Below are positions 1 through 64,000 of a DNA stretch of 64,000 bases, piece after piece. The position numbers and the translations under genes are program-made. Below the pieces are notes generated by a model. The model had not been told where the DNA came from. It worked only from the letters and a program-made list of their open reading frames with translations, and did no database searches. Numbering within the stretch: position 1 is the first letter of the stretch; each line of letters starts with the position of its first letter. This DNA comes from an uncultured Caryophanales bacterium (GTDB lineage: Bacteria > Bacillota_I > Bacilli_A > RFN20 > CAG-826): contig CAMORU010000003.1 in NCBI GenBank assembly GCA_946624155.1, forward strand, positions 1 to 64,000, given 5' to 3'.

Positions 1-155
1 CTATCACTAGAAACGGTGAAGAAATAATCTGTGAGTATGATTATTACAAAGCTGTCACTCCTGGCCAAGAAGCTGTCTTCTATAATGAAGAAGGACTCAT
101 GATTGGCTCAGGAACAATTGATGAAGTTTATAGAGACGATAAGAGAATTGACTAA
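1..155 (+). CDS. mnmA: tRNA-specific 2-thiouridylase MnmA, C-terminal fragment
   Basis: An open frame enters from the left edge and ends at TAA 153-155, giving about 50 residues. The segment TPGQEAVFY followed by GSGTI matches the C-terminal beta-barrel of MnmA, where TPGQ-x-x-VFY is a family hallmark. MnmA thiolates U34 of the Lys, Glu and Gln tRNAs in the cytoplasm. The catalytic cysteines and PP-loop lie outside the window, so activity cannot be judged. A strong terminator follows directly, so this is the last gene of its transcript. Confidence 0.85.
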
Positions 156-159
156 AATA

Positions 160-182
160 AAACACCCTTAAGGGTGTTTTTT
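160..182. terminator. Bidirectional terminator between mnmA and the ABC ATPase
   Basis: AAACACCCTT is followed directly by its complement AAGGGTGTTT, with A-rich sequence on the left and a T run on the right. It can end transcription from both sides, since the minus-strand ABC gene stops at 184. Confidence 0.85.
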
Positions 183-183
183 A

Positions 184-1209
184 TTAACCTAGAATTGCTG
201 AGTCAGACAATACGTCGTTATCGCTTGCGGTTGTAAACATGTTAAGGAGTTGAGTAATTGTAAGTTTCTTTTTTTCTTCTCCTGAGATATCAACGGCAAT
301 TTTACCTTTTGACATCATAACAAGACGATTTCCGTATTTAATTGCATCGTTCATATTATGAGTAATCATAATTGTTGTTAAGTTTTGTTCGTGAACGATA
401 CGGTCTGTAATTTCTAGAACTTTTGCTGCAGTTTTTGGATCAAGTGCGGCAGTATGCTCATCAAGAAGTAAAACTGGTTTAGTGACGTCATATGCACGCA
501 TCTTTTTATCAAACTCTGCATAAGCAGCTTTGATTTTTTCAGAGCGTTGAGCGGAATTTAAACTCTTATCTTTAAGAATCACTTTTTTAGTATTCTTGTA
601 GATTTCTTTTTGCTCTTTATACACTCTTTCAACTTCTTCTTTAGCTTCTTCACGTTTGAAAGGATTAAATTTAACGTAATCTTTTCTAATTTGGTTGAAG
701 CTTGGTTTTTGAGCCATGGTGGCCATTAAAAGAGTAATTGCTTGTCTTTGTCCTCCGGACAACAAACCAACTTTTTGGTATAAACGAGATTCAAGTCCAA
801 GACCTAAAGATTTGAGTTGTTCCTCGTAGTAAGTCTTATCTTTATTTGGGATTGACCATCTAAATAATGAACGTTTCTTACCACGACCTCTTGCTAAAGC
901 AAGGTTTTCGATAACTGTCATATCTGTGGCAGTACCTTTCATCGGATCTTGGAAAACGTGACCAAAATATGGTGCGCGCTTATGCTCAGGTAATTTAGCG
1001 ACATCTGTACCATTAAGTAAAATAAAGCCAGAATCTGCACTTATTGAACCAGTAATGAGGTTAAGAAGCGTTGATTTACCTGCGCCATTAGAACCAATGA
1101 CGGTGATAAAATCACCTTCATTAAGCACTAAATTAAGGTTATCAATAGCCTTATGTTCGTTAACTGTTCCAGGGTTAAATGTTTTTGTGATGTTCTTAAT
1201 TTCAATCAT
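184..1209 (-). CDS. ABC transporter ATP-binding protein (TrpZ-like) with a long insertion
   Basis: This is the cytoplasmic ATPase of the importer encoded with the next two genes. Walker A (GSNGAGKST) is at residues 39-47, the Q-loop Gln at about 87, the signature LSGGQ at 150-154, Walker B (VLLLDE) at 246-251, the D-loop ALDP at about 255 and the switch His at about 284. Importer ATPases of this type are usually about 250 residues, and the signature and Walker B are normally about 20 residues apart. Here they are about 95 apart, because a lysine- and glutamate-rich, probably helical stretch (about 168-243) is inserted in frame. The start overlaps the end of the permease gene by 8 bp. The family is known to transport amino acids; a Trp/Tyr-type substrate is inferred from the neighbouring trpB. 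Confidence 0.85.
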   Translation of the reverse strand: MIEIKNITKTFNPGTVNEHKAIDNLNLVLNEGDFITVIGSNGAGKSTLLNLITGSISADSGFILLNGTDVAKLPEHKRAPYFGHVFQDPMKGTATDMTVIENLALARGRGKKRSLFRWSIPNKDKTYYEEQLKSLGLGLESRLYQKVGLLSGGQRQAITLLMATMAQKPSFNQIRKDYVKFNPFKREEAKEEVERVYKEQKEIYKNTKKVILKDKSLNSAQRSEKIKAAYAEFDKKMRAYDVTKPVLLLDEHTAALDPKTAAKVLEITDRIVHEQNLTTIMITHNMNDAIKYGNRLVMMSKGKIAVDISGEEKKKLTITQLLNMFTTASDNDVLSDSAILG

Positions 1210-2131
1210 TTTTCACATCCCCCTCTGCAATACGCTTGTTAACAAAATGCTTTCTAATTTTACTTTGATATTGATTCTTAATGTATGGAACACCTAAGAA
1301 AATAATAACAATAACAGCGGCTAAAGCTTTAAGTAAGTTTGTATCTAAACCGAGGAAAACAACGGTTTGGAAAATAATATAATAAATGATTCCGCCAACA
1401 GCACATCCAAGTAATCTAACTAAGAAGTTTGGTGAAATTTTGGTGGTAATAGCGGTACCGACAACGACCGCACATAAGCCTATGACGATTGCGCCTTTAC
1501 CCATATTAATATCGGCGTATCCTTGATATTGCGCTAAAAGCGCACCTGCTAAAGCGACTAAAGCATTGGAGATCATTAGACCAAGAACAATGTTGAATTT
1601 AGTGTTGATGCCTTGAGCTCTAGACATGTCTTGGTTATTACCAGTAGCACGGATAGACGCACCAAGTTCAGTACCAAAGAAGAGATATAAAATGGCTAAG
1701 AATAAAGCGACAATTAAGCCGATTTTCCATAATGCATCATAAACTGATGCCTGGGAGAATAAGACTTTATAGGAGAAAGAAGCAACAGAAATGTTGCTAC
1801 GACCTCCGGAGATAAGAAGATTAATACTCCACAACGCCATCTGTGTCAGAATACCAGCGAGAATCGCTGGAATACCTAAGAACGTGTGTAATAGACCTGT
1901 TATTAATCCGCATATAGCGCCTGCAATTGTGGCAATTAACATGGCGAGTAAAAAGTTCATTCCGCTTGTGATTAAAACAGCAGCAACGATTCCGCCTGTG
2001 ACGAAAGAACCATCAACTGTTAAATCAGCGACATTAAGAACTTTATAGGTGATATAAACACCTAAAGCCATAATCGACCAGATTAAGCCAAGGGTTATTG
2101 CACCAGGAAGTGAAGATAAGTAATCGAGCAT
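1202..2131 (-). CDS. ABC transporter permease (TrpY-like, LivH-type family)
   Basis: This 309-residue protein has about eight to nine hydrophobic membrane segments spread along its length and no signal peptide. It resembles permeases of the branched-chain amino-acid family (BPD_transp_2) that pair with an ABC_sub_bind binding protein, as in the TrpXYZ systems of streptococci. It lies between the binding-protein gene upstream and the ATPase gene downstream, overlapping the latter by 8 bp, so the three are one operon. Its role would be the membrane channel of the importer. The substrate cannot be read from sequence. Confidence 0.85.
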   Translation of the reverse strand: MLDYLSSLPGAITLGLIWSIMALGVYITYKVLNVADLTVDGSFVTGGIVAAVLITSGMNFLLAMLIATIAGAICGLITGLLHTFLGIPAILAGILTQMALWSINLLISGGRSNISVASFSYKVLFSQASVYDALWKIGLIVALFLAILYLFFGTELGASIRATGNNQDMSRAQGINTKFNIVLGLMISNALVALAGALLAQYQGYADINMGKGAIVIGLCAVVVGTAITTKISPNFLVRLLGCAVGGIIYYIIFQTVVFLGLDTNLLKALAAVIVIIFLGVPYIKNQYQSKIRKHFVNKRIAEGDVKND

Positions 2132-2156
2132 AGCAAGCCTCTAATTAATAATTTAA

Positions 2157-3167
2157 TTATTTCTTCATGAATGATGAGAAAACATCCATCAACATCTTTG
2201 CTTGAGTCTTTAAAGGAGCTAAGTCAGATGTGCCTGAAACATTTTTGCCAACAACGCCATCGAAATTTTTAATTCCAAGAGCAACGCCGTATTCAGTAAC
2301 GGATGTGCCAAGAACAGGAATTGTGTTTGTAGCATTTGCTGCAGCTTGTAAAGCTGGTGTAGCATTTGCCATGATTAAATCGACAGAGTGTGAAACAAAT
2401 GTGTTAGCAATAACTGAACATGTTGCAGAATCATTAGCAGCGTTTTGTTCATCAATTTCAACGTTTTCAGGACCTAAGCCAGCTTTGACTGCATCAATAA
2501 ATCCTTGAGTTGCAGCATCTAATGCTGGGTGGGCAACTAATTGAGAAATACCAATTTTGTAATGATTGTTATCGGTGTTTTGGAATTCTGGAAGATCAAC
2601 GGTGCTTGAAGCATCTTTGTTAACTTCTACGTAATCTTTTGGAACTGAAACACCAACATCTTTACAGAAACTCTTGTTATATTTCTTAATTGGGTTTTCA
2701 TCATAAGCAATTGGAAGAGTTTTAATATCTTCTTTGCCAAGTAAAACATCAACAGCCATTGCGCCGGTTTTGACACCGATGTTGTAGTAGCTAATTGAAA
2801 GTGTGATTGCGCCACAACCTTTACAAATACCTTCTTCCCCAGCGAAAACTGGTTTCTTTGCTGGACGTACAATGTTGTTGATAATTTCAACGTTACTTGC
2901 ACATGTGTTGTCTGTTGGAATGTAGATAGAATCAACGTTGTTGATAGATCCATTCAAAACAGCGGAGATATCGTTTGAATCGGAGAAGGACATGAGCTTT
3001 GTAGATAAGCCTTTTTTCTCGAGTTCTTTCTTTACAACATTAACTTGATAAAGGGAATTTGCCTCAGCAGCGCAATAAAGTAAACCAACGTTTGCGTGTT
3101 GATTGCCGCATCCTGTTAAAGATGATAAAGCAGCCGCAGCTGCAACAAATAAGAATGACTTTTTCAT
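2157..3167 (-). CDS. ABC transporter substrate-binding lipoprotein (TrpX-like, ABC_sub_bind family)
   Basis: The 336-residue protein starts with a lipoprotein signal: a basic MKK, a hydrophobic Ala-rich core and the lipobox LTGC with the lipidated cysteine at residue 20. The mature part has the periplasmic-binding-protein fold of the ABC_sub_bind family, with two Rossmann-like lobes. It is the first gene of the minus-strand operon and would capture substrate outside the membrane. A GAGGA ribosome binding site sits about 9 nt before the start. The promoter region is shared with the divergent HTH-trpB gene, which suggests joint control of aromatic amino-acid uptake and synthesis. Confidence 0.87.
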   Translation of the reverse strand: MKKSFLFVAAAAALSSLTGCGNQHANVGLLYCAAEANSLYQVNVVKKELEKKGLSTKLMSFSDSNDISAVLNGSINNVDSIYIPTDNTCASNVEIINNIVRPAKKPVFAGEEGICKGCGAITLSISYYNIGVKTGAMAVDVLLGKEDIKTLPIAYDENPIKKYNKSFCKDVGVSVPKDYVEVNKDASSTVDLPEFQNTDNNHYKIGISQLVAHPALDAATQGFIDAVKAGLGPENVEIDEQNAANDSATCSVIANTFVSHSVDLIMANATPALQAAANATNTIPVLGTSVTEYGVALGIKNFDGVVGKNVSGTSDLAPLKTQAKMLMDVFSSFMKK

Positions 3168-3373
3168 AATAAAATTTCCTCTTTTTCGTTCGTTAGGTTT
3201 TCTAAAGGTTGTTTACAACTAGAACCCTAAGTTTAATTAATTAAAAATCAATGCTTAAATTCTACATAATTTAAATAAACTTGTATATAAAAATTTTTTC
3301 ATAAAGTTAAGATTACTATTGTAATTAGTTTATCGGTATTTTATAATTATTCCGCAAAGCGAGGAACGGAACA
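3168..3373. promoter_or_regulatory. Divergent control region between the TrpXYZ-like operon and HTH-trpB
   Basis: This very AT-rich stretch of 206 bp has no gene. It holds an inverted repeat GTTGT-TT-ACAAC at 3208-3219, flanked by GGTT/AACC arms, inside the minus-strand leader. This could be an operator or a leader hairpin. I looked for a T-box or trp leader peptide and saw neither. No confident -35/-10 pair is visible for either direction. Confidence 0.45.
3350..3371 (+). promoter_or_regulatory. Hairpin enclosing the trpB ribosome binding site
   Basis: TTCCG at 3350-3354 is complementary to CGGAA at 3367-3371. The Shine-Dalgarno GAGGA (3361-3365) lies in the loop, 8 nt before ATG 3374. This could act as a translational control hairpin or a protein-binding inverted repeat. 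It is short (5 bp), so the call is tentative. Confidence 0.35.
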
Positions 3374-4774
3374 ATGTATATTTCAGTTAAAGATGCTGCT
3401 AAAAAGTGGGGTGTAAATGAACGCCGTGTACGTCTTTTATGCCAAGAAAATAGAATTGAAGGATTAGTGAAGAAAGGCAAAATTTATTTAATTCCTGAAG
3501 ATGCCCCAAAACCTTTAGATAGAAGAGGCAAAACTGGCCCAATTAAATTAGCAAATATTTCCGATATTGATTTCGCAACATATCGTAAAGTTTACCCAAA
3601 CGAAGAAGGTTATTTTGGTCCTTACGGTGGTTCATTCGTAGATGAAAAAACTAAGAAAACATTTCAAGAAATTTATAATGGTTATCTTACTATTTGTAAG
3701 TCTGCAAAGTTTATTTCTGAACTACGTCAAATAAGACATGATTTCCAAGGTAGACCTACTCCAGTTTATCATTGTGAACGCTTATCTAATTATTTGGGCA
3801 AAGTTCAAATTTATTTAAAACGTGAAGATTTAAATCATATGGGATCCCACAAATTAAATAACTGTATGGGACAAGCTTTGCTTGCAAAAACTCTAGGAAA
3901 GAAAAAGTTGATCGCTGAAACAGGTGCTGGAAGTCACGGTTCAGCTGTCGCAACAGCAGCCGCTTACTTTGGCCTTAAATGTGATATTTATATGGGCGAA
4001 GTTGATATGATGAAGCAAGCTCCAAATGTAAATCGTATGCGCATTTTAGGTGCTAATGTTATACCTGTAAAAGAAGGCACTAGAACATTAAAAGAAGCGG
4101 TGGATGCTGCTCTTGAAGCGTTCTTAAAAGAGCAAAAAGATGCTTTTTATCTAATGGGTTCTGCTGTTGGTCCTCATCCTTATCCTTTAATTGTTAGAGA
4201 ATTCCAAGAAATTATAGGTAGAGAAGCACGTGAACAATTCCAAGAAATGACTGGAGAATTACCAGATATTGTTTGTGCTTGTGTTGGCGGCGGAAGTAAC
4301 GCAATCGGTATGTTTGAAGCGTTCCTAAATGATCCAGTTCAAATTGTCGGAGTTGAACCAATGGGTGAAGGTAAAGAACCAGGAAAAAATGCCGCAACAA
4401 TGACTTTCGGTAAAGAATATGTTTTGCATGGTTTCAAATCTAAGGTCTTAATGAATAAAGATGGTAGCGTAGCAAATGCTTATTCTATTGCATCAGGTTT
4501 AGATTATCCTGGTGTCGGACCAGAACATGCTTTCCTCCATGATATTGGAAGAGTTCAATATGAGACAGTTACTGATGAAGAAGCTTTGGAAGCATTTAAA
4601 CTCTTATGTAGACTTGAAGGTATTATTCCTGCAATTGAATCAGCGCATGCTCTAGCGTATGCTATTAAAATAGCAAGAACTAGGAATTCAGGTTCAATTC
4701 TTGTCAATTTAAGTGGTAGAGGAGATAAAGACTTATCCTACTTAATGGAGAAATATCCTGATCTTCTTAAATAA
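3374..4774 (+). CDS. trpB: Tryptophan synthase beta chain with N-terminal helix-turn-helix domain
   Basis: Residues 1-55 look like an excisionase/MerR-type helix-turn-helix ([16 protein letters not shown] followed by a wing with KKGKIYLIP). Residues about 70-466 are a complete TrpB. The PLP lysine is K160 in GSHKLNN, the catalytic Glu is E182 in AETGAG, and the phosphate-binding GGGSN is at 305-309. The Gln that normally follows GAG (GAGQHG in most TrpB) is Ser187. TrpB condenses indole with serine using PLP. No trpA or other trp biosynthesis gene is in the window, so indole salvage is plausible. The HTH is inferred to bind DNA, perhaps the adjacent divergent promoter. It is a single-gene transcript bounded by its own terminator. 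Confidence 0.9.
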
Positions 4775-4777
4775 TTC

Positions 4778-4804
4778 AAAAAGGTTCCGAGTTCGGAACC
4801 TTTT
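4778..4804 (+). terminator. Terminator after trpB
   Basis: AAAAGGTTCCGA pairs with TTCGGAACCTTTT, giving a stem of about 11 bp with a tight loop and a T-rich 3' side. It could also serve the convergent minus-strand gene ending at 4823. Confidence 0.85.
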
Positions 4805-4822
4805 AAATTTAAAATTTAATCT

Positions 4823-5947
4823 CTATTCTTCTTCGCGTCTTAACGAAAAGTCGCCATCTTTAATCCAGCCAAGTTTTCTAAAGGCTAAATCAATGAAGAA
4901 CACTAGAATAATTGGAGCAACTATTTGTAAAACAAATATTCCAACCCAAGTTTGCCATGAGTTCCCCATAGATGCAAAAGTTCCAATTTGACCAACTAAA
5001 CCAGCAGTCCCCATACCAGATGATGCACCCATGCATTTTAGTTTTAACCAGCAAGTTGAAATAGGTCCAAGAATTGCTGAAGCAATAATTGTTGGTAACC
5101 AAATAACAGGTTTTCTTAAGATATTTTTAAATTGAAGCATACTTGTGCCTATTCCAATTGAAATAACTTGTCCAATATTATTGTCGCGTCTAGATTGAAT
5201 TGCAAATCCAACCATTTGTGTGGAACAACCAACAACTGCAGCCCCTGAGGCAATCTGTAAACCTACAGATGAATTTCCTAAAGCGGTGGTGAAGATAATT
5301 GCGCCAATAGCAGCACTTGAAATTGGAGCGGTAAGTGCCATTCCCATAAGGACAGCGACAATTATTCCCATTAAGAAAGGAGCGACTGTTGTGCCTTCGG
5401 CAATTAACCATTGAATCGCGAATGTAACATACGCGGATGGGTATCTAATTCCTAAAGAAAGAATTAATCCAACAGCAGCTGAAAATAACGGAACGATTAA
5501 AATATCTACTGAGGTTTTTCTTCTTAGTACTAATTTTATTAGTAATGCAACCGCAATACATACTAAAAAGATTGTAAGAGGATCGCCAACTTTTATTCCG
5601 TTCGCTTCCACTAAATGCCCATGCATATCGGTAGTCATTGAAAAATAAGCAGCAACTTCACCAACAGCAGCTAAGCAAATCGTTTTTAAAGCATCAAATT
5701 TTAACGCTAAAGCGATGCCGACTCCGATGCCGGCACCAGTGAGCATTTGTAAAACAAACGATAATCCACTTTTATGAGTAGATGTTCCAATAACATCAAC
5801 CATAAAATTACAAAATCCACTTTCAGGCCAAATGGCAAAAAATGCGCCAATTGTAGCGAATATAGTTCCAATTATTAGCGTAGCAAATAATCCATTTGCC
5901 ATTCCACCTAGTGTAATCGTAAAGAAGTTTAATATTTTCTTTTTCAT
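4823..5947 (-). CDS. PTS_EIIC_2 / PfoR-like membrane transporter
   Basis: A 374-residue integral membrane protein with about ten hydrophobic segments and a short basic N-terminus. Glycine- and alanine-rich stretches such as APISSAAIGAIIF and GCSTQMVGFAIQS fit the PTS_EIIC_2 (PfoR) family, which is annotated as a sugar PTS IIC component without its own IIA or IIB domains. No partner PTS gene is nearby, so the phosphoryl donor would have to be encoded elsewhere. On the minus strand a TATAAT lies roughly 20 nt before the start and no good Shine-Dalgarno is seen. A cre-like site at 6022-6035 lies upstream. Substrate unknown. Confidence 0.7.
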   Translation of the reverse strand: MKKKILNFFTITLGGMANGLFATLIIGTIFATIGAFFAIWPESGFCNFMVDVIGTSTHKSGLSFVLQMLTGAGIGVGIALALKFDALKTICLAAVGEVAAYFSMTTDMHGHLVEANGIKVGDPLTIFLVCIAVALLIKLVLRRKTSVDILIVPLFSAAVGLILSLGIRYPSAYVTFAIQWLIAEGTTVAPFLMGIIVAVLMGMALTAPISSAAIGAIIFTTALGNSSVGLQIASGAAVVGCSTQMVGFAIQSRRDNNIGQVISIGIGTSMLQFKNILRKPVIWLPTIIASAILGPISTCWLKLKCMGASSGMGTAGLVGQIGTFASMGNSWQTWVGIFVLQIVAPIILVFFIDLAFRKLGWIKDGDFSLRREEE

Positions 5948-6021
5948 AGTCTAAATAATGATTTGTATTATATTGCTCTTTTTGTAAAAATACAAAATTT
6001 ATTTATAGTATCCATCGATAT

Positions 6022-6035
6022 TATAACCGCTTACA
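6022..6035. promoter_or_regulatory. Possible catabolite-responsive element (cre-like)
   Basis: TATAACCGCTTACA matches the core of the CcpA cre consensus (T-G-N2-A-N-C-G-N4-C-A) except for A in place of G at the second position. It lies between the divergent PTS-like gene and the clostripain lipoprotein. A single short match in AT-rich DNA is weak evidence. Confidence 0.3.
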
Positions 6036-6084
6036 ACGAAAATTTATTTGAATAAAAAATATATTTTTATTAATATATAGTCTT

Positions 6085-7875
6085 ATGAAAAAGTTGTTTA
6101 GATGTTTAATTACCCTATCCCTTAGCGCTGGTGCACTTAGCGCCTGCTCATTTGAGGACATTTTCGGAGGTGGCAGCACTTCCGACAAACCTGCCGATCA
6201 TATCGATGTTCGTGACTATTCTACTGAGGTAACAAAAGGTTCAAAATACGAATTTGATGGCAAGGTTTTTGCAGTTTATGAAGACGAAACTGAAGCTGAA
6301 GTCACAAAGAAATGTACTTTTACTACTCTTGATACTTCAACGCTTGGAACTTCAAAATTTGTTGTTAGATACGAAGACTCAAAATATATTCACAAAAAGA
6401 CTATTTCTGTAGAAATTGTTAAAAATTCTTATGCTGCATTACAATCCATTTCGCTTCCTGAAACAGTTAAAATTCGTTTAAGCAGCGGAGAAAGAACAAT
6501 CGTTCCAGAATTTATTCCAAGTAATGCTTCAAATAAGGAAGTTTCTTATAAAATTGATGATACTAGTATCGCAACAATTTCTTCGTCTGGTGTAATAACG
6601 CCAAAAGCTATTGGCGAAACCACTTTAACGGTTACTTCTAAGGAAAATAGTTCGATTAAAGACACTGCTAATCTAGTTGTTCATAATAATGATCAAGATG
6701 AGTGGACTATTTTAATGTATATTGCTGGATCTAATCTTGAATCTGAAGGTGGACAAGCCACAGAAGATTTAAAAGAAATTGCTTCGGTTAATGGCCAACC
6801 TGATGATGTTAATATTGTAATTCAAGCAGGCGGGGCTAATAGTTGGGCCTCAACTTATTCATCAAAAATTAATCCAAACAAAAGAAATAGACTTCACTTA
6901 GAAAATAAAAATTATGTAGTTGATAGTCAATCAACAAAAGTTAATATGGGACTTTCATCTTCACTATCAGATTTTATTGATTGGGGAGTCAAAGAATATC
7001 CAGCTGATAAATATGGTTTAATTTTCTGGAATCATGGTTCTGGAATTGATGGTTGTTGTTTCGATGAAACAACTGCTTCTTGGTCAGATCCTAATGGAGA
7101 TGGATTAACACCTGTTGAAGTTTCAACAGCAATTAAAAGTGCTAGATCATCATCTGGAATGTTCGATAAACTTGAATTTATTGGTTACGATTGTTGTTTG
7201 ATGCAAATTCAAGATATTGCAAGTTTGAATTCAGATTATGCTAAATACCAAATTGCCTCTTGTGAATCCGAATGGGGTTATGGTTGGTCATATGACAAAT
7301 GGATTGATGATTTATATTCTTTAAAAACGACTGAAGCTATTTTGAAAGCGTGTGTAGATAGTTTTGGAGAAGATACAACTGCACATTATCAAAGCATTTA
7401 TGGTGAACCAAATAATTCAACTTTATCATTATTAGATTTATCTAAGTGGAGTGAATACGAAACAGCTTGGGAAAGTATGGCAAGTACTCTTTCTGGAGTT
7501 GTTAATTCAACGTCAAAATGGAGTACATTTAGCAGTCTCTTAAAAACATGTTATAGATATGGTGTTGTTGTAGATGATTATGGTGGTAAAACTTACCCAT
7601 TTGATTTATTTGATATTGGAGATTTCTGTACAAAAATTAAAACTGATAGCAACTACAAAAATAATACTGCTCTAATGAGCAAAATTGATGCTGTTAGTTC
7701 TGTATTATCTTCTCTTGTTGTTTGCGAATTCTCTGGTGTTGCCGTTACTAATGGATCAGGACTTGCTTTATTTGCTCCTGTTAGCGGAGAGAATTATGAA
7801 TCTTCATATCCGTCATCAGTAACCACATTATCAACATGGAGAAACATTTGCATTAACTACGGTAATTGGTATTAA
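6085..7875 (+). CDS. Clostripain-family (C11) cysteine protease lipoprotein with Ig-like (Big_2) domain
   Basis: A lipobox LSAC places the lipidated cysteine at residue 21, so the protein is surface-anchored. Residues about 118-200 form a Big_2 bacterial Ig-like domain (the PSNASNKEVSYKI and ATISSSGVITP pattern). Residues about 206-596 form the clostripain domain: it begins WTILMYIAGSN, has the catalytic His in WNHGSG (H317), and the catalytic Cys in DCCLM (C371, aligned to the family DACLM). C11 proteases cut after Arg or Lys. The likely role is extracellular proteolysis or host interaction. No Shine-Dalgarno is visible; a TAATAT box ends 8 nt before the ATG, suggesting a very short leader. 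Confidence 0.88.
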   Translation: MKKLFRCLITLSLSAGALSACSFEDIFGGGSTSDKPADHIDVRDYSTEVTKGSKYEFDGKVFAVYEDETEAEVTKKCTFTTLDTSTLGTSKFVVRYEDSKYIHKKTISVEIVKNSYAALQSISLPETVKIRLSSGERTIVPEFIPSNASNKEVSYKIDDTSIATISSSGVITPKAIGETTLTVTSKENSSIKDTANLVVHNNDQDEWTILMYIAGSNLESEGGQATEDLKEIASVNGQPDDVNIVIQAGGANSWASTYSSKINPNKRNRLHLENKNYVVDSQSTKVNMGLSSSLSDFIDWGVKEYPADKYGLIFWNHGSGIDGCCFDETTASWSDPNGDGLTPVEVSTAIKSARSSSGMFDKLEFIGYDCCLMQIQDIASLNSDYAKYQIASCESEWGYGWSYDKWIDDLYSLKTTEAILKACVDSFGEDTTAHYQSIYGEPNNSTLSLLDLSKWSEYETAWESMASTLSGVVNSTSKWSTFSSLLKTCYRYGVVVDDYGGKTYPFDLFDIGDFCTKIKTDSNYKNNTALMSKIDAVSSVLSSLVVCEFSGVAVTNGSGLALFAPVSGENYESSYPSSVTTLSTWRNICINYGNWY

Positions 7876-7894
7876 TAATTTCTAAAATTTTATG

Positions 7895-7921
7895 AAGAGA
7901 ATCCTTTGTGGGTTCTCTTTT
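7895..7921 (+). terminator. Terminator after the clostripain gene
   Basis: AGAGAATCC and GGGTTCTCT pair (one G-T wobble) around a TTTGT loop and are followed by a T run. Confidence 0.8.
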
Positions 7922-7922
7922 G

Positions 7923-7950
7923 TTGACTACGTAAAATTTTATTGTATAAT
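7923..7950 (+). promoter_or_regulatory. Sigma-A promoter of the T-box/alaS transcript
   Basis: The -35 TTGACT (7923-7928) and -10 TATAAT (7945-7950) are separated by 16 bp. Predicted start of transcription is near 7957, so the leader is about 170 nt. Confidence 0.85.
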
Positions 7951-7956
7951 AAACTC

Positions 7957-8107
7957 ACTCCCATAAAGGAAATATATGCCACTCCTTTGGAGTCGATGAA
8001 AGTCGACGTAGTTCTGCGTTAAAGACGAATAATTAAGTGCAATACAAAGTATTGAATTAGGATGGTACCGCGATAAAACTCGTTCCTAGTTGATACTTTT
8101 TTATTTT
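7957..8107 (+). ncRNA. T-box leader (tRNA-Ala responsive) of alaS
   Basis: The invariant T-box core TGGTACCGCG is at 8063-8072, the sequence that pairs with the acceptor end of uncharged tRNA. The leader has small hairpins upstream (ACTCC/GGAGT at 7981-7993 and others), which would form a compact stem I. An Ala codon specifier is expected; GCG near 8016 or GCA near 8039 are candidates, but I cannot fix it. The T-box bulge sits inside a long helix: 8047-8062 pairs with 8084-8098 and is followed by a U-rich tract to 8107. A separate competing terminator stem is not evident, which is unusual. The gene downstream is alaS, as expected. Confidence 0.85.
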
Positions 8108-8125
8108 GTTTAGGAGGCCTTAAGG

Positions 8126-10735
8126 ATGAATAAATTGACAGGTCAACAAATTAGAGAAACATGGTTAAAGTTTTTTGAATCAAAAGGACATCATATTGAA
8201 AAAGGCGCAAACCTTATTCCTTATAATGATCCATCTCTTTTATGGATTAATTCTGGTGTTGCAGCTCTTAAAAAATACATGGATGGTAGTGAAGTGCCAC
8301 CAAATAGAAGAATTACAAATGTTCAAAAATCAATTCGTACAAACGATATTGAAAATGTAGGTTTCACTGCAAGACATCAAACTCTGTTTGAAATGTTAGG
8401 AAATTTCTCTATTGGAGATTATTTTAAGAAAGAAGTTATTGCTTGGGCATACGAAATTCTTACAGACGAAAAATATTTTGGAATGCCAAAAGATAAACTT
8501 TATTTCACTTATAATCCAAGTGATGAAGAAACTCATAAACTTTGGTTAGCACAAGGCGTAAGTGAATCTCATCTTATTCCTTTGGAAGGAAACTATTGGG
8601 AAATTGGCGAAGGTCCAGCAGGCCCAAATACAGAAGTTTTCTTTGATAGAGGCGAAAAATATGATTCTGAAAAACTCGGAGAAAAACTTTTAAGAGAAGA
8701 AATCGAAAATGATCGTTATATTGAAATTTGGGGAATTGTTTTCTCTCAATATAACGCTGTTCCAGGCACTCCACGTAGTGAATATAAAGAATTACCTTCT
8801 AAAAATATTGATACAGGTGCAGGATTAGAAAGAATTGCCTCTGTACTTCAAGGCACAGACACAAATTTTGAAACAGACCTTTTTGAACCAATTATTAAAG
8901 CTGTTGAAAAGATTGCAAGCGTTCCTTATAAGGCTCCAAATTTAATTCCATATAGAGTTATTGCCGACCACATTCGTGCGGTTACATTCGCAATTGGTGA
9001 TGGTGAAATGTTCTCAAATGAAGGACGTGGCTACGTTTTACGTAGACTTGTTCGTAGAGCAATGAGATTTGCAAAGAAAATCGGAATTGAAAAACCTTTC
9101 ATGTACACTCTTGTTCCAGTAGTCATTGAAAAATATAAAGGTTTCTACCCAGAATACGTTTCAAAAGAAGCTCATATTGTGAAAATGCTTAAGGCTGAAG
9201 AAGAGAAATTTATTCTTACTTTATCAAGTGGCGAAGCTTTGCTTCGTGAAATGATTGAAGGTAAGAAAAAGCTTTCTGGAAAAGATGCATTTAAACTTTA
9301 CGATACATTTGGTTTCCCACTAGATTTAACAAAAGATATTTGTAAAGAAAACGGCATTGAAGTTGATGAAAAAGGCTTTGATGAAGAGATGAAAAAACAA
9401 AAAGAACGTGCAAGAAATGCTCGTAGCGATGAGCAAAGTATGCATAAACAATCTAAAGATTTACTAGAATTTAAGGAACCTTCAACTTTCTATTATGATG
9501 AAAAACCACTAGATGCAAAAGTCATCGGAGTTTTCAAAGATGGTGTTAAGGTTAATTCTATTGAAGATGAAGGCGAAATTATCTTAGATCAAACCAATTT
9601 CTATGCTGAGTCCGGTGGCGAAATTGCAGACACTGGCAAAATGCACGGAGAAGGCATTGAACTAGAGGTTTTAAGTGTTCAAAAAGCTCCTAATAAACAA
9701 AATCTTCACTTTGTGAAAGTTTTAAAAGGTTCACTTAAAACTGGAGATAAATTACATCTTGAATTAGACACTGAAAAACGTGAATTAATTAAAAGAAACC
9801 ACTCTGCTACACATTTACTTCAAGCAGCTCTTGATAAAGTTTTAGGTGGAGATCACATTAAGCAAATGGGTTCATATGTTTCAGATGAATATATGAGATT
9901 TGACTTTACTCATTATGAAAAGATTTCTCCAGAACAACTTAAAGCTATTGAACAAGAAGTTAATAACATGATTGCTAAAGCAATTCCTTCAGATATTCGT
10001 ATTATGAAGAAAGAAGAGGCATCCAAATTAGGAGCAAAGGCGTTCTTCTCGGAAAAATATGGTGACGAAGTTAGAGTTGTTAAATTTGGTGATGAATCAA
10101 TGGAATTCTGCGGTGGATGTCACGTTAAAAACACATCTGACATTGGTGTCTTTGTGATTGAATCTGAATCTTCAATTGCCGCTGGTGTTCGTCGTATTCA
10201 AGGAAGAACCTCCGTTGGAGGTTATAAACTTCTTAAAGAAAGAGAAGATGCTTTAATGGCAGTTTGTAAATCTATTGGTTGCAATTCTCCAAAAGAAGCA
10301 CTTGCAAAAACGAAAGATTTACTCGCTAAATTAAGCGAAATGAGCAAAACACTTGAGTCTATGAAAGACAAACTTTCTCATCAAAATGCTAATGAAGTAT
10401 TGAGCGAGTTTGAAGAATTCAAAGGTTATAAGTTGCTATGCAAACACTTCGAAAATCAATCAATTGGAAATATAAATTCAATTGGCGATGAATTAAAAAC
10501 TAAATTCTCTGATTATATTTTATGTTTAGTTGGTGGAACAGAAGGTGAACTTCCAATCGCTATTTTCGTTGGTGGAAAAGCTCTTGAAAATAATAAAGCT
10601 GGGGACCTAGTTAGAGAAGTCGCAAAAGTTTTAGGAGGAGGCGGCGGAGGTCGTCCAAATATGGCTAATGGTAAAGGTCGTATACTCGCAAAACTTCCAG
10701 AGGCTTTTGAGGTATTAAAAGGTCTAATTAAATGA
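8126..10735 (+). CDS. alaS: Alanyl-tRNA synthetase
   Basis: At 869 residues this is the normal length for bacterial AlaRS, which charges tRNA-Ala in the cytoplasm. The N-terminal class II catalytic core begins LTGQQIRETWLKFFESKGH. The editing domain carries the zinc-binding pair in NHSATHLLQ (about residues 557-563) and CGGCH (about 661). The C-terminal DHHA1 region contains the glycine-rich GGGGGGRPNMA. A strong AGGAGG ribosome binding site at 8112-8117 precedes ATG 8126. It is controlled by the T-box upstream. Its stop overlaps the ruvX start by 4 bp (ATGA), as in many Bacillota alaS-ruvX operons. Confidence 0.98.
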   Translation: MNKLTGQQIRETWLKFFESKGHHIEKGANLIPYNDPSLLWINSGVAALKKYMDGSEVPPNRRITNVQKSIRTNDIENVGFTARHQTLFEMLGNFSIGDYFKKEVIAWAYEILTDEKYFGMPKDKLYFTYNPSDEETHKLWLAQGVSESHLIPLEGNYWEIGEGPAGPNTEVFFDRGEKYDSEKLGEKLLREEIENDRYIEIWGIVFSQYNAVPGTPRSEYKELPSKNIDTGAGLERIASVLQGTDTNFETDLFEPIIKAVEKIASVPYKAPNLIPYRVIADHIRAVTFAIGDGEMFSNEGRGYVLRRLVRRAMRFAKKIGIEKPFMYTLVPVVIEKYKGFYPEYVSKEAHIVKMLKAEEEKFILTLSSGEALLREMIEGKKKLSGKDAFKLYDTFGFPLDLTKDICKENGIEVDEKGFDEEMKKQKERARNARSDEQSMHKQSKDLLEFKEPSTFYYDEKPLDAKVIGVFKDGVKVNSIEDEGEIILDQTNFYAESGGEIADTGKMHGEGIELEVLSVQKAPNKQNLHFVKVLKGSLKTGDKLHLELDTEKRELIKRNHSATHLLQAALDKVLGGDHIKQMGSYVSDEYMRFDFTHYEKISPEQLKAIEQEVNNMIAKAIPSDIRIMKKEEASKLGAKAFFSEKYGDEVRVVKFGDESMEFCGGCHVKNTSDIGVFVIESESSIAAGVRRIQGRTSVGGYKLLKEREDALMAVCKSIGCNSPKEALAKTKDLLAKLSEMSKTLESMKDKLSHQNANEVLSEFEEFKGYKLLCKHFENQSIGNINSIGDELKTKFSDYILCLVGGTEGELPIAIFVGGKALENNKAGDLVREVAKVLGGGGGGRPNMANGKGRILAKLPEAFEVLKGLIK

Positions 10736-11160
10736 GCAAAATTTTAGGCTTAGATTTAGGGACAACAACCCTTGGAATTGCTAAAACCGATTCCATAGGA
10801 ATCGCTGCACACGGGGTTGAAACTTTTAGATTTGAAGTTGGCAACTTTAAAAAAGCGCGTGAACATGTCATTGAAATTTGCCAAAAAGAAGGCATTAAAA
10901 ATATTGCATTAGGCATGCCTTTATATGCTTCAGGAGACGAATCTCCACATGCTAAAAGTTGCATTCGTTTTAAAGAAGATTTGCTTAAATTAGATCCGAC
11001 TTTACATATTGAATTAATTGATGAAAGTTATTCAACAATTGAAGCTGATGAAAAATTAAAAGTAACTGGTTTAAGTTACGAGAAAAGAAAAGAAATTATT
11101 GATGAAATGGCGGCAGTTGTCATTTTAGAAAGATATTTAGAAAAATTTGGAGGTAAATAG
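10732..11160 (+). CDS. ruvX: Putative pre-16S rRNA nuclease / Holliday junction resolvase RuvX (YqgF)
   Basis: The 142-residue protein has the RNase H-like fold of YqgF: the first catalytic Asp is in LGLDLGTTTLGIA, and the later acidic residues are in LIDESYSTIEA and IIDEMAA. The family processes the 5' end of 16S rRNA and was earlier proposed as a Holliday junction resolvase. It overlaps the alaS stop by 4 bp, so translation is coupled. The next gene starts directly after its stop. Confidence 0.93.
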   Translation: MSKILGLDLGTTTLGIAKTDSIGIAAHGVETFRFEVGNFKKAREHVIEICQKEGIKNIALGMPLYASGDESPHAKSCIRFKEDLLKLDPTLHIELIDESYSTIEADEKLKVTGLSYEKRKEIIDEMAAVVILERYLEKFGGK

Positions 11161-11427
11161 ATGATTTTAGATGATGAAATGATTATCACTAATGAATCTG
11201 GTGAAGAAAAAGTAATGAAAATTCTTTTTACTTACGAATCAGAACAAAGACATAAAGAATATGTTTTTCTCTATGAGAAAGATAACGAAGAAAACGTCTT
11301 AGTATTCGCTGTAAACGAGAAAGATGAATCTTTAGAAGAAATTGAAGATGATAAAGAATATGCTGAAGCTGAAGAAGTCTTTAATGCATATATGAATGAT
11401 GAAAAGATTCAGGAGATTAAAAATTAG
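11161..11427 (+). CDS. DUF1292 family protein (YrzB-like)
   Basis: A small acidic protein of 88 residues with the DUF1292 pattern (IITNESGEEKVMKILFTYES then Y-x-FLYEKD). It abuts ruvX with no gap. The alaS-ruvX-DUF1292 order is conserved in Bacilli. The molecular function is unknown for the family; no signal peptide or membrane segment is visible. Confidence 0.85.
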   Translation: MILDDEMIITNESGEEKVMKILFTYESEQRHKEYVFLYEKDNEENVLVFAVNEKDESLEEIEDDKEYAEAEEVFNAYMNDEKIQEIKN

Positions 11428-11485
11428 ATTTACATTCAAAAAGAGTATTGTTAAACTCTTTAATGCTATTTAAAGGAGAAAATCC

Positions 11486-11956
11486 ATGGTTACAAAAGTT
11501 GAATTAACAAAAGAAGGCGCTGAAAAGTTAGAAAAAGAACTTCGCCATTTAATTGATATTGATCGTCCTGAAGTTATAGAGTCACTTCAAGCTGCTCGTG
11601 CTCAAGGCGACTTAAGCGAAAACGCAGATTATGATGCTGCAAGAACAAAACAAGCTGAAATTGAAGGCAGAATCAAAGAAATCGAGAATATTCTCGCTAA
11701 TGTCAAAATTATTTCTGAAAAATCAAAAGCAAAAGGTGTTGTTTTAGGTTCTACAGTTACAATTAAAGATTTAAGCGACAATTCAGTCGAAACTTATACA
11801 ATTGTTGGAACAGTTGAAGCAAACCCATTAAAAGGTCTTATTTCAAACGTTTCACCTTTAGGTAGAGCAGTTATCGACAAAAATGTTGGCGACATTGTCT
11901 CTGTTCATGCTAACAAAGAATATAAAGTTGAGATTTTAAAAATCGAAGCTAAATAA
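11486..11956 (+). CDS. greA: Transcription elongation factor GreA
   Basis: At 156 residues this is the standard GreA length. The N-terminal coiled coil contains LTKEGAEKLEKELRHL and ARAQGDLSENADYDAA, the tip with acidic residues that enters the RNA polymerase secondary channel. The C-terminal FKBP-like domain follows (SPLGRAVIDKNVGDIV). GreA rescues backtracked polymerase by stimulating transcript cleavage. It has its own AAAGGAG site and a strong terminator behind it, and probably ends the alaS transcript. Confidence 0.97.
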   Translation: MVTKVELTKEGAEKLEKELRHLIDIDRPEVIESLQAARAQGDLSENADYDAARTKQAEIEGRIKEIENILANVKIISEKSKAKGVVLGSTVTIKDLSDNSVETYTIVGTVEANPLKGLISNVSPLGRAVIDKNVGDIVSVHANKEYKVEILKIEAK

Positions 11957-11980
11957 TTAAAAATCATTTATTCAAAAATC

Positions 11981-12007
11981 GAGACTCATGACCGAGTCTC
12001 TTTTTTT
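11981..12007 (+). terminator. Terminator after greA
   Basis: GAGACTC (11981-11987) pairs with GAGTCTC (11994-12000) around a 6-nt loop, followed by seven T. Confidence 0.92.
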
Positions 12008-12115
12008 ACTTACAAAAAAAGTTATAAAAATTTATTAATAAAATTTTATAAAAAAAGTAAAAATCCGTAGGTTTTCATTTTGACCCCTGACTGATTTATA
12101 AAGGGAGAAAAATTT

Positions 12116-12292
12116 ATGATGTACAAATTAAGTAAAAAAGAAATGAAAACAATTGTAACAGGAGAAATTGCTTTAGCGACCGTGTTGACTATATGCGCGA
12201 TCGGGCTCATGAGCGTAATTATTTATAAGATGTTTATGGCGAAAGAAGGATCCTCAACTGTTCCGGGTGGTTGGAAGTTTTCCTGGAAATAA
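12116..12292 (+). CDS. 58-residue single-helix peptide, RiPP/bacteriocin-precursor-like, translationally coupled to radC
   Basis: A 58-codon frame begins at ATG 12116 (a second ATG follows) after a clear GGGAG ribosome binding site and ends TAA 12290-12292. The N-terminal part (LSKKEMKTIVTG) resembles leader segments of double-glycine-type peptides, but the last two leader positions are TG, not GG. It is followed by a hydrophobic segment (residues about 18-38, one membrane helix) and a polar tail ending PGGWKFSWK. The last base of the stop is the first base of the radC start, so radC is translationally coupled. I do not recognise a named family, and no processing or export gene is adjacent. 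Reality as a gene is supported by the ribosome binding site, coupling and composition. Confidence 0.6.
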   Translation: MMYKLSKKEMKTIVTGEIALATVLTICAIGLMSVIIYKMFMAKEGSSTVPGGWKFSWK

Positions 12293-12972
12293 TGAAAATT
12301 AGTGATATTCCTATTAATTTACGCCCACGCGAAAAAGCACTACAATACGGAATTGAAGAACTTTCAGATCAGGAACTACTTACTTTATTAATTGGAAGTG
12401 GCGGAAAGGGGAATTCCGCAATTGATATAGCAATTGAACTCCTTTCTAGCCACGCTAATTCTTTAGAGCTATTATCACGAAGTAATTATCAAGCTTTATC
12501 AAGATATCTTGGACTTAAAAAATCGATTGCATTACGACTTTTAGCAACGTTTGAGTTTCATAAAAGATTAATTTCAAATAAATATCAAAACCTTGATAAA
12601 ATTGAATCAAATAATGATGTCTATTTAAGGTTCAAATATTTAGAAAATTTTGACCAAGAAAATCTAGTTGTTTTGATGTTAGATTTAAAGCATAGAATTA
12701 TTAAAGAAAAAACACTTTATAAAGGCACTTCTGATTCGTTTAATATTGATATTAGAGAAGTAATTCAAGAGTTAATTTTAGCTAAAGCTAAATATTTCTA
12801 TCTAATCCATAATCATCCTGATGAAGAATCTAATCCTAGTGATGAAGATATTATCGCGACAAAAGTCATAGAAAAATCCGCGAAAAATTTAGGGATAAAT
12901 CTGATTGATCATTTAATTATTTTTAAAGGTGGATTTTCATGCATAAAAAAAGAAAAAGTAAACAAAATTTAA
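12292..12972 (+). CDS. radC: RadC family JAB-domain protein
   Basis: A 226-residue protein. I chose ATG 12292, where the family-typical MKISDIPINLRPREKAL begins, over an in-frame ATG 21 bp upstream that lies inside the small peptide gene. The N-terminal helix-hairpin-helix region is followed by a JAB/MPN-type metal site, HNHPDEESNPSDED, at about residues 172-185. Despite the name, its function in DNA repair is not established. In Bacillus radC lies a few genes upstream of rplU, as here, so it is probably vertically inherited. Its end overlaps the next gene by 34 bp. Confidence 0.92.
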   Translation: MKISDIPINLRPREKALQYGIEELSDQELLTLLIGSGGKGNSAIDIAIELLSSHANSLELLSRSNYQALSRYLGLKKSIALRLLATFEFHKRLISNKYQNLDKIESNNDVYLRFKYLENFDQENLVVLMLDLKHRIIKEKTLYKGTSDSFNIDIREVIQELILAKAKYFYLIHNHPDEESNPSDEDIIATKVIEKSAKNLGINLIDHLIIFKGGFSCIKKEKVNKI

Positions 12973-13328
12973 ACTATGACATAAATATTGTTGAAGCTCT
13001 TAAAAAACTTCCTATACCTTTGATAACGTTTGATGGTCATGAAGTCTATTTTGATCAAGATAAAAGAAACGAAACAATTTATGAACATATTGCGAATAAA
13101 TATCATCATCTACATGTTGTTGATATAAACGAAATACCAAAAATTCTTAAAAATCGGGAAAGTTTGTTTCTAGATCAAAATGGTCGGAAATATAGATCGT
13201 ATGTAGGATTAAGAGGCAAGAAAAGTGAAAAGCCACATTATTTACGAATTATAACTATGATTAAGAAGAATAATAAAGAGACGATTGTTACTATTTATCC
13301 TGAGAAAAAAGCATTGTTATTTAAATAA
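12939..13328 (+). CDS. Small basic protein of unknown function, possible BECR-fold nuclease-like domain
   Basis: The frame gives 129 residues from ATG 12939, with an AGGTGG site 6 nt upstream, and overlaps the radC end by 34 bp in another frame. The N-terminus is strongly basic (HKKRKSKQ). The C-terminal half alternates HLHVVDINEIPKILKN, a tyrosine pair, YLRIITMIKK and ETIVTIYPEKK. This loosely resembles phage/colicin RelE-type (PBECR) nuclease domains, in which a short helix is followed by a twisted sheet ending in IVTIY. That is a pattern impression and is not established. No antitoxin-like partner is visible. It lies directly before the tandem RNAs. Confidence 0.6.
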   Translation: MHKKRKSKQNLNYDINIVEALKKLPIPLITFDGHEVYFDQDKRNETIYEHIANKYHHLHVVDINEIPKILKNRESLFLDQNGRKYRSYVGLRGKKSEKPHYLRIITMIKKNNKETIVTIYPEKKALLFK

Positions 13329-13342
13329 TTATAGATTATTAT
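13314..13342 (+). promoter_or_regulatory. Sigma-A promoter of structured RNA copy 1
   Basis: TTGTTA (13314-13319) and TATTAT (13337-13342) are separated by 17 bp. It overlaps the 3' end of the preceding coding sequence. The expected start is the G at about 13349, the first base of GCCAAAGG. Confidence 0.7.
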
Positions 13343-13348
13343 AAATAT

Positions 13349-13516
13349 GCCAAAGGTGGAAAATTCAGCAAATCGACCACGACGCATTCTAGCCATAGGA
13401 TGGACTGACGGTGATGCGGGGGTGGAGCAGAACAGATGACCTCTGACGAATTAGTAGCTCCCTTAATTAGGCTGGCCCGCTTGGCATATTGGCATCTCTG
13501 CAGGGATGCTTTTTTT
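13349..13516 (+). ncRNA. Structured RNA, copy 1 of a tandem pair (unnamed; raiA-type RNA should be tested)
   Basis: An RNA of about 168 nt with its own promoter and terminator. Closing stem: GCCAA at the 5' end with TTGGC at 13481-13485. Inner stems: CGCA(T) at 13383 with (A)TGCG at 13414, CCAC (13377-13380) with GTGG, GGAGC (13424-13428) with GCTCC (13457-13461), and CAGA/TCTG around TGACC. Two GTGG segments (13356-13359 and 13422-13425) can each pair with the single CCAC, allowing alternative folds. The terminator GCATC/GATGC (13492-13509) with a T run ends it. No open frame of note. The family is not identified with confidence; size and host range make the raiA RNA class a first candidate. 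Confidence 0.75.
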
Positions 13517-13530
13517 ATTTAAAATAATTA

Positions 13531-13559
13531 TTGATAATTAATTCTTTATGAATTATTAT
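13531..13559 (+). promoter_or_regulatory. Sigma-A promoter of structured RNA copy 2
   Basis: TTGATA (13531-13536) and TATTAT (13554-13559) are separated by 17 bp. The expected start is the G at about 13566, again the first base of GCCAAAGG, exactly as in copy 1. Confidence 0.75.
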
Positions 13560-13565
13560 AATTAT

Positions 13566-13727
13566 GCCAAAGGTGGAAATTTCAGTAGTCGACCACGACG
13601 CACCCTAGACATAGGTTGGTACGGTGATGCGGGGGTGGAGCTAACAGATGACCTCTGACGTATCAGTCGCTCCCTTAATCATGCTGGCCCGCTTGGCAAT
13701 CGGCATCTCTGCAGGGATGCTTTTCTT
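13566..13727 (+). ncRNA. Structured RNA, copy 2 of a tandem pair
   Basis: It is about 162 nt and aligns with copy 1 over its whole length. Invariant blocks include GCCAAAGGTGGAAA, TCGACCACGACGCA, GGTGATGCGGGGGTGGAGC, AACAGATGACCTCTGACG, GCTCCCTTAAT and GCTGGCCCGCTTGGCA. Differences cluster in loops and linkers (13583-13590, 13605-13622, 13661-13668), while stem positions are kept, as expected for a functional RNA. The terminator stem (13703-13720) is identical to that of copy 1 apart from the T tract. The high GC of the conserved blocks contrasts with the AT-rich flanks. Confidence 0.75.
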
Positions 13728-13742
13728 ATTTTAGAAAACTTC

Positions 13743-13770
13743 TTTACATTATTTATAACTAATATATAAT
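13743..13770 (+). promoter_or_regulatory. Sigma-A promoter of the rplU operon
   Basis: TTTACA (13743-13748) and TATAAT (13765-13770) are separated by 16 bp; predicted start near 13777. Confidence 0.8.
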
Positions 13771-13776
13771 ATTAAA

Positions 13777-13884
13777 CGTTGTCGCCTCACGAGCTACAAC
13801 CGCATAGAAAAGGTGAGTCAAACTTAATGGCTAAGCCATTAGACCTTAATAGCGAGTCCTTAGTGAGAAAGTAGAGGTATTTAA
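13777..13884 (+). promoter_or_regulatory. L21 ribosomal protein leader
   Basis: A 5' leader of about 108 nt before rplU with several stems: CTCAC with GTGAG (within 13792-13819), and TAATGGC/GCCATTA around TAA (13827-13843). A structured L21 leader upstream of rplU-prp-rpmA is known in Bacillota and is thought to bind a ribosomal protein for feedback control. Identification here rests on position and structure, not on a covariance search. Confidence 0.6.
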
Positions 13885-14193
13885 ATGTACGCTATAATTG
13901 AAACTGGTGGAAAACAAGTCCGCGTTGAAGTTGGACAAAAGATTTTCGTTGAAAAACTCGAAGTTAAGGAAAACGAGAAATACGAATTTGACAAAGTTCT
14001 CTTAGTCGCTGACAAAGAAGTTAAAGTTGGTACACCATACGTTGAAGGTGCAAAAGTTGTCGCCAAAGTCGTCAAAAACGGTCTTGGCAAAAAGATTCGC
14101 ATCTACAAATACAAAGCTAAACACAATTCAGCACGTCGCATGATTGGCCATCGTCAACCATATACTTGCTTAGTTGTCGAATCAATTGCCTAA
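13885..14193 (+). CDS. rplU: 50S ribosomal protein L21
   Basis: 102 residues, the family's normal length, starting [11 protein letters not shown]. The conserved C-terminal motif [16 protein letters not shown] is present. L21 binds 23S rRNA in the large subunit. It leads the rplU-prp-rpmA operon from the promoter at 13743 and has an AGAGGT-type ribosome binding site. Confidence 0.98.
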
Positions 14194-14196
14194 TTT

Positions 14197-14508
14197 ATGA
14201 TTAAAATTGAGGCAACTCGTAAAAACGGAAAAATTATAAATTTAACCGTTAAAGGGCATGCTAATTCAGCCCCAAAAGGAGAAGATCTTGTCTGCTCAGC
14301 AGTCAGTGCAATCCTTGTTGGAGGATGTAACGCTCTAACCAAACCTAATTGCTTTGCAATTAAGTTAGATTCAGGAGATGCATCTATATCTGAATTAAAT
14401 CATGCTAATGAACACGATTATGAAGTTCTTGAAACAATGATGGTTCAGTTTAAAACAATTGAAGAGTCATATAGAAAGTTCCTTCAAATAATCGAGAAAG
14501 GAAATTAG
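14197..14508 (+). CDS. prp: Ribosomal-processing cysteine protease Prp
   Basis: A 103-residue protein of the Prp (YsxB, DUF464) family. The catalytic His is in the [14 protein letters not shown] segment and the catalytic Cys is the C of [10 protein letters not shown], the expected dyad. Prp removes the N-terminal extension of ribosomal protein L27 in Bacillota. It sits between rplU and rpmA with gaps of 2-3 bp, and the adjacent rpmA encodes a matching cleavage sequence. Confidence 0.95.
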
Positions 14509-14510
14509 TT

Positions 14511-14792
14511 ATGTTATTTAAATTAGATCTACAACTCTTTGCTTCTAAAAAAGGTGTCGGTTCTACCAAAAACGGACGTGATTCAGAATCAAAAAGATTA
14601 GGTGCTAAAGTTTCTGATGGCGAATTCTGCCATGCCGGAAGCATCATCTATCGTCAAAGAGGTACCAAAATTCTTCCAGGTGTCAATACTAAACGTGGTG
14701 GAGATGATACAATCTTCGCTTTAATTGATGGTATTGTTAAATACGAAAGAGTTGGTAAAAACAAAACTCGCGCTTCTGTTTACGCAAAGTAA
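14511..14792 (+). CDS. rpmA: 50S ribosomal protein L27 with cleavable N-terminal extension
   Basis: 93 residues. Mature L27 begins [21 protein letters not shown]; before it is the extension ending DLQLF, matching the Prp cleavage site (LQFF/LQLF just before ASKK). L27's processed N-terminus reaches the peptidyl-transferase centre. The start ATG 14511 immediately follows prp. The operon terminator follows at 14814. Confidence 0.97.
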
Positions 14793-14813
14793 GTTGAAAC
14801 CAAAAAATTAATT

Positions 14814-14840
14814 AAGACCACATAATTTTGTGGTCTTTTT
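14814..14840 (+). terminator. Terminator of the L21 operon
   Basis: AAGACCACA pairs with TGTGGTCTT around a short AT loop, with a T run after it. Confidence 0.9.
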
Positions 14841-14854
14841 TAATGCAACGCGTA

Positions 14855-14860
14855 TATAAT
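14855..14860 (+). promoter_or_regulatory. -10 box of obgE, apparently leaderless
   Basis: TATAAT ends 6 nt before ATG 14867, so the predicted transcription start is the A of the start codon. No Shine-Dalgarno and no clear -35 hexamer are seen. Confidence 0.5.
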
Positions 14861-14866
14861 GTAGAT

Positions 14867-16135
14867 ATGTTCATAGATAGAGTAGTTATTGAAGTTAGAA
14901 GCGGAAAAGGTGGAGATGGAATGATTGCTTTCTTACGTGAAAAGTCCATGCCGAAAGGCGGACCTTCAGGTGGAAACGGTGGTCGTGGTGGCTCTATTAT
15001 TTTTAAAGCTAACAAATCAATAAATACTTTATTTAATTTTAGACATTCAAAGACTTTTATCGCAGGTGAAGGTGAAAAAGGTGGACCAAAAAATAAATAT
15101 GGCCATTCTGCTGAAGATATGATTGTTGAAGTTCCTTGTGGAACAGTAATTTACGAAGAAAAAAATCATAAGTTTCTCGGTGATTTAAGTGAAGATGGGC
15201 AAACTTTATTAGTTGCAAAAGGCGGAAGAGGCGGTAGAGGAAATGCTGCTTTTAAATCCGATAAAAATAGAGTTCCAAAAGTAGCAGAAAATGGTTTACC
15301 TGGTGAAACAAAAAGATTAATTCTTGAACTTAAACTTTTGGCGGACGTTGGTTTGGTTGGATTACCTAATGCTGGAAAATCAACACTTTTAAGTGTTGTT
15401 AGTAATGCTAATCCTGAAATTGCTGATTACCCGTTTACAACTATTGAACCTAATTTAGGTGTTGTTAATACAAAAAATGGCTCATTTGTTATGGCAGATC
15501 TACCTGGTTTAATCGAAGGTGCATCTAAAGGTAAAGGATTAGGACTTTCGTTTTTAAGGCATCTAGAAAGATGTAGAGTCATTGTTCATTTAGTTTCTAT
15601 GGAAGAAGAAAATCCTTATGAGAAATACAAAATAATTGAAAAAGAACTAAAAAGTTATGGAATGGGTTTAGATAAACGCCCAGTTATTATAGTTGCAAGC
15701 AAAATGGATTCTGAAGAATCTGAAGCAAAATTTAAAGAATTTTCAAAGAAATTCAAAAATAGAATTTTTGCTTTATCTTCTCTAACAAACTTAGGGGTAA
15801 AAGAGATTGTTGATAAATGCGTTGAACTTCTCGCTAAAACTGACAAATTCCCACTTGTTACTGAAAATGATAATCCAGAAGTCAAAGTTTATAATGCTTA
15901 CGAATCGCAAAAACCAATATTTGAGATTAAACATGAAAAAGATCACGTCTTTAGAATTGTTGGAGAATCGATTGAAAGAACTTATAATTTAATTAATATT
16001 TCAACGGATGAAGGTTTGATGAAATTAATTTCATATCTAGAAAAGATTGAAATTGAAAAGGCTCTTAAAGAAAAAGGAGCTGTTGATGGTGACACAGTTT
16101 TACTGTGTGATTTTGAATTTGAATATTTAGAATAA
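14867..16135 (+). CDS. obgE: GTPase ObgE/CgtA
   Basis: I start at ATG 14867, where the family-typical MFIDRVVIEVRSGKGGDG begins, not at an upstream in-frame ATG within the terminator region. This gives 422 residues. The glycine-rich Obg domain (1 to about 157) is followed by the G domain: G1 GLPNAGKST (about 163-171), G3 DLPGLIEGA and G4 ASKMD. A C-terminal OCT-type domain closes it. Obg acts in late 50S assembly and stress signalling. The rpmA-obg order is standard. Confidence 0.97.
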   Translation: MFIDRVVIEVRSGKGGDGMIAFLREKSMPKGGPSGGNGGRGGSIIFKANKSINTLFNFRHSKTFIAGEGEKGGPKNKYGHSAEDMIVEVPCGTVIYEEKNHKFLGDLSEDGQTLLVAKGGRGGRGNAAFKSDKNRVPKVAENGLPGETKRLILELKLLADVGLVGLPNAGKSTLLSVVSNANPEIADYPFTTIEPNLGVVNTKNGSFVMADLPGLIEGASKGKGLGLSFLRHLERCRVIVHLVSMEEENPYEKYKIIEKELKSYGMGLDKRPVIIVASKMDSEESEAKFKEFSKKFKNRIFALSSLTNLGVKEIVDKCVELLAKTDKFPLVTENDNPEVKVYNAYESQKPIFEIKHEKDHVFRIVGESIERTYNLINISTDEGLMKLISYLEKIEIEKALKEKGAVDGDTVLLCDFEFEYLE

Positions 16136-16136
16136 T

Positions 16137-16865
16137 ATGGAATTAAAAGAATATTTATTTGAAATAGAAAAGTTCCTTAAAAATTATTTGGAACAATCTC
16201 ATTGTAAAAGCTATGTGCTCGGTCTTTCTGGTGGAGTTGATTCTTCTTTAGTCGCTGCAATTGCTAAGAAAGCAGTGGGAAAAGATAAACTTTATTGCTA
16301 TGCAATAGATATTAATTCAAATAAGGAAGATATTGAAGATGCGAAAAAGGTTGCTCAAGAACTAGATGTTAATTTAGAAATTATTAATTTAAGCGATACT
16401 TATCAATCTTATTTACGAGATCTAAAAGGTGAAAATTTTATTAGATTAACAAAATCAAACCTTAAGGTTAGAATGAGAATGGTCGCTTTATTTGCATTTG
16501 CTCAAGAACATTCTGGACTTGTTTTGGGCACCGATAATTTAGATGAAAGATATGTTGGATATTTCACTAAATATGGTGATGGTGCTGCTGATGTTCTTCC
16601 AATTGTTTATTTAACTAAAGAAGAAGTTAGAAAAGGCGCTGAACTATATGGCTTATCAAGTGTTTTAGCAAATCGCGTACCAACAGCAGGTCTTTTTGAA
16701 GGCCAAACTGATGAAAAAGAAATGGGTGTTACTTATGCTGATTTAGATAAATATCTTTTAGGAGGTAAAGTCGATAAGTCCGTTGAAGAGCGTATTGAAT
16801 ATCTACATAAAATAAGTGAACATAAACGAATTGACATTCCAACTCCAAAACCATTTAAAAGATAA
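16137..16865 (+). CDS. nadE: NH3-dependent NAD+ synthetase
   Basis: 242 residues; the PP-loop SGGVDSS at about 31-37 binds ATP. GTDNLDERYVGYFTKYGDGAADVLP is the family's substrate-binding signature. There is no N-terminal glutaminase domain, so free ammonia is used. It converts nicotinate adenine dinucleotide to NAD. The start is 1 nt after the obgE stop with no separate ribosome binding site, so it is probably translated by coupling. A nadD fusion lies at 44886, so two consecutive steps of NAD synthesis are in the window. Confidence 0.96.
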   Translation: MELKEYLFEIEKFLKNYLEQSHCKSYVLGLSGGVDSSLVAAIAKKAVGKDKLYCYAIDINSNKEDIEDAKKVAQELDVNLEIINLSDTYQSYLRDLKGENFIRLTKSNLKVRMRMVALFAFAQEHSGLVLGTDNLDERYVGYFTKYGDGAADVLPIVYLTKEEVRKGAELYGLSSVLANRVPTAGLFEGQTDEKEMGVTYADLDKYLLGGKVDKSVEERIEYLHKISEHKRIDIPTPKPFKR

Positions 16866-16871
16866 AAAAAG

Positions 16872-16894
16872 ACTTCCAAAATAGGAAGTTTTTT
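16872..16894 (+). terminator. Terminator after nadE
   Basis: ACTTCC and GGAAGT pair around AAAATA, flanked by an A run and a T run. Confidence 0.87.
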
Positions 16895-16931
16895 ATTATA
16901 ATAAAACTAGATAAGAAACTAACACGTGAAA

Positions 16932-16960
16932 CACCTTACGACAACTAGTCGAGAAAGGTG
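16932..16960 (+). promoter_or_regulatory. Leader hairpin that occludes the ruvA ribosome binding site
   Basis: CACCTT (16932-16937) pairs with AAGGTG (16955-16960), and CGAC pairs with GTCG inside it. The 3' arm is the Shine-Dalgarno of ruvA, 6 nt before ATG 16967. Such a fold would reduce translation unless it is opened. Confidence 0.55.
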
Positions 16961-16966
16961 ATTTTT

Positions 16967-17533
16967 ATGTTAAGCTCAATAAGAGGACATGTGGTGGAAA
17001 TTAATTCCAGGTCTTTGGTTGTAGAAAACCAAGGTTTAGGTTATGAAATTTTAGTTGCTGATCCTAAATCGTTTAATATCAATCAAGATGTTTTCCTTTA
17101 TCTTTATCATCACATTAGAGAGGATGGTGAATTTTTAGTAGGTCTAACTTCAAAAGATGAAAGAAATGCATTTAGATTATTGCTAAATGTAAATGGTATA
17201 GGTCCTAAAACAGCACTAACAATTTTATCAAAAATTTCCTATGGGCAGTTATTAACAGCAATATCAAATAATGATTTAGAATTAATTGAGTCGTTACCTG
17301 GAATTTCTTCGCACATGGCATCACAAATCTTTTTAGATTTGAAGGAACACATTTCAAAGAAGGTGAAAAGTGATACTAGTCAGTATAAAAAGGTGAAAGA
17401 AGCACTAAAAGCTTTGAAATTTAAACCGAAAGATATCGATAAAGTTTTACCAGGTATTTATATTGCAAACGGTACAACTGAAGAAATTTTTAGAGAAGCT
17501 TTAAGGAGATTAGAAAATGCCCAGAGTCTCTGA
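16967..17533 (+). CDS. ruvA: Holliday junction branch migration protein RuvA
   Basis: 188 residues from ATG 16967 (an in-frame GTG 9 nt upstream is part of the Shine-Dalgarno). The N-terminal OB domain begins MLSSIRGHVVEI, tandem helix-hairpin-helix motifs follow (LLNVNGIGPKTALTIL and IESLPGISSHMASQI), and there is a C-terminal RuvB-binding domain. RuvA binds four-way junctions and loads RuvB. It overlaps ruvB by 17 bp. Confidence 0.96.
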   Translation: MLSSIRGHVVEINSRSLVVENQGLGYEILVADPKSFNINQDVFLYLYHHIREDGEFLVGLTSKDERNAFRLLLNVNGIGPKTALTILSKISYGQLLTAISNNDLELIESLPGISSHMASQIFLDLKEHISKKVKSDTSQYKKVKEALKALKFKPKDIDKVLPGIYIANGTTEEIFREALRRLENAQSL

Positions 17534-18521
17534 TAAAAATATGCAAAAGGGTGAAGAAGAAATTGAAAAGTCACTAAGACCTAAGTATTTAAAAGAATAT
17601 ATCGGGCAAGAAAATCTTAAGAATAATTTAGAAGTTTTTATCGGTGCAGCTAAATCTAGACACGAAGTACTTGATCATGTTTTGTTATACGGTCCTCCAG
17701 GATTAGGGAAAACCACTTTAGCTCATATTATCGCAAACGAAATGAAAGGGGGTATTAAACTTGTTGATGGGCCGTCTGTTGAAAAACCTGGTGATATGGC
17801 AATCCTTTTAACTTCACTTAAACCAGGAGACATTCTTTTTATTGATGAAATTCATCGTTTGCCAAGAGCAGTTGAAGAAGTTTTATATAGTTCAATGGAA
17901 GACTTTAGAATTAATGTTATTGTTTCTAAAGAAACAGGCGTTTCATCTTTGAGCGTTGATTTGCCACCTTTTACTTTAGTTGGAGCAACAACTAGAGCAG
18001 GAGATTTGTCTGCACCTTTAAGGGCAAGATTTGGAATTTTTGAAAAAGTAAATTATTATTCCGATGAAGAACTAACAGCTATAGTCAAAAGAACTTCGAA
18101 ATATTTTGGGTGCCAAATTGATATTGTTTCAGCATTAGAAATCGCAAAAAGATCAAGAGGCACTCCAAGAATTGCTAATAGGATTTTCAGAAGAGTGAGA
18201 GATTTTGCAAATTTTCATAACACTTCAAAGATAAATTTGACCGATACAAGAAAAGCACTTAGTGCTCTAAGAATTGATGAAATTGGATTAGATGAAGTTG
18301 ATATCAAATATTTATTAACACTTAAAAACAGGTTTAATGGCGGACCTGTTGGATTAGATACACTTTCTTTTGCAGTTGGAGAAGACAAATCAAATTTAGA
18401 GGAAGTATGTGAACCTTACTTATTAAAAATTGGTTTTATCGATCGCACTTTAAAAGGAAGAATTCTTACAACTAGAGGTAAATCTCATCTTAAATCTGTT
18501 AAAGAAGTATTTACATTGTAA
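17517..18521 (+). CDS. ruvB: Holliday junction branch migration ATPase RuvB
   Basis: 334 residues with Walker A GPPGLGKTT, Walker B DEIHR and sensor GATTRAGDLSAPLRARFG, followed by a winged-helix domain. RuvB hexamers drive branch migration with RuvA. ATG 17517 is chosen because AAGGAG lies 8 nt upstream, inside ruvA; a later ATG (17541) is possible. The translational overlap supports equal production of the two subunits. Confidence 0.97.
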   Translation: MPRVSDKNMQKGEEEIEKSLRPKYLKEYIGQENLKNNLEVFIGAAKSRHEVLDHVLLYGPPGLGKTTLAHIIANEMKGGIKLVDGPSVEKPGDMAILLTSLKPGDILFIDEIHRLPRAVEEVLYSSMEDFRINVIVSKETGVSSLSVDLPPFTLVGATTRAGDLSAPLRARFGIFEKVNYYSDEELTAIVKRTSKYFGCQIDIVSALEIAKRSRGTPRIANRIFRRVRDFANFHNTSKINLTDTRKALSALRIDEIGLDEVDIKYLLTLKNRFNGGPVGLDTLSFAVGEDKSNLEEVCEPYLLKIGFIDRTLKGRILTTRGKSHLKSVKEVFTL

Positions 18522-18586
18522 ATAAATTTGTCATTTTTATATTATTTAATGATATGTATTTCTTTTCATTAATGAAAAATTTTCAA

Positions 18587-18699
18587 TATAATACAATAAT
18601 AGTAAAATCACTACTTTCTTTACTTAATAAGTAAATAGTAGTAAAATCTAACGCGTTAGTGAAATTACCACATTTATTAGATAAAGGAATTAAAAAATT
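18587..18699 (+). promoter_or_regulatory. secDF promoter and long 5' leader with hairpin and palindrome
   Basis: TATAAT at 18587-18592 gives a leader of about 100 nt. It contains a double-arm hairpin (ACTACT/AGTAGT and TTACTT/AAGTAA, 18610-18642) flanked by the direct repeat AGTAAAATC (18601-18609 and 18640-18648). A perfect 12-bp palindrome CTAACGCGTTAG follows at 18648-18659. The palindrome looks like an operator. A TTTTCATTAATGAAAA palindrome at about 18563-18578 lies before the promoter and may be the ruvB terminator. Confidence 0.5.
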
Positions 18700-21384
18700 A
18701 TGCGTCGATTAATAGCTTACATTATTACAGCTTTATCAATGCTTCTTGCAATTGGTGTTGCTGCAAATCCAGTTATTACAACTCTTAATGCTGGAAGAGA
18801 ATTTACAAGCGGTAGAGATTACCGAGAAATCGTCTTTAACATTGAAGAGGATTTAGGAAAAAAGAATAATGAAAAAAGAGCCGAAGTTGTTGCTGAAGAA
18901 ATGCAAAAACGTTTAGAAAATTATAACGTTGAAGATTATTCAGTAAAAATTCAAGGCGAAGATAAAGTTGCAGTATCTCTTGCAATGAACTCTTATGAGT
19001 TTAACTATGCTGCTAAATATTTAGCATTTTCTGGTGGAAATTTTGCTTTAGTCGACTCAGTCAACGGTAACGTAAAAAGTGGTAATAAATTATTTAATCC
19101 AAGCGATATTAGAGTGGAATACAAAGGTGACGCAAGTGTTCCAACAATTATTATTCCTGTAACTAAAAAAGGTAAAAAAGATATCGAAGATCTCCAAAAA
19201 GAACTCGGTATTGAGGAACAAAAAGAAGATGAAGATAATGAAGATAAACTTATCAAGCGTGACGGAGAATCTTCATCCGAATCTGATAAAAAATTAATTT
19301 ATCTTTGGGCTAATTATAATGAAGAAAGAGGCGAGAACCTTGAAGCTTTAGACAAAGACCCTGTCTCAAGAGACAAAGTCATCATGGGTTTTGATGCATC
19401 TTCAATTTGGTATACAGAATCAAAAGAAAAACATTCAGAAATTGTCTTTATGTGTGCTACTGCAGATAAAGAGAACGAAAACCAATTAGATATTTCTCAT
19501 CTTAAAGATGATAATGCAAGAGCTAACTATTTAGTTAATATGCTCAAAGCAAGTAAGTATGATTTTGAAATTTCTTGTCCAACTGTAAATATTTCTGATG
19601 AGTCAAAAACTATTGACTATTATGAAAACGCAAGAATTCTTACTGCTTCTGGAGAACCTCTTTTAACTGTTGGCAATAACATCAATGTCAAACTTGATTC
19701 AAAAACATTTATCGCTACTGCAATAGCTATTGTTATAGTTTCATTACTATTGATTGTTTATTATCGTTTGACTTCTTTAGCGATGATTGCAACAACTTTA
19801 GGAACTTTGTTCCTTACATTAGCATCATTTGTGTCAATGCATGTTGTATTTAATATTCCAACTATTGTTGGATTTATCATCTTAACAGCTGGCGTTTTAT
19901 TTGGCGAAATTGTTTATGTCAATCGCTTCAAAGAAGAAGTATACAAAGGACGTTCACTCAAGAAAGCCAATCAAGAAGCAAGCAAGAAATCAAATTTATT
20001 AACTATTGATGCATCTATTGTTTTAGCATTCTCCGGATTAATGATGTATGCAATTGGCGGTATTGGTGGATCAGCACTTAAATCACTTGGTGTTGTTTTA
20101 TTCTTTGGTGCAGTTATTTCATTACTAATGAATATGCTTGTCTTTAAACTTTTGATGTATTTAGTTACAAATTCAACGAATTTACAACAAAAGTACAATG
20201 TTTTTAACATTGAAGGCGATAAAGTTCCTAATATAATGGCAAATGAAGAAAAACCAACATACGAATCACCTTATGAAAATGTGAACTTTACGAAGAGAAA
20301 ATCAATTTTTGGAATTATCTTTGGCGCATTATTCGCAGGCTCACTTGCATGTATCATTGCATTTGGTGTTATGAAAGGATCTCCATTAAACGTTGAAAAA
20401 GCCATTAGTGATACAACTGTCGTTTACACATCAATTAAAATTGATAGTGAAACATCACAAGTCACAGATTCATCTTCATATGTCCAATATGTTTTAAAAG
20501 GAACTGACTTCGAAAAAACTAGTGAAGAAAATGTAACTTACAAAGAAGTATCACAATATATTTTCGAAAGTGATTCTGAACAAAAAACACAAAAATATTA
20601 CTACTTTACTTTAGTAATTGATGAAAAACTTGATTCTAAAAAACTTGGAAATTTAGAAGACCAAATCAACGATAATCTTAATGATCTTGTTTCAGAAGGT
20701 GTCATTTCTGGCGGAGAATTAACTAATGCTGAAGTTAGAAATTCTAAAGAATTAGTCTTCACTCCAAACCAAGGTTGGGTTGCTTTAGCAACAGGAATTT
20801 CTATTATAGGCGTTTCGCTCTACGTTGCATTTAGATTCCGCCCATCTAGAGGTGCTGCTTTATTAATCACTACAACTGGTGCAACTTCTATTGCATATGG
20901 CGCTATTGTTGCAATGAGATTTATTGGTACAACTGCAATAACTTCTGTAGCAATGCCGCTTGTTGCTGTCACAATGATGCTTGCATCATTATTCTACTTC
21001 TCAACTGAAAAAGCTATGCTTAAAGAAGTTCATGAAGAGTTAACTCCGGAAATTAGAAAAGAAACAATGATTAAGGCATTAGGAAAGTCGGCTGGACCTT
21101 TATTTGTCTTTATGCTTGTTTCAATCTATATTGTTATTAATTTCTTTGGATTTGGTGTTGAAAACACAGTCATCCTCTTTGCCTCTGCATTAATTGGTGA
21201 AGTGGTCGCAATTGCTGCACTCCTTGTCATTCTTGGTCCTTTAGCAACATTTATTGATAAAGGTTTCAGCAAGATTCATTTACCAAAATTCAAATTCTTG
21301 CAAAAAGAAAAACCAGCAAAGCAAACTACAAAACGCAATTCAAGCGAGCCAGAAGAAACAATCTTTATTGGTATTAATGATTAG
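18700..21384 (+). CDS. secDF: Protein translocase subunit SecDF (fused)
   Basis: 894 residues combining SecD and SecF. An N-terminal membrane segment precedes a long external SecD region (about 35-340), then a block of five to six membrane helices (about 345-500). A second external region (about 565-680) and a second membrane block with the SecF-type FRPSRGAALLITTTG follow. SecDF uses the proton motive force to pull secreted proteins from SecYEG. Fusion into one chain is common in Bacillota. The region 165-200 is strongly acidic and low-complexity. It has its own promoter and terminator. Confidence 0.93.
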   Translation: MRRLIAYIITALSMLLAIGVAANPVITTLNAGREFTSGRDYREIVFNIEEDLGKKNNEKRAEVVAEEMQKRLENYNVEDYSVKIQGEDKVAVSLAMNSYEFNYAAKYLAFSGGNFALVDSVNGNVKSGNKLFNPSDIRVEYKGDASVPTIIIPVTKKGKKDIEDLQKELGIEEQKEDEDNEDKLIKRDGESSSESDKKLIYLWANYNEERGENLEALDKDPVSRDKVIMGFDASSIWYTESKEKHSEIVFMCATADKENENQLDISHLKDDNARANYLVNMLKASKYDFEISCPTVNISDESKTIDYYENARILTASGEPLLTVGNNINVKLDSKTFIATAIAIVIVSLLLIVYYRLTSLAMIATTLGTLFLTLASFVSMHVVFNIPTIVGFIILTAGVLFGEIVYVNRFKEEVYKGRSLKKANQEASKKSNLLTIDASIVLAFSGLMMYAIGGIGGSALKSLGVVLFFGAVISLLMNMLVFKLLMYLVTNSTNLQQKYNVFNIEGDKVPNIMANEEKPTYESPYENVNFTKRKSIFGIIFGALFAGSLACIIAFGVMKGSPLNVEKAISDTTVVYTSIKIDSETSQVTDSSSYVQYVLKGTDFEKTSEENVTYKEVSQYIFESDSEQKTQKYYYFTLVIDEKLDSKKLGNLEDQINDNLNDLVSEGVISGGELTNAEVRNSKELVFTPNQGWVALATGISIIGVSLYVAFRFRPSRGAALLITTTGATSIAYGAIVAMRFIGTTAITSVAMPLVAVTMMLASLFYFSTEKAMLKEVHEELTPEIRKETMIKALGKSAGPLFVFMLVSIYIVINFFGFGVENTVILFASALIGEVVAIAALLVILGPLATFIDKGFSKIHLPKFKFLQKEKPAKQTTKRNSSEPEETIFIGIND

Positions 21385-21386
21385 CA

Positions 21387-21408
21387 AAAAGGGCATATAT
21401 GCCCTTTT
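21387..21408 (+). terminator. Terminator after secDF
   Basis: AAAAGGGCAT is followed by ATGCCCTTTT with a TAT-centred loop. The recJ start lies only 5 nt downstream of the T tract. Confidence 0.85.
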
Positions 21409-21413
21409 AATTT

Positions 21414-22973
21414 ATGGATTTTAGGCAACAAATTTTAGATTTCTATCATTTAAATGAGGAAGATTATAAGGAATTAACTAAGCCTTTAAATGAACTTACT
21501 CTTCCTGATTTTAATGCTGTTCCTGATATGAAGAAAATAAAGGAACGAATTTTTAAAGCAATCGAAAATAAAGAAAAAATAATTGTTTATGGTGATTACG
21601 ATTGTGATGGCATTTGTTCTACTGCAATTATGGTTAAAACTTTTGAAAAATTAGGCTACCCTGTTAGCTATTACATACCTATAAGGTATTCTGATGGATA
21701 TGGACTTAATGTCTCGAATGTTTTAAAGATTAAAAATGCTGGTTTTAGTCTAATAATTACTGTCGATAACGGCATTTGCCAAAATGAAGCTATTGATAAA
21801 GCAAATGAACTCGGGATTGACGTTATTGTAATTGATCATCATGAAGAAGGTGAAAAAAGAGTCAATGCCATTGGCTTTGTTCATCCTAGTGTTTCTCATA
21901 TATCGGAGACTTTTGGATGTGGTGGATTTATGTCTTTAATTACATCTGGAGGTTTACTTGGATCTTATGATCAATATTTACTTACTTTGGCAGGTTTAAG
22001 TACGATTTCTGATATGATGGAGCTTAAAGGCTATAATCGAAATGTTGTTCGACTTGCCTTAGAAAACTTAAAAAAATATCAATATAAACCTCTCGTTTCT
22101 CTACTTGAAACACCGATAATTACTGAGAAAAGTTTTGGTCTAGATATTGCGCCAAAAATTAATGCTGTTGGCCGTTTGGTTGATGATAAAAAAATAAATC
22201 TTTTAGTTAAATATTTGTTAAGTGAAAATGATGAAGAAATTTTCAAAATTTGTTCTTGGATTAAAAATACAAATGAGCTTAGAAAAACATTAACAAAAGA
22301 AGCTGTAGAATCACTTCCAAAAGATTCATTCAATGATGAAGGAATTGTTTTAAAATTAGATATAAAAGAAGGTCTAATTGGTCTTATTGCAAATAGACTT
22401 TTAAATGAATATAACGTTCCTTCAATAATCTTTACAAAATCCGAGAATGAAAAGGGTTTCCTAAAAGGAAGTATTCGCTCAAAAGAAGGATTTAATGTTC
22501 AAAAAGCTTTTGAAAGTTTAGAAAAATATATGGTCGCTGGTGGAGGTCACGCGCTTGCCGGAGGACTTACAATTAAAGAAGATGATTTTGATAATTTCAA
22601 ACATGATTTTATTGAACTTTGTAAAGCATATAAATTCATAAAAGAAGAGCCTCCTTCAATTGAAATAAAATTGCAAGATATTAATTTTAAAAATTACGAT
22701 ATTTTACATGAATTTTCGCCTTTTGGAATGGGCTTTCCAGAACCAGTTTTTTCACTTAAAGATTTGCCAACAAAATCTTTGCAATTTATTAGTTTCGGCA
22801 AGCATCTTTCAACACCTGTCTCTATCAATTCAAAGATTTTAGGTTTTAATATTCCTGAATCCGAAGTCAAATCTCATGTAAATGTTGATTTGTTTGGCAG
22901 TTTAGTTGAATCTATTTTTAGAGACAAAAAGTCGATCGAATTTAGAGTTAGTGATTTTATCACTAGAAATTAG
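21414..22973 (+). CDS. recJ: RecJ-family single-strand exonuclease (DHH/DHHA1)
   Basis: 519 residues, shorter than Bacillus RecJ (over 750) but near the length of the minimal core. The DHH phosphoesterase motifs are VYGDYDCDG (about 58-66), TVDNGI and IDHHEE. The DHHA1 signature GGGHALAGG lies at about 375-385, followed by an OB-like C-terminal domain. RecJ digests single-stranded DNA 5' to 3' in recombination and mismatch repair. There is no Shine-Dalgarno between the secDF terminator and the ATG. The secDF-recJ-rel order matches Bacillus, except that apt is missing. Confidence 0.9.
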   Translation: MDFRQQILDFYHLNEEDYKELTKPLNELTLPDFNAVPDMKKIKERIFKAIENKEKIIVYGDYDCDGICSTAIMVKTFEKLGYPVSYYIPIRYSDGYGLNVSNVLKIKNAGFSLIITVDNGICQNEAIDKANELGIDVIVIDHHEEGEKRVNAIGFVHPSVSHISETFGCGGFMSLITSGGLLGSYDQYLLTLAGLSTISDMMELKGYNRNVVRLALENLKKYQYKPLVSLLETPIITEKSFGLDIAPKINAVGRLVDDKKINLLVKYLLSENDEEIFKICSWIKNTNELRKTLTKEAVESLPKDSFNDEGIVLKLDIKEGLIGLIANRLLNEYNVPSIIFTKSENEKGFLKGSIRSKEGFNVQKAFESLEKYMVAGGGHALAGGLTIKEDDFDNFKHDFIELCKAYKFIKEEPPSIEIKLQDINFKNYDILHEFSPFGMGFPEPVFSLKDLPTKSLQFISFGKHLSTPVSINSKILGFNIPESEVKSHVNVDLFGSLVESIFRDKKSIEFRVSDFITRN

Positions 22974-23057
22974 TCTTATACACACATACATAAAATGCGC
23001 TTAAATATACGCGTTTTTTGTTATAATAGAATTAATAAAATTAAAGGAAGAGTTTTT

Positions 23058-25250
23058 ATGAAAAAGAAAATGCTTCTAATATTACCAATGGCCATGGTAC
23101 TTGCTGGATGTACCTGGTGGAATCCTTTAACTTGGTTTAAAAAAGACGACCAAACTGAAGATCCTGAGGATATAAAACCAGAAGAAATGAAACAACATGC
23201 TAATAGCATAACCGCTAGTCCAAGCGCTCCATTTTTCTTAAAAGTTGGAGAAGAAAGAAAGGTTAGCGTTTCTTTAAGTCCAACTCCTACTGATGAATTT
23301 GAAAGAAAATTTACTTGGAAGTTAACAGGTGATAGCGTTTCTTATACTTTAGATGAAGAAAAAGGTAAAAGTGCAACGATTGTTGGTTTAAAAGAAGGAA
23401 CATCTTACCTTAAGGTAACAAATACATATAATAATGAATTAACTAAGACATTTACTGTTAAAGTTTTTGATTTCAATCCTGAGAAACAATATTTTTGGCA
23501 ATTCGATAAAGACACTGATAAAGCCAAATTTGAAGGGTTTAAAGATGGAATTGCAAACTTAAGTGGAGTTGAATGGGATTTTAATCGCGCACAATCTGGT
23601 TATGTTAAACCTTTATATAACGGACTAGGATTTGGTAAAGGTGGAGAACCTGAAACAGATTTAAAGTTAAAAGCTTACAATTCTAGACCAATTTCTTCAA
23701 TTTCTATTGAAGCAGCTTCTGCAAACTCACTTGCAAAGATGTCTGTTAAAATTGGCGAGACAACTGTTTTAGACAGAACAACTGTTAGTAAAGTTGATTA
23801 TGATAAAAACATGAAGTTTTATGATGTTGTTCCGGAAGAACCATTAGCCGGAGATATCGAAATTCATGTTGAAACTCCTGAAGTTGATCCTTCTCCAGAA
23901 GATTCAGACACTTACAAAACACCTGGTGCGTTCTGGCTTAAGACAATTTTCATTAATTATGCTGATGAACCTGTTTATAAAACGACTCGTAATTACGATA
24001 TAAAAGGGATGTATGATTCTGCAGAATCTAATCCTATTAATTCTTTAAATACAACAGCAAAAGAACTTGTGATGCCTGATACTGATGAAGATTTTTCTAT
24101 CACATTTACAAATATTCGAAAAGAGAAATCATCAGATGCAGTACCTGGTTATGTTCAAACCAATGGCGATATTTTGATAGAATCAAAAAAATCAACTGAA
24201 GCCATTAAATATGTTGAATTAAAACTTCCTACAACTGAGACAGTTCCTGTTCCTAAAAATACATTTATTTTAGAAACTTCTCGTTTAGGTGGTGAGCCAT
24301 ATTCATGCACTGAAATTAAGACCGATCAAAATGGATTATTAAAAGCATATGTTTATGGAAATAACATAAGCGCAATTAAACTAAGATCAAAGAGTACTAC
24401 TTTCGTTGGACTTGACTACTTTACAGTCAAAACTCAAGAAGGAAATCATGGTGTAATTGACAGTTTGGTTACTCCAGAATCATTTGTTCCGGATAGACTC
24501 AACTATGTTGTTGGCATGGTATTTGATACATTAGGACTCGGTAATTTAAGAGTTGCTTATACAGATCCAAATATTCAGCAAGATGTCTTAAAACCAACAG
24601 ACCTTGAATGGTTTGATGGTGCTTCATATGAAACAAATCCAGCAACTGCTACTAAAGAATTAAAGTTAGGCACAACTAGTGTTTATGGTGTTTATAAACA
24701 AGGAGGAGTGTCATTCACTGTTAAGATTGAAGGAATAACAGTAGAAGATTCATATTTAGACTTATCTCTTATTAAAAATGTTTCTGAAATTGATACTTCA
24801 AGTAAATATTACTTGATTGGTGTTAACGGAACTAAGAATTTGTTCTTGCCTTCAAAGGGTGCTTCGGCTTTGAAAAATTCTACCGGAAACGTTGATTTAG
24901 GAAGCATTTCATTAGAAGACAACATTTCTATAACTGCAGCCTATTCAAATGATTTCTTCAGTTTTGAAATAGTAAGTGATAAATATCGAGTCAAATTCTT
25001 AGATCCTACAGATAGTAAAACTCATTATGTTGGAATGACCAATTCTGGAGGTTTTAGTACAGCTCAAGGCCCAGATAATAAAGATTATGCATTCACAATT
25101 AATGCTGATGGATCAGTTGAAATGATGATTCAAAAGTCTGATGCTTCTATAACAAAATATCTTACTTTTGATGGTTCGAAGTTGTTATTATCGGATAATT
25201 CAAGCGATTCTAATATTCGAATTTTTAAGGACGTTACAGTTGCTGCTTAA
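23058..25250 (+). CDS. Large surface lipoprotein of unknown function
   Basis: I start at ATG 23058, after an AAAGGAAG site, because the lipoprotein signal begins there (MKKKMLLIL, lipobox LAGC, Cys 18); the longer in-frame start has no signal logic. This gives 730 residues. Directly after the Cys is a Trp-rich TWWNPLTWF then an acidic linker, shared with the lipoprotein at 25412. A region at about 45-140 resembles a bacterial Ig-like domain (an L-x-VGEE then AT-I-VGLKEGTSYLKVT pattern). The rest is beta-rich with no motif I can name. A promoter -10 TATAAT is at 23022-23027. Confidence 0.75.
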   Translation: MKKKMLLILPMAMVLAGCTWWNPLTWFKKDDQTEDPEDIKPEEMKQHANSITASPSAPFFLKVGEERKVSVSLSPTPTDEFERKFTWKLTGDSVSYTLDEEKGKSATIVGLKEGTSYLKVTNTYNNELTKTFTVKVFDFNPEKQYFWQFDKDTDKAKFEGFKDGIANLSGVEWDFNRAQSGYVKPLYNGLGFGKGGEPETDLKLKAYNSRPISSISIEAASANSLAKMSVKIGETTVLDRTTVSKVDYDKNMKFYDVVPEEPLAGDIEIHVETPEVDPSPEDSDTYKTPGAFWLKTIFINYADEPVYKTTRNYDIKGMYDSAESNPINSLNTTAKELVMPDTDEDFSITFTNIRKEKSSDAVPGYVQTNGDILIESKKSTEAIKYVELKLPTTETVPVPKNTFILETSRLGGEPYSCTEIKTDQNGLLKAYVYGNNISAIKLRSKSTTFVGLDYFTVKTQEGNHGVIDSLVTPESFVPDRLNYVVGMVFDTLGLGNLRVAYTDPNIQQDVLKPTDLEWFDGASYETNPATATKELKLGTTSVYGVYKQGGVSFTVKIEGITVEDSYLDLSLIKNVSEIDTSSKYYLIGVNGTKNLFLPSKGASALKNSTGNVDLGSISLEDNISITAAYSNDFFSFEIVSDKYRVKFLDPTDSKTHYVGMTNSGGFSTAQGPDNKDYAFTINADGSVEMMIQKSDASITKYLTFDGSKLLLSDNSSDSNIRIFKDVTVAA

Positions 25251-25265
25251 TTAGTTTACTAATTA

Positions 25266-25290
25266 AAACCGAGATTAAATTCTCGGTTTT
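25266..25290 (+). terminator. Terminator after the large lipoprotein
   Basis: AACCGAGA pairs with TCTCGGTT around a short AT loop, followed by a run of eight or more T. Confidence 0.92.
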
Positions 25291-25411
25291 TTTTTATGTT
25301 TTATTTAACTTGATAGAAATAACAAGTTATGGTTGGTATAATATTAAAAGTAAAGAAGTGGGAAACGTACGATTCCATTTCATTACAAAGTAATAGGAAA
25401 GGAGTTTAATT

Positions 25412-26086
25412 ATGCGTAAATCAAAGATTATTCCATTTATTCTTGGTGCATCTATCTTTACTCTTTCTTCATGTACATGGTATAAACCATGGACTTGGTT
25501 TGATAAAGATGAAAAAGAATCACCATCAACACCAGATGCTGAAGATCCTTCAAAAGCAACCGGTGGTGGTTGGGCAGGAAATGTTTTAACATTAGACTTT
25601 ACTGATGGCTATTGGAAAACCTACGTTATTACCCAACGTATTGAGGACAAAGAAACATTATATACTTTCGATTACCTTAATATTGGTTATAACGATAAAG
25701 GTTCATTTATTTCATCATATGATGATAAGAAATGGCTTATGCTAAAGAACAAATTGCCTGAAGGTCAAGTTGTAGCTGGCGAAAAATTTGCATTTATTGG
25801 AAATGCAGCTGATTATAGTGGTAAAACCATTAAATCAGTTGATGTCCATGTTTCCAGTCAAACTGGTGGTGTTTATTTTGTTGTAGACTTTTCTTCGTCT
25901 GCAGCCTTTACTGAATCATCAGAAACAAGCGTTAATAAACAAAAAGTAAATGCTCAAACAGAAACAACAGTGTCAGCAACCGCTCCTAGTGGCGCAAAAT
26001 ATTGGTCAGTCAGTGCTGTTTGTGACACTGGTACTTATCGTAAGAATGGTGGCGTTGATAAGATTGTTATCACGTTCAACGATTAA
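25412..26086 (+). CDS. Small lipoprotein of unknown function with Trp-rich post-lipobox motif
   Basis: 224 residues; signal MRKSKIIPFILGASIFTLSSC with the lipidated Cys at 21. It is followed by TWYKPWTWF and an acidic linker, clearly related to TWWNPLTWF in the preceding gene. The mature part is polar and beta-rich (for example TIKSVDVHVSSQTGGVYFVV) without a recognised domain. The promoter is an extended -10 TGGTATAAT (TATAAT at 25337-25342), and AAAGGAG precedes the start. A transcript of its own ends at the terminator at 26104. Confidence 0.75.
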   Translation: MRKSKIIPFILGASIFTLSSCTWYKPWTWFDKDEKESPSTPDAEDPSKATGGGWAGNVLTLDFTDGYWKTYVITQRIEDKETLYTFDYLNIGYNDKGSFISSYDDKKWLMLKNKLPEGQVVAGEKFAFIGNAADYSGKTIKSVDVHVSSQTGGVYFVVDFSSSAAFTESSETSVNKQKVNAQTETTVSATAPSGAKYWSVSAVCDTGTYRKNGGVDKIVITFND

Positions 26087-26103
26087 TCTTTATCCTATTT
26101 ACT

Positions 26104-26130
26104 AAGTGCGGATTTCTGTCCGCACTTTTT
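26104..26130 (+). terminator. Terminator after the 25412 lipoprotein
   Basis: AAGTGCGGA (26104-26112) and TCCGCACTT (26119-26127) pair perfectly, and a T run follows. Confidence 0.92.
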
Positions 26131-26145
26131 CTTATTAAAGAAAAA

Positions 26146-26188
26146 TTGGTAAAAAATTAGTAGCAAATATGCTTTAATTTGCTATAAT
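26146..26188 (+). promoter_or_regulatory. Tandem heptamer (11-bp period) and -10 box upstream of the membrane protein gene
   Basis: TTGGTAA (26146-26152), AAAA, then TTAGTAG (26157-26163) lie where a -35 element would be; TATAAT is at 26183-26188. A direct repeat of one helical turn overlapping the -35 is the layout of OmpR/PhoB-type response-regulator activation. It is the weakest-matching of four copies of this motif in the window. Confidence 0.5.
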
Positions 26189-26208
26189 ATAGAGTTGGAG
26201 GTAAAACA

Positions 26209-26631
26209 ATGAAAAAAGTTGGAAAAATAATGCTTCTTGTTTCAGGCATTTGCTTGTTAGCAGTTAGCATCTGGTCAATTGTTACAGCAATTATAGGTTT
26301 AATTGCCGCAATTGGTGGAGGCGCAGCTGCCGCATCATCTGACGAAGGTGGCGTGATTGCTGGAATCGGAGTACTTGCAGTCGGCATCATCTTATTTGTT
26401 GTCGGTGTTGTAACATTCTTATTCTATTTATTTGCTGGAATTAGAGGTATTAAGACATTCACCAAAGGTGATGACAAAAATATTACTAGAGCGTTCGTTT
26501 GGGCAATTATTATTTTAGTCCTTAATGTTATATCGCTTGTTTCTGGTGGATTTAGTGCCGCAATTACAGTCGGTTTAGTCATTGATGTTGTCTACATTGT
26601 TGGCGCATTCTTTGTTAAACTTTCAAAATAA
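26209..26631 (+). CDS. Small integral membrane protein of unknown function
   Basis: 140 residues with four hydrophobic helices (about 8-42, 50-80, 100-115 and 118-135) and a Gly/Ala-rich first loop (GGGAAAASSDEGG). A strong GGAGG site precedes ATG 26209. I do not recognise a family. It lies among lipoprotein genes but has its own promoter and terminator. The upstream tandem-repeat motif suggests regulation by a dedicated factor. Confidence 0.7.
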   Translation: MKKVGKIMLLVSGICLLAVSIWSIVTAIIGLIAAIGGGAAAASSDEGGVIAGIGVLAVGIILFVVGVVTFLFYLFAGIRGIKTFTKGDDKNITRAFVWAIIILVLNVISLVSGGFSAAITVGLVIDVVYIVGAFFVKLSK

Positions 26632-26651
26632 GAACTAAATAATTACAAAAA

Positions 26652-26674
26652 GGCATCCTGAGGATGCTTTTTTT
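26652..26674 (+). terminator. Terminator after the membrane protein gene
   Basis: GCATCC and GGATGC pair around TGA, followed by a T run. Confidence 0.9.
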
Positions 26675-26729
26675 CTTACTAAAATGAAATAATGGTATAT
26701 AATATTTATTATAAATAAGGAGAAAAGTT

Positions 26730-27503
26730 ATGCGCAAAATTAAATTAACGCCTTTAATTCTATTAGCGTCTGTCTTTGGACTTTCGGCTTGTACACTTCC
26801 AAAATGGCTTAGTTTTTTAAGCTTCATTCCTGGACTTGATGCTCCAAATGAAGAAGATGACGATGATGAAGAATTTGTTCCAATTGATCATAGCCCAAGA
26901 ATTAAAGAAACTTATGGCGATTATACACTTGCAAAATCTGTAGTTGATGGTGGCCAATATATCTTAGGTGTCTTTAGACACGAGAGTGGACAAATGAGAT
27001 TCTTTAATGGTGATTATCACAGGGACGGAGATAGTTATTACCCTTATTATTTAGGTACCGATGCTGACTCAACTGAAAATGCTGCAGTTATTACCGTTCA
27101 CATGGTAAGCAGCACAGAATTTTCAATGCAAGTTTCTTCACCAGGAAATCCTTGGGACGGAAAATATATTGGCGTTTATTCAGCGCACGGTTCAGGTGGC
27201 GGAGCAGTTATGTCAATCGCTGTATTAGATAGTCCTGATCAAACCGAATATGTTCAACCAGGCGATGAAATTGGAGGTCAAACTGACCCAACATATGGAT
27301 TTTTTAAATTCCATACTACATGTAATAATCAAACAGTTTATGCCCCTGCTGCGGATTATAAGCACGAAGAAGATGGTGATAAAAAAGCAAATCCAAAATT
27401 CTTAGGAACAGCAGGCAATTTTATTTCAATTGATTGTAAAGATTATCAAGTTGCAACAGATGGTCTCGCTTACGATCTTGCTCACTTATACGCACATAAC
27501 TAA
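26730..27503 (+). CDS. Lipoprotein of unknown function
   Basis: 257 residues with a signal almost identical to that of the 25412 gene (MRKIKLTPLILLASVFGLSAC; Cys 21). A hydrophobic then highly acidic linker follows (EEDDDDEEF at about 48-56). The mature domain is polar with aromatic residues and no motif I can name. TATAAT near 26698 and an AAGGAG site drive it. The near-identical signal peptide suggests a paralogous or shuffled lipoprotein group at this locus. Confidence 0.75.
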   Translation: MRKIKLTPLILLASVFGLSACTLPKWLSFLSFIPGLDAPNEEDDDDEEFVPIDHSPRIKETYGDYTLAKSVVDGGQYILGVFRHESGQMRFFNGDYHRDGDSYYPYYLGTDADSTENAAVITVHMVSSTEFSMQVSSPGNPWDGKYIGVYSAHGSGGGAVMSIAVLDSPDQTEYVQPGDEIGGQTDPTYGFFKFHTTCNNQTVYAPAADYKHEEDGDKKANPKFLGTAGNFISIDCKDYQVATDGLAYDLAHLYAHN

Positions 27504-27519
27504 AACATATCAAAACCAT

Positions 27520-27547
27520 AAAGGGTAGCTAATTGCTATCCTTTTTT
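27520..27547 (+). terminator. Terminator after the 26730 lipoprotein
   Basis: GGGTAGC and GCTATCC pair (one G-T) around TAATT, followed by six T. Confidence 0.85.
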
Positions 27548-27570
27548 CTTTCAAAGAAAGTAAAATAGAG

Positions 27571-27576
27571 TATAAT
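27571..27576 (+). promoter_or_regulatory. -10 box of rel
   Basis: TATAAT ends 11 nt before ATG 27588; the leader would be only about 5 nt, with no Shine-Dalgarno. Confidence 0.45.
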
Positions 27577-27587
27577 TACACGTATGT

Positions 27588-29792
27588 ATGAATAAAACTA
27601 TGCCTAAAAGTAATGTTAAATTGCATTCTTTCCAAGAAGTGAAAGAAAAGTTTTACGTATACATTTCTAATCCTGAAGCTAGAGCGAAAGTTGAAGAGGC
27701 TTATAACTTTGCTAATGAAGCCCATAAAGGACAAGTTAGAAAATCAGGCGAACCTTATATTCATCATTTAATCGAAGTTTGCTATATTTTGGCTGATATC
27801 GGTTGCGGACCTTCCACTTTAGTTGCTGGACTTCTGCATGATGTGGTAGAAGACACAGATGTTTCTTTAGAAACAATTAGCAAACGTTTTGGCGAAGATG
27901 TTGCCAATATTGTTGATTCATTAACTAAAATTCAACGTCTTAAATTATCTCATAGAACTGAGGAAGAATTTGTTTTCGAAGATCATAGAAAAATCTTCCT
28001 TGGTATGGCGAAAGATGTTCGGGCAATTTTAATTAAACTTGCTGATAGACTTCACAATATGAGGACTTTAGATTTCCTTTCTCCCGATAGACAAAAGGCT
28101 CTGGCAAGAGAAACTCTTGAAGTTTTTGCCCCTATTGCTCACCGTTTAGGTATGAATACTATCAAATCTGAACTTGAGGATTTATCTTTAAAATACCTTG
28201 AACCAGAAAAATATGAGCAAATTGTTAAACTTGTTGAATCTAAAGTTAAAAACGGGCAAAAATCTCTTGAACAAATGTCAAAAAAGATTGCCGATGACTT
28301 ATTTGAAAAAGGCATTAAGTTTGAAATGGAATCAAGAGTTAAATCAATCTATTCTATATATAGAAAGATTTATAAAAAAGGTCGTCGATTTGAAGAAATC
28401 TTTGATATTTTAGCGTTACGTATTATTACTGAAACTGAACTTAATTGTTATGAGATTTTAGGCATAATTCACGCCACATATAAACCTATTTTAGGTAGGT
28501 TTAAAGATTATATCGCAATGCCAAAACCAAACATGTATCAATCACTTCATACATGTATTCTTTCAGGTGATGGTAACGAATTTGAAATTCAAATTAGAAC
28601 AAAAGAAATGGACGAAATCGCTGAAAGCGGTGTTGCGGCACATTGGCGATATAAAGAAGGTTCAAATTATAACCCTCGCAAAGAACAAAAAGAGATTGAA
28701 GAACAACTACATTGGTTTAGAGATCTCGTCAATATGAGCGAAGATAATGAAGATGCAAAAGAGTATGTTAATACTCTTTCAAACGATATTTTCAATGCTA
28801 ATGTTTATGTCTTTACTCCGCTTGGAAAAGTTATTGAACTTCCTACTGGGGCAACTCCAATAGATTTCGCATATAAAATTCACACAGGCGTCGCTGAAAA
28901 AGCTGTTGGTGCAATTGTTAACCATATAATGGTTCCGCTTAGCACAGAACTTAAAACAGGCGATATTGTTGAAATTAAGACTAGTGAAAAGTCACAAGGA
29001 CCTAACGAAGGTTGGCTAAATATTGCAACAACCGGTTTTGCAAAATCGCATATTCGTAAATTTTTAGCAAAGAAAAATGCTGAATTTACAAAAGATGAAC
29101 GAATTGCAAGAGGCAAAGCCTCTTTAATAGAAGCATTTAAGCAACTTGGAATCGGAGAATCTGACACAATTAAATATGTCGATAACCAAAATATTTTTGA
29201 TAAATTTAAAGTCAAAGATTTAGATGAACTTTTATTAGGAATTGCAAATAAAAACCCAGTTCCTGCTGCAATTATTGAATTTTTGAATCTAAAGAAACAA
29301 GATGATGTTTTGAAATTATCGAAAATTAAAGATTCTGATACCGACAAATCTCCAGTGTTTGTCGCAGGTGATGCTGGCGACATCGCCATTACTCTTGGAA
29401 ACTGTTGCACACCTATTCCTGGAGATGAAATTGTCGGTTATATTACCAAAGGTAAAGGCATTACTGTTCACCGTAAAGATTGCCCAAATATTGCTAATGA
29501 AAGAAAACGTTTAATCAATGTTTTTTGGAAAGATAATTTAAAAGCTACAACTTATCCTGTTGATCTAAAAATTGAATGTTACGAAAGAAACGATTTATTA
29601 GCTGACATCGTTTCGGTTTTCTCACAGAAAAAGATTAACATTACTGCCGTTAATGGTGTTTATCATCCAAATACAAACACAACAACAATTGCTGTTACTA
29701 TTTATGTTGCAAATGCTGATGTGTTAAGGGACGTTATTAACTTCCTTCTTAACGTAAAATCTGTTTACGAAGTTAATCGTTCAACTCACTAA
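27588..29792 (+). CDS. relA: Bifunctional (p)ppGpp synthetase/hydrolase Rel
   Basis: 734 residues, full-length long RSH. The HD hydrolase domain has GLLHDVVEDT with H84/D85. The synthetase domain includes GRFKDYIAMPK and YQSLHTCI; the RFKD form is typical of bifunctional enzymes. The TGS domain (VYVFTPLGKVIELPTGATPIDFAYKIH) lies at about 405-435. A zinc-finger-like CC-x-P-x-PGDEIVGY, HRKDCPNI and a C-terminal ACT domain complete it. It makes and removes the stringent-response alarmone. The extremely short predicted leader would make its translation independent of Shine-Dalgarno pairing. Order rel-hisS-aspS is as in Bacillus, but dtd is missing. Confidence 0.96.
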   Translation: MNKTMPKSNVKLHSFQEVKEKFYVYISNPEARAKVEEAYNFANEAHKGQVRKSGEPYIHHLIEVCYILADIGCGPSTLVAGLLHDVVEDTDVSLETISKRFGEDVANIVDSLTKIQRLKLSHRTEEEFVFEDHRKIFLGMAKDVRAILIKLADRLHNMRTLDFLSPDRQKALARETLEVFAPIAHRLGMNTIKSELEDLSLKYLEPEKYEQIVKLVESKVKNGQKSLEQMSKKIADDLFEKGIKFEMESRVKSIYSIYRKIYKKGRRFEEIFDILALRIITETELNCYEILGIIHATYKPILGRFKDYIAMPKPNMYQSLHTCILSGDGNEFEIQIRTKEMDEIAESGVAAHWRYKEGSNYNPRKEQKEIEEQLHWFRDLVNMSEDNEDAKEYVNTLSNDIFNANVYVFTPLGKVIELPTGATPIDFAYKIHTGVAEKAVGAIVNHIMVPLSTELKTGDIVEIKTSEKSQGPNEGWLNIATTGFAKSHIRKFLAKKNAEFTKDERIARGKASLIEAFKQLGIGESDTIKYVDNQNIFDKFKVKDLDELLLGIANKNPVPAAIIEFLNLKKQDDVLKLSKIKDSDTDKSPVFVAGDAGDIAITLGNCCTPIPGDEIVGYITKGKGITVHRKDCPNIANERKRLINVFWKDNLKATTYPVDLKIECYERNDLLADIVSVFSQKKINITAVNGVYHPNTNTTTIAVTIYVANADVLRDVINFLLNVKSVYEVNRSTH

Positions 29793-29883
29793 TTAAAAAT
29801 AAAAATATTACTCCCGAATAATCTATTGTATTTATAGTTATTATAAACTATAATGTAAATGATTAATTTAGGAGTATTTTTTT

Positions 29884-31194
29884 ATGGAAATCAACCCAGT
29901 TAAAGGAACACACGATATAATTGGTGGCGAAGCAAACCTTTATTCCATGATTGAACATACCGCTATGCAAGTGGCTAATTGTTATGGCTATAAAGAAATT
30001 CGTACTCCAATTATTGAACATACCCCACTTTTCTTAAGAAGCGTTGGTGAATCAAGCGATATTGTTAATAAAGAAATGTACACTTTTGAGGATAAAGGCG
30101 GTAGAAGTATTACCCTTCGTCCTGAACTTACTGCTGGAATTATGCGTAGCATAGTTACGAATAAACTTTATGCAAATACAGATCTTCCATTAAAGTTTTT
30201 CTATCTTGGACCATGTTTTAGATATGAAAGACCTCAAGCTGGAAGATATCGTCAATTTAATCAATTCGGCGTCGAATCAGTTGGAAATCCTAGTTTCTTT
30301 CAAGATGCCGAAGTAATTGCTTTAGGTTATCGTGTATTAGAAACAATCGGTTTAGGCGAAGTTAGAGTTTTGATTAATTCACTTGGAGATGAAGAATCTA
30401 GAACGGCATATAAAGAAGCACTTAGAAAATATTTTTCTAAGCACATTGATAAAATGTGTTCTGATTGCAAAAGAAGATTAGAAGTAAATCCACTTCGTAT
30501 TTTAGATTGCAAAGTCCCAGAAGATATTGAAATTGTAAAAGGTGCTCCAAAGATGACTGATTATCTTTCACCTGCTTCAAAAGCCTATCTTGAAAGTGTG
30601 ATTGGAATTTTAAAGTCTATAGGAATTGAAACTGAAATAGATTCAACCTTAGTTAGAGGCTTAGATTATTATACTGGCGTTGTTTTTGAATATCATTTAC
30701 CAAAAATTGAAGGTGTCGATAATATCGGTGCATTAGGTGCTGGTGGTCACTATGCTAATTTATTAGCAGAAGTAGGTGGACCATCTTATGAAGGCATTGG
30801 TTTAGCCTTTGGTATTGAACGTTTGGCATATGTTATAAAAACCGTTCATGAATTCGACACAAATTTTGGAATTGATGTTTATTTAATGGGAATGAATGAT
30901 TCGATTATTGAGAAAAACTTCGCTTTAGCAGATATGCTAAGAGGATCTGGTTTTTCAGTTGAATCAAATTATGAAGTAAAATCAATGGGTTCATTGTTTA
31001 AAACTGCAAATAGAAAGAAAGCAAAATTCGCTATTATTGTTGGTGAAGATGAGGTTGCTAAAAAGGAAGTAGCCGTTAAAAATCTAAAAACGCAAGAACA
31101 AACTCTAGTTAAACTAGAAGACTTAGAAAATGTTTTGCATTCACTTTTAAATGCCTACTATGCTAGCGAATATGAAAGCCCAAAGGAGGAATAA
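29884..31194 (+). CDS. hisS: Histidyl-tRNA synthetase
   Basis: 436 residues, the standard length. Class II motifs: RTPIIEHT (motif 1), FRYERPQAGRYRQFNQFG (motif 2) and the histidine-specific LVRGLDYYTG; motif 3 is in GIGLAFGIERLA. The C-terminal anticodon-binding domain begins near 340. A TTAGGAGT site lies before the start and a TATAAT is near 29850. The aspS start is 1 nt after its stop. No T-box is present. Confidence 0.97.
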   Translation: MEINPVKGTHDIIGGEANLYSMIEHTAMQVANCYGYKEIRTPIIEHTPLFLRSVGESSDIVNKEMYTFEDKGGRSITLRPELTAGIMRSIVTNKLYANTDLPLKFFYLGPCFRYERPQAGRYRQFNQFGVESVGNPSFFQDAEVIALGYRVLETIGLGEVRVLINSLGDEESRTAYKEALRKYFSKHIDKMCSDCKRRLEVNPLRILDCKVPEDIEIVKGAPKMTDYLSPASKAYLESVIGILKSIGIETEIDSTLVRGLDYYTGVVFEYHLPKIEGVDNIGALGAGGHYANLLAEVGGPSYEGIGLAFGIERLAYVIKTVHEFDTNFGIDVYLMGMNDSIIEKNFALADMLRGSGFSVESNYEVKSMGSLFKTANRKKAKFAIIVGEDEVAKKEVAVKNLKTQEQTLVKLEDLENVLHSLLNAYYASEYESPKEE

Positions 31195-31195
31195 G

Positions 31196-32920
31196 ATGTT
31201 ACGAAGTTGTTATAATACCGAACTCGGCTTAAAAGATGTCGGAAAAGAAGTTAATTTAGTCGGTTGGGTTTCTAAGAAAAGAAATCTTGGTAGCCTAGTT
31301 TTTATCGATTTAAGAGATAGAAGTGGAATCGTACAGTTAACTGTAAATGAAGGAGTTTCTATTCCAGATATTCGTAATGAATATGTTATTCAAGCAAAAG
31401 GCAAAGTAGCAAAAAAGGAAGTTGCAAATAAGAACTTGAAAACTGGCGAAATCGAAGTTGTTGTTTCTGAAATTAAAGTTCTTAGCAAAGCTAAAACAAC
31501 TCCAATGATTATTGCTGATGAAACTGATGCTCTTGAAGATTTGCGCTTAAAATATCGTTATTTAGATTTACGTAGACCTTGTTTACAAGAAAATCTCAAA
31601 AAGAGAGCTAAAATTGTGCATTGCGCACATGAATATTTTGACGAAAATGGATTTATCGAAGTTGAAACCCCATGCCTAACGCTTTCTACTCCAGAAGGCG
31701 CAAGAGACTACATCGTTCCTAGTAGAATTACACATGGAGCATTTTATGCTCTTCCTCAATCTCCTCAATTATTTAAACAACTTTTAATGATTGGTGGAAT
31801 GGAAAGATATTATCAAATCGCTCGTTGTTTCCGTGATGAAGATTTAAGACAAGATAGACAACCTGAGTTCACTCAAATCGACTTAGAAATGTCATTCCTT
31901 GATCAAGATGAAATTCTTACAATCATGGAAGGTTTCTTAAAGAAAACATTCAAAGAAACAATTGGTGTAGATATTAAAACCCCACTTCGTAGAATGGATT
32001 ATTCCGAAGCAGTTGATGTTTATGGAAGTGATAAACCTGATACAAGATTTGGTTTACATCTTATTGATGTAACAGAAGTGCTTCAAAAAACCGAATTTAA
32101 AGGTTATAAAGAAGCGAAATCAATTAAAGCTATAGTTGTTCCAGGTCAAGCACCAGAAACTTCTAGAAAGGTTATTGATAATTTAACACTAGAAGCAAAG
32201 AAATTTGGCTTTGGTGGAATTGGTGTTTATAAAGTCTTAGAAAGTGGCGTTGAATCATCCCTTCTTAAATTTATGAATGAAGACCAAGTTGTAAACTTGG
32301 TTAAAGTTACTGAGGCCAAAACAAATGACTTAATTTTAGTTTTAGCAGGCGAACATGATAAAATTTGTTTCGCTCTTGGAGCTTTAAGAAGTCAATATGG
32401 ACATAAACTTGGTTTAGTAAAACCAAATACTTACGATTTATTATGGGTTGTTAATTTCCCATTATTTGAATATAGTGAAACCGAAGGCCGCTATAAAGCT
32501 CTTCATCATCCATTCACACGTCCAACTCCTGAAACTGAAAAATACTTAGACAGCGATCCAAGCAAAGTTCTTTCAGCAGCCTATGACATTGTCATAAATG
32601 GATATGAAGCTGGTGGTGGTTCTTTAAGAATTTACGACCAAGATATGCAAAAGAAGATCTTTAATATCTTAGGCTTCTCTGATGAAGATATTGCTCGTAA
32701 ATTTGGTTATTTCGTAAAAGCATTTGAATACGGAACACCTCCACATGGTGGAATAGCTTTTGGTTTGGAGAGATTATCAATGATAATCTGTGGAACCGAT
32801 AATATTAGAGATGTTATCGCCTTCCCTAAAAATTTAAAGGCAAGTTGCCCAATGAGCAACGCTCCTAGTGGAGTAGATGAACAACAACTTATCGATTTAG
32901 GAATTAAAATTGCTGACTAG
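31196..32920 (+). CDS. aspS: Aspartyl-tRNA synthetase
   Basis: I choose ATG 31196 (AAAGGAGGA 6 nt upstream) over an earlier in-frame ATG inside hisS; this gives 574 residues. N-terminal OB anticodon-binding domain (VNLVGWVSKKRNLGSLVFIDLRD), class II motif 2 (FRDEDLRQDRQPEFTQID), a bacterial GAD insert and motif 3 (GIAFGLERL). Whether it is discriminating or also charges tRNA-Asn cannot be told from the sequence. Coupled to hisS. Confidence 0.97.
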   Translation: MLRSCYNTELGLKDVGKEVNLVGWVSKKRNLGSLVFIDLRDRSGIVQLTVNEGVSIPDIRNEYVIQAKGKVAKKEVANKNLKTGEIEVVVSEIKVLSKAKTTPMIIADETDALEDLRLKYRYLDLRRPCLQENLKKRAKIVHCAHEYFDENGFIEVETPCLTLSTPEGARDYIVPSRITHGAFYALPQSPQLFKQLLMIGGMERYYQIARCFRDEDLRQDRQPEFTQIDLEMSFLDQDEILTIMEGFLKKTFKETIGVDIKTPLRRMDYSEAVDVYGSDKPDTRFGLHLIDVTEVLQKTEFKGYKEAKSIKAIVVPGQAPETSRKVIDNLTLEAKKFGFGGIGVYKVLESGVESSLLKFMNEDQVVNLVKVTEAKTNDLILVLAGEHDKICFALGALRSQYGHKLGLVKPNTYDLLWVVNFPLFEYSETEGRYKALHHPFTRPTPETEKYLDSDPSKVLSAAYDIVINGYEAGGGSLRIYDQDMQKKIFNILGFSDEDIARKFGYFVKAFEYGTPPHGGIAFGLERLSMIICGTDNIRDVIAFPKNLKASCPMSNAPSGVDEQQLIDLGIKIAD

Positions 32921-32935
32921 CAAGGAGAAAATAAA

Positions 32936-34909
32936 ATGAACGAAAAAGAATTACAACAACTATCAATTAACGCTATTAGAGCAACTGTAATTGATACAAT
33001 TAACAAGGCAAAAAGTGGTCACCCAGGAATGGCTCTTGGTAGTGCACCTATTATGTACACACTTTTTACCCGTCATTTGGTTGCTGATCCGAAAGATCCA
33101 ATGTGGTTCAATAGAGACCGCTTTGTTCTTTCTGCTGGTCACGCAAGTTCACTTCTTTACACAATGCTTCATGTTGCTGGATACAAAGTATCCATGGACG
33201 ATTTAAAAGCATTTAGACAACTTGGAAGTTTGACTCCTGGTCATCCAGAATTTAGACATACTGCTGGTGTAGATGCAACAAGTGGACCTTTAGGTCAAGG
33301 CATTGCTCAAGCAGTTGGCATGGCTATGGCTGAAAGAGCGGTTAAAGCTCAATATCCACAAGGAAAAGTTGTTTGTGACCACTATACATATGCATTATGC
33401 GGAGATGGATGTTTGCAAGAAGGTATTGCTCAAGAAGCAATTTCACTTGCTGGTCACCAAAAATTAAATAAATTAATTTTATTCTACGATTCTAACGCTA
33501 TTACATTAGATGGAAAGCTTGATTTAAGCTTCTCTGAAAACGTTAAGTTACGTTTTAAAGCAAGCGAATGGAATGTTTTAGAAGTTAGTGATGGCAATGA
33601 TGTTGAAGCAATTGATGAAGCAATTTGCAAAGCAAAAACTTCAAAATCTAAACCAACTTTAATTATCGTCCATACAGTTATCGGTTATGGTTCAGCAAAA
33701 CAAGGAACTAATAAAGTTCATGGTAGCCCACTTGGAGAAGAAGATGGTGCTAATGCTAAAGCATTCTATGGATATAAATATGATTCATTTACAATTCCTC
33801 AAGAAGTTTATGATCATTTCAAGGCCACTTTTGTAAAACGTGGCGAAGAAGCTCATAAAAATTATGAGAAAGCACTTAATGAGTGGAAAGCTTCACATGC
33901 TGGTGCTGCTAAAAAGCTTGAAAAAGCTCTTAGTGGAGATGTTTCTTCTTATTTTAAGAAGGAACCATCATTTGCTAGCGATGATGCACAAGCATCAAGA
34001 AACTCTTCTGGTAAATGCTTAAATGAGCTTTATAACAAGATTCCATTTTTAATGGGTGGATCAGCTGATGTTGCTGGTTCAGTTATGACAAAAATTGAAG
34101 GCGGAGTCGATTTTGGTCCAAAATCTGCGAAAGGCAGAAATATTAACTGGGGCATTAGAGAGTTCGCAATGGCGTCTGCTCAAAATGGTATGCTTTTACA
34201 TGGCGGTGTTAAAACATATGTTGGTTGTTTCTTAGTCTTTGCTGACTATATGAAAGCCGCTATTAGAATGGCTGCTTTAAGCAAACTTCCAGCAATTTAT
34301 CTTTTCTCGCATGACTCAATTGCTGTCGGTGAAGATGGACCTACACATCAACCAATCGAAACTTTAGCTATGCTAAGAAGTATTCCAAATTGCAATGTCA
34401 TTCGTCCATGTGATTCACGTGAAACATACGCAGCGTGGGAAAGAGCACTTGAAAGTAAAGAAACTCCAACAGCTCTTATTCTTTCAAGACAAGGACTTCC
34501 TTTATTAGGAAGTAAATATAAAGATGTTGCTAAAGGCGCTTATGTAATTTCTAAAGAAAACAAACATTTGGATGCTACTCTTATTGCAACCGGATCAGAA
34601 GTCGGACTTGCAGTACAAGCTCAAAAAGAGCTTCTTGCTAAAGGAATTGATGTAAGAGTTGTTTCTATGCCTTCTTGGTTTGATTTTGATAAACAAAGTG
34701 AAGAATATAAAGAAGAAGTTTTTGGTGTTTGTAGATGCAAGCGTTTCGCAATTGAAATGCTTTCAACCTTTGGTTGGCATAAGTATGCAGCACATGTGAT
34801 GGGCATTGATACATTTGGCGCATCTGCACCTGCAAAAGACGTTATCGCTTCGTTCCATTTCCTTAAGGAAGATGTTGTAAAATTCGTCTTAGAAGGATTA
34901 AAAGAATAA
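32936..34909 (+). CDS. tkt: Transketolase
   Basis: 657 residues. The TPP-binding motif starts at CGDGCLQEG and ends in the YDSN region (about 155-190). Conserved SGHPGMALG (about 23-31) and the second-half pyrimidine domain with GIREFAM and GEDGPTHQPIE are present. It transfers two-carbon units in the pentose phosphate pathway and supplies glyceraldehyde-3-phosphate, a substrate of Dxs encoded at 37080. A CAAGGAG site precedes the start. Its stop overlaps the next start (TAATG). Confidence 0.96.
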   Translation: MNEKELQQLSINAIRATVIDTINKAKSGHPGMALGSAPIMYTLFTRHLVADPKDPMWFNRDRFVLSAGHASSLLYTMLHVAGYKVSMDDLKAFRQLGSLTPGHPEFRHTAGVDATSGPLGQGIAQAVGMAMAERAVKAQYPQGKVVCDHYTYALCGDGCLQEGIAQEAISLAGHQKLNKLILFYDSNAITLDGKLDLSFSENVKLRFKASEWNVLEVSDGNDVEAIDEAICKAKTSKSKPTLIIVHTVIGYGSAKQGTNKVHGSPLGEEDGANAKAFYGYKYDSFTIPQEVYDHFKATFVKRGEEAHKNYEKALNEWKASHAGAAKKLEKALSGDVSSYFKKEPSFASDDAQASRNSSGKCLNELYNKIPFLMGGSADVAGSVMTKIEGGVDFGPKSAKGRNINWGIREFAMASAQNGMLLHGGVKTYVGCFLVFADYMKAAIRMAALSKLPAIYLFSHDSIAVGEDGPTHQPIETLAMLRSIPNCNVIRPCDSRETYAAWERALESKETPTALILSRQGLPLLGSKYKDVAKGAYVISKENKHLDATLIATGSEVGLAVQAQKELLAKGIDVRVVSMPSWFDFDKQSEEYKEEVFGVCRCKRFAIEMLSTFGWHKYAAHVMGIDTFGASAPAKDVIASFHFLKEDVVKFVLEGLKE

Positions 34910-35223
34910 TGGCAGATTATATTTATATAAATAAGTCAAATAGAGGTGGAGAACTTGGCATTAGCCGTAAAGTTTTTGCTCGTCTTGCGACTGAAGCCGT
35001 TGGCCACACGCCACATAAAAGTTCAATTAAAGTTATTGAACCAGTTAAAGTCGTCTTTAAAAAAGACGGTAGAGTTAAACTAGCGGTGCATGTTTCAGTT
35101 AAAAAAGGACTCAAAACAACTCAAATTTGTGAGGAACTTCAAAAAGAAATTGCTCATGCTTTGGAAGTTTATCTTGAATCCGTACCTTTCGAAATTGAAA
35201 TATCAGTAGACGAAATTAAATAA
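34909..35223 (+). CDS. Asp23/Gls24 family protein (YqhY-like)
   Basis: 104 residues starting at the A of the tkt stop (TAATG), so coupled. Pattern GELGISRKVFARLATEAV then a basic beta-strand region and a C-terminal VPFEIEISVDEI fits the Asp23 (DUF322) family. The YqhY branch sits next to nusB in Bacilli and is linked there to lipid synthesis control; the exact role is not settled. No signal peptide. Confidence 0.9.
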   Translation: MADYIYINKSNRGGELGISRKVFARLATEAVGHTPHKSSIKVIEPVKVVFKKDGRVKLAVHVSVKKGLKTTQICEELQKEIAHALEVYLESVPFEIEISVDEIK

Positions 35224-35225
35224 TT

Positions 35226-35636
35226 ATGGAAAGTTTATTTTTATCTCGTAACCAAGAACACGAATTAATCATGACATGCATCTATGATGCATTACTTTAC
35301 TCAAATATGAATAAAGAATTCTCTGTTGAAGAACTTATGTGTTCGGTTTTTGGTGTTGACTATGATGAAATATCTTTCTTTGTAAAAGAAACTGTTATTA
35401 AGTCACTTGCGCATGTTAATGAGATAAAAAGTATTTTTCAAGCTAATATGCCTAAATGGAGTTTTGATCGTTTAAATCTATTAGAACAAGCAATACTAAT
35501 TATGAGTTATACTCATAAACAAAATCAAAATTCTGACAAAAGCATTGTAATTAATGTTGCTGTTAAACTCGCTAAAAAATTCTTAGACAAGGATGATTAC
35601 AAATTTGTAAACGCCATTCTTGATAGAGTACTATGA
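35226..35636 (+). CDS. nusB: Transcription antitermination/rRNA processing factor NusB
   Basis: 136 residues, all-helical NusB fold with a C-terminal INVAVKLAKKFLDKDDYKFVNAILDRVL, the family signature. With NusE it binds boxA RNA and supports rRNA transcription. It ends in TGA that overlaps the xseA start (ATGATGA), one of the clear cases showing TGA is a stop here. In Bacillus folD lies between nusB and xseA; it is absent. Confidence 0.94.
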   Translation: MESLFLSRNQEHELIMTCIYDALLYSNMNKEFSVEELMCSVFGVDYDEISFFVKETVIKSLAHVNEIKSIFQANMPKWSFDRLNLLEQAILIMSYTHKQNQNSDKSIVINVAVKLAKKFLDKDDYKFVNAILDRVL

Positions 35637-36838
35637 TGAGCAAAGATTTATTTTCTGTTAGTTCGCTTAATAGATATATCAAACAGTTGTTTGATAGAGA
35701 TTTTACTCTTAAAGGTTTACGCCTTAAAGGCGAGATAAGTAATCTTAAACGTTATCCTTCTGGTCATGTTTATTTCTCCTTAAAGGATGAAGAAAGCACA
35801 ATTAAGGCAGTAATGTTTGCTGATTACACAAGATTTATGCCTCCTACCATCAAAGATGGTGATGAGGTAATAATTACAGGTTCTGTTGGTGTTTACCCTT
35901 CACGTGGTGAATACCAAGTATATGCACAAGCGATGGAGTTATTTGGAGAAGGAGCTCAACTCCTCGAATTAGAACTTCTTAAAAAGAAGCTTGCTGCAGA
36001 AGGATTATTTGACCAATCTAGAAAAAGGAAACTTGTTTCCTTTCCTAAAGCTGTTGGCATTATAAGTGCTCCTAATAGTGCAGCTTTAGCCGATATAAAA
36101 ACAAATCTTCTAAGAAGAAACCCACTAATTCGCGTTGAAATATTCCCGTCCTTGGTACAAGGCGCTGAAGCACCAAAAGCCCTCTTAGAAGCCCTAAAAA
36201 AGGCAAAAGAGAGTAATATTGATACTCTCATCATTGGTCGAGGTGGCGGGGCAAGTGAAGATTTAACAGCATTTAATGACGAAACACTTGTAAGAGAAGC
36301 AGCAAAATTTCCTGTGCCGATTATATCGGCAGTTGGTCACGAAATAGATTTTACGCTTATAGATTACGTTGCGGATGCGCGTGCATCGACTCCAACTGGA
36401 GCTGCAGAGCTAGCAACAATTGATAAACGTGAAATTTATGAACTTCTAGCGAGTAAAGAAGTTGATCTTGATAATGCGATTACTGATATTATCAGTAACT
36501 ATACTCACAAAATTGAGATCTTGAAGAAAAATTCGTTCTTTGAAAATCCGAAAACAATGTATGAGAAAACTTTAATTGAAGTAAGCAATGTTTCTGATAA
36601 ACTCGATTCATTTATGAATCATGTTCTTAATATGCAAAAAGAAAGAATCAATTCATTTAAAAAACAATTAGAATCATTATCTTTAGATAACACCTTAAAA
36701 AGAGGGTTCTCTATTATTGAAAATGAAGATGGCAAATTGCTCAGAAGCATTAAAGACGTTGAAATTAACCAAATGGTTAAAGCTAGAATACATGGTGGGG
36801 TCTTAACCGCAAAAGTAACAAATAAGGAGGCTAAATAA
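35633..36838 (+). CDS. xseA: Exodeoxyribonuclease VII large subunit
   Basis: 401 residues. N-terminal OB domain (LKGEISNLKRYPSGHVYFSLKDE) and catalytic core with GRGGGASEDLTAFNDE and SAVGHEIDFTLIDYVADARASTPTGAAE. A long helical C-terminal region follows. With XseB it degrades single-stranded DNA. Two ATG codons (35633 and 35636) overlap the nusB stop. Confidence 0.95.
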   Translation: MMSKDLFSVSSLNRYIKQLFDRDFTLKGLRLKGEISNLKRYPSGHVYFSLKDEESTIKAVMFADYTRFMPPTIKDGDEVIITGSVGVYPSRGEYQVYAQAMELFGEGAQLLELELLKKKLAAEGLFDQSRKRKLVSFPKAVGIISAPNSAALADIKTNLLRRNPLIRVEIFPSLVQGAEAPKALLEALKKAKESNIDTLIIGRGGGASEDLTAFNDETLVREAAKFPVPIISAVGHEIDFTLIDYVADARASTPTGAAELATIDKREIYELLASKEVDLDNAITDIISNYTHKIEILKKNSFFENPKTMYEKTLIEVSNVSDKLDSFMNHVLNMQKERINSFKKQLESLSLDNTLKRGFSIIENEDGKLLRSIKDVEINQMVKARIHGGVLTAKVTNKEAK

Positions 36839-37027
36839 ATGGCTGAAGAAAAGATTGAATTTGAAAAGTCTCTTAAGAGACTTGAGGAAATTGTCGCCAA
36901 AGTTGAAGGCGAAACACTTCCTTTGGAAGAATCTTTAAAACTTTATGAAGAAGGAAAGAAATTAATTGCTTCATTAGAAAAGACTTTGAAGGAAGCAGAA
37001 AGAAAGGTTGAAGAACTACAAAAATAA
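36839..37027 (+). CDS. xseB: Exodeoxyribonuclease VII small subunit
   Basis: 62 residues, helical, with the family pattern FEKSLKRLEEIVAKVEGETLPLEESLKLYEEG. It starts right after the xseA stop, with AAGGAG inside xseA, and forms a complex with XseA. ispA, which usually follows, is not here. Confidence 0.95.
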   Translation: MAEEKIEFEKSLKRLEEIVAKVEGETLPLEESLKLYEEGKKLIASLEKTLKEAERKVEELQK

Positions 37028-37050
37028 CTATTAATAGTTAAGTTTAATAT

Positions 37051-37079
37051 TTAGTAAAAAATTAGTAGATTATTAGTAA
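37051..37079 (+). promoter_or_regulatory. Triple heptamer repeat (11-bp period) directly before dxs
   Basis: TTAGTAA (37051-37057), TTAGTAG (37062-37068) and TTAGTAA (37073-37079) are spaced exactly 11 bp apart and end at the dxs start codon (ATG 37080). No Shine-Dalgarno lies between them and the ATG. It is the longest array of this motif in the window and would be expected to recruit a regulator that binds in tandem. Confidence 0.55.
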
Positions 37080-38951
37080 ATGAGCAAATCCAAGGTTAAC
37101 AAAGTTAAGCATATAAATTTAGATGAGATAAAAGATCCTAAATTTTTGGCTACACTAAATTATGAAGAACTAGATGTTTTGTGTTCAGACTTAAGAAACA
37201 AAATAATTGAAGTTACTAGTAACTTAGGTGGTCATCTTTCAAGTAACCTTGGGGCTGTTGAATTAACAGTTGCCCTACATAGAGTGTTTGATTTATCTAG
37301 AGATAAAATTATATTTGATGTTGGACATCAATGTTACACCCATAAAATTTTAACCGGAAGAGATTTAACAAAGTTAAGAGTTAAAGATGGTGTATCAGGA
37401 TTTCTAAAATTAAGCGAATCTCCATATGATTGTTTTGAAGCTGGCCATTCCTCAACTTCAATATCTGCAGCAAATGGATTTGCCATAGCTCGAGATTTAA
37501 AGAAAGAAAAATACGAAGTGGTGGCCTTCATTGGTGATGGCTCAATGAATTCTGGCTTATCATTTGAAGGTTTAAATTCAATAGCACACGATAACCACAA
37601 AGTAATCGTTTTAATAAACGATAATGGTATGTCTATTTCAAAACCAGTTGGCGGTTTATCTAAATTTTTTGAGGACGTTTCGACCTCAAGAAGATACAAC
37701 AATTTGAAGCATCGTTATCAAAAGTCTTTAAATAAGACTAAATTTGGACGTTGGATTTTAAAAGTAACAAGAGGATTTAAAAATTGGATTAAATACCATT
37801 TGACAAGACAAAACGTTTTTACTCAATTAGGCTTTGCCTATATTGGACCAATTAACGGACATGACATTAAGAGCATCGAGCGTGCTTTGAATCGTGCAAA
37901 AAATACTAGAAAATCTGTTATTATTCATGCAGTTACCATTAAAGGTAAAGGATATAAACCTGCTGAAGAAGATCAAACTGGTTATTGGCATGGTGTAAGT
38001 CCATTTAATATTGAAACCGGTGAGCCGAAAAATAAACACGAAGGGCAAGTGTCTTGGTCCCATGTTTTTGCTGATTTAACAAAGTTAGAAATGAGAGAGC
38101 ACAAAAATAGCATTCTTATTTCACCAGCAACTTTGGTTGGTGCTGGTTTAACTGAATTAACTAGCGAATTTAAGGATAGAGTGATTGATGTCGGCATAGC
38201 CGAAGAACACGCGGCAACAGTTGCAAGCTCTTTAGCTCTATCTGGAATTCATCCAATTATTTCGATTTATTCGACATTTTTACAAAGAGCATATGACGAA
38301 GTCAGTCACGATATTGCTCGAATTGGTGCAGATGTAACCTTCCTTGTTGATAGAGCAGGATTGGTTGGTGCAGATGGTGAAACTCACCAAGGCATCTATG
38401 ATGAAGCATATTTATCCTCAATTCCAGGAACTGTTATTACAATGCCATCAACAATCGATGAAGCTATGCTTTTATACGATGAATCATTTAATCATCATGG
38501 CCCATTCTTCATTAGACTTCCTCGAGATTTAGTTAAAAAGCAAGATAAAATTAACATAGTTAATAACGAATTTGGTAGATGGATTAAAGTTAAAAATGAG
38601 AGCAAAGATTTAGTCGTTATTTCTGTCGGTCCACTAATGCGCGATTTAGAGAAGCGCATTACGGAAAGCGAAATTAAGTGCACTCTAATTAATGCCCTTT
38701 ATCTCAATCCAATTGACGAAAAGATGCTTGACGAGGTTCTCGATGCTAAGAAAATAGTCATTTATGACCCTTATTCGACGCGAGGAGGCCTTGTTAATAG
38801 TGCGATGGCATATTTACTCGAGAAAAAATTTAAGGGGTCTATTTCGGCCTATTTTGTGCCAAACGAATTTGTAAAGCAAGGAACCATACGTCAACAACTA
38901 GAACGATTTAAGATAACTCCTGAGGACGTTTTAGAAGAGCTAAAGAAATAA
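37080..38951 (+). CDS. dxs: 1-deoxy-D-xylulose-5-phosphate synthase
   Basis: 623 residues. TPP motif GDGSMNSGLSFEGLN...INDN (about 153-183), the active-site DVGHQCYTHKILTGR, and the transketolase-like second half with GIAEEHAATVASSLAL and DRAGLVGADGETHQG. First step of the MEP isoprenoid pathway from pyruvate and glyceraldehyde-3-phosphate. ispG and ispH are also in the window. No ribosome binding site is seen; the start abuts the tandem repeats. Confidence 0.96.
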   Translation: MSKSKVNKVKHINLDEIKDPKFLATLNYEELDVLCSDLRNKIIEVTSNLGGHLSSNLGAVELTVALHRVFDLSRDKIIFDVGHQCYTHKILTGRDLTKLRVKDGVSGFLKLSESPYDCFEAGHSSTSISAANGFAIARDLKKEKYEVVAFIGDGSMNSGLSFEGLNSIAHDNHKVIVLINDNGMSISKPVGGLSKFFEDVSTSRRYNNLKHRYQKSLNKTKFGRWILKVTRGFKNWIKYHLTRQNVFTQLGFAYIGPINGHDIKSIERALNRAKNTRKSVIIHAVTIKGKGYKPAEEDQTGYWHGVSPFNIETGEPKNKHEGQVSWSHVFADLTKLEMREHKNSILISPATLVGAGLTELTSEFKDRVIDVGIAEEHAATVASSLALSGIHPIISIYSTFLQRAYDEVSHDIARIGADVTFLVDRAGLVGADGETHQGIYDEAYLSSIPGTVITMPSTIDEAMLLYDESFNHHGPFFIRLPRDLVKKQDKINIVNNEFGRWIKVKNESKDLVVISVGPLMRDLEKRITESEIKCTLINALYLNPIDEKMLDEVLDAKKIVIYDPYSTRGGLVNSAMAYLLEKKFKGSISAYFVPNEFVKQGTIRQQLERFKITPEDVLEELKK

Positions 38952-38956
38952 GATTT

Positions 38957-38980
38957 GAGGCTGGTGCCTCTTTTCTTTTT
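38957..38980 (+). terminator. Terminator after dxs
   Basis: GAGGC (38957-38961) and GCCTC (38966-38970) pair around TGGT, followed by a T-rich tract. Confidence 0.8.
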
Positions 38981-39024
38981 GCTTAATTGGTTAACATAAT
39001 ATTGCGAATCAATCGTTATTTCTA

Positions 39025-39030
39025 TAAAAT
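39025..39030 (+). promoter_or_regulatory. -10 box of dinB
   Basis: TAAAAT (or the overlapping TATAAA at 39023-39028) ends 6-8 nt before ATG 39037, with no ribosome binding site between, so the mRNA is probably leaderless. No LexA box is recognised. Confidence 0.4.
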
Positions 39031-39036
39031 AGAAGT

Positions 39037-40245
39037 ATGAGCAAAATAATTCTTCACATTGATTTAAATGCCTTCTTTGTTCGATGCGAAGAAATAAAGG
39101 ATCCTTCATTAGAAGGTAAACCTGTAATAATAGGACGAAACGGTCGTGGTGGAATTGTTTCGACTTGTTCATATAAAGCTCGTGAATTTGGTGTTAAATC
39201 GGGAATGCCGACATATCAAGCTTTGCTTAAATGTCCAAAAGCTTTAGTTTTAGAAGGCGACTATCCTTATTATCACGAGAAGTCATTACAGTTTTTTAAT
39301 TTTATTAATAGATTCACTTCTAAAGTAGAACCGGCCTCTGTTGATGAATGCTTTGCTGATTTTACTGATGTGCTTAAAAATGAGAAAGAACCGATTCTTT
39401 TCTTAAGAAAGTTGCAGAAAGAACTTTATAAAGAAACAGGTTTAAAGTGTTCAATTGGTGTAGCCCCAACAAAGTTTCTTGCTAAAATGGCATCTGACAT
39501 GAAGAAACCTTTAGGTTTAGTTGTGATTAGAAGGAAAGATGCTCGTAAAATGTTGTCACCTTTACCAATAGAAGATTTCTTTGGAATTGGAAAGAAAACA
39601 TCACCTCGATTAAGAGAAATTGGCATAAACACAATTGGCGATTTAATTAAACGTTTAGATGACGAAGATTACCAAATCAAAAACGAATTAGGAAAGTTTT
39701 ACTATGTAATAAAAGATTGGATTGACGGAAAAGGGAATGACGAGATTAATACCGAACCTTTCGATCCTAAGTCAGTCGGTCATTCAACAACTTTATTTAG
39801 CGATGCTTTATCGGTTGAAGAATTAGAAAAACCTCTTAAAGAACTTAGTGAAGAAGTTTCTAAAGATGCAAAGAAAAGAGGTAAAAAAGGTAAATCTGTT
39901 CAACTTGTCCTTAAGGACAGTGAATTTAAAATTATAAATAGAAGTAAAAAATTACCCGAAATGAGTAATGAATTTGAAGATATTTTTAAAGTCGCCCTTG
40001 AACTATTGAAACAAAACTACGATGGAAGACCAACTAGATTAATTGGTGTAACTCTTCAACAACTACAAAACCCAAAAGAAACTTATGAGCAGTTATCAAT
40101 ATTTGATAATTATGAACATATAAAAGAAGAAAACGAGACCGCATTATTAATCGGAGAGTTAAATAGACAAATGTCAAAAGCTGTTTTTAAAACTGCCGCT
40201 GATCACCTAAAAGAGAAGCAATATGAACCTACAAGAAGCAAGTGA
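39037..40245 (+). CDS. dinB: DNA polymerase IV (Y-family)
   Basis: 402 residues. Palm motifs IDLNAFFVRCEE and SVDECFADFT carry the catalytic acidic residues; the thumb has FFGIGKKTSPRLREIGI, followed by a little-finger domain from about 230. It copies damaged DNA with low fidelity. It overlaps xerD by 23 bp, an unusual coupling of a repair polymerase with a recombinase. Confidence 0.95.
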   Translation: MSKIILHIDLNAFFVRCEEIKDPSLEGKPVIIGRNGRGGIVSTCSYKAREFGVKSGMPTYQALLKCPKALVLEGDYPYYHEKSLQFFNFINRFTSKVEPASVDECFADFTDVLKNEKEPILFLRKLQKELYKETGLKCSIGVAPTKFLAKMASDMKKPLGLVVIRRKDARKMLSPLPIEDFFGIGKKTSPRLREIGINTIGDLIKRLDDEDYQIKNELGKFYYVIKDWIDGKGNDEINTEPFDPKSVGHSTTLFSDALSVEELEKPLKELSEEVSKDAKKRGKKGKSVQLVLKDSEFKIINRSKKLPEMSNEFEDIFKVALELLKQNYDGRPTRLIGVTLQQLQNPKETYEQLSIFDNYEHIKEENETALLIGELNRQMSKAVFKTAADHLKEKQYEPTRSK

Positions 40246-41101
40246 ATTATATTTTCAATTTCTTAGAGTAGAAAAAGGTGTTTCTAACGAAACAATTCGT
40301 AATTATGCCTATGATTTAAAGCAGTTTTTTGCAGAGCTTCATAAACAATCTACTCAAGATTTAAGAGTAAACGACATTTCTGAATTTATTAAAATTCAAG
40401 TTAAGAAAATGATGTCTATACCAACAATTTTAAGAAGGATTTCATCGACTAAAAATTTCTATCTTTTCTTAGAAAAAGAGAAAATTATTGAATTCCAAAT
40501 TGAAAATCTTGATAAACCAAAAGGGGCTAAAAAATTACCAGTGTGTATCTCTATTGAGGAGGTTGAAGCATTGCTTGAACAACCAGATTTAAGTAAACCG
40601 GAAGGCCAAAGAGATAAGGCAATGCTAGAAGTTATGTACTCTTCAGGCTTAAGGATTAGTGAACTTCTGAACCTCAAAATGAAGGAGATTAATTTTGAAA
40701 GAGGAATCGTCAAAGTTGTTGGAAAAGGAAATAAAGAACGAATTGTGCCAATCGGCGATTATGCTCTTGAATACTTAGATAAGTATATTGAAGACGGTAG
40801 GAATAAAAATCCGAATCGAAATTCATCATATTTGTTTTTAAATCGTTATGGAGAGCCTGTATCGAGAATCTACTTCTTTAAGCAGGTGAAAAAATATGCC
40901 GAATTAGCAGGAATTAAAACTGAAATCTCACCTCACACTTTGAGACATTGCTTTGCAACTCACATGTTAGAGAACGGTGCAGAGCTAAGAGCAGTCCAAG
41001 AAATGCTTGGCCACACAAACATAGCAACAACTCAAATATATACGAACATATCGAGCAAACGAATTTTAAGCGCATATGATTTGTATAGTAAGCGAAAATA
41101 G
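40223..41101 (+). CDS. xerD: Site-specific tyrosine recombinase XerD
   Basis: 292 residues. N-terminal SAM-like core-binding domain (VSNETIRNYAYDLKQFF) and catalytic domain with Arg in SSGLRISELLNL, SPHTLRHCFATHML, LGHTNIATTQIY and the Tyr nucleophile in IYTNI. It resolves chromosome dimers at dif. XerC versus XerD is decided by the xerD-deoB order known from Bacillus, not by a diagnostic residue. It starts inside dinB. No attachment site is seen next to it, so it is not a prophage integrase. Confidence 0.9.
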   Translation: MNLQEASELYFQFLRVEKGVSNETIRNYAYDLKQFFAELHKQSTQDLRVNDISEFIKIQVKKMMSIPTILRRISSTKNFYLFLEKEKIIEFQIENLDKPKGAKKLPVCISIEEVEALLEQPDLSKPEGQRDKAMLEVMYSSGLRISELLNLKMKEINFERGIVKVVGKGNKERIVPIGDYALEYLDKYIEDGRNKNPNRNSSYLFLNRYGEPVSRIYFFKQVKKYAELAGIKTEISPHTLRHCFATHMLENGAELRAVQEMLGHTNIATTQIYTNISSKRILSAYDLYSKRK

Positions 41102-41134
41102 AGTAAAATTTTTACGTCAAAAGGGAGAAAAAAC

Positions 41135-42331
41135 ATGGCAAAATTCAAAAGAGTATTCGTAATTGTAATTGACTCAGTCGGTATAGGAGAAATGCCAGAT
41201 GCTGATAGATTTGGTGATAAAGGAACAAATACTTTTGTTCATACTTCGGAAAAATGCGGAGGACTCAATGTTCCAGTAATGAATTCACTTGGTCTTGGTG
41301 AACTAGGTCCAGTCAAAGGAACAAGCAAAGTTGCTCACCCACATGCTTATTGTGCTAGACTTCGCGAAGCCTCTAATGGTAAAGACACGATGACTGGTCA
41401 CTGGGAAATGATGGGAATTTATACAACAAAACCATTTGTGACATTTACTGATACAGGCTTTCCGAAAGAATTAATGGATGAACTTGCAGCAAAAACTGGT
41501 CACAAATTAATCGGAAATAAAGCTGCTTCTGGAACTGAAATTCTGAAAGAATTAGGTGAAGAACAGATGAGAGATAATTCTCTTATTGTCTACACATCTG
41601 CTGACTCAGTTCTTCAAATTGCAGCTCATGAAGAAGTCACTGGCGTACAAGAATTGTACAGATGTTGTGAGATCGCTCGTGAAATCTGTATGAAACCTGA
41701 ATATTACGTTGGCCGTGTTATCGCTCGTCCATACATTGGTAAAGACAAAGACAGTTTCAAGAGAACCCCTAATAGACACGACTTAGCGGTCTCCCCAAGT
41801 GGCACTACAACAATGGATATTCTCAAAGAGAATGGATACATGGTTTCGTGCGTTGGTAAGATTGGTGATATCTTCAATCAATGTGGTGTAGTTAAAACTC
41901 AAAAGACCGTTTCAAATATGGATGGAATGGACAAAACCATTGATGAATGTAAGAACCACGATTTCGAAGGATTATGCTATATCAACTTAGTTGAATTCGA
42001 TTCAGAATATGGTCATAGACGTAATCCAATTGGTTATGGAAAAGCCCTTGAAGAATTTGATGTTCGTTTAGGTGAACTTTTGGAAACATCCAAAGAAGAT
42101 GATTTAATCATCGTAACTGCGGACCACGGCAATGATCCAACCCACACAGGTACAGATCACACAAGAGAAAAAGTACCATTCCTTGCTTATAGCAAGTCAT
42201 TCAAAAATGGTAAATATCTTGAAGAAAGAAAATGTTTTGCTGATATTGGTGCAACAATACTTGAAAACTTTGGTCTTAAGAAAGCTTCAAATCAAATTGG
42301 CGAACCAATAAAAGAATTATTGGAAGATTAA
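41135..42331 (+). CDS. deoB: Phosphopentomutase
   Basis: 398 residues. Alkaline-phosphatase superfamily metal motifs: [13 protein letters not shown] near the N-terminus, [13 protein letters not shown], and [21 protein letters not shown] near the C-terminus. It interconverts ribose- or deoxyribose-1-phosphate and the 5-phosphates in nucleoside salvage. It has an AAGGGAG site, ends 4 bp into the convergent crp gene, and its terminator lies within that gene's coding sequence. Confidence 0.97.
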
Positions 42332-42918
42332 TTAATCTTTGTAATTAGATGGGGAGAACGTTTAATGGCGTTCTCTTTTTCTAACTTTGTTAGCAATCTT
42401 GATAAAGCTTCCCTTGAGACGTGCAGAATGTCTGAAAGATCTGTTATTGAACGAAACTTTATTTCATCCTTTTGCTCGTGGAGATAATACATAAAACGTT
42501 CTTCAATTGATGAAAAGGAAAGCATTTTAATAGTTGAGTTTAGTTTCTTGCCGAAGTTTGATTGGATCTTTAAATACATTAATAGAAAATTTTTATTACT
42601 TTGTAATATTGTTGTCAAATTTTCTTTTGAAATATTCACAATTACAGAATCTTTAGTGGTTTTTACGTCACCTTTGTAATAAGGAGAATCAGAGAAAATT
42701 AAGTTATTTCCGAAAATTTCATCTTTTTCGAGAATGTTGAAGACTAATTCATTGCCAGAATAGGTCATAGAACTGATTTTAACCTGCCCAGAAACGACGA
42801 TTGAGATATTGGAGCATAATTCCCCCTCTCTATAGAGAAACTCGCCTGATTTCGCCGTTTTTACTTGAACAAGTTTTTGTTCTTCCTTTGTAAGAGTAGA
42901 TAAAATGTTATTTTTCAT
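42328..42918 (-). CDS. Crp/Fnr family transcriptional regulator
   Basis: 196 residues. N-terminal cyclic-nucleotide-binding-type beta-roll (1 to about 115) with [24 protein letters not shown], a linking helix, then a Crp-type winged helix (about 143-190: [27 protein letters not shown]). No N-terminal cysteine cluster is seen, so it is not a classical Fe-S Fnr. It is divergent from a binding-protein/permease pair, and a palindrome of CRP type lies 9 bp before its start codon. Autoregulation and control of the transporter are inferred. Confidence 0.88.
42354..42379 (+). terminator. deoB terminator embedded in the crp coding sequence
   Basis: GAGAACG (42354-42360) and CGTTCTC (42369-42375) pair around an 8-nt loop, with TTTTT after. 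It lies inside the 3' end of the convergent gene. Confidence 0.8.
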
Positions 42919-42926
42919 ATGATTTC

Positions 42927-42940
42927 GTGATTCAAATCAC
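42927..42940. promoter_or_regulatory. CRP/FNR-type operator
   Basis: GTGATTCAAATCAC is a 14-bp inverted repeat (GTGA-N6-TCAC), the arrangement of CRP half-sites. It lies between the start of the Crp/Fnr gene (42918) and the transporter gene (42993). On the minus strand it would sit just downstream of a TATAAT-driven start (repressing); on the plus strand it would lie about 35-42 bp upstream of the predicted start (activating). Positions of the starts are inferred. Confidence 0.65.
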
Positions 42941-42992
42941 ATATTTATTATGCATTATAAAATAATATATTTCACGAGGAAGATTGAAAATT

Positions 42993-43943
42993 ATGAAAAA
43001 ATTATTTGTATTATCATTTATGCCAATTTTATTGGCAGGATGCGGAGTTAGTCCAAAACAACCTGCAACAGGAACAGGCGCATACAAAAAATGGAGCTAC
43101 TTTTGCCCAATTCAAGCACCAGCAGTTGCGATGGCTGATTTTGTTTCTCTAAAAAAATTCGAAACAACAAAGGATCCAAGTTTAATTGCGCCTTATATGG
43201 CTGCAGGTAAGTACGATGTTGTAATTGCTCCAACAAATGTTGGAGTAGCAGCAATGAAGACCGGAAACGCTCCTTATAAATTGCTTGCAACAATTACATT
43301 TGGTAATTTCTTTATTGCATCAACCGGAAACGATGATGACGAAATAATGGATAAAGGCGATTATATTGTTACTTTCCAACCTCCAGGAATTCCTAATAAA
43401 GTCTTTAGCTATTGCTATGGTGGCGGTTTTGATAGTGTTGTCCATGTTGTCGGAAACAATTTAGATGCCCAAACAGTTCTTGAAAAAGGCATTAATGAGG
43501 CCGATGGAAATGCTCCTGTTGATTATGTTTTAGTTGCAGAACCATCTTTAACTTTAGGTTTAAAGCAAAATGAAAATGCTAAAGAGTTTGAAAACTTACA
43601 AAGCAAATATTATTCAAAAAGTGGTGGTTCTTTAATTACTCAAGCATCGATTTTTGTTAAAAATACTCTTAAGAGTAAAGATGTTAAAGAAGAGTTTGTA
43701 CCAAAATTGAAATCTTCAATTGAAAAGTTCATTGAAACTCCAAGTAGTCTTAAAAAGAGCATGAACAAAGTTGAATCACCTCAATTAAAGTTTGGCGTTA
43801 AACCCGAAGTTGCAGAAGAAGCAACAAAAAACGGCAATAGAATGGGTATCGGATTTAAAGAATCTAAAGATATTCTTACTGATACAAATAAATTTTTAAG
43901 TGTAATCGGTGCTCCACAAATAACAAATGAAGATATTGCGTAA
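42993..43943 (+). CDS. ABC substrate-binding lipoprotein (NMT1/SsuA-like)
   Basis: 316 residues from ATG 42993; a TTG codon 9 nt upstream is also in frame, and the GAGGA site at 42976-42980 is 12 nt from the ATG and 3 nt from the TTG, so the start is not certain. Lipobox LAGC at about residues 14-17 in this reading. The mature protein has the NMT1/SsuA-type binding fold (APYMAAGKYDVVIAPTNVGVAAM, the usual low-affinity ligand loop). The permease gene overlaps its 3' end by 17 bp. The ligand is unknown (the family binds thiamine precursors, sulfonates, nitrate and others). Confidence 0.82.
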   Translation: MKKLFVLSFMPILLAGCGVSPKQPATGTGAYKKWSYFCPIQAPAVAMADFVSLKKFETTKDPSLIAPYMAAGKYDVVIAPTNVGVAAMKTGNAPYKLLATITFGNFFIASTGNDDDEIMDKGDYIVTFQPPGIPNKVFSYCYGGGFDSVVHVVGNNLDAQTVLEKGINEADGNAPVDYVLVAEPSLTLGLKQNENAKEFENLQSKYYSKSGGSLITQASIFVKNTLKSKDVKEEFVPKLKSSIEKFIETPSSLKKSMNKVESPQLKFGVKPEVAEEATKNGNRMGIGFKESKDILTDTNKFLSVIGAPQITNEDIA

Positions 43944-44703
43944 TAAATATTTTATATTTTTCCTTGGATTCCTATTTATAATAGGATTATGGTTTTTAGT
44001 GTCGGCTTTAGTTGATCTAAGCTCATCAATTTTTCCAACACCTATTAAGACTTTTAAGCTAATGTTTGAATATCTTGGCCAGAAGGAAACTTATAGATAT
44101 TTAGGCTTTTCAATTATTCGTTTGATTATTGGATTTGCGGCGTCATTTTTGCTTGCATTCCTTTTAGGAATAATTGTAAATAACAATGATACTTTATATA
44201 AATTTTTCACACCTTTAATGACTTTCTTAAAGGCTGCTCCTACAGCAACATTTATCTTTTTATTTGTTGTTTTAACTGATGGATACCAAGCACCAGTTTT
44301 CGTAGTTATATTAATCGCTTTCCCGATTCTATACGAAAGTATTGTTAGTGGTTTAAAATCAACAGACAGCAATGTTCTTGAAGCAGCGAAAGTTGATGGG
44401 TCAGGTAAGTTAAAAACACTATTTTTTATACAATTACCTTTAGGTATGCCTTATATTGCACTCGGAATTGTTTCAACCTTCGCACTTGCATTTAAGATTG
44501 AAATTATGGCTGAGATTGTCACTGGCATAACAGAAGGCGGCATTGGTGCTATGATTAGTTCATACAAGATATTGAGCCCATCAGATATTACGCCTATGTT
44601 CGCGTATAGCTTAATGGCCATTATACTAGTTTTACTAGTATCGATATTAACATCACTATTGAAGAGTAAGATAGGTAAAATCTCGACTAAAGCGGTGGAA
44701 TAA
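43927..44703 (+). CDS. ABC transporter permease (SsuC/TauC-like)
   Basis: 258 residues, six membrane segments. The EAA loop is present around DSNVLEAAKVDGSGKLKTLFFIQLPLGMPYI (conserved EAA-x3-G-x9-I-x-LP), the contact point for an ATPase. It overlaps the binding-protein gene by 17 bp. No ATP-binding gene follows; the next 180 bp hold a repeat element and terminator and then a convergent gene. The ATPase must be supplied from elsewhere. Confidence 0.88.
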   Translation: MKILRNKYFIFFLGFLFIIGLWFLVSALVDLSSSIFPTPIKTFKLMFEYLGQKETYRYLGFSIIRLIIGFAASFLLAFLLGIIVNNNDTLYKFFTPLMTFLKAAPTATFIFLFVVLTDGYQAPVFVVILIAFPILYESIVSGLKSTDSNVLEAAKVDGSGKLKTLFFIQLPLGMPYIALGIVSTFALAFKIEIMAEIVTGITEGGIGAMISSYKILSPSDITPMFAYSLMAIILVLLVSILTSLLKSKIGKISTKAVE

Positions 44704-44714
44704 GTGAACACCAA

Positions 44715-44829
44715 TTAGTAGATATTTAGTAGTTTTATAATAACAAATGCGGATAATTATTCAGCCTAATAATGGCATTTTGATATAAAAAGAACCACCA
44801 AATTTATTCGATGGTTTCTTGTCTTTTTA
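44715..44829 (+). promoter_or_regulatory. Repeat element A: tandem TTAGTAG, -10 box, hairpin and terminator
   Basis: TTAGTAG at 44715-44721 and 44726-44732 (11-bp period) is followed by TATAAT at 44736-44741. Then comes a hairpin (AATGC/GCATT at 44746-44779 with inner ATTATT/AATAAT) and a terminator hairpin (44790-44820) with a U-rich tail to 44829. The terminator loop contains CACCAAATTTATTCGATG. It may be a small RNA gene of about 80 nt, or the 3' end of the permease mRNA. The remaining sequence to 44885 shows nothing beyond TTGGTTAACATAATA at 44834-44848, a 15-mer that also occurs at 38987. Confidence 0.45.
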
Positions 44830-44885
44830 TAGTTTGGTTAACATAATAGACATTATACGAAGTTCTATATATTAAAAAGAATAAC

Positions 44886-45983
44886 CTATTTTAAATACAT
44901 AGCAAAACATTCGTCTGTTAATCTATTTGTAATGTCTTTTTTAGCACTTAATAAATATTTTCTATTATCTTCTAAAGTTGTTAAGAAACCTTCTTTCCAG
45001 TTTTTCATGCATGCATTAATTAACCAAGTTGAATCAAAATCACGAGTTGGTTCAATTTTGTCACATGCATAAACAACCATTCCTAAAGGTGACATGTTTG
45101 CTTTTCCTGTACAATGAAACTTAATTGCATCCAAAATTTCTGGATCTTCAATACCAAGTTTAGCTTTAGCTAAATACTCTCCAATAAATTGATGATATGC
45201 AAAATTTGGAATATCTAAATATTCCGGATAAAGTTTTTTCATTAAACTTAATAAATTCTCATCATCTTTAACGTAACATTTTCCAAGATCATGAAGTAAA
45301 GCGGCAAAGAAATACTTTTCTAAAGGTTCAAGTTTATTAACTTTTGCAACTTCTAATGCTAAATTAGCAACTTCAATTGAGTGATTTAAACGCTTTTCAG
45401 GGATAATATCTGCGACTTTCTTTACAAAGTAAAGGCGATTCTTTTCAATGTATTTTAGAACATCTAAAGGTAAATCCACCGATTTCATTTCTCTAATTGC
45501 ACTAGAACTAACATCACCGCTTTTTAAATATTCCAAATCAGTCATATTAAATTCTTTAATAATGTTTAAATCTATTTTAAAACCTGGTCTATTAACATAG
45601 ACAATGTTTGAAAGATTAGAAATTTCTTTAGCGTCTTTCCATTCTCTAAATTTATTGACCTGATCCGCACCAATTAAAAAATAGAGATTATCTTCTTCAT
45701 GAAGCTTTTTTAAATATTTAACTGTATCAATCGAATAATTAACTTCAGATGTTGAATTTAACTCAAATTCACAAATCTCATATTCGAAATTTACATCTTT
45801 TAAAGCTAGTTTTAACATTTCTAATCTTTGATTAGAAGTTTCCTCAGGAGTTTTCCACCTTGGTGCTTTTGATGGCACGAAAATTATAGAAGCATTAAAC
45901 TTCTCAGAAGCTTTTTCGCATATTCTTAAATGACCGTTATGGACTGGGTCAAAAGTGCCGCCAAAAACAACAAAATTCTTCAT
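44886..45983 (-). CDS. nadD: Nicotinate-nucleotide adenylyltransferase fused to YqeK-like HD hydrolase
   Basis: 365 residues in two domains. Residues 1 to about 188 are NadD: GGTFDPVHNGHL (8-19), the ATP-site SSSAIR (159-164) and an adenylyltransferase fold. Residues about 195-365 are an HD-domain hydrolase with His in LNHSIEVANLA and LLHDLGK (HD at 231-232), matching YqeK, which hydrolyses Ap4A symmetrically. In Bacillus nadD and yqeK are separate adjacent genes. NadD makes deamido-NAD, the substrate of NadE encoded at 16137. It abuts yqeH. Confidence 0.93.
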   Translation of the reverse strand: MKNFVVFGGTFDPVHNGHLRICEKASEKFNASIIFVPSKAPRWKTPEETSNQRLEMLKLALKDVNFEYEICEFELNSTSEVNYSIDTVKYLKKLHEEDNLYFLIGADQVNKFREWKDAKEISNLSNIVYVNRPGFKIDLNIIKEFNMTDLEYLKSGDVSSSAIREMKSVDLPLDVLKYIEKNRLYFVKKVADIIPEKRLNHSIEVANLALEVAKVNKLEPLEKYFFAALLHDLGKCYVKDDENLLSLMKKLYPEYLDIPNFAYHQFIGEYLAKAKLGIEDPEILDAIKFHCTGKANMSPLGMVVYACDKIEPTRDFDSTWLINACMKNWKEGFLTTLEDNRKYLLSAKKDITNRLTDECFAMYLK

Positions 45984-47131
45984 TATTTAATTTTTACTTT
46001 TGGTCTTGATGTATAAATTGAGACACCTTTTGGAACATAAACTCTAATTCTTTGATTAGAGGCTTTCATGGTAACCCAACCAAGACCAGCAAAACCGAGA
46101 TCTCTATATAAAGGTTTTTCGTTATTAAATGCAATATCAAAGACTTCCATATCTTTTGTAGAAGTTACCTTTGGTAAAGAAGGCACTAAATCGCCTCTCT
46201 TCTTAAGTTTAAGGAATTTCTTCTCGACATCACTAACGTGAGATTTGTGTAATTCAACATTATCGTGGAAATAGCAGATAACTTCGAGTTTATCGCCATC
46301 TAAATGTTCAATGATAGCTAAACCCCCAATGAAGATCGATTGGCCTTCAGAAACGCTTATTTCACGTGGTTCTACGGCTTTTGTAAGGTAAATGCTTTTT
46401 AAAGTTTTAGCATCTAAACCAAATAAAATTGAATTTGTAATCGAAATGCCAGGAGTTTCGTACATGCTTGATTTTGAAGTTAAAGGAATTTGCATTACCT
46501 TTAAATGAGTGTTTTTATAGTTACAAGTAACTATATTTCCGTTTGATAAGTTATTATAAATCTTTAAGAAGGCATTAATTAAAGCTGTTTTGCCAGAATC
46601 TTGTGGACCTACGACATAAACATCTTTAGCGTTTTTAAGTTCAAAGATTCTTGTAAGAGTTGCTCTAATTGAGTCTTCATCGTTTACTGAGGCAATATAA
46701 ACATCTTTAGCTTGAATTTGTAATCCGGCAACTCTAAATCTATGTGCAACGTATTCAGAAACATCTTCGTAAGTTACACCTTCTGGAAGTAAATCCCATT
46801 TTGTTCCTACAACTAAAATGTTCATTCCTTGAATTAAATCGATTACTTCTTTTGAAAAAGAAGTTTCAAAAGAGAATAGGTTTACTACGTAAACTAGAAG
46901 CGAATCATTTCTTTTTGCTTCTTTTAAAACATCAATAAATTCATAATCGATGAATGGCTCATTACTTAATGCACGGAACCTTTCAGCTTCAAAGCATTTT
47001 TGGCAGAATGCGAAATTTTGAGTTGGGTTCTCTAAAATTTCAGGATTAACATATCCTTCCTTATTCGGGTCTTCGCTTTGAAGTGTTGCGCCACAAGAGT
47101 AGCATTTTCTGACCTTTTGTATTTGTTCCAT
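45983..47131 (-). CDS. yqeH: Ribosome biogenesis GTPase YqeH
   Basis: 382 residues. N-terminal zinc finger with CYSCG and CQKC (residues about 10-41). Circularly permuted GTPase: G4 (GTKWDLLP) comes before G1 (GPQDSGKTALINAF) and G3 (ETPG). This order is the hallmark of the YqeH/YjeQ-type permuted GTPases. It is needed for 30S assembly in Bacillus. It has a GGAGG site 10 nt before ATG, 1 nt after the yqeG stop. Confidence 0.95.
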   Translation of the reverse strand: MEQIQKVRKCYSCGATLQSEDPNKEGYVNPEILENPTQNFAFCQKCFEAERFRALSNEPFIDYEFIDVLKEAKRNDSLLVYVVNLFSFETSFSKEVIDLIQGMNILVVGTKWDLLPEGVTYEDVSEYVAHRFRVAGLQIQAKDVYIASVNDEDSIRATLTRIFELKNAKDVYVVGPQDSGKTALINAFLKIYNNLSNGNIVTCNYKNTHLKVMQIPLTSKSSMYETPGISITNSILFGLDAKTLKSIYLTKAVEPREISVSEGQSIFIGGLAIIEHLDGDKLEVICYFHDNVELHKSHVSDVEKKFLKLKKRGDLVPSLPKVTSTKDMEVFDIAFNNEKPLYRDLGFAGLGWVTMKASNQRIRVYVPKGVSIYTSRPKVKIK

Positions 47132-47132
47132 A

Positions 47133-47654
47133 TTAGATTTGCCTCCAATCTTTTAATAAATTCTTTCTTTTTAGCTTTCGCCTTAGTGGATTATCGAACA
47201 ACCTATTGAATCTTGTTGTTGGTTGATCTTCTGGGACGAGTTTTTCTGTTAACACCGATTTAATTTTAGCTCCATTAGCACAGCTAATGTCTGTAACAAT
47301 TTGATCTCCAATCATTATTACTTCGTCTTTTTTGATATTGAGACGTTTCATAATTTTTTTGATCCGAATTGCAAATGGCTTTCCTAAACTTGACCAGTGT
47401 CTAACTCCTAATTCTTTAGAATATTTTTGAACTCTCTTCCCTCTATTGTTTGAAACAATAATAAGTTCAATTCCTCTTTTAGACAGCTCTTCTTTCAATT
47501 TTATTGCCGGTTCTAAAGGAGTTTGCTGTCGATAAGAGTCCAAAGTGTTATCTAAATCTGCAAAGACATATTTAATACCTAATTTGCTAAAGAATTCTAA
47601 ATCGATTTGATAAATCGATTCAGCGTGAGCAAATGGGATATATCTTTTCAACAT
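47133..47654 (-). CDS. YqeG family HAD phosphatase
   Basis: 173 residues. HAD motifs: DLDNTLDSYR (motif I with nucleophile Asp), IIVSNNRGKRV (motif II) and IGDQIVTDISCANGAKIKSVL (motif IV). The YqeG branch phosphatases are cytoplasmic, with phosphatidylglycerol-phosphate phosphatase activity proposed in some relatives. First gene of the yqeG-yqeH-nadD operon. A -10 TATAAT lies only 8 nt before ATG with no ribosome binding site. Confidence 0.92.
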   Translation of the reverse strand: MLKRYIPFAHAESIYQIDLEFFSKLGIKYVFADLDNTLDSYRQQTPLEPAIKLKEELSKRGIELIIVSNNRGKRVQKYSKELGVRHWSSLGKPFAIRIKKIMKRLNIKKDEVIMIGDQIVTDISCANGAKIKSVLTEKLVPEDQPTTRFNRLFDNPLRRKLKRKNLLKDWRQI

Positions 47655-47662
47655 ATATCGAT

Positions 47663-47668
47663 ATTATA
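47663..47668 (-). promoter_or_regulatory. -10 box of yqeG operon, apparently leaderless
   Basis: On the minus strand TATAAT (plus-strand ATTATA 47663-47668) is 8 nt upstream of the start codon. Confidence 0.45.
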
Positions 47669-47722
47669 AATGAAATTTAGAGAACTTAAAAGTTTTCTAA
47701 TAACGAATATAAAACGCGCATA

Positions 47723-47747
47723 TAAAAAGCACCCTTTTCAGAGTGCT
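47723..47747 (-). terminator. Terminator after parC
   Basis: On the minus strand AGCACTC and GGGTGCT pair (one wobble) around TGAAAA, followed by TTTTT. Confidence 0.85.
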
Positions 47748-47763
47748 AATTTTGATTGAATTT

Positions 47764-50388
47764 TTAGTTCAAATCATCATCGTCATCAAAGATGGAAATT
47801 TGTGTATATCCTTTCTCAGGAACTTCATCTTCCTTCTTTGAAGGAATTTTTTCATCAACAATTGTTTCTTTCTCTATTTCTTCAATAGGAACTTCAATTT
47901 TTTGAGAAACAGTTGAAGCTAAAATTCTATCTTTGCCTTCGATAAACGGAAGTTCTAATTTAGTTTTCTTACCTAAATTAATTGAGTCATGGCAATAATA
48001 ATCCATCGGGGTTAAATGATAGTCATTAACATTTACTTCCTTAATTTCTTTCATACTAGTCAAGAATCTAATTAGATTAGATTCAACTGAAGTATCTATT
48101 TTAAACGCATAAACTAATTTGTGTTCTTCTGATTTGAATGATTTAAACACTTGACTTGGCTTGCCTAATCTTGTTACTAAATTAGTTTTTTCTGGATCAT
48201 AAATTCTGATTGCTCCACGGTCTGTTATTAAGCATACTTTTCCATCGACTTTATCCTTTGGATAAGCAAGCGCATTTACGATGGTAGCTTGACCTAGTTT
48301 TGAGATGCCTTTTACACCACCGCTTCTCATGCCAGAATTTGGTAGTTCATTTTCGTTGTAGAATGTGGCATTTCCATCGCTTGTGAATAACATAATATCG
48401 CTATTACCATTAGTGAATACGACATCGGCGAGTTCATCATCTTGTAAAAGTTTCATACAAATGAGGGGCTTAGAATAACGAACAACTGAGAAATTATCTA
48501 AAGATAAACGTTTAATTTGCCCTCGTTTAGATACTAAGACAAAGAATAAATCGTCTCTAAACTTTTCTATTGCGTACACACGCACTATTTTTTCATTAGG
48601 ATTTAAAGAGATCTTAAAGTTAATATGTTTTCCTTCTTCTTTCCACTTACTACTTGGAATTTCATAAACTGGAATGTATAGGAAGTTACCTAAGTTTGTA
48701 AAACTTATTAAATAGTCTGTAGTCATTGCAGACCCTGCAAAAACACAAACATCACCATCTTTTAAGCCTGGGAGTGGATTTTCACCACTACTTGCATAAG
48801 ATTTAATTGTTGATTGTTTGAAATAACCATCACGAGAAACAGCAACCATGACTTCTTCCTTTGAAATGAGGTCACGAACATCAATTGTTTTAGTTTCTTC
48901 TTTCTCAATAATTTGTGTTTTTCTATCACGGCCATATTTTTCCGAAATAGCCTTCAAATCTTTGACTAAAAGGCGGTTTAATTTGTCACGATTTTCAAGG
49001 ATTCCGTTTAAGAATTCAATGTTGGATTCAAGGTCTCTTTTTTCGTTCTCTAAAATTGTAATATCGGTATTTGACAACTTATAAAGTTGTAACATAACAA
49101 TTGCTTCACTTTGAGCTTCGTTAAAACCGAATTTATTTTGAATGTTTTTCTTCGCATCTTGCTTATCTTTTGAAGAGCGAATTGTTTCGACAACTTGGTC
49201 TAAAATTGAGATTGCTTTTATTAAGCCATTTACTATGTCTAAACGGCCTTTTGATTTTGCTAAATCATGGGTTGATCTACGAGTAATTACGTCGACTTGA
49301 TGGTCGATATAAGAATCAATAAAATCGAGTAAATTCATTGTTTTTGGTGAGCCATTTACAATAGCTACCATATTTGCTGAATAACCCATTTTAAGACCGG
49401 ATTTTGTCATTAAATAGTTATAAATTACGTCAATTTTGGCATCCTTTTTAATTTCGATGACGATTCTAATACCATTTCCATCAGACTCATCACGAACTTC
49501 AGCAATTCCTGGTAAAACATTATTATGTTTTAACATATCAATTTCGTGAACGAGTTGAATTTTTTGGGCTTTAAATGGAATTTCGGTAACAATGATTGCT
49601 TTTTCTTTATTTGTATCGATTATTTCAGCTTTTGCAGCAACTTCAATACGTCCTCTTCCTTCAAGATATATATCTTGAAGTCCTTTTGAAGCATAAATGA
49701 TACCACCACTTGGGAAATCAGGGCCTTTAATAAATTGCATTAAGTCAATAGGCTCAACTCTTACGTGGTTAATGCGATAAATTGTCGCATCAATAACCTC
49801 TTTGAGGTTATGTGTAGGAATGTCTGTTGCCATACCAACCGCGATACCTTCAGTTCCGTTAACAAGTAAGTTGGGGAAACGAGATGGTAAAACAACAGGT
49901 TCAAAACCACTATCGTCAAATGTTAAAGCCATATCAACTGTTTCTTTGTCGATATCACGGACCATTTCTTCCGCGATTTGGCTAAGTCTAGATTCAGTAT
50001 AACGATAAGCAGCTGGTCCATCGCCATCAATTGAGCCGTTATTACCTTGGAAATCGATCAAAGGAGCATTATTTTTCCAATCCTGAGACATTCTAACAAG
50101 AGCCTCATAAATTGATGAGTCTCCATGTGGGTGATATTCGCCCATAACAGCACCGACTGTGTGAGCACATTTCTTTGTTGGACGGGTAAAAATATTACCA
50201 TCTTTATACATAGTATAAATAATACGTCTTTGAACAGGTTTTAAACCATCTCTTGCATCAGGAATTGCACGGTCTTGAATAACATATTTTGCGTACGTTG
50301 CAAAACGTGTTCCCATGATTTCTTCAAGGGTTTCGCTATGGATATTTTCAACAATTTCTACTTCAGGAGTAACATTTTTCTTTGCCAT
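47764..50388 (-). CDS. parC: DNA topoisomerase IV subunit A
   Basis: 874 residues. ParC-type start region [31 protein letters not shown] distinguishes it from GyrA. The catalytic Tyr is Y130 in RYTE. The quinolone-resistance region [12 protein letters not shown] keeps Ser91 and Glu95, the susceptible-type residues. The C-terminal beta-pinwheel follows from about 500. It decatenates daughter chromosomes with ParE, whose stop is 1 nt upstream of this start. A short acidic tail ends the protein. Confidence 0.95.
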
Positions 50389-50389
50389 A

Positions 50390-52330
50390 TTACTTCACCT
50401 CCTCAATAAAGGAGTCAACTTCGTTGAAATTGATGTTTTCTTCAATCCATTGACGTCTTGTTTGTGGGTCATTACCCATAAGGGTAATAAGTCTTTGTTC
50501 TGCAAGAAGAGAGTCTTCAATAGTAACTTTAAGCAAAACTCTAGATTTAGGATCCATTGTTGATTCTTTTAATTGATCATCGTTCATTTCGCCTAAACCT
50601 TTGAAACGTTTAACTTTACATCCATATCCAACATGTTCTTTTGCAATAGCTAAACCTTCATCATCCCAGGCATATTCGTACTTCTTCTTATCATTTTCTT
50701 TATATATTAAATATAAAGGAGGCAAAGCGACGAATAATTTTCCCTTCAAAATGAGGGGTCTCATAAAGTTGTAAAAGAAAGTAATTAAAAGTGTTTGAAT
50801 GTGTGCTCCATCGGTATCAGCATCAGTCATAATGATAACTTTCCCATAATGGGAATTATCGGCATTAAATGTCTCTTTTACACCTGCTCCGATAGTATTA
50901 ATCAAAGTAGCACATTCTTCATTTTTAAGAACTTTATCGATTGTTAGGCCGAAAGTATTTAAAGGTTTACCACGTAGTGGTAATATTGCTTGATGTATTC
51001 TATCACGGCTCTTTTTCGCTGTTCCACCTGCAGAATCACCCTCAACTATGAAAAGTTCGTTTCTATCATAATCTTTAGAAGCAGCAGGTGTTAACTTATC
51101 AGACAAGACTATGTCTTGTTTGATAGTCTTTCTAGAACGCATCTCATCGCGGACTTTTCTAGCTGCAATTCTTGTGTTTTGAGCATCAACACATTTCTTG
51201 ATCAAATTGACCGCAAATTCTTTGTGCTCTGCAAGATAATAACTTAAGTTATTATAAATAAAATTAGTTACGATAGGTAAAGCTTCAGGAGTTCCTAGTT
51301 TTTGCTTAGTTTGACCTTCATATTCGAGCTTTTCTTCAGGAATCTTTAAAGAAATTATTGCAGTCAAACCTTCACGAATATCTCCGCCTTCAAGCTTCGT
51401 ATTTTTCTTAATTAATCCATGCTCTTCGGCATAGTCATTAATAGCTTTTGTTAATCCAGCTCTAAATCCTTGTTCGTGAGTACCACCGTCTCTAGTTCTT
51501 ACATTATTTGCATAAGAATAGATATTTTCGCTATAATCTTGGACAGCATATTGCATTGCTATATCTATAGATATAGAATCGTCAACACCTTCAAAGGCGA
51601 TTATTTCACCAATTGTGTTTTTATCGTGTTCAAGTGAACTTATATACTCTTTTATACCGTCTTTATAACAAAACTCAACTTTTTCTCCACTTCTTTCGTC
51701 AGATAGTACAAATTTTACGCCTTTTAAAAGGAACGCACTTTCTTGAATATGAGACGAAATCATGTCAAATTTAAAGTCGGTCGTTGAGAATATTTTTGCA
51801 TCAGGTTTAAAACGAACTAATGTGCCTCTTTTCTTGGTATTACCAAGAACTTCAAGAGGAGTAACAAGTTTTCCGCCATTTTCGAAACGGATATGATGAA
51901 TTTGACCATTCTTAAAAACAGTGACATCGCAGTATTCTGATAAGGCGTTTGTGACAGCAGAACCAACACCATGGAGTCCGGCAGATGATTGATAAGCTTT
52001 ATTTGAAAACTTACCTCCAGAGTGAAGGGTTGTGAAGATTAATTGGACTGCAGGCATCTTAGTCTGTTGATGAATATCAACAGGAATTCCTCTTCCCTCA
52101 TCCTCTACGCTTAAAGATCCATCTTTGTGGATTGTAATTTTAATAGTATTTCCGTACCCATTTAATGCTTCATCGACCGCATTATCAACTATTTCCCAGA
52201 CTAGGTGGTGGACACCATAAACGTTTGTTGAACCGATATACATTGCAGGTCTTTTTCTAACACCAGCAAGCCCTTCTAAAAGGTCAATATCAGCGGCTGT
52301 ATACGATGATTTTCCCTTATTTTCTGCCAT
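50390..52330 (-). CDS. parE: DNA topoisomerase IV subunit B
   Basis: 646 residues from ATG 52330, chosen because AAAGGAC lies about 9 nt upstream; a TTG 27 nt earlier is in frame but less likely. GHKL ATPase domain with EIVDNAVDEALNG and DEGRGIPVD, GLHGVGSAVTNALS, and TOPRIM domain with VEGDSAGGTAK and MTDADTDGAHI. Forms topoisomerase IV with ParC. plsY lies divergently upstream, as in many Bacillota. Confidence 0.95.
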   Translation of the reverse strand: MAENKGKSSYTAADIDLLEGLAGVRKRPAMYIGSTNVYGVHHLVWEIVDNAVDEALNGYGNTIKITIHKDGSLSVEDEGRGIPVDIHQQTKMPAVQLIFTTLHSGGKFSNKAYQSSAGLHGVGSAVTNALSEYCDVTVFKNGQIHHIRFENGGKLVTPLEVLGNTKKRGTLVRFKPDAKIFSTTDFKFDMISSHIQESAFLLKGVKFVLSDERSGEKVEFCYKDGIKEYISSLEHDKNTIGEIIAFEGVDDSISIDIAMQYAVQDYSENIYSYANNVRTRDGGTHEQGFRAGLTKAINDYAEEHGLIKKNTKLEGGDIREGLTAIISLKIPEEKLEYEGQTKQKLGTPEALPIVTNFIYNNLSYYLAEHKEFAVNLIKKCVDAQNTRIAARKVRDEMRSRKTIKQDIVLSDKLTPAASKDYDRNELFIVEGDSAGGTAKKSRDRIHQAILPLRGKPLNTFGLTIDKVLKNEECATLINTIGAGVKETFNADNSHYGKVIIMTDADTDGAHIQTLLITFFYNFMRPLILKGKLFVALPPLYLIYKENDKKKYEYAWDDEGLAIAKEHVGYGCKVKRFKGLGEMNDDQLKESTMDPKSRVLLKVTIEDSLLAEQRLITLMGNDPQTRRQWIEENINFNEVDSFIEEVK

Positions 52331-52436
52331 TATTTCGTTGTCCTTTTTGAATTTCAAGCATTGATTATAACAAAATATTTGTTGTAATCTAAAGCACTTT
52401 TTATGTATGATTTATAAGGTTTAGGAGAGAATTAAG

Positions 52437-53180
52437 ATGGATATTATCTTGTATAATATAATCACTTGTTTAACATCATTAATTTTAGGATATTTTTTTG
52501 GTTCAATTCCGGTCGGAGTCATACTTTGTAGACTCTTTAGGGGCGAAGATCCACGTGAAAATGGGTCAAAAAACTCAGGCGGAACTAATGTTGGACGACT
52601 TTATGGCAAAAAATTGGGTGCTGTAACAATCATTTTGGATGCAATTAAAACAGTTTTGCCTTTAATTTTGGTGTGGGTTTTACTCAATTTTGCAGGAATT
52701 AAAGATATTTTTTCTGAAAAATTAGGTACTGGAATGTATGCAAATGGTGCTTTAGCAATTATGCTTGCTCCTTTAGGAGCAACATTAGGTCATTGTTGGC
52801 CAATTTTTGCTGGATTCAAAGGCGGAAAGGCTGTGGCTAGTTTAACAGGTTTTGTCTTTTTCACTAACTGGCTTATGAGCATTTTTGGTTTTTTGGTTTT
52901 TGGAATCACCCTTAAAAAATCAAAATATGTTTCTCTCTCTTCAATAATAGGATCTGTGGCTACTACTCTTGTTGCCTGGTTGATCTACATTTTGACCGTT
53001 ACCGGAGTCTTGAATTGTAGCTTTACCTTCTGGGGATTTGGTTTAATCGAGCTTTGGGCAGGGGCAAATTTATGGTTCGCTCTAACTTCAACTTTAATAA
53101 CTGGAATCCTCATCTTCAGACATCGCTCAAATATAAGAAAATTAGCAGCCGGAGTCGAGAATAAAATTAAATGGATGTAA
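52437..53180 (+). CDS. plsY: Acyl-phosphate:glycerol-3-phosphate acyltransferase
   Basis: 247 residues, longer than the usual roughly 200. Five to seven membrane helices. PlsY motifs: GSIPVGVILCRLFRGEDPRENGSKNSGGTNVGR (motif 1 region) and GHCWPIFAGFKGGKAVASLTG (motif 2). It makes lysophosphatidic acid from acyl-phosphate at the membrane. AGGAGAG site before the start. Divergent from parE. Confidence 0.95.
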   Translation: MDIILYNIITCLTSLILGYFFGSIPVGVILCRLFRGEDPRENGSKNSGGTNVGRLYGKKLGAVTIILDAIKTVLPLILVWVLLNFAGIKDIFSEKLGTGMYANGALAIMLAPLGATLGHCWPIFAGFKGGKAVASLTGFVFFTNWLMSIFGFLVFGITLKKSKYVSLSSIIGSVATTLVAWLIYILTVTGVLNCSFTFWGFGLIELWAGANLWFALTSTLITGILIFRHRSNIRKLAAGVENKIKWM

Positions 53181-53200
53181 TAACAAAAATCCAAGAGAAT

Positions 53201-53291
53201 TTAGTAGAAAATTAGTAGTTTTATTCATTGTGAATTAACAAAGACCTACATTGTGGAAACACCAAATTGTTTCGATGAAATGTAGGTTTTT
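53201..53291 (+). promoter_or_regulatory. Repeat element B: tandem TTAGTAG and plsY terminator
   Basis: TTAGTAG at 53201-53207 and 53212-53218 (11-bp period), followed by TTTTATT and a small hairpin (ATTCA/TGAAT). A terminator follows: ACCTACATT (53244-53252) pairs with AATGTAGGT (53279-53287), ending in a T run. The loop has CACCAAATTGTTTCGATG, 16 of 18 bases like element A. The rest of the gap to 53380 shows no gene. Confidence 0.5.
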
Positions 53292-53380
53292 AATTGACAT
53301 TTTTTATTTTACAGTTTTCACCACCACTTCAACTCTTATTAAAAAATATATGTGTGTAAAAATAGGCTCATTTAGGCACG

Positions 53381-53406
53381 AAAAAAGCGTCCCCTGAGGA
53401 ACGCTC
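53381..53406 (-). terminator. Terminator of the efp-yneF transcript
   Basis: On the minus strand AGCGTTCC and GGGGACGCT pair (one bulged G) around TCA, followed by TTTTTT. Confidence 0.85.
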
Positions 53407-53425
53407 CATCGTTATCAATTTCGGC

Positions 53426-53662
53426 TTACTGATTGCGTTTCATTGAGTTCATAACTGCGCGGATTTGAGACTCACTTGGCTTACGTCCCATCTGCATAAA
53501 CATAGCGCGAATCATGTTTTCATTGATAGGAGGATTTTTCTTAAGTTCACGTTTGAAGAACCAACGTGAGAGGAAGAATCCAGCGATAAGTCCAGCGATG
53601 ACACAACCGATTGCAATACCGATTACACCACCAGTTTCCAATGCTAATGTAACTAATTCCAT
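53426..53662 (-). CDS. YneF family (UPF0154) membrane protein
   Basis: 78 residues with one N-terminal membrane helix (about 10-32: GVIGIAIGCVIAGLIAGFF) and a basic cytoplasmic tail with NPPINENMIRAMFMQMGRKPSESQI, the UPF0154 signature. Function unknown. Follows efp by 12 bp with an AAGGAG site. Confidence 0.92.
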   Translation of the reverse strand: MELVTLALETGGVIGIAIGCVIAGLIAGFFLSRWFFKRELKKNPPINENMIRAMFMQMGRKPSESQIRAVMNSMKRNQ

Positions 53663-53674
53663 TTTTTCTCCTTT

Positions 53675-54229
53675 TTAGGCGCGTCCTTGATATTCGCCTG
53701 TGTCTGTACGGACAAGTATCTTTTCACCTGCATTAATAAATTCAGGTACTTTAAGTGAGAAACCTGTCTCGAGTGTAGCTAATTTTAAAGCCCTATTAAT
53801 AGTATCACCACGTACACTAAGTTCACAATCAGCTACTGTAAGAGCAACTGAAGGAGGTAGAGAGATACCTAATATTTCGTTTTCATAGAAAACGATATCA
53901 ATTTCAGAGTTTGCAATAAGGAAATTAAGTTCCCATTCAAGTTTTGACTTTGCAATCTCAATTTGATCGAATGTTGCGTTATCCATAAATACGAGAAAAT
54001 CGCCTGCATCATATAGATAAGCCATCTTTTTCTTTGTAATAGATGTTCTTTCAACGTCATAACCAGAGTTACGTGCGAGTTCGATAATTGCACCAGTACG
54101 TAAGTTTTTGGCTTTTATCTTCGCCACCATCTTTCTCATGGCAGTTTTGTTTAAAAGAATATCTAAAACTTGGTATAAATTACCTTCGTCTAGGAAATAA
54201 TAACCAGGTCTCAATTCTGTTACGTTCAT
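53675..54229 (-). CDS. efp: Elongation factor P with non-canonical domain I loop
   Basis: 184 residues, standard length, three beta-barrel domains; domain III ends in KILVRTDTGEYQGRA. EF-P enters the ribosomal E site and relieves stalling at polyproline. Aligned by length to the usual loop KPGKGQA, this protein has KTAMRKM: the position of the modified lysine is Met, followed by Arg and Lys, and the Pro-Gly is lost. The modification used by other lineages could therefore not occur at the same residue. GGAGA site before the ATG; co-transcribed with yneF. Confidence 0.93.
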   Translation of the reverse strand: MNVTELRPGYYFLDEGNLYQVLDILLNKTAMRKMVAKIKAKNLRTGAIIELARNSGYDVERTSITKKKMAYLYDAGDFLVFMDNATFDQIEIAKSKLEWELNFLIANSEIDIVFYENEILGISLPPSVALTVADCELSVRGDTINRALKLATLETGFSLKVPEFINAGEKILVRTDTGEYQGRA

Positions 54230-54266
54230 GTATTTTCTCCAAAATCAGTCAAATTATATCTAAATA

Positions 54267-54914
54267 TTAGATATTTTTCAAATAACTGTTATATTTCTTC
54301 TCTCTTTCTAGTCTAGTGCATGCTCCATGGCCAGGATAAACTTTTAATTCATCTGGTAGCATTTTTAGTTTTCTTAAGGATGATTCCATTTGTCTAGCGT
54401 TTCCTGTAGGAAGATCAGTTCTACCAACAGTTGAAAAGAATAATGTATCTCCTGCGAAAAGAGCTTTTTCACTTGTTACGATGTAACAAGTACTTCCTCG
54501 AGTATGGAACGGTGTTAAAATAACGTCCACTTTAAAGCCTGCAATTTCTAAAGTTTCGCCATCATATACTTTGATTAAGTTCTCAGGAAGATAGTCTAAA
54601 ACTCTGACTTTGTATCCACCTTCTTGAGCTTCTATAGAAAGATTTAAGTCAGTATTTGTTAAAAATTCTGCTTCTTCTTCGCTAATATAGACAGGTATTC
54701 CGGGATTTAATTTGCAAATATCTTCTAAAGTACCAATATGGTCCCAGTGCCCATGTGTAATTAAAATAGCGACTAATTTAACGTTTAATTTGTTTATGTG
54801 GTCAATTAATCCACCATCAGGTGAAACGCTTGGATCAACTAAAAAAGCTTCGTTCTTTTCGTTAATGCAAAGAAACGAATTAGCACCTGTTCGATTGTAA
54901 TAAATATCGACCAT
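54267..54914 (-). CDS. MBL-fold metallohydrolase (glyoxalase II-like)
   Basis: 215 residues from ATG 54914 (a TTG two codons upstream is also in frame). Zinc-ligand motif THGHWDHIG (metallo-beta-lactamase HxHxDH), then HTRGSTCYIV, LFAGDTLF with the bridging Asp, and a final YPGHGACT. The YqgX-type group hydrolyses thioesters such as S-lactoylglutathione analogues; the true substrate is unknown. The terminator of rpmG lies 8 nt upstream and no ribosome binding site is visible, so expression comes from a downstream start or read-through. Confidence 0.9.
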   Translation of the reverse strand: MVDIYYNRTGANSFLCINEKNEAFLVDPSVSPDGGLIDHINKLNVKLVAILITHGHWDHIGTLEDICKLNPGIPVYISEEEAEFLTNTDLNLSIEAQEGGYKVRVLDYLPENLIKVYDGETLEIAGFKVDVILTPFHTRGSTCYIVTSEKALFAGDTLFFSTVGRTDLPTGNARQMESSLRKLKMLPDELKVYPGHGACTRLEREKKYNSYLKNI

Positions 54915-54921
54915 AAACAAA

Positions 54922-54941
54922 AAAATAAGGATAAATCCTTA
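54922..54941 (-). terminator. Terminator after rpmG
   Basis: On the minus strand TAAGGAT and ATCCTTA pair around TT, then a run of T. It includes the rpmG stop codon. Confidence 0.75.
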
Positions 54942-55091
54942 CTTTTTCTCCTTATGCACTGTGTGAGTTTTACATTTCCAGCAGTACTTTTTGGTTTCCA
55001 TTCTGTCTGGATGTTCTTTTTTATTCTTGTTTGTGATGTAGTTTTCTTCACCGCAAACTGTGCATTTAAGTGTAATATTTTCTCTTGGCAT
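54939..55091 (-). CDS. rpmG: 50S ribosomal protein L33 (zinc-binding type)
   Basis: 50 residues from ATG 55091, preceded by AAAGGAG; a longer in-frame frame has no ribosome binding site. It has CTVC and CWKC pairs, so it is the zinc-dependent form (not the zinc-free paralogue induced on zinc starvation). Bacillota often carry both; only one is in the window. Confidence 0.95.
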
Positions 55092-55168
55092 AGGTTTTCT
55101 CCTTTGCTTTTGCGACAAAAATAATAGCACATTAACTAAAATATATCTACATAATATTTTATGTTTGT

Positions 55169-55174
55169 TATAAT
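55169..55174 (+). promoter_or_regulatory. -10 box of ispG, apparently leaderless
   Basis: TATAAT ends 5 nt before ATG 55180, with TCTACA as a possible -35 at 55146-55151 (17-bp spacing). No ribosome binding site. Confidence 0.6.
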
Positions 55175-55179
55175 CTTTT

Positions 55180-56238
55180 ATGGTTATGACTACAAGAAAT
55201 CACACAAAAACAATTAAAGTAGGAAATATCACAATAGGTGGATCAAACAAAGTTTTAATCCAATCTATGTGCAATATCAAAACTTCAAAAGTTGATGAAG
55301 TTGTTAAACAAATTAATGAATGCGCTATTTTAGGCGCGGATTTAATGCGTGTATCTGTTTTAGATATGGAAGATGCAAAAGCAATTAGAGATATTATCTC
55401 TAAAATTTCAGTTCCTCTAATTGCAGATATTCATTTTGACTATAAACTCGCTATCGAAGCAATTAACTCTGGAGCCAGTGCTGTTAGACTTAACCCAGGC
55501 AATATTGGCTCAGAAGAAAACGTCAAAAAAGTAGTCGAACTTTGTAAAGAAAAACATGTTCCTATTAGAATTGGAGTTAACTCCGGTTCAATCGATAAAA
55601 ATGTCAATAACGACACTTCAATTGTTAAGGCTAAAGAATTAGTCGAAAGTGCTGAAAAGACCGTCAAAATGCTCGAAAAATATGGATTCTATGACACAGT
55701 CATAAGTCTAAAAGGTTCTCATGTACTTGAAACAGTTGAAGCATATAAATTGGCGGCCGAAAAATTTGATTATCCTCTTCACTTAGGCATCACTGAAGCC
55801 GGTCCTAAAGATATTGGTTTAATTAGATCGACTGCAGGTCTTGCTCCTATACTTTTAAATGGTATCGGAGATACCATTAGAATTTCACTTTCTGATGAAC
55901 CTCAAGAAGAAGTTAGAGCATGTCGTAGACTTCTTAAAGATTTAGAAATTAGAAACGATTATCCAAACCTTATTTCCTGCCCAACTTGTGGACGTACTCA
56001 AGTTAATTTAGTACCTCTAGCAAAGAAAGTTCTTAAATATCTTGAAGATAACCACATCAATAAAACGGTAGCTGTGATGGGTTGCATCGTAAATGGTCCA
56101 GGCGAAGCTAAACGCGCTGATATTGGATGTGCGGGCGGCAAAGGCCAATGGGTAATATTTAAAAAAGAAGAAATTATTAAAACAGTTCCTGACGACAAAA
56201 TATTCGATGAACTAATAAAAGAAATTCAAAAGTTATAA
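55180..56238 (+). CDS. ispG: 4-hydroxy-3-methylbut-2-enyl-diphosphate synthase (flavodoxin)
   Basis: 352 residues. TIM-barrel start KVGNITIGG...VQSMCN-like (LIQSMCN), and the C-terminal [4Fe-4S] ligands in SCPTCGRT and [11 protein letters not shown]. The penultimate enzyme of the MEP pathway. Either ATG 55180 or the ATG two codons later may be used. The -10 box sits only 5 nt upstream. A weak GCC/GGC hairpin and T run (56243-56260) follows. Confidence 0.96.
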
Positions 56239-56244
56239 AAAAGG

Positions 56245-56261
56245 CCAAAGGCATTTTTATT
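56245..56261. terminator. Short terminator between ispG and nfo
   Basis: GCC-AAAG-GC flanked by an A run and a T run; weak, only 3-4 bp of GC stem. Confidence 0.45.
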
Positions 56262-57189
56262 TTACGATAGAAGCGAATGCGTGTCTTAATTCTTTTTCGA
56301 CTTCTTTAATTTCTAATTTGCTTTTCCAATCGCTAAATTTATTAGCTCTTAGCATTTCAATTTCAATTTTGTATGGTGGTTTATCGTTAACGTATGGAGT
56401 TTCAAGTATTTTAGGGATGTCTTTTAAACGTGGATTATGCACCACCGCATTTAATGCTTCAAAGCCGATTTCACCATAACCAAGATTTTCGTGTCTGTCT
56501 TTATGTGAGCCAATTGGATTTTTTGAATCATTAATATGGACTACGAATAATTTATTTAATCCTACTGTTCTTTCAACAGTATCTAAAATCTTTTCAAAGC
56601 CACGAATGTCATAGTTATTGTCACTAATGTGACAAGTATCAAGACAAATACCCACTCTATCAGGATATTTACATTTGGAAATGATCTCTTGCATTTGCTC
56701 AAATGAAGTGCCCATTTCTGAGCCTTTTCCCGCCATAGTTTCGAGAGCAATTTTAACTTTAGTGCCATCTTGAGACAAAACCCAATCCAATGCTTTTACA
56801 ATCGAATCTACACCATTTTCGATGCCTGTGTTGACATGACTTCCTGGGTGTAAAACTAAGATTTCACAACCAAATCCTGCAGTTCTCTTAACTTCGTTAA
56901 GAAGAACGGATTTTGCCATGTCGTAATTCGCTTTATTAAGCTGATTTGCGATGTTAATAATATATGGAGCATGCACAACGATTTTAGATTCATCAAAACC
57001 ATGCTCTTTAATTAGAGCACGACCTTCATCAATACGAAGCTTTTCAAGAGGAGAACGGAATGCGTTTTGAGGCGCGCCAGTATAAAACATAAATGTTGTT
57101 GAGCCATACGATATAGCTTCTTCAACAGATCCTAAATAGTATTTAGGACTACTCATTGAAACATGTGAGCCAATTAAAAGATCATCCAT
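56257..57189 (-). CDS. nfo: Endonuclease IV (AP endonuclease)
   Basis: 310 residues, TIM barrel with the zinc ligands of Nfo: GSHVSMSSP at the N-terminus, VLHPGSHVNTG, ALETMAGKGSEMG, CLDTCHISDNNYD and HINDSKNPIGSHKDRHENLGYG. It cuts abasic sites in base excision repair. It overlaps the helicase upstream by 8 bp, so the two are one operon. Confidence 0.97.
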   Translation of the reverse strand: MDDLLIGSHVSMSSPKYYLGSVEEAISYGSTTFMFYTGAPQNAFRSPLEKLRIDEGRALIKEHGFDESKIVVHAPYIINIANQLNKANYDMAKSVLLNEVKRTAGFGCEILVLHPGSHVNTGIENGVDSIVKALDWVLSQDGTKVKIALETMAGKGSEMGTSFEQMQEIISKCKYPDRVGICLDTCHISDNNYDIRGFEKILDTVERTVGLNKLFVVHINDSKNPIGSHKDRHENLGYGEIGFEALNAVVHNPRLKDIPKILETPYVNDKPPYKIEIEMLRANKFSDWKSKLEIKEVEKELRHAFASIVK

Positions 57190-58534
57190 TTTGATTCTCC
57201 CTCTTATAACGTTCTACTCTTTGACGACGAATATCCTTGCGAATAATTTCACGTCTATGTTTTGCTTTTACTTTTTCAATAACCTGCTTTTGTTTCTTTT
57301 TATAACCAGGTTTAACTTTCTTGTCTTTGCTCTTTATTTGAGCTTTCGCTTTTTGAATTTTATTTTGAAGTTCTTGATCAACTCTACGTTTTGTAGGATG
57401 GGATTTTTCAATACCTTTTCCTTCAACAAGTTCAGTTTCTTTAAGTATCAAATACTTAAATTTAACTCCGTTTTTGATTAATGCGAGTGGTTTTGTAGTC
57501 TTGTCATTGTTATAAAATGTATAGCAATTTCCTGTCTTATTAAATCTTCCGGTTCGACCCGCGCGATGATAATAGAATTCTAAATTATTTGGAAGATCAA
57601 CGTTAATTACATCACTAACATCAGGAATATCTAGTCCACGTGCGGCCATATCCGAACACACTAAAATGTGAAACTCATCATTTTTAACTCTACGAATAAT
57701 TGATTTTCTTTCGCGAGCATCCAAATCACCTGTTAATAAAGCCGCTTTATATTTTCTTGCTCTAAGATATGAATAAATCTCATTTGCGGTCTCTTTTTTA
57801 GATGCGAAAACAAGTAATAAATAAGGTTTTATAATTTTAATAACATTAACTAATGATGTAATAACATCATTGTGCCTAATATCTATAAGATAATGGGTAA
57901 CATTTGACGCAGTCATTGTCTCTTCGTTGATGACTGGTACATTAGACCCAATATATTTCTCAAGTTCGTGTGATAAATTACTTTCTAGTGTAGCTGAATA
58001 CACCAAAAATCTAGGTTTATTAGTTTGTTCAACTATTTTATCGATCTCTAAAAAGAAACCTTCTTTAAGAAGCATATCTGCCTCATCTAAAACAATCGTG
58101 TTAACGTGCCTTAAAGAAACTTTACCCACTAAAATATCAACCAATCTTCCCGGAGTTCCTATTGCGATGTGTGGAGGTATAGAAAGACCTTGAGAACTTT
58201 CTTCTCTTTCGATTCCCGATTTAAATAATTTAATCTTTAAAGATGGGAATTCTTTTAAAAACGGAACTGCAAAATCATAGATTTGCTGAGTTAGTTCTCT
58301 TGTAGGCGCAATTATAATAGATTGAATATTTTGATTTTTCAAATCAACTTTTTCAATTAATGGAACTAAAAAGGCCAATGTCTTACCGGTTCCTGTAGCG
58401 GATTGAACCATTAAAGTTTCACCTTTTAAGGCTTTAGGAATTGCTCTTAATTGAATTTCAGAAGGATTAGTAAAACCTTGTCTATTTAAAGACTTGATCA
58501 TTAATTCAGATAAGTTAATTCCTTTAAACGACAT
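57182..58534 (-). CDS. DEAD-box RNA helicase (CshB-like)
   Basis: 450 residues: Q motif (GFTNPSEIQ), Walker A SATGTGKT, VLDEADMLL, SAT and the C-terminal helicase lobe with HRAGRTGRFN. A very basic tail (about 385-450, rich in Lys/Arg) probably binds RNA. Likely role in ribosome assembly or RNA turnover. On the minus strand a TATAAT is about 20 nt before the ATG. It is divergent from ispH. The pairing with nfo resembles Bacillus cshB-nfo. Confidence 0.93.
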   Translation of the reverse strand: MSFKGINLSELMIKSLNRQGFTNPSEIQLRAIPKALKGETLMVQSATGTGKTLAFLVPLIEKVDLKNQNIQSIIIAPTRELTQQIYDFAVPFLKEFPSLKIKLFKSGIEREESSQGLSIPPHIAIGTPGRLVDILVGKVSLRHVNTIVLDEADMLLKEGFFLEIDKIVEQTNKPRFLVYSATLESNLSHELEKYIGSNVPVINEETMTASNVTHYLIDIRHNDVITSLVNVIKIIKPYLLLVFASKKETANEIYSYLRARKYKAALLTGDLDARERKSIIRRVKNDEFHILVCSDMAARGLDIPDVSDVINVDLPNNLEFYYHRAGRTGRFNKTGNCYTFYNNDKTTKPLALIKNGVKFKYLILKETELVEGKGIEKSHPTKRRVDQELQNKIQKAKAQIKSKDKKVKPGYKKKQKQVIEKVKAKHRREIIRKDIRRQRVERYKRENQNG

Positions 58535-58578
58535 AATTTTTCCCGCGCCTAATTATACACGAAAAATCTTAAACGTGG

Positions 58579-58584
58579 TATTAT
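58579..58584 (+). promoter_or_regulatory. -10 box of ispH, apparently leaderless
   Basis: TATTAT ends 7 nt before ATG 58592; no ribosome binding site and no clear -35. Confidence 0.4.
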
Positions 58585-58591
58585 AGAACTC

Positions 58592-59455
58592 ATGAAAGTC
58601 ACTGTTTTAGAACCAAGCGGATACTGTTCTGGTGTTGAAAGAGCCATCAAAATAGCACTTAAAACTAAAGAAGAACATCCTAATACGAATGTTGTTATTT
58701 TGGGCATGCTTGTTCATAACGAAGACTCATTGAAAAGCCTACAAAATCAAGGAATTGAAACCATATATAAAAAAGATTGTTCTTTAGAACAATTAATTGA
58801 TGAAATTAAAGAACCTTCTGTTGTTATTTTATCCGCACATGGACATGCAATAAGTGTTGAGGAAAAACTTATTAAAAATGGGCATGTTATAGTTGATGCA
58901 ACTTGTCCTTTTGTTAAAACCTCATTACAAACCATTTTTGAAGAAGTTAATAAAGGATTTCCTGTTTTTTATATTGGAGCTAAAAACCACCCTGAAGCAG
59001 TTGCGGCGCTTTCATTATCAAAAAATATCTTCTTTATTGATTATAAAGAACAAAATATTCCTGAAGTTTTAGAGAAATCACCTTTGGTGATATCTCAAAC
59101 AACTCTATCAAAATTTGAAGTTGAAGAGATTAATAAGAAAATATTGGCTAAATATCCAAAAGCAAAATTTTTAGAAGGAATTTGTCACGCTTCAACCAAA
59201 AGGCAAGAAGCGTTAATGAATTTAGATAAAGACGTTGATTTAATTTATGTTGTTGGAGGAAGCAATTCAAATAACTCCAAAACATTATTCAATCTTGCAA
59301 AAAATCTTTACCCTTCAAAACAAGTCAAATTAATCCAAAATGCATCAGACATAAAAGAAAAAGACCTTTTAGGTCTTTCCCATGTTGTTATTTCTTCTGG
59401 AGCTTCTACTCCTAAAGAAGTTATAAACGAAATTAAAAATAAATTACTTAATTAA
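58592..59455 (+). CDS. ispH: 4-hydroxy-3-methylbut-2-enyl diphosphate reductase
   Basis: 287 residues. [4Fe-4S] cysteines: GYCSGVERAI (Cys 12), DATCPFV and GICHAST. Active-site residues in SAHGHAI and KNHPEAVA. Final MEP pathway step giving IPP and DMAPP. It is convergent with nif3 and the two genes overlap by 12 bp at their 3' ends. The start has no ribosome binding site. Confidence 0.96.
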   Translation: MKVTVLEPSGYCSGVERAIKIALKTKEEHPNTNVVILGMLVHNEDSLKSLQNQGIETIYKKDCSLEQLIDEIKEPSVVILSAHGHAISVEEKLIKNGHVIVDATCPFVKTSLQTIFEEVNKGFPVFYIGAKNHPEAVAALSLSKNIFFIDYKEQNIPEVLEKSPLVISQTTLSKFEVEEINKKILAKYPKAKFLEGICHASTKRQEALMNLDKDVDLIYVVGGSNSNNSKTLFNLAKNLYPSKQVKLIQNASDIKEKDLLGLSHVVISSGASTPKEVINEIKNKLLN

Positions 59456-60217
59456 TTCTGGAATTACTTCGTGATCGACAATTTCAACCTTAAGAGTTGG
59501 GTCAATCTCAAGAAGTAATTTTTTCATTTGTGGCATAAAAATACGTTCAATTTCATGAGATACATCTAAAAAGTTATAATGAAATGCCAAAATATCTCTT
59601 CTTGCATGATGTGGAATATCTCCTGAAAGGAAAATGTCATAACCTTCATCTCTCACTTTAAGGAAATCTCTTGATCCTGCACCACCAATAATTGCCACTT
59701 TTTTAATACGTTTTTGGCCACCATTAATTAAATGCGAATATTCAAGTCCAAGACATTTATTTGCATACAATGCAAATTCATGTATCTCCATTTCATTTTC
59801 AAGCTCTCCTCCACGTGCCATAGGTACAGTTTCTAAAGGCTTGATATTTTTTAATTTAAGAGCATTAGCTAAAGCATCATTCATACCATCTCTGCCAGCA
59901 TCAAAATTTGTATGCATAGAATAAACTGGGATTCCCATCTTATCGATTTCTTCGCAAACGAAACGTTTAACATCGTGATGCGATAAAACTCTTTGTCTTG
60001 GTCCGTAAATAAAAGGATGGTGGGTTAAAATTAAGTCAGGTTTTTCTTTTTTGTTTTTAACAATATTTAGTACTTCTTCATCAAAGTCCAAGCAAAGTAA
60101 AATTGAATTAATTTGATCTGGCAATTTTCCAGTCATTAAACCAACTCTATCACCACGACTTTTGATAGATTTTGGGAAACGTTTTGCAAGTTCTCTAAAT
60201 AACTTAATTTTTTCCAT
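59444..60217 (-). CDS. Nif3-like dinuclear metal centre protein (YqfO)
   Basis: 257 residues of the NIF3/YqfO family. Metal ligands are in LTHHPFIYGPRQ and the C-terminal FLSGDIPHHARRDI and DVSHEIER. GTP cyclohydrolase I type 2 activity is proposed for some members, but the role is unclear. It overlaps trmK by 14 bp and the convergent ispH by 12 bp. It lacks the central PII-like insertion found in the Bacillus form (about 370 residues). Confidence 0.92.
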   Translation of the reverse strand: MEKIKLFRELAKRFPKSIKSRGDRVGLMTGKLPDQINSILLCLDFDEEVLNIVKNKKEKPDLILTHHPFIYGPRQRVLSHHDVKRFVCEEIDKMGIPVYSMHTNFDAGRDGMNDALANALKLKNIKPLETVPMARGGELENEMEIHEFALYANKCLGLEYSHLINGGQKRIKKVAIIGGAGSRDFLKVRDEGYDIFLSGDIPHHARRDILAFHYNFLDVSHEIERIFMPQMKKLLLEIDPTLKVEIVDHEVIPELIK

Positions 60218-60869
60218 AATTTTCTAATCTTTCATTAATTTTTGTTAATTCCAAGACTTTGTCTTGAAGTTTTGGATTATCTTTAATTTTGCTAATTGTT
60301 TCTATGTTGTGATTAATCAAATATTCTTTGTATTTTGGCCACAATTTATCTTCGTAAATTTTATATCCAAATTTAATTTCGTCTTCAGAATAAGTTTTAT
60401 GGTTTTCATTTCTTTCAAATGAAGTAATTACGTAGAATTTATTATCTTCAAAGACAATAATTTCTTTCGCGATTTCAAATCCATAATTAACAATTGTTTT
60501 TCTAGCAACATCAATATCTCTATGAGCATCAATTATGATCTTTTTGACTTTTGCTATTTTGTCTGGTCTTTCATCAATAATTGATTTAATGTTTAATCCA
60601 CCCATTCCAGCTATAACAATTGAGGTTACATCTTTGCTAACGCTGACTAGACCATTCGAAAATGATAATTTAACTGCTTTTAAAGCACCTATATTATTTT
60701 GTAAATTCTGGTAAGGACCTTTTTTGTTTTCAATAGCAATTATTTGAATATTTTTATTTCTACCTATAAGGTAGAGTTCTAAAAGTCCATGGTCAGCGCC
60801 TATATCGGCAACTTTCTCACCAGGATCAATTAAATCACCAATAGTTCTAAGTCTAAGAGGCAGAAACAT
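60204..60869 (-). CDS. trmK: tRNA (adenine22-N1)-methyltransferase TrmK
   Basis: 221 residues. SAM-binding Rossmann motif VADIGADHGLLELYLI, followed by GMGGLNIKSIID and a C-terminal helical domain. TrmK methylates A22 of tRNA and is essential in some Bacillota. It starts at the last base of the rpoD stop. The dnaG-rpoD-trmK-nif3 order is characteristic of this phylum. Confidence 0.95.
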   Translation of the reverse strand: MFLPLRLRTIGDLIDPGEKVADIGADHGLLELYLIGRNKNIQIIAIENKKGPYQNLQNNIGALKAVKLSFSNGLVSVSKDVTSIVIAGMGGLNIKSIIDERPDKIAKVKKIIIDAHRDIDVARKTIVNYGFEIAKEIIVFEDNKFYVITSFERNENHKTYSEDEIKFGYKIYEDKLWPKYKEYLINHNIETISKIKDNPKLQDKVLELTKINERLENYGKN

Positions 60870-62134
60870 TAGTTTTTAATCTCTCTATAATCTCCCAAGC
60901 GTGATACACGTTTACGTGTTCTTAATTTTTTGATAGCTTTTGCTTCAATTTGACGAATACGTTCACGAGTAACACCAAAAACCTTACCGACTTCTTCAAG
61001 AGTTCTAGGATGGTTATCAATTAAACCATAACGAAGTTCAAGAACTCTTCTTTCTCTGTCGGTTAATTCAAGCATAACTTCATTAAGTTCGTCCTTAAGA
61101 AGAGATTTTGTTGTGTAATCACTTGGCGATTCAACTTCTTTATCTTCTAAGAAATCGCCTAAATGTGAATCATCTTCTTCACCAATAGGAGTCTCTAAAG
61201 AGACTGGTTCTTGATTTATACGTTGAATTTCTCTAATTCTTGCTGCGCTTAAAGCACCTTCTAGCCTATCTGAAATTTCTTCAGCTGTAGGATCACGTCC
61301 AAGTTCTTGAACAAGTTGTCTTTGAGCACGAGTAATTTTATTAATTGTTTCAACCATGTGAACCGGAATACGAATTGTACGAGCTTGATCGGCAATTGCA
61401 CGAGTAATTGCTTGTCTAATCCACCATGTTGCATAAGTTGAAAACTTAAATCCTTTTGTATAGTCAAATTTCTCAACTGCTTTGATAAGACCCATATTAC
61501 CTTCTTGAATAAGGTCTAAAAATGGCATTCCGCGACCGGCATAACGTTTAGCAATTGAAATGACTAAACGCAAGTTTGCGGTAATTAAGTCTTGTTTTGC
61601 GTCTTCATCGCCATCAATAATTCTTTGAGCGAGTTCAATTTCTTGTTGAGCGGTTAAAAGAGGCACTTTACCGATTTCTTTAAGATAAATCTTAACGGAG
61701 TCATTTACTTTAACATCACCAATAACGAGTTTAGAAATATCTTGTAACTCTTTTTCATCTGGGACATCTTCGTCATCCATGTCCATTGAAACATCAGAAC
61801 CATCAAATTCTAATTCTTCAAGATCTCCATCATCGCCTTCAGAGATAACATTAATGTTATTTGATTTAAAATAATTAATTAAATCTTCAACATCTTTATC
61901 TTCTAAATCTAAAAAAGAGATAGCATCTTGAATATCTGCTTGTTCAATTTCTCCACCATCAGTTTTAGCTTTCTTAAGCAAACGAGCTTTTATTGAATCT
62001 AAAGATTCAATTTCATCTTCATCATCTGAAGGAACTTTTTTTACTTTCTTTTCTTTTACAACTTTTTTTACAGCTTTACTTTCAGCTTTTTTAGTTGTCT
62101 TTGCGCTTGCTTTTGTTTCTTTCTTTGCAGCCAT
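60869..62134 (-). CDS. rpoD: RNA polymerase sigma factor RpoD (SigA)
   Basis: 421 residues. Lysine/alanine-rich N-terminus (1 to about 35), region 1.1 (about 40-90), acidic linker, and conserved regions 2-4: [27 protein letters not shown] (2.3-3.0), and the 4.2 helix-turn-helix [27 protein letters not shown]. It directs the -35/-10 promoters found across this window. GGGGAGGA site before the start; transcribed with dnaG. Confidence 0.97.
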
Positions 62135-62166
62135 TTAATCGTCCTCCCCTACTTGACTAGTAAATG

Positions 62167-63969
62167 TTATTTTCTTTTAGAAATGTATTCTTTTAAAATT
62201 TTTGCTTGTTCTTCAACGGATTTTCCTTGGCACGCTTGCCGTAATGCATTTTTCTCATAAATTTTAGTTCTTTCTTCGTTGATGACTGTATTACAGTCTT
62301 CCAGCATCTTTTTAGAATACTTAGCTTTATCTTTCCTGAAATTAATTGCGCTAATTTCATTAATGATTTGCTCTTTATTTTTAATTTCTATAGCGTTTAG
62401 TTCGTTAATCATTTCTGATGTATCAATTTTTCCAGTTTCTTTATATTGTTCGAGAATAAAATTGGCAATTGATCTATAGATTTCGTTATAGAAATATTTA
62501 ATATCTTGTTCATAAAATTTAATTGCTTCATCTGAAACAAACATTAAATCTAACACCGTTCTTTCTGCTAGAGTTAATCTTCTTAAATCACGAGATAATT
62601 TAGATAAATCAAGAGACGTATTCACTTCAGCATTAACATTAGTTAATGAAGCACCACCATCAACACGTTTTCCTTTAAAATCCTTTAACGTATTTCTAAT
62701 GGCTGAAGCAGTAAAATCTGTTGCTTCTGAGAGCTTATATATGTAGTCTTCCTGCACTAATTTATCTTTGATTGAAGCAATCATAGGCATAAAGTGATGA
62801 ATAACTTTTTTCTTATCTTCAATACTTCCTAAAGGTGAAGTGTTTTTGTAGTAATTTAAAGCAAAATTAAATGGGTCAACTAGGCTGTTAACATAAGTTT
62901 TCAGTTTTTCTTCGCCGTCTTGTTTAAGAATTTCATCAGGATCCCTTACTTCTCCAGGAACCGACACTAATCTATATGATAGGTGCGCTTCATCAAGTTG
63001 AGCCATAAGTCTCATCATTGCTGATTGTCCAGGTTTATCTCCGTCTAAACAAATTCTAATTTCACAGCCTAATTTCCTAAGTAATTCAATATGCTTTTCT
63101 GTTAATTTTGTTGACATTAATGCAACACAGGATGTAATTCCAATTGTGTCAAAAGCAAAAACGTCCATAAAACCTTCAACAACATAAACATATCCATCAT
63201 GTCGAGCTGTTTGTTTAGCAAGATGGTAGTTATAAAGTATGTTACCTTTGGTAAAAATAACAGTTTCTGGTGAATTTACATATTTTGGAGCTTCAGGATC
63301 ATCGTTAATTTTACGAGCTGAGAATCCACAAACTTGACCATTTGAATCTTTAATTGGGAATATTAATCTTCCTTGATTGTTATCGCTCATTCCTGAAGTT
63401 TGAGCAATGGCAATTCCAGTATTTTCAATATTTTTTAAAGAAAAACCTTTTGCTTTTAAATATTCGATGGTCATTTTTCCATCAGAAAAAGCATAACCTA
63501 CTCCAAATTTAGCACATTGTTGCTGAGATAATTGTCTTTTATCAAGGTAATCTCGTGCAACTTTACCTTCTTCTGTTGTTAAAGCATAAACATAATATTT
63601 TTGTAATTCGTTTATACAGTTATAAACTGGCAACAAATTTTCATCGATTTTACGTTGATAAGTTTGTTTATGAAGTCTAGGATCATCAAATCCTATAATC
63701 TCACAAACTTTACGAACAGCTTCTTCGAAGCTACATTTGTCGTATTTTTGGACAAAAGTAAAGACATCACCACCAGTTTGACATACAAAACAATGGAATG
63801 TTTGTTTATCTTTACTTATTTGCATTGATGGGTCATGATCATCGTGAAAAGGGCAAACAGCTACATAACCTTTGCCTTTCTTTTGCACGCTAGTTAAGTA
63901 ATAAGAAATAACGTCGACTATGTCAGCGCGTTGTTTTATTTCTTTTACTAAATCAAAATCAATCGCCAT
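62167..63969 (-). CDS. dnaG: DNA primase
   Basis: 600 residues. N-terminal zinc-binding CHC2 domain: C39, H42, C60, C63 (CPFHDDHDPSMQ and HCFVC). TOPRIM core with VVEGFMDVFAFD and CLDGDKPGQ (about 260-310), then a C-terminal helicase-binding domain. It makes primers for replication. A GAGGA site lies about 10 nt before the start. Confidence 0.97.
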   Translation of the reverse strand: MAIDFDLVKEIKQRADIVDVISYYLTSVQKKGKGYVAVCPFHDDHDPSMQISKDKQTFHCFVCQTGGDVFTFVQKYDKCSFEEAVRKVCEIIGFDDPRLHKQTYQRKIDENLLPVYNCINELQKYYVYALTTEEGKVARDYLDKRQLSQQQCAKFGVGYAFSDGKMTIEYLKAKGFSLKNIENTGIAIAQTSGMSDNNQGRLIFPIKDSNGQVCGFSARKINDDPEAPKYVNSPETVIFTKGNILYNYHLAKQTARHDGYVYVVEGFMDVFAFDTIGITSCVALMSTKLTEKHIELLRKLGCEIRICLDGDKPGQSAMMRLMAQLDEAHLSYRLVSVPGEVRDPDEILKQDGEEKLKTYVNSLVDPFNFALNYYKNTSPLGSIEDKKKVIHHFMPMIASIKDKLVQEDYIYKLSEATDFTASAIRNTLKDFKGKRVDGGASLTNVNAEVNTSLDLSKLSRDLRRLTLAERTVLDLMFVSDEAIKFYEQDIKYFYNEIYRSIANFILEQYKETGKIDTSEMINELNAIEIKNKEQIINEISAINFRKDKAKYSKKMLEDCNTVINEERTKIYEKNALRQACQGKSVEEQAKILKEYISKRK

Positions 63970-63975
63970 TAAATA

Positions 63976-64000
63976 TTATTCCTCAAGTGCTTTTTCTAAA
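63976..64000 (-). CDS. Possible C-terminal end of an unidentified gene
   Basis: On the minus strand a frame entering from the right edge ends TAA at 63976-63978 with LEKALEE before it, 7 nt upstream of the dnaG start. Too short to identify, and it could be chance. Confidence 0.3.

Follow-up and report, generated by a model that had tools for sequence, protein, structure and literature searches.

Knotted RNAs that recur beside a predicted RNase in related bacteria suggest a previously undescribed toxin with an RNA antidote. In the stretch of DNA analysed here (the window, 64,000 nucleotides from an uncultured Caryophanales bacterium), the locus pairs a predicted BECR-fold endoribonuclease (12939-13328) with a pseudoknotted RNA that most likely binds and blocks the nuclease in a type III-like manner; we put the probability of this reading at about 0.7. 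Computation establishes the RNA, its fold, its linkage to the protein, the selection on that protein and the predicted nuclease fold, and the same pairing is seen again in many related bacteria of the gut and rumen. The features of the locus, all on the forward (+) strand, are as follows.

12939-13328 (+): protein gene, 129 aa, predicted BECR-fold RNase and putative toxin (family linkage, dN/dS, predicted fold)
13314-13342 (+): promoter of RNA copy 1, -35 TTGTTA at 13314-13319 and -10 TATTAT at 13337-13342 (from the sequence)
13349-13485 (+): RNA copy 1, long form (R1 covariance-model match, 64.8 bits; family covariation)
Helices of copy 1 (+): P1 13349-13353/13481-13485; P2 13356-13359/13377-13380; A 13366-13369/13471-13474; B 13416-13420/13476-13480
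13492-13516 (+): intrinsic terminator of copy 1, hairpin (13492-13509) plus T run
13531-13559 (+): promoter of RNA copy 2, -35 TTGATA at 13531-13536 and -10 TATTAT at 13554-13559 (from the sequence)
13566-13697 (+): RNA copy 2, long form (R1 covariance-model match, 70.4 bits; family covariation)
Helices of copy 2 (+): P1 13566-13570/13693-13697; P2 13573-13576/13593-13596; A 13583-13586/13683-13686; B 13629-13633/13688-13692
13703-13727 (+): intrinsic terminator of copy 2, hairpin (13703-13720) plus T run

The RNA pair, its fold and its relatives

An earlier sequence-only reading of this DNA had described two tandem RNA copies, each with its own -35 box, TATTAT box at 17 bp spacing and terminator, and both points hold: the copies start at 13349 and 13566 with a mean column identity of 91%, and the -35-like boxes, the 17 bp spacing and the terminators can be read directly from the sequence. 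The -35 of copy 1 falls within the protein gene. The further claim of a duplicated, free-standing, conserved structured RNA is also supported, its structure being shown by covariation among homologues and not by the folding energy of the single window copies, which gave no sign of structure (z +0.78 and +0.89). It is in related genomes, where that reading had proposed looking for covariation, that homologues were found and the helices seen to covary.

A pattern scan of genome contigs gave two matches, one chance-like and within coding sequence (L010) and the other a genuine relative (L011), a Bacilli MAG from sheep rumen in which one RNA copy lies between radC and rplU; BLAST within the family of the latter genome found RNA matches in 30 of 224 genomes. 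The covariance model R1, built from 18 sequences, then yielded 136 RNA matches in 71 of the 279 genomes of one Bacilli order, with up to 7 per genome. This total includes three marginal or partial matches: one at 34.4 bits that appears spurious (G403), one at 28.2 bits (G128) that is probably genuine because a homologous protein gene precedes it, and one partial (G022). Ten of 395 genomes in a sample of the class had RNA matches, all of them already among those of the order search, and at the sensitivity of R1 the RNA is restricted to one order of Bacilli. Nothing matched in plasmid or phage collections, and a 16-mer scan of viral contigs gave nine matches, all chance-like. The copies come in a short form (about 86 nt) and a long form (about 132 nt), about 83-173 nt overall; some lie only 3-17 nt apart, and several can occur at separate places in one genome. 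At one locus (L029, 1501-2853), four copies of differing forms lie on one strand within 1.4 kb, three of them consecutive with gaps of 78 and 96 nt.

The RNA folds into a pseudoknot closed by P1 (5 bp), in which the crossing helices A and B are supported by covariation. P1 is followed by P2 (GUGG/CCAC), which is nearly invariant, and then by P4 (2 bp) and the hairpin P5; helix B adjoins P1, and helix A pairs the loop of P2 with the loop of B and so crosses B. Two GTGG segments had been thought to compete for one CCAC, an idea that is not borne out: the first, in P2, is nearly invariant, whereas the second is not conserved and is missing in a close relative (L013). In the 18-sequence alignment, 94.0% of pair cells are standard and both sides change in 17 of 26 pairs, a count reached by none of 500 shuffles; sliding the partners lowers pairing to 21-48%, and the number of pair types lies below that of the shuffles. 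Among 73 distinct sequences, full pairing is seen in 71 for P1, 71 for A, 62 for B and 54 for P4, against shuffle means of 38.1, 35.6 and 21.7 for P1, A and B, in a count for which the 5' strands of A and B were chosen to fit. That set leaves out L075, L076 and L025, has the 5' end adjusted for L020 and L029:2714, and has the 3' strand of P1 set by hand for L017. In the long form, B and A' are separated by an additional domain, P6/P7, fully paired by a crude script in 18/27 (P6) and 23/27 (P7) sequences, with P7 variants UAGA/UCUA, CAGA/UCUG, UCCA/UGGA and UCGA/UCGA. Some copies have a further hairpin 3' of GGUGGARAUG. No internal short repeats were seen by eye in the RNA copies.

Of 81 distinct upstream regions in the family, 66 have a best -10 match that stops precisely 6 nt short of the RNA start. 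A perfect TATAAT is present in 41/81, compared with 6% of shuffled regions; at most one -10 mismatch is found in 74/81, yet also in about 45% of shuffles. The four second copies that lie a few nt behind another and have no -10 of their own (L030, L059, L060 and L063) are therefore probably on a shared transcript. The 60 nt upstream of seven copies (L021 1821, L040 1058, L042 1499, L060 140, L064 1913, L078 1501 and L083 1501), mostly of the short form, share a longer stretch (TGTCAAAA...TTTTCAATC...GATTGAT) ahead of the -10, which may be a regulatory sequence or mark a unit that has dispersed recently.

The partner protein

The sequence-only reading had noticed a small gene beside the RNA and left it unexplained; the gene is present on the forward strand and is here identified as the conserved partner, the family of which lies directly upstream of the RNA. 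For 36 of 82 RNA entries, the nearest upstream ORF is on the same strand, 111-162 aa long and ends 15-45 nt before the RNA, and many of the remaining entries are further tandem or dispersed copies. Among 39 hand-picked upstream ORFs, 36 are homologous, including the 129-aa gene of the window, and 3 are not. A protein-profile search of the 279 genomes found 69 places, or 63 once six fragment entries were dropped, and 61 of these 63 are directly followed, at a distance of 22-116 nt from the match, by the RNA in the same orientation; genomes with two protein loci have RNA downstream there too. The co-occurrence of protein and RNA is correspondingly strong (hypergeometric P 4e-36, with genomes treated as independent), and RNA distances follow protein distances (Mantel r 0.79 over 34 pairs, 0/5000 permutations).

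One of the two exceptions is a gene with a stop (G090), the match to which ends 131 nt before the contig end, with no RNA visible in those 131 nt. The other is a 187-aa homologue (G127) followed by an element that R1 missed, with a topology score of 54.0, narrowly above all 100 shuffles (53.4), and no clear promoter or terminator noted. At the distant G128 locus, P1, A, B and the P5 hairpin are retained and the letters are largely different. The order radC-RNA-rplU is retained without the protein gene in the closest relative (L011/L013), which has one RNA 25 nt after radC at the place occupied in the window by the protein gene and a pair of RNAs. Adjacent protein is missing for 75 of the 136 RNAs, 22 genomes have RNA only and one has protein only; stops interrupt 6 of 63 protein genes, and 5 of those 6 retain the RNA. 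Such an excess of RNA without protein over protein without RNA is what one would expect of a toxin-antidote pair.

Values of dN/dS in 11 pairs of relatives (0.04-0.35) show that purifying selection acts on the protein, which belongs to a family of hypothetical proteins with 396 database matches. An AlphaFold2 (AF2) model of the 129-aa protein has a mean pLDDT of 87.6, and the structural neighbours of the predicted fold are weak matches, mostly to RelE, BrnT, HigB and CdiA-CT toxins. Six of ten family members weakly match MuF_C, PBECR3 or DUF4258 (the last of which we take to be a BECR family), none reaching the Pfam gathering score, and a single hhalign comparison of the protein family with a PBECR3 alignment gives 85% (E 5.7e-6 for that one comparison). 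His50 and His56 (30/30 each) and Thr/Ser118 (29/30) are conserved. One sequence set (A5) takes in the partial frame L071 (G070), a gene reported with stops. Taken together, these results make the protein resemble an RNase of the BECR fold, with His and Thr/Ser residues where such an enzyme should have them. NCBIfam offered no meaningful match, and a ToxN-type match was absent from Pfam, NCBIfam and PADLOC for up to ten family members. The PADLOC matches of the window protein to PDC-M04B (E 0.007) and PDC-M13A (E 0.01), and the matches of L076 to Cas13-ApeA (E 0.0007) and phrog_10391 (E 0.0003), were taken as chance.

A proposed mechanism and its rivals

By analogy with type III systems, we infer RNase activity, toxicity, binding, inhibition and a trigger. 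The RNA has its own sigma-70-type promoter, the -35 lying inside the end of the toxin gene, and with such a promoter the antitoxin could stay in excess. Toxin mRNA extended by read-through would end in the RNA and use the terminator of the latter. The pseudoknot would bind and mask the nuclease; were transcription to stop under phage attack or stress, the RNA would decay first and the nuclease would be freed.

An unlikely rival is a functional ribonucleoprotein of nuclease and RNA, the RNA acting not as an antidote but as cofactor, guide or regulated substrate. Tight linkage and co-divergence would suit any obligate ribonucleoprotein, and the 75 RNAs without adjacent protein could be alternative guides or substrates. 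However, the RNA-only genomes, and the RNAs that persist beside protein genes with stops, suit an antidote better than a cofactor, and inspection of the RNA alignment by eye revealed no variable guide-like segment. It is highly improbable that the RNA is a housekeeping, trans-acting sRNA merely next to a conserved gene, as its sigma-70-type promoters and its dispersal to separate places in a genome might suggest, since the RNA directly follows 61 of 63 protein genes, two-locus genomes included.

A riboswitch or leader for rplU or other downstream genes, an alternative that the sequence-only reading had itself raised, now has very little left to recommend it. In the window, as in L011, rplU comes next and runs in the same direction, and of 70 downstream ORFs scored with a crude ORF caller 49 share the direction of the RNA; but the other 21 are convergent, 68 of 81 copies are trailed by a hairpin resembling a terminator (a raw, uncontrolled count), and between copy 2 and rplU there is a distinct element resembling an L21 leader. 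This element (13788-13850), a weak match at 19.1 bits against a gathering score of 36, does not belong to the RNA pair and probably represents a divergent L21 leader. The whole window gave no Rfam match at gathering thresholds, and at E <= 10 the RNA locus gave only this weak match downstream and two at chance level.

The raiA (ModT) class, which had been put forward as a plausible identity, is next to dismissed: the RNA is compact, pseudoknotted, variable in an internal domain and found in Bacillota, as a diverged raiA RNA might be, but the Rfam covariance model (RF03072) matched neither the locus (E <= 10) nor the loci of 13 relatives (E <= 1, where none of the nine Rfam matches fell on the RNA itself), the window RNA is shorter, and it is linked to a nuclease gene. 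Further raiA searches (0/57 at E <= 1, with one sub-threshold control match, and 0/245, with no control match) add little because no control genome rose above the cut-off.

Reversed loci and known systems

Outside the order, the protein profile found two weak extra matches, one with stops (G495, E 0.007) and one in another Bacilli family (G680, E 0.0019), which proved to be PBECR3 (PF18812, E 1.2e-16). At all seven PBECR3 loci examined, namely six of eight matched loci (two proteins of 499-542 aa were left out) with L136 added, an RNA of the same topology lies upstream, followed by a terminator (by eye) and then the gene. The order of helices there is P1, P2 with A in its loop, a hairpin, and B with A' in its loop beside P1'. 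All six proteins scanned (L119/L128 from G680, L129, L130, L131, L135 and L136) reach the Pfam gathering score for PF18812. Among 100 shuffles each, the score of a topology descriptor written after the sequences had been seen was reached by 0 (L128, L134, L135 and L136), 4 (L129), 5 (L130) and 7 (L131). The B pairs vary among loci (GUAG/CUGC, GUAG/CUAC, GUAAG/CUUAC and GUAGGG/UCCUAC), and the G680 RNA has only a chance-level Rfam match, at the terminator (E 1.2). The called ORF start of L135 overlaps the RNA, and a later start is therefore assumed. One such PBECR3 gene, preceded by this type of RNA and a terminator, lies on a predicted viral contig (L136, about 2820-3381), and phage-like elements may therefore carry the module. 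Together, these few sequences are suggestive of a common RNA topology at PBECR3 loci.

We consider it evenly balanced whether a single ancestral RNA fold, closed by P1 and with the P2 loop pairing with the B loop, provides the antitoxin for two or more branches of BECR nucleases, with the RNA downstream of the nuclease gene in one and upstream in the other. If true, RNA-controlled toxins would gain a new superfamily, separate from ToxIN and AbiF, and solo PBECR nucleases a partner. The proposed module would give a family of hypothetical proteins a likely role, offer an explanation for solo PBECR3 genes, and extend RNA control to the very widespread BECR/RelE-like toxin fold. RNA antitoxins with a direct action on a protein are few in the published accounts drawn on (ToxN relatives, AbiF and AvcID), and among open-licence PMC papers none was found that describes one for a BECR or PBECR protein.

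The excerpts used of work on raiA/ModT concern an RNA of Bacillota that is free-standing, structured and pseudoknotted (PMC11706538, PMC11751092), of about 210 nt and with no nuclease partner described; its published helix order (PMC11751092) is unlike that of the window RNA, a comparison made by description and Rfam model. PBECR and MuF_C (PF18812, PF18819) appear, in the portion of PMC5512222 consulted, as domains of phage virion or polyvalent proteins and as solo phage proteins, with no RNA partner mentioned there; the window family shares with them profile similarity and the conserved His50, His56 and Thr/Ser118. In AbiF/RCd22 of Clostridioides difficile, as summarised in the part of PMC12373285 used, a toxic protein is neutralised by a directly bound noncoding RNA with its own terminator, a likeness that would extend to the window family if inhibition holds. 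AbiF differs in its HEPN-like protein, its 33-37 nt abiF motif (RF03085) and an RNA upstream of the gene, and the window RNA, unlike that motif, matches no Rfam family.

Type III systems, in the passages drawn on, place a small endoribonuclease beside a pseudoknot RNA that can be repeated (PMC5086642), in repeats of 34-50 nt (PMC12373285), and loss of the shorter-lived RNA frees the toxin (PMC5086642, PMC12373285). With ToxIN, CptIN and TenpIN the window locus shares a predicted small endoribonuclease gene linked to a pseudoknot RNA, duplicated in the window, and across the family both the linkage (61/63) and the pseudoknot, with A and B covarying, are found. However, the toxin fold is predicted to be BECR/RelE-like, and the RNA, about 83-173 nt with crossing helices closed by P1, forms no array of 34-50 nt repeats. 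The single-promoter type III order of RNA, terminator and toxin is replaced in the window family by protein and then RNA with its own promoter, whereas the PBECR3 loci have RNA, terminator and protein in the type III order. Given these differences in gene order, toxin fold and RNA architecture, we do not assign the window family to ToxIN, CptIN, TenpIN or AbiF.
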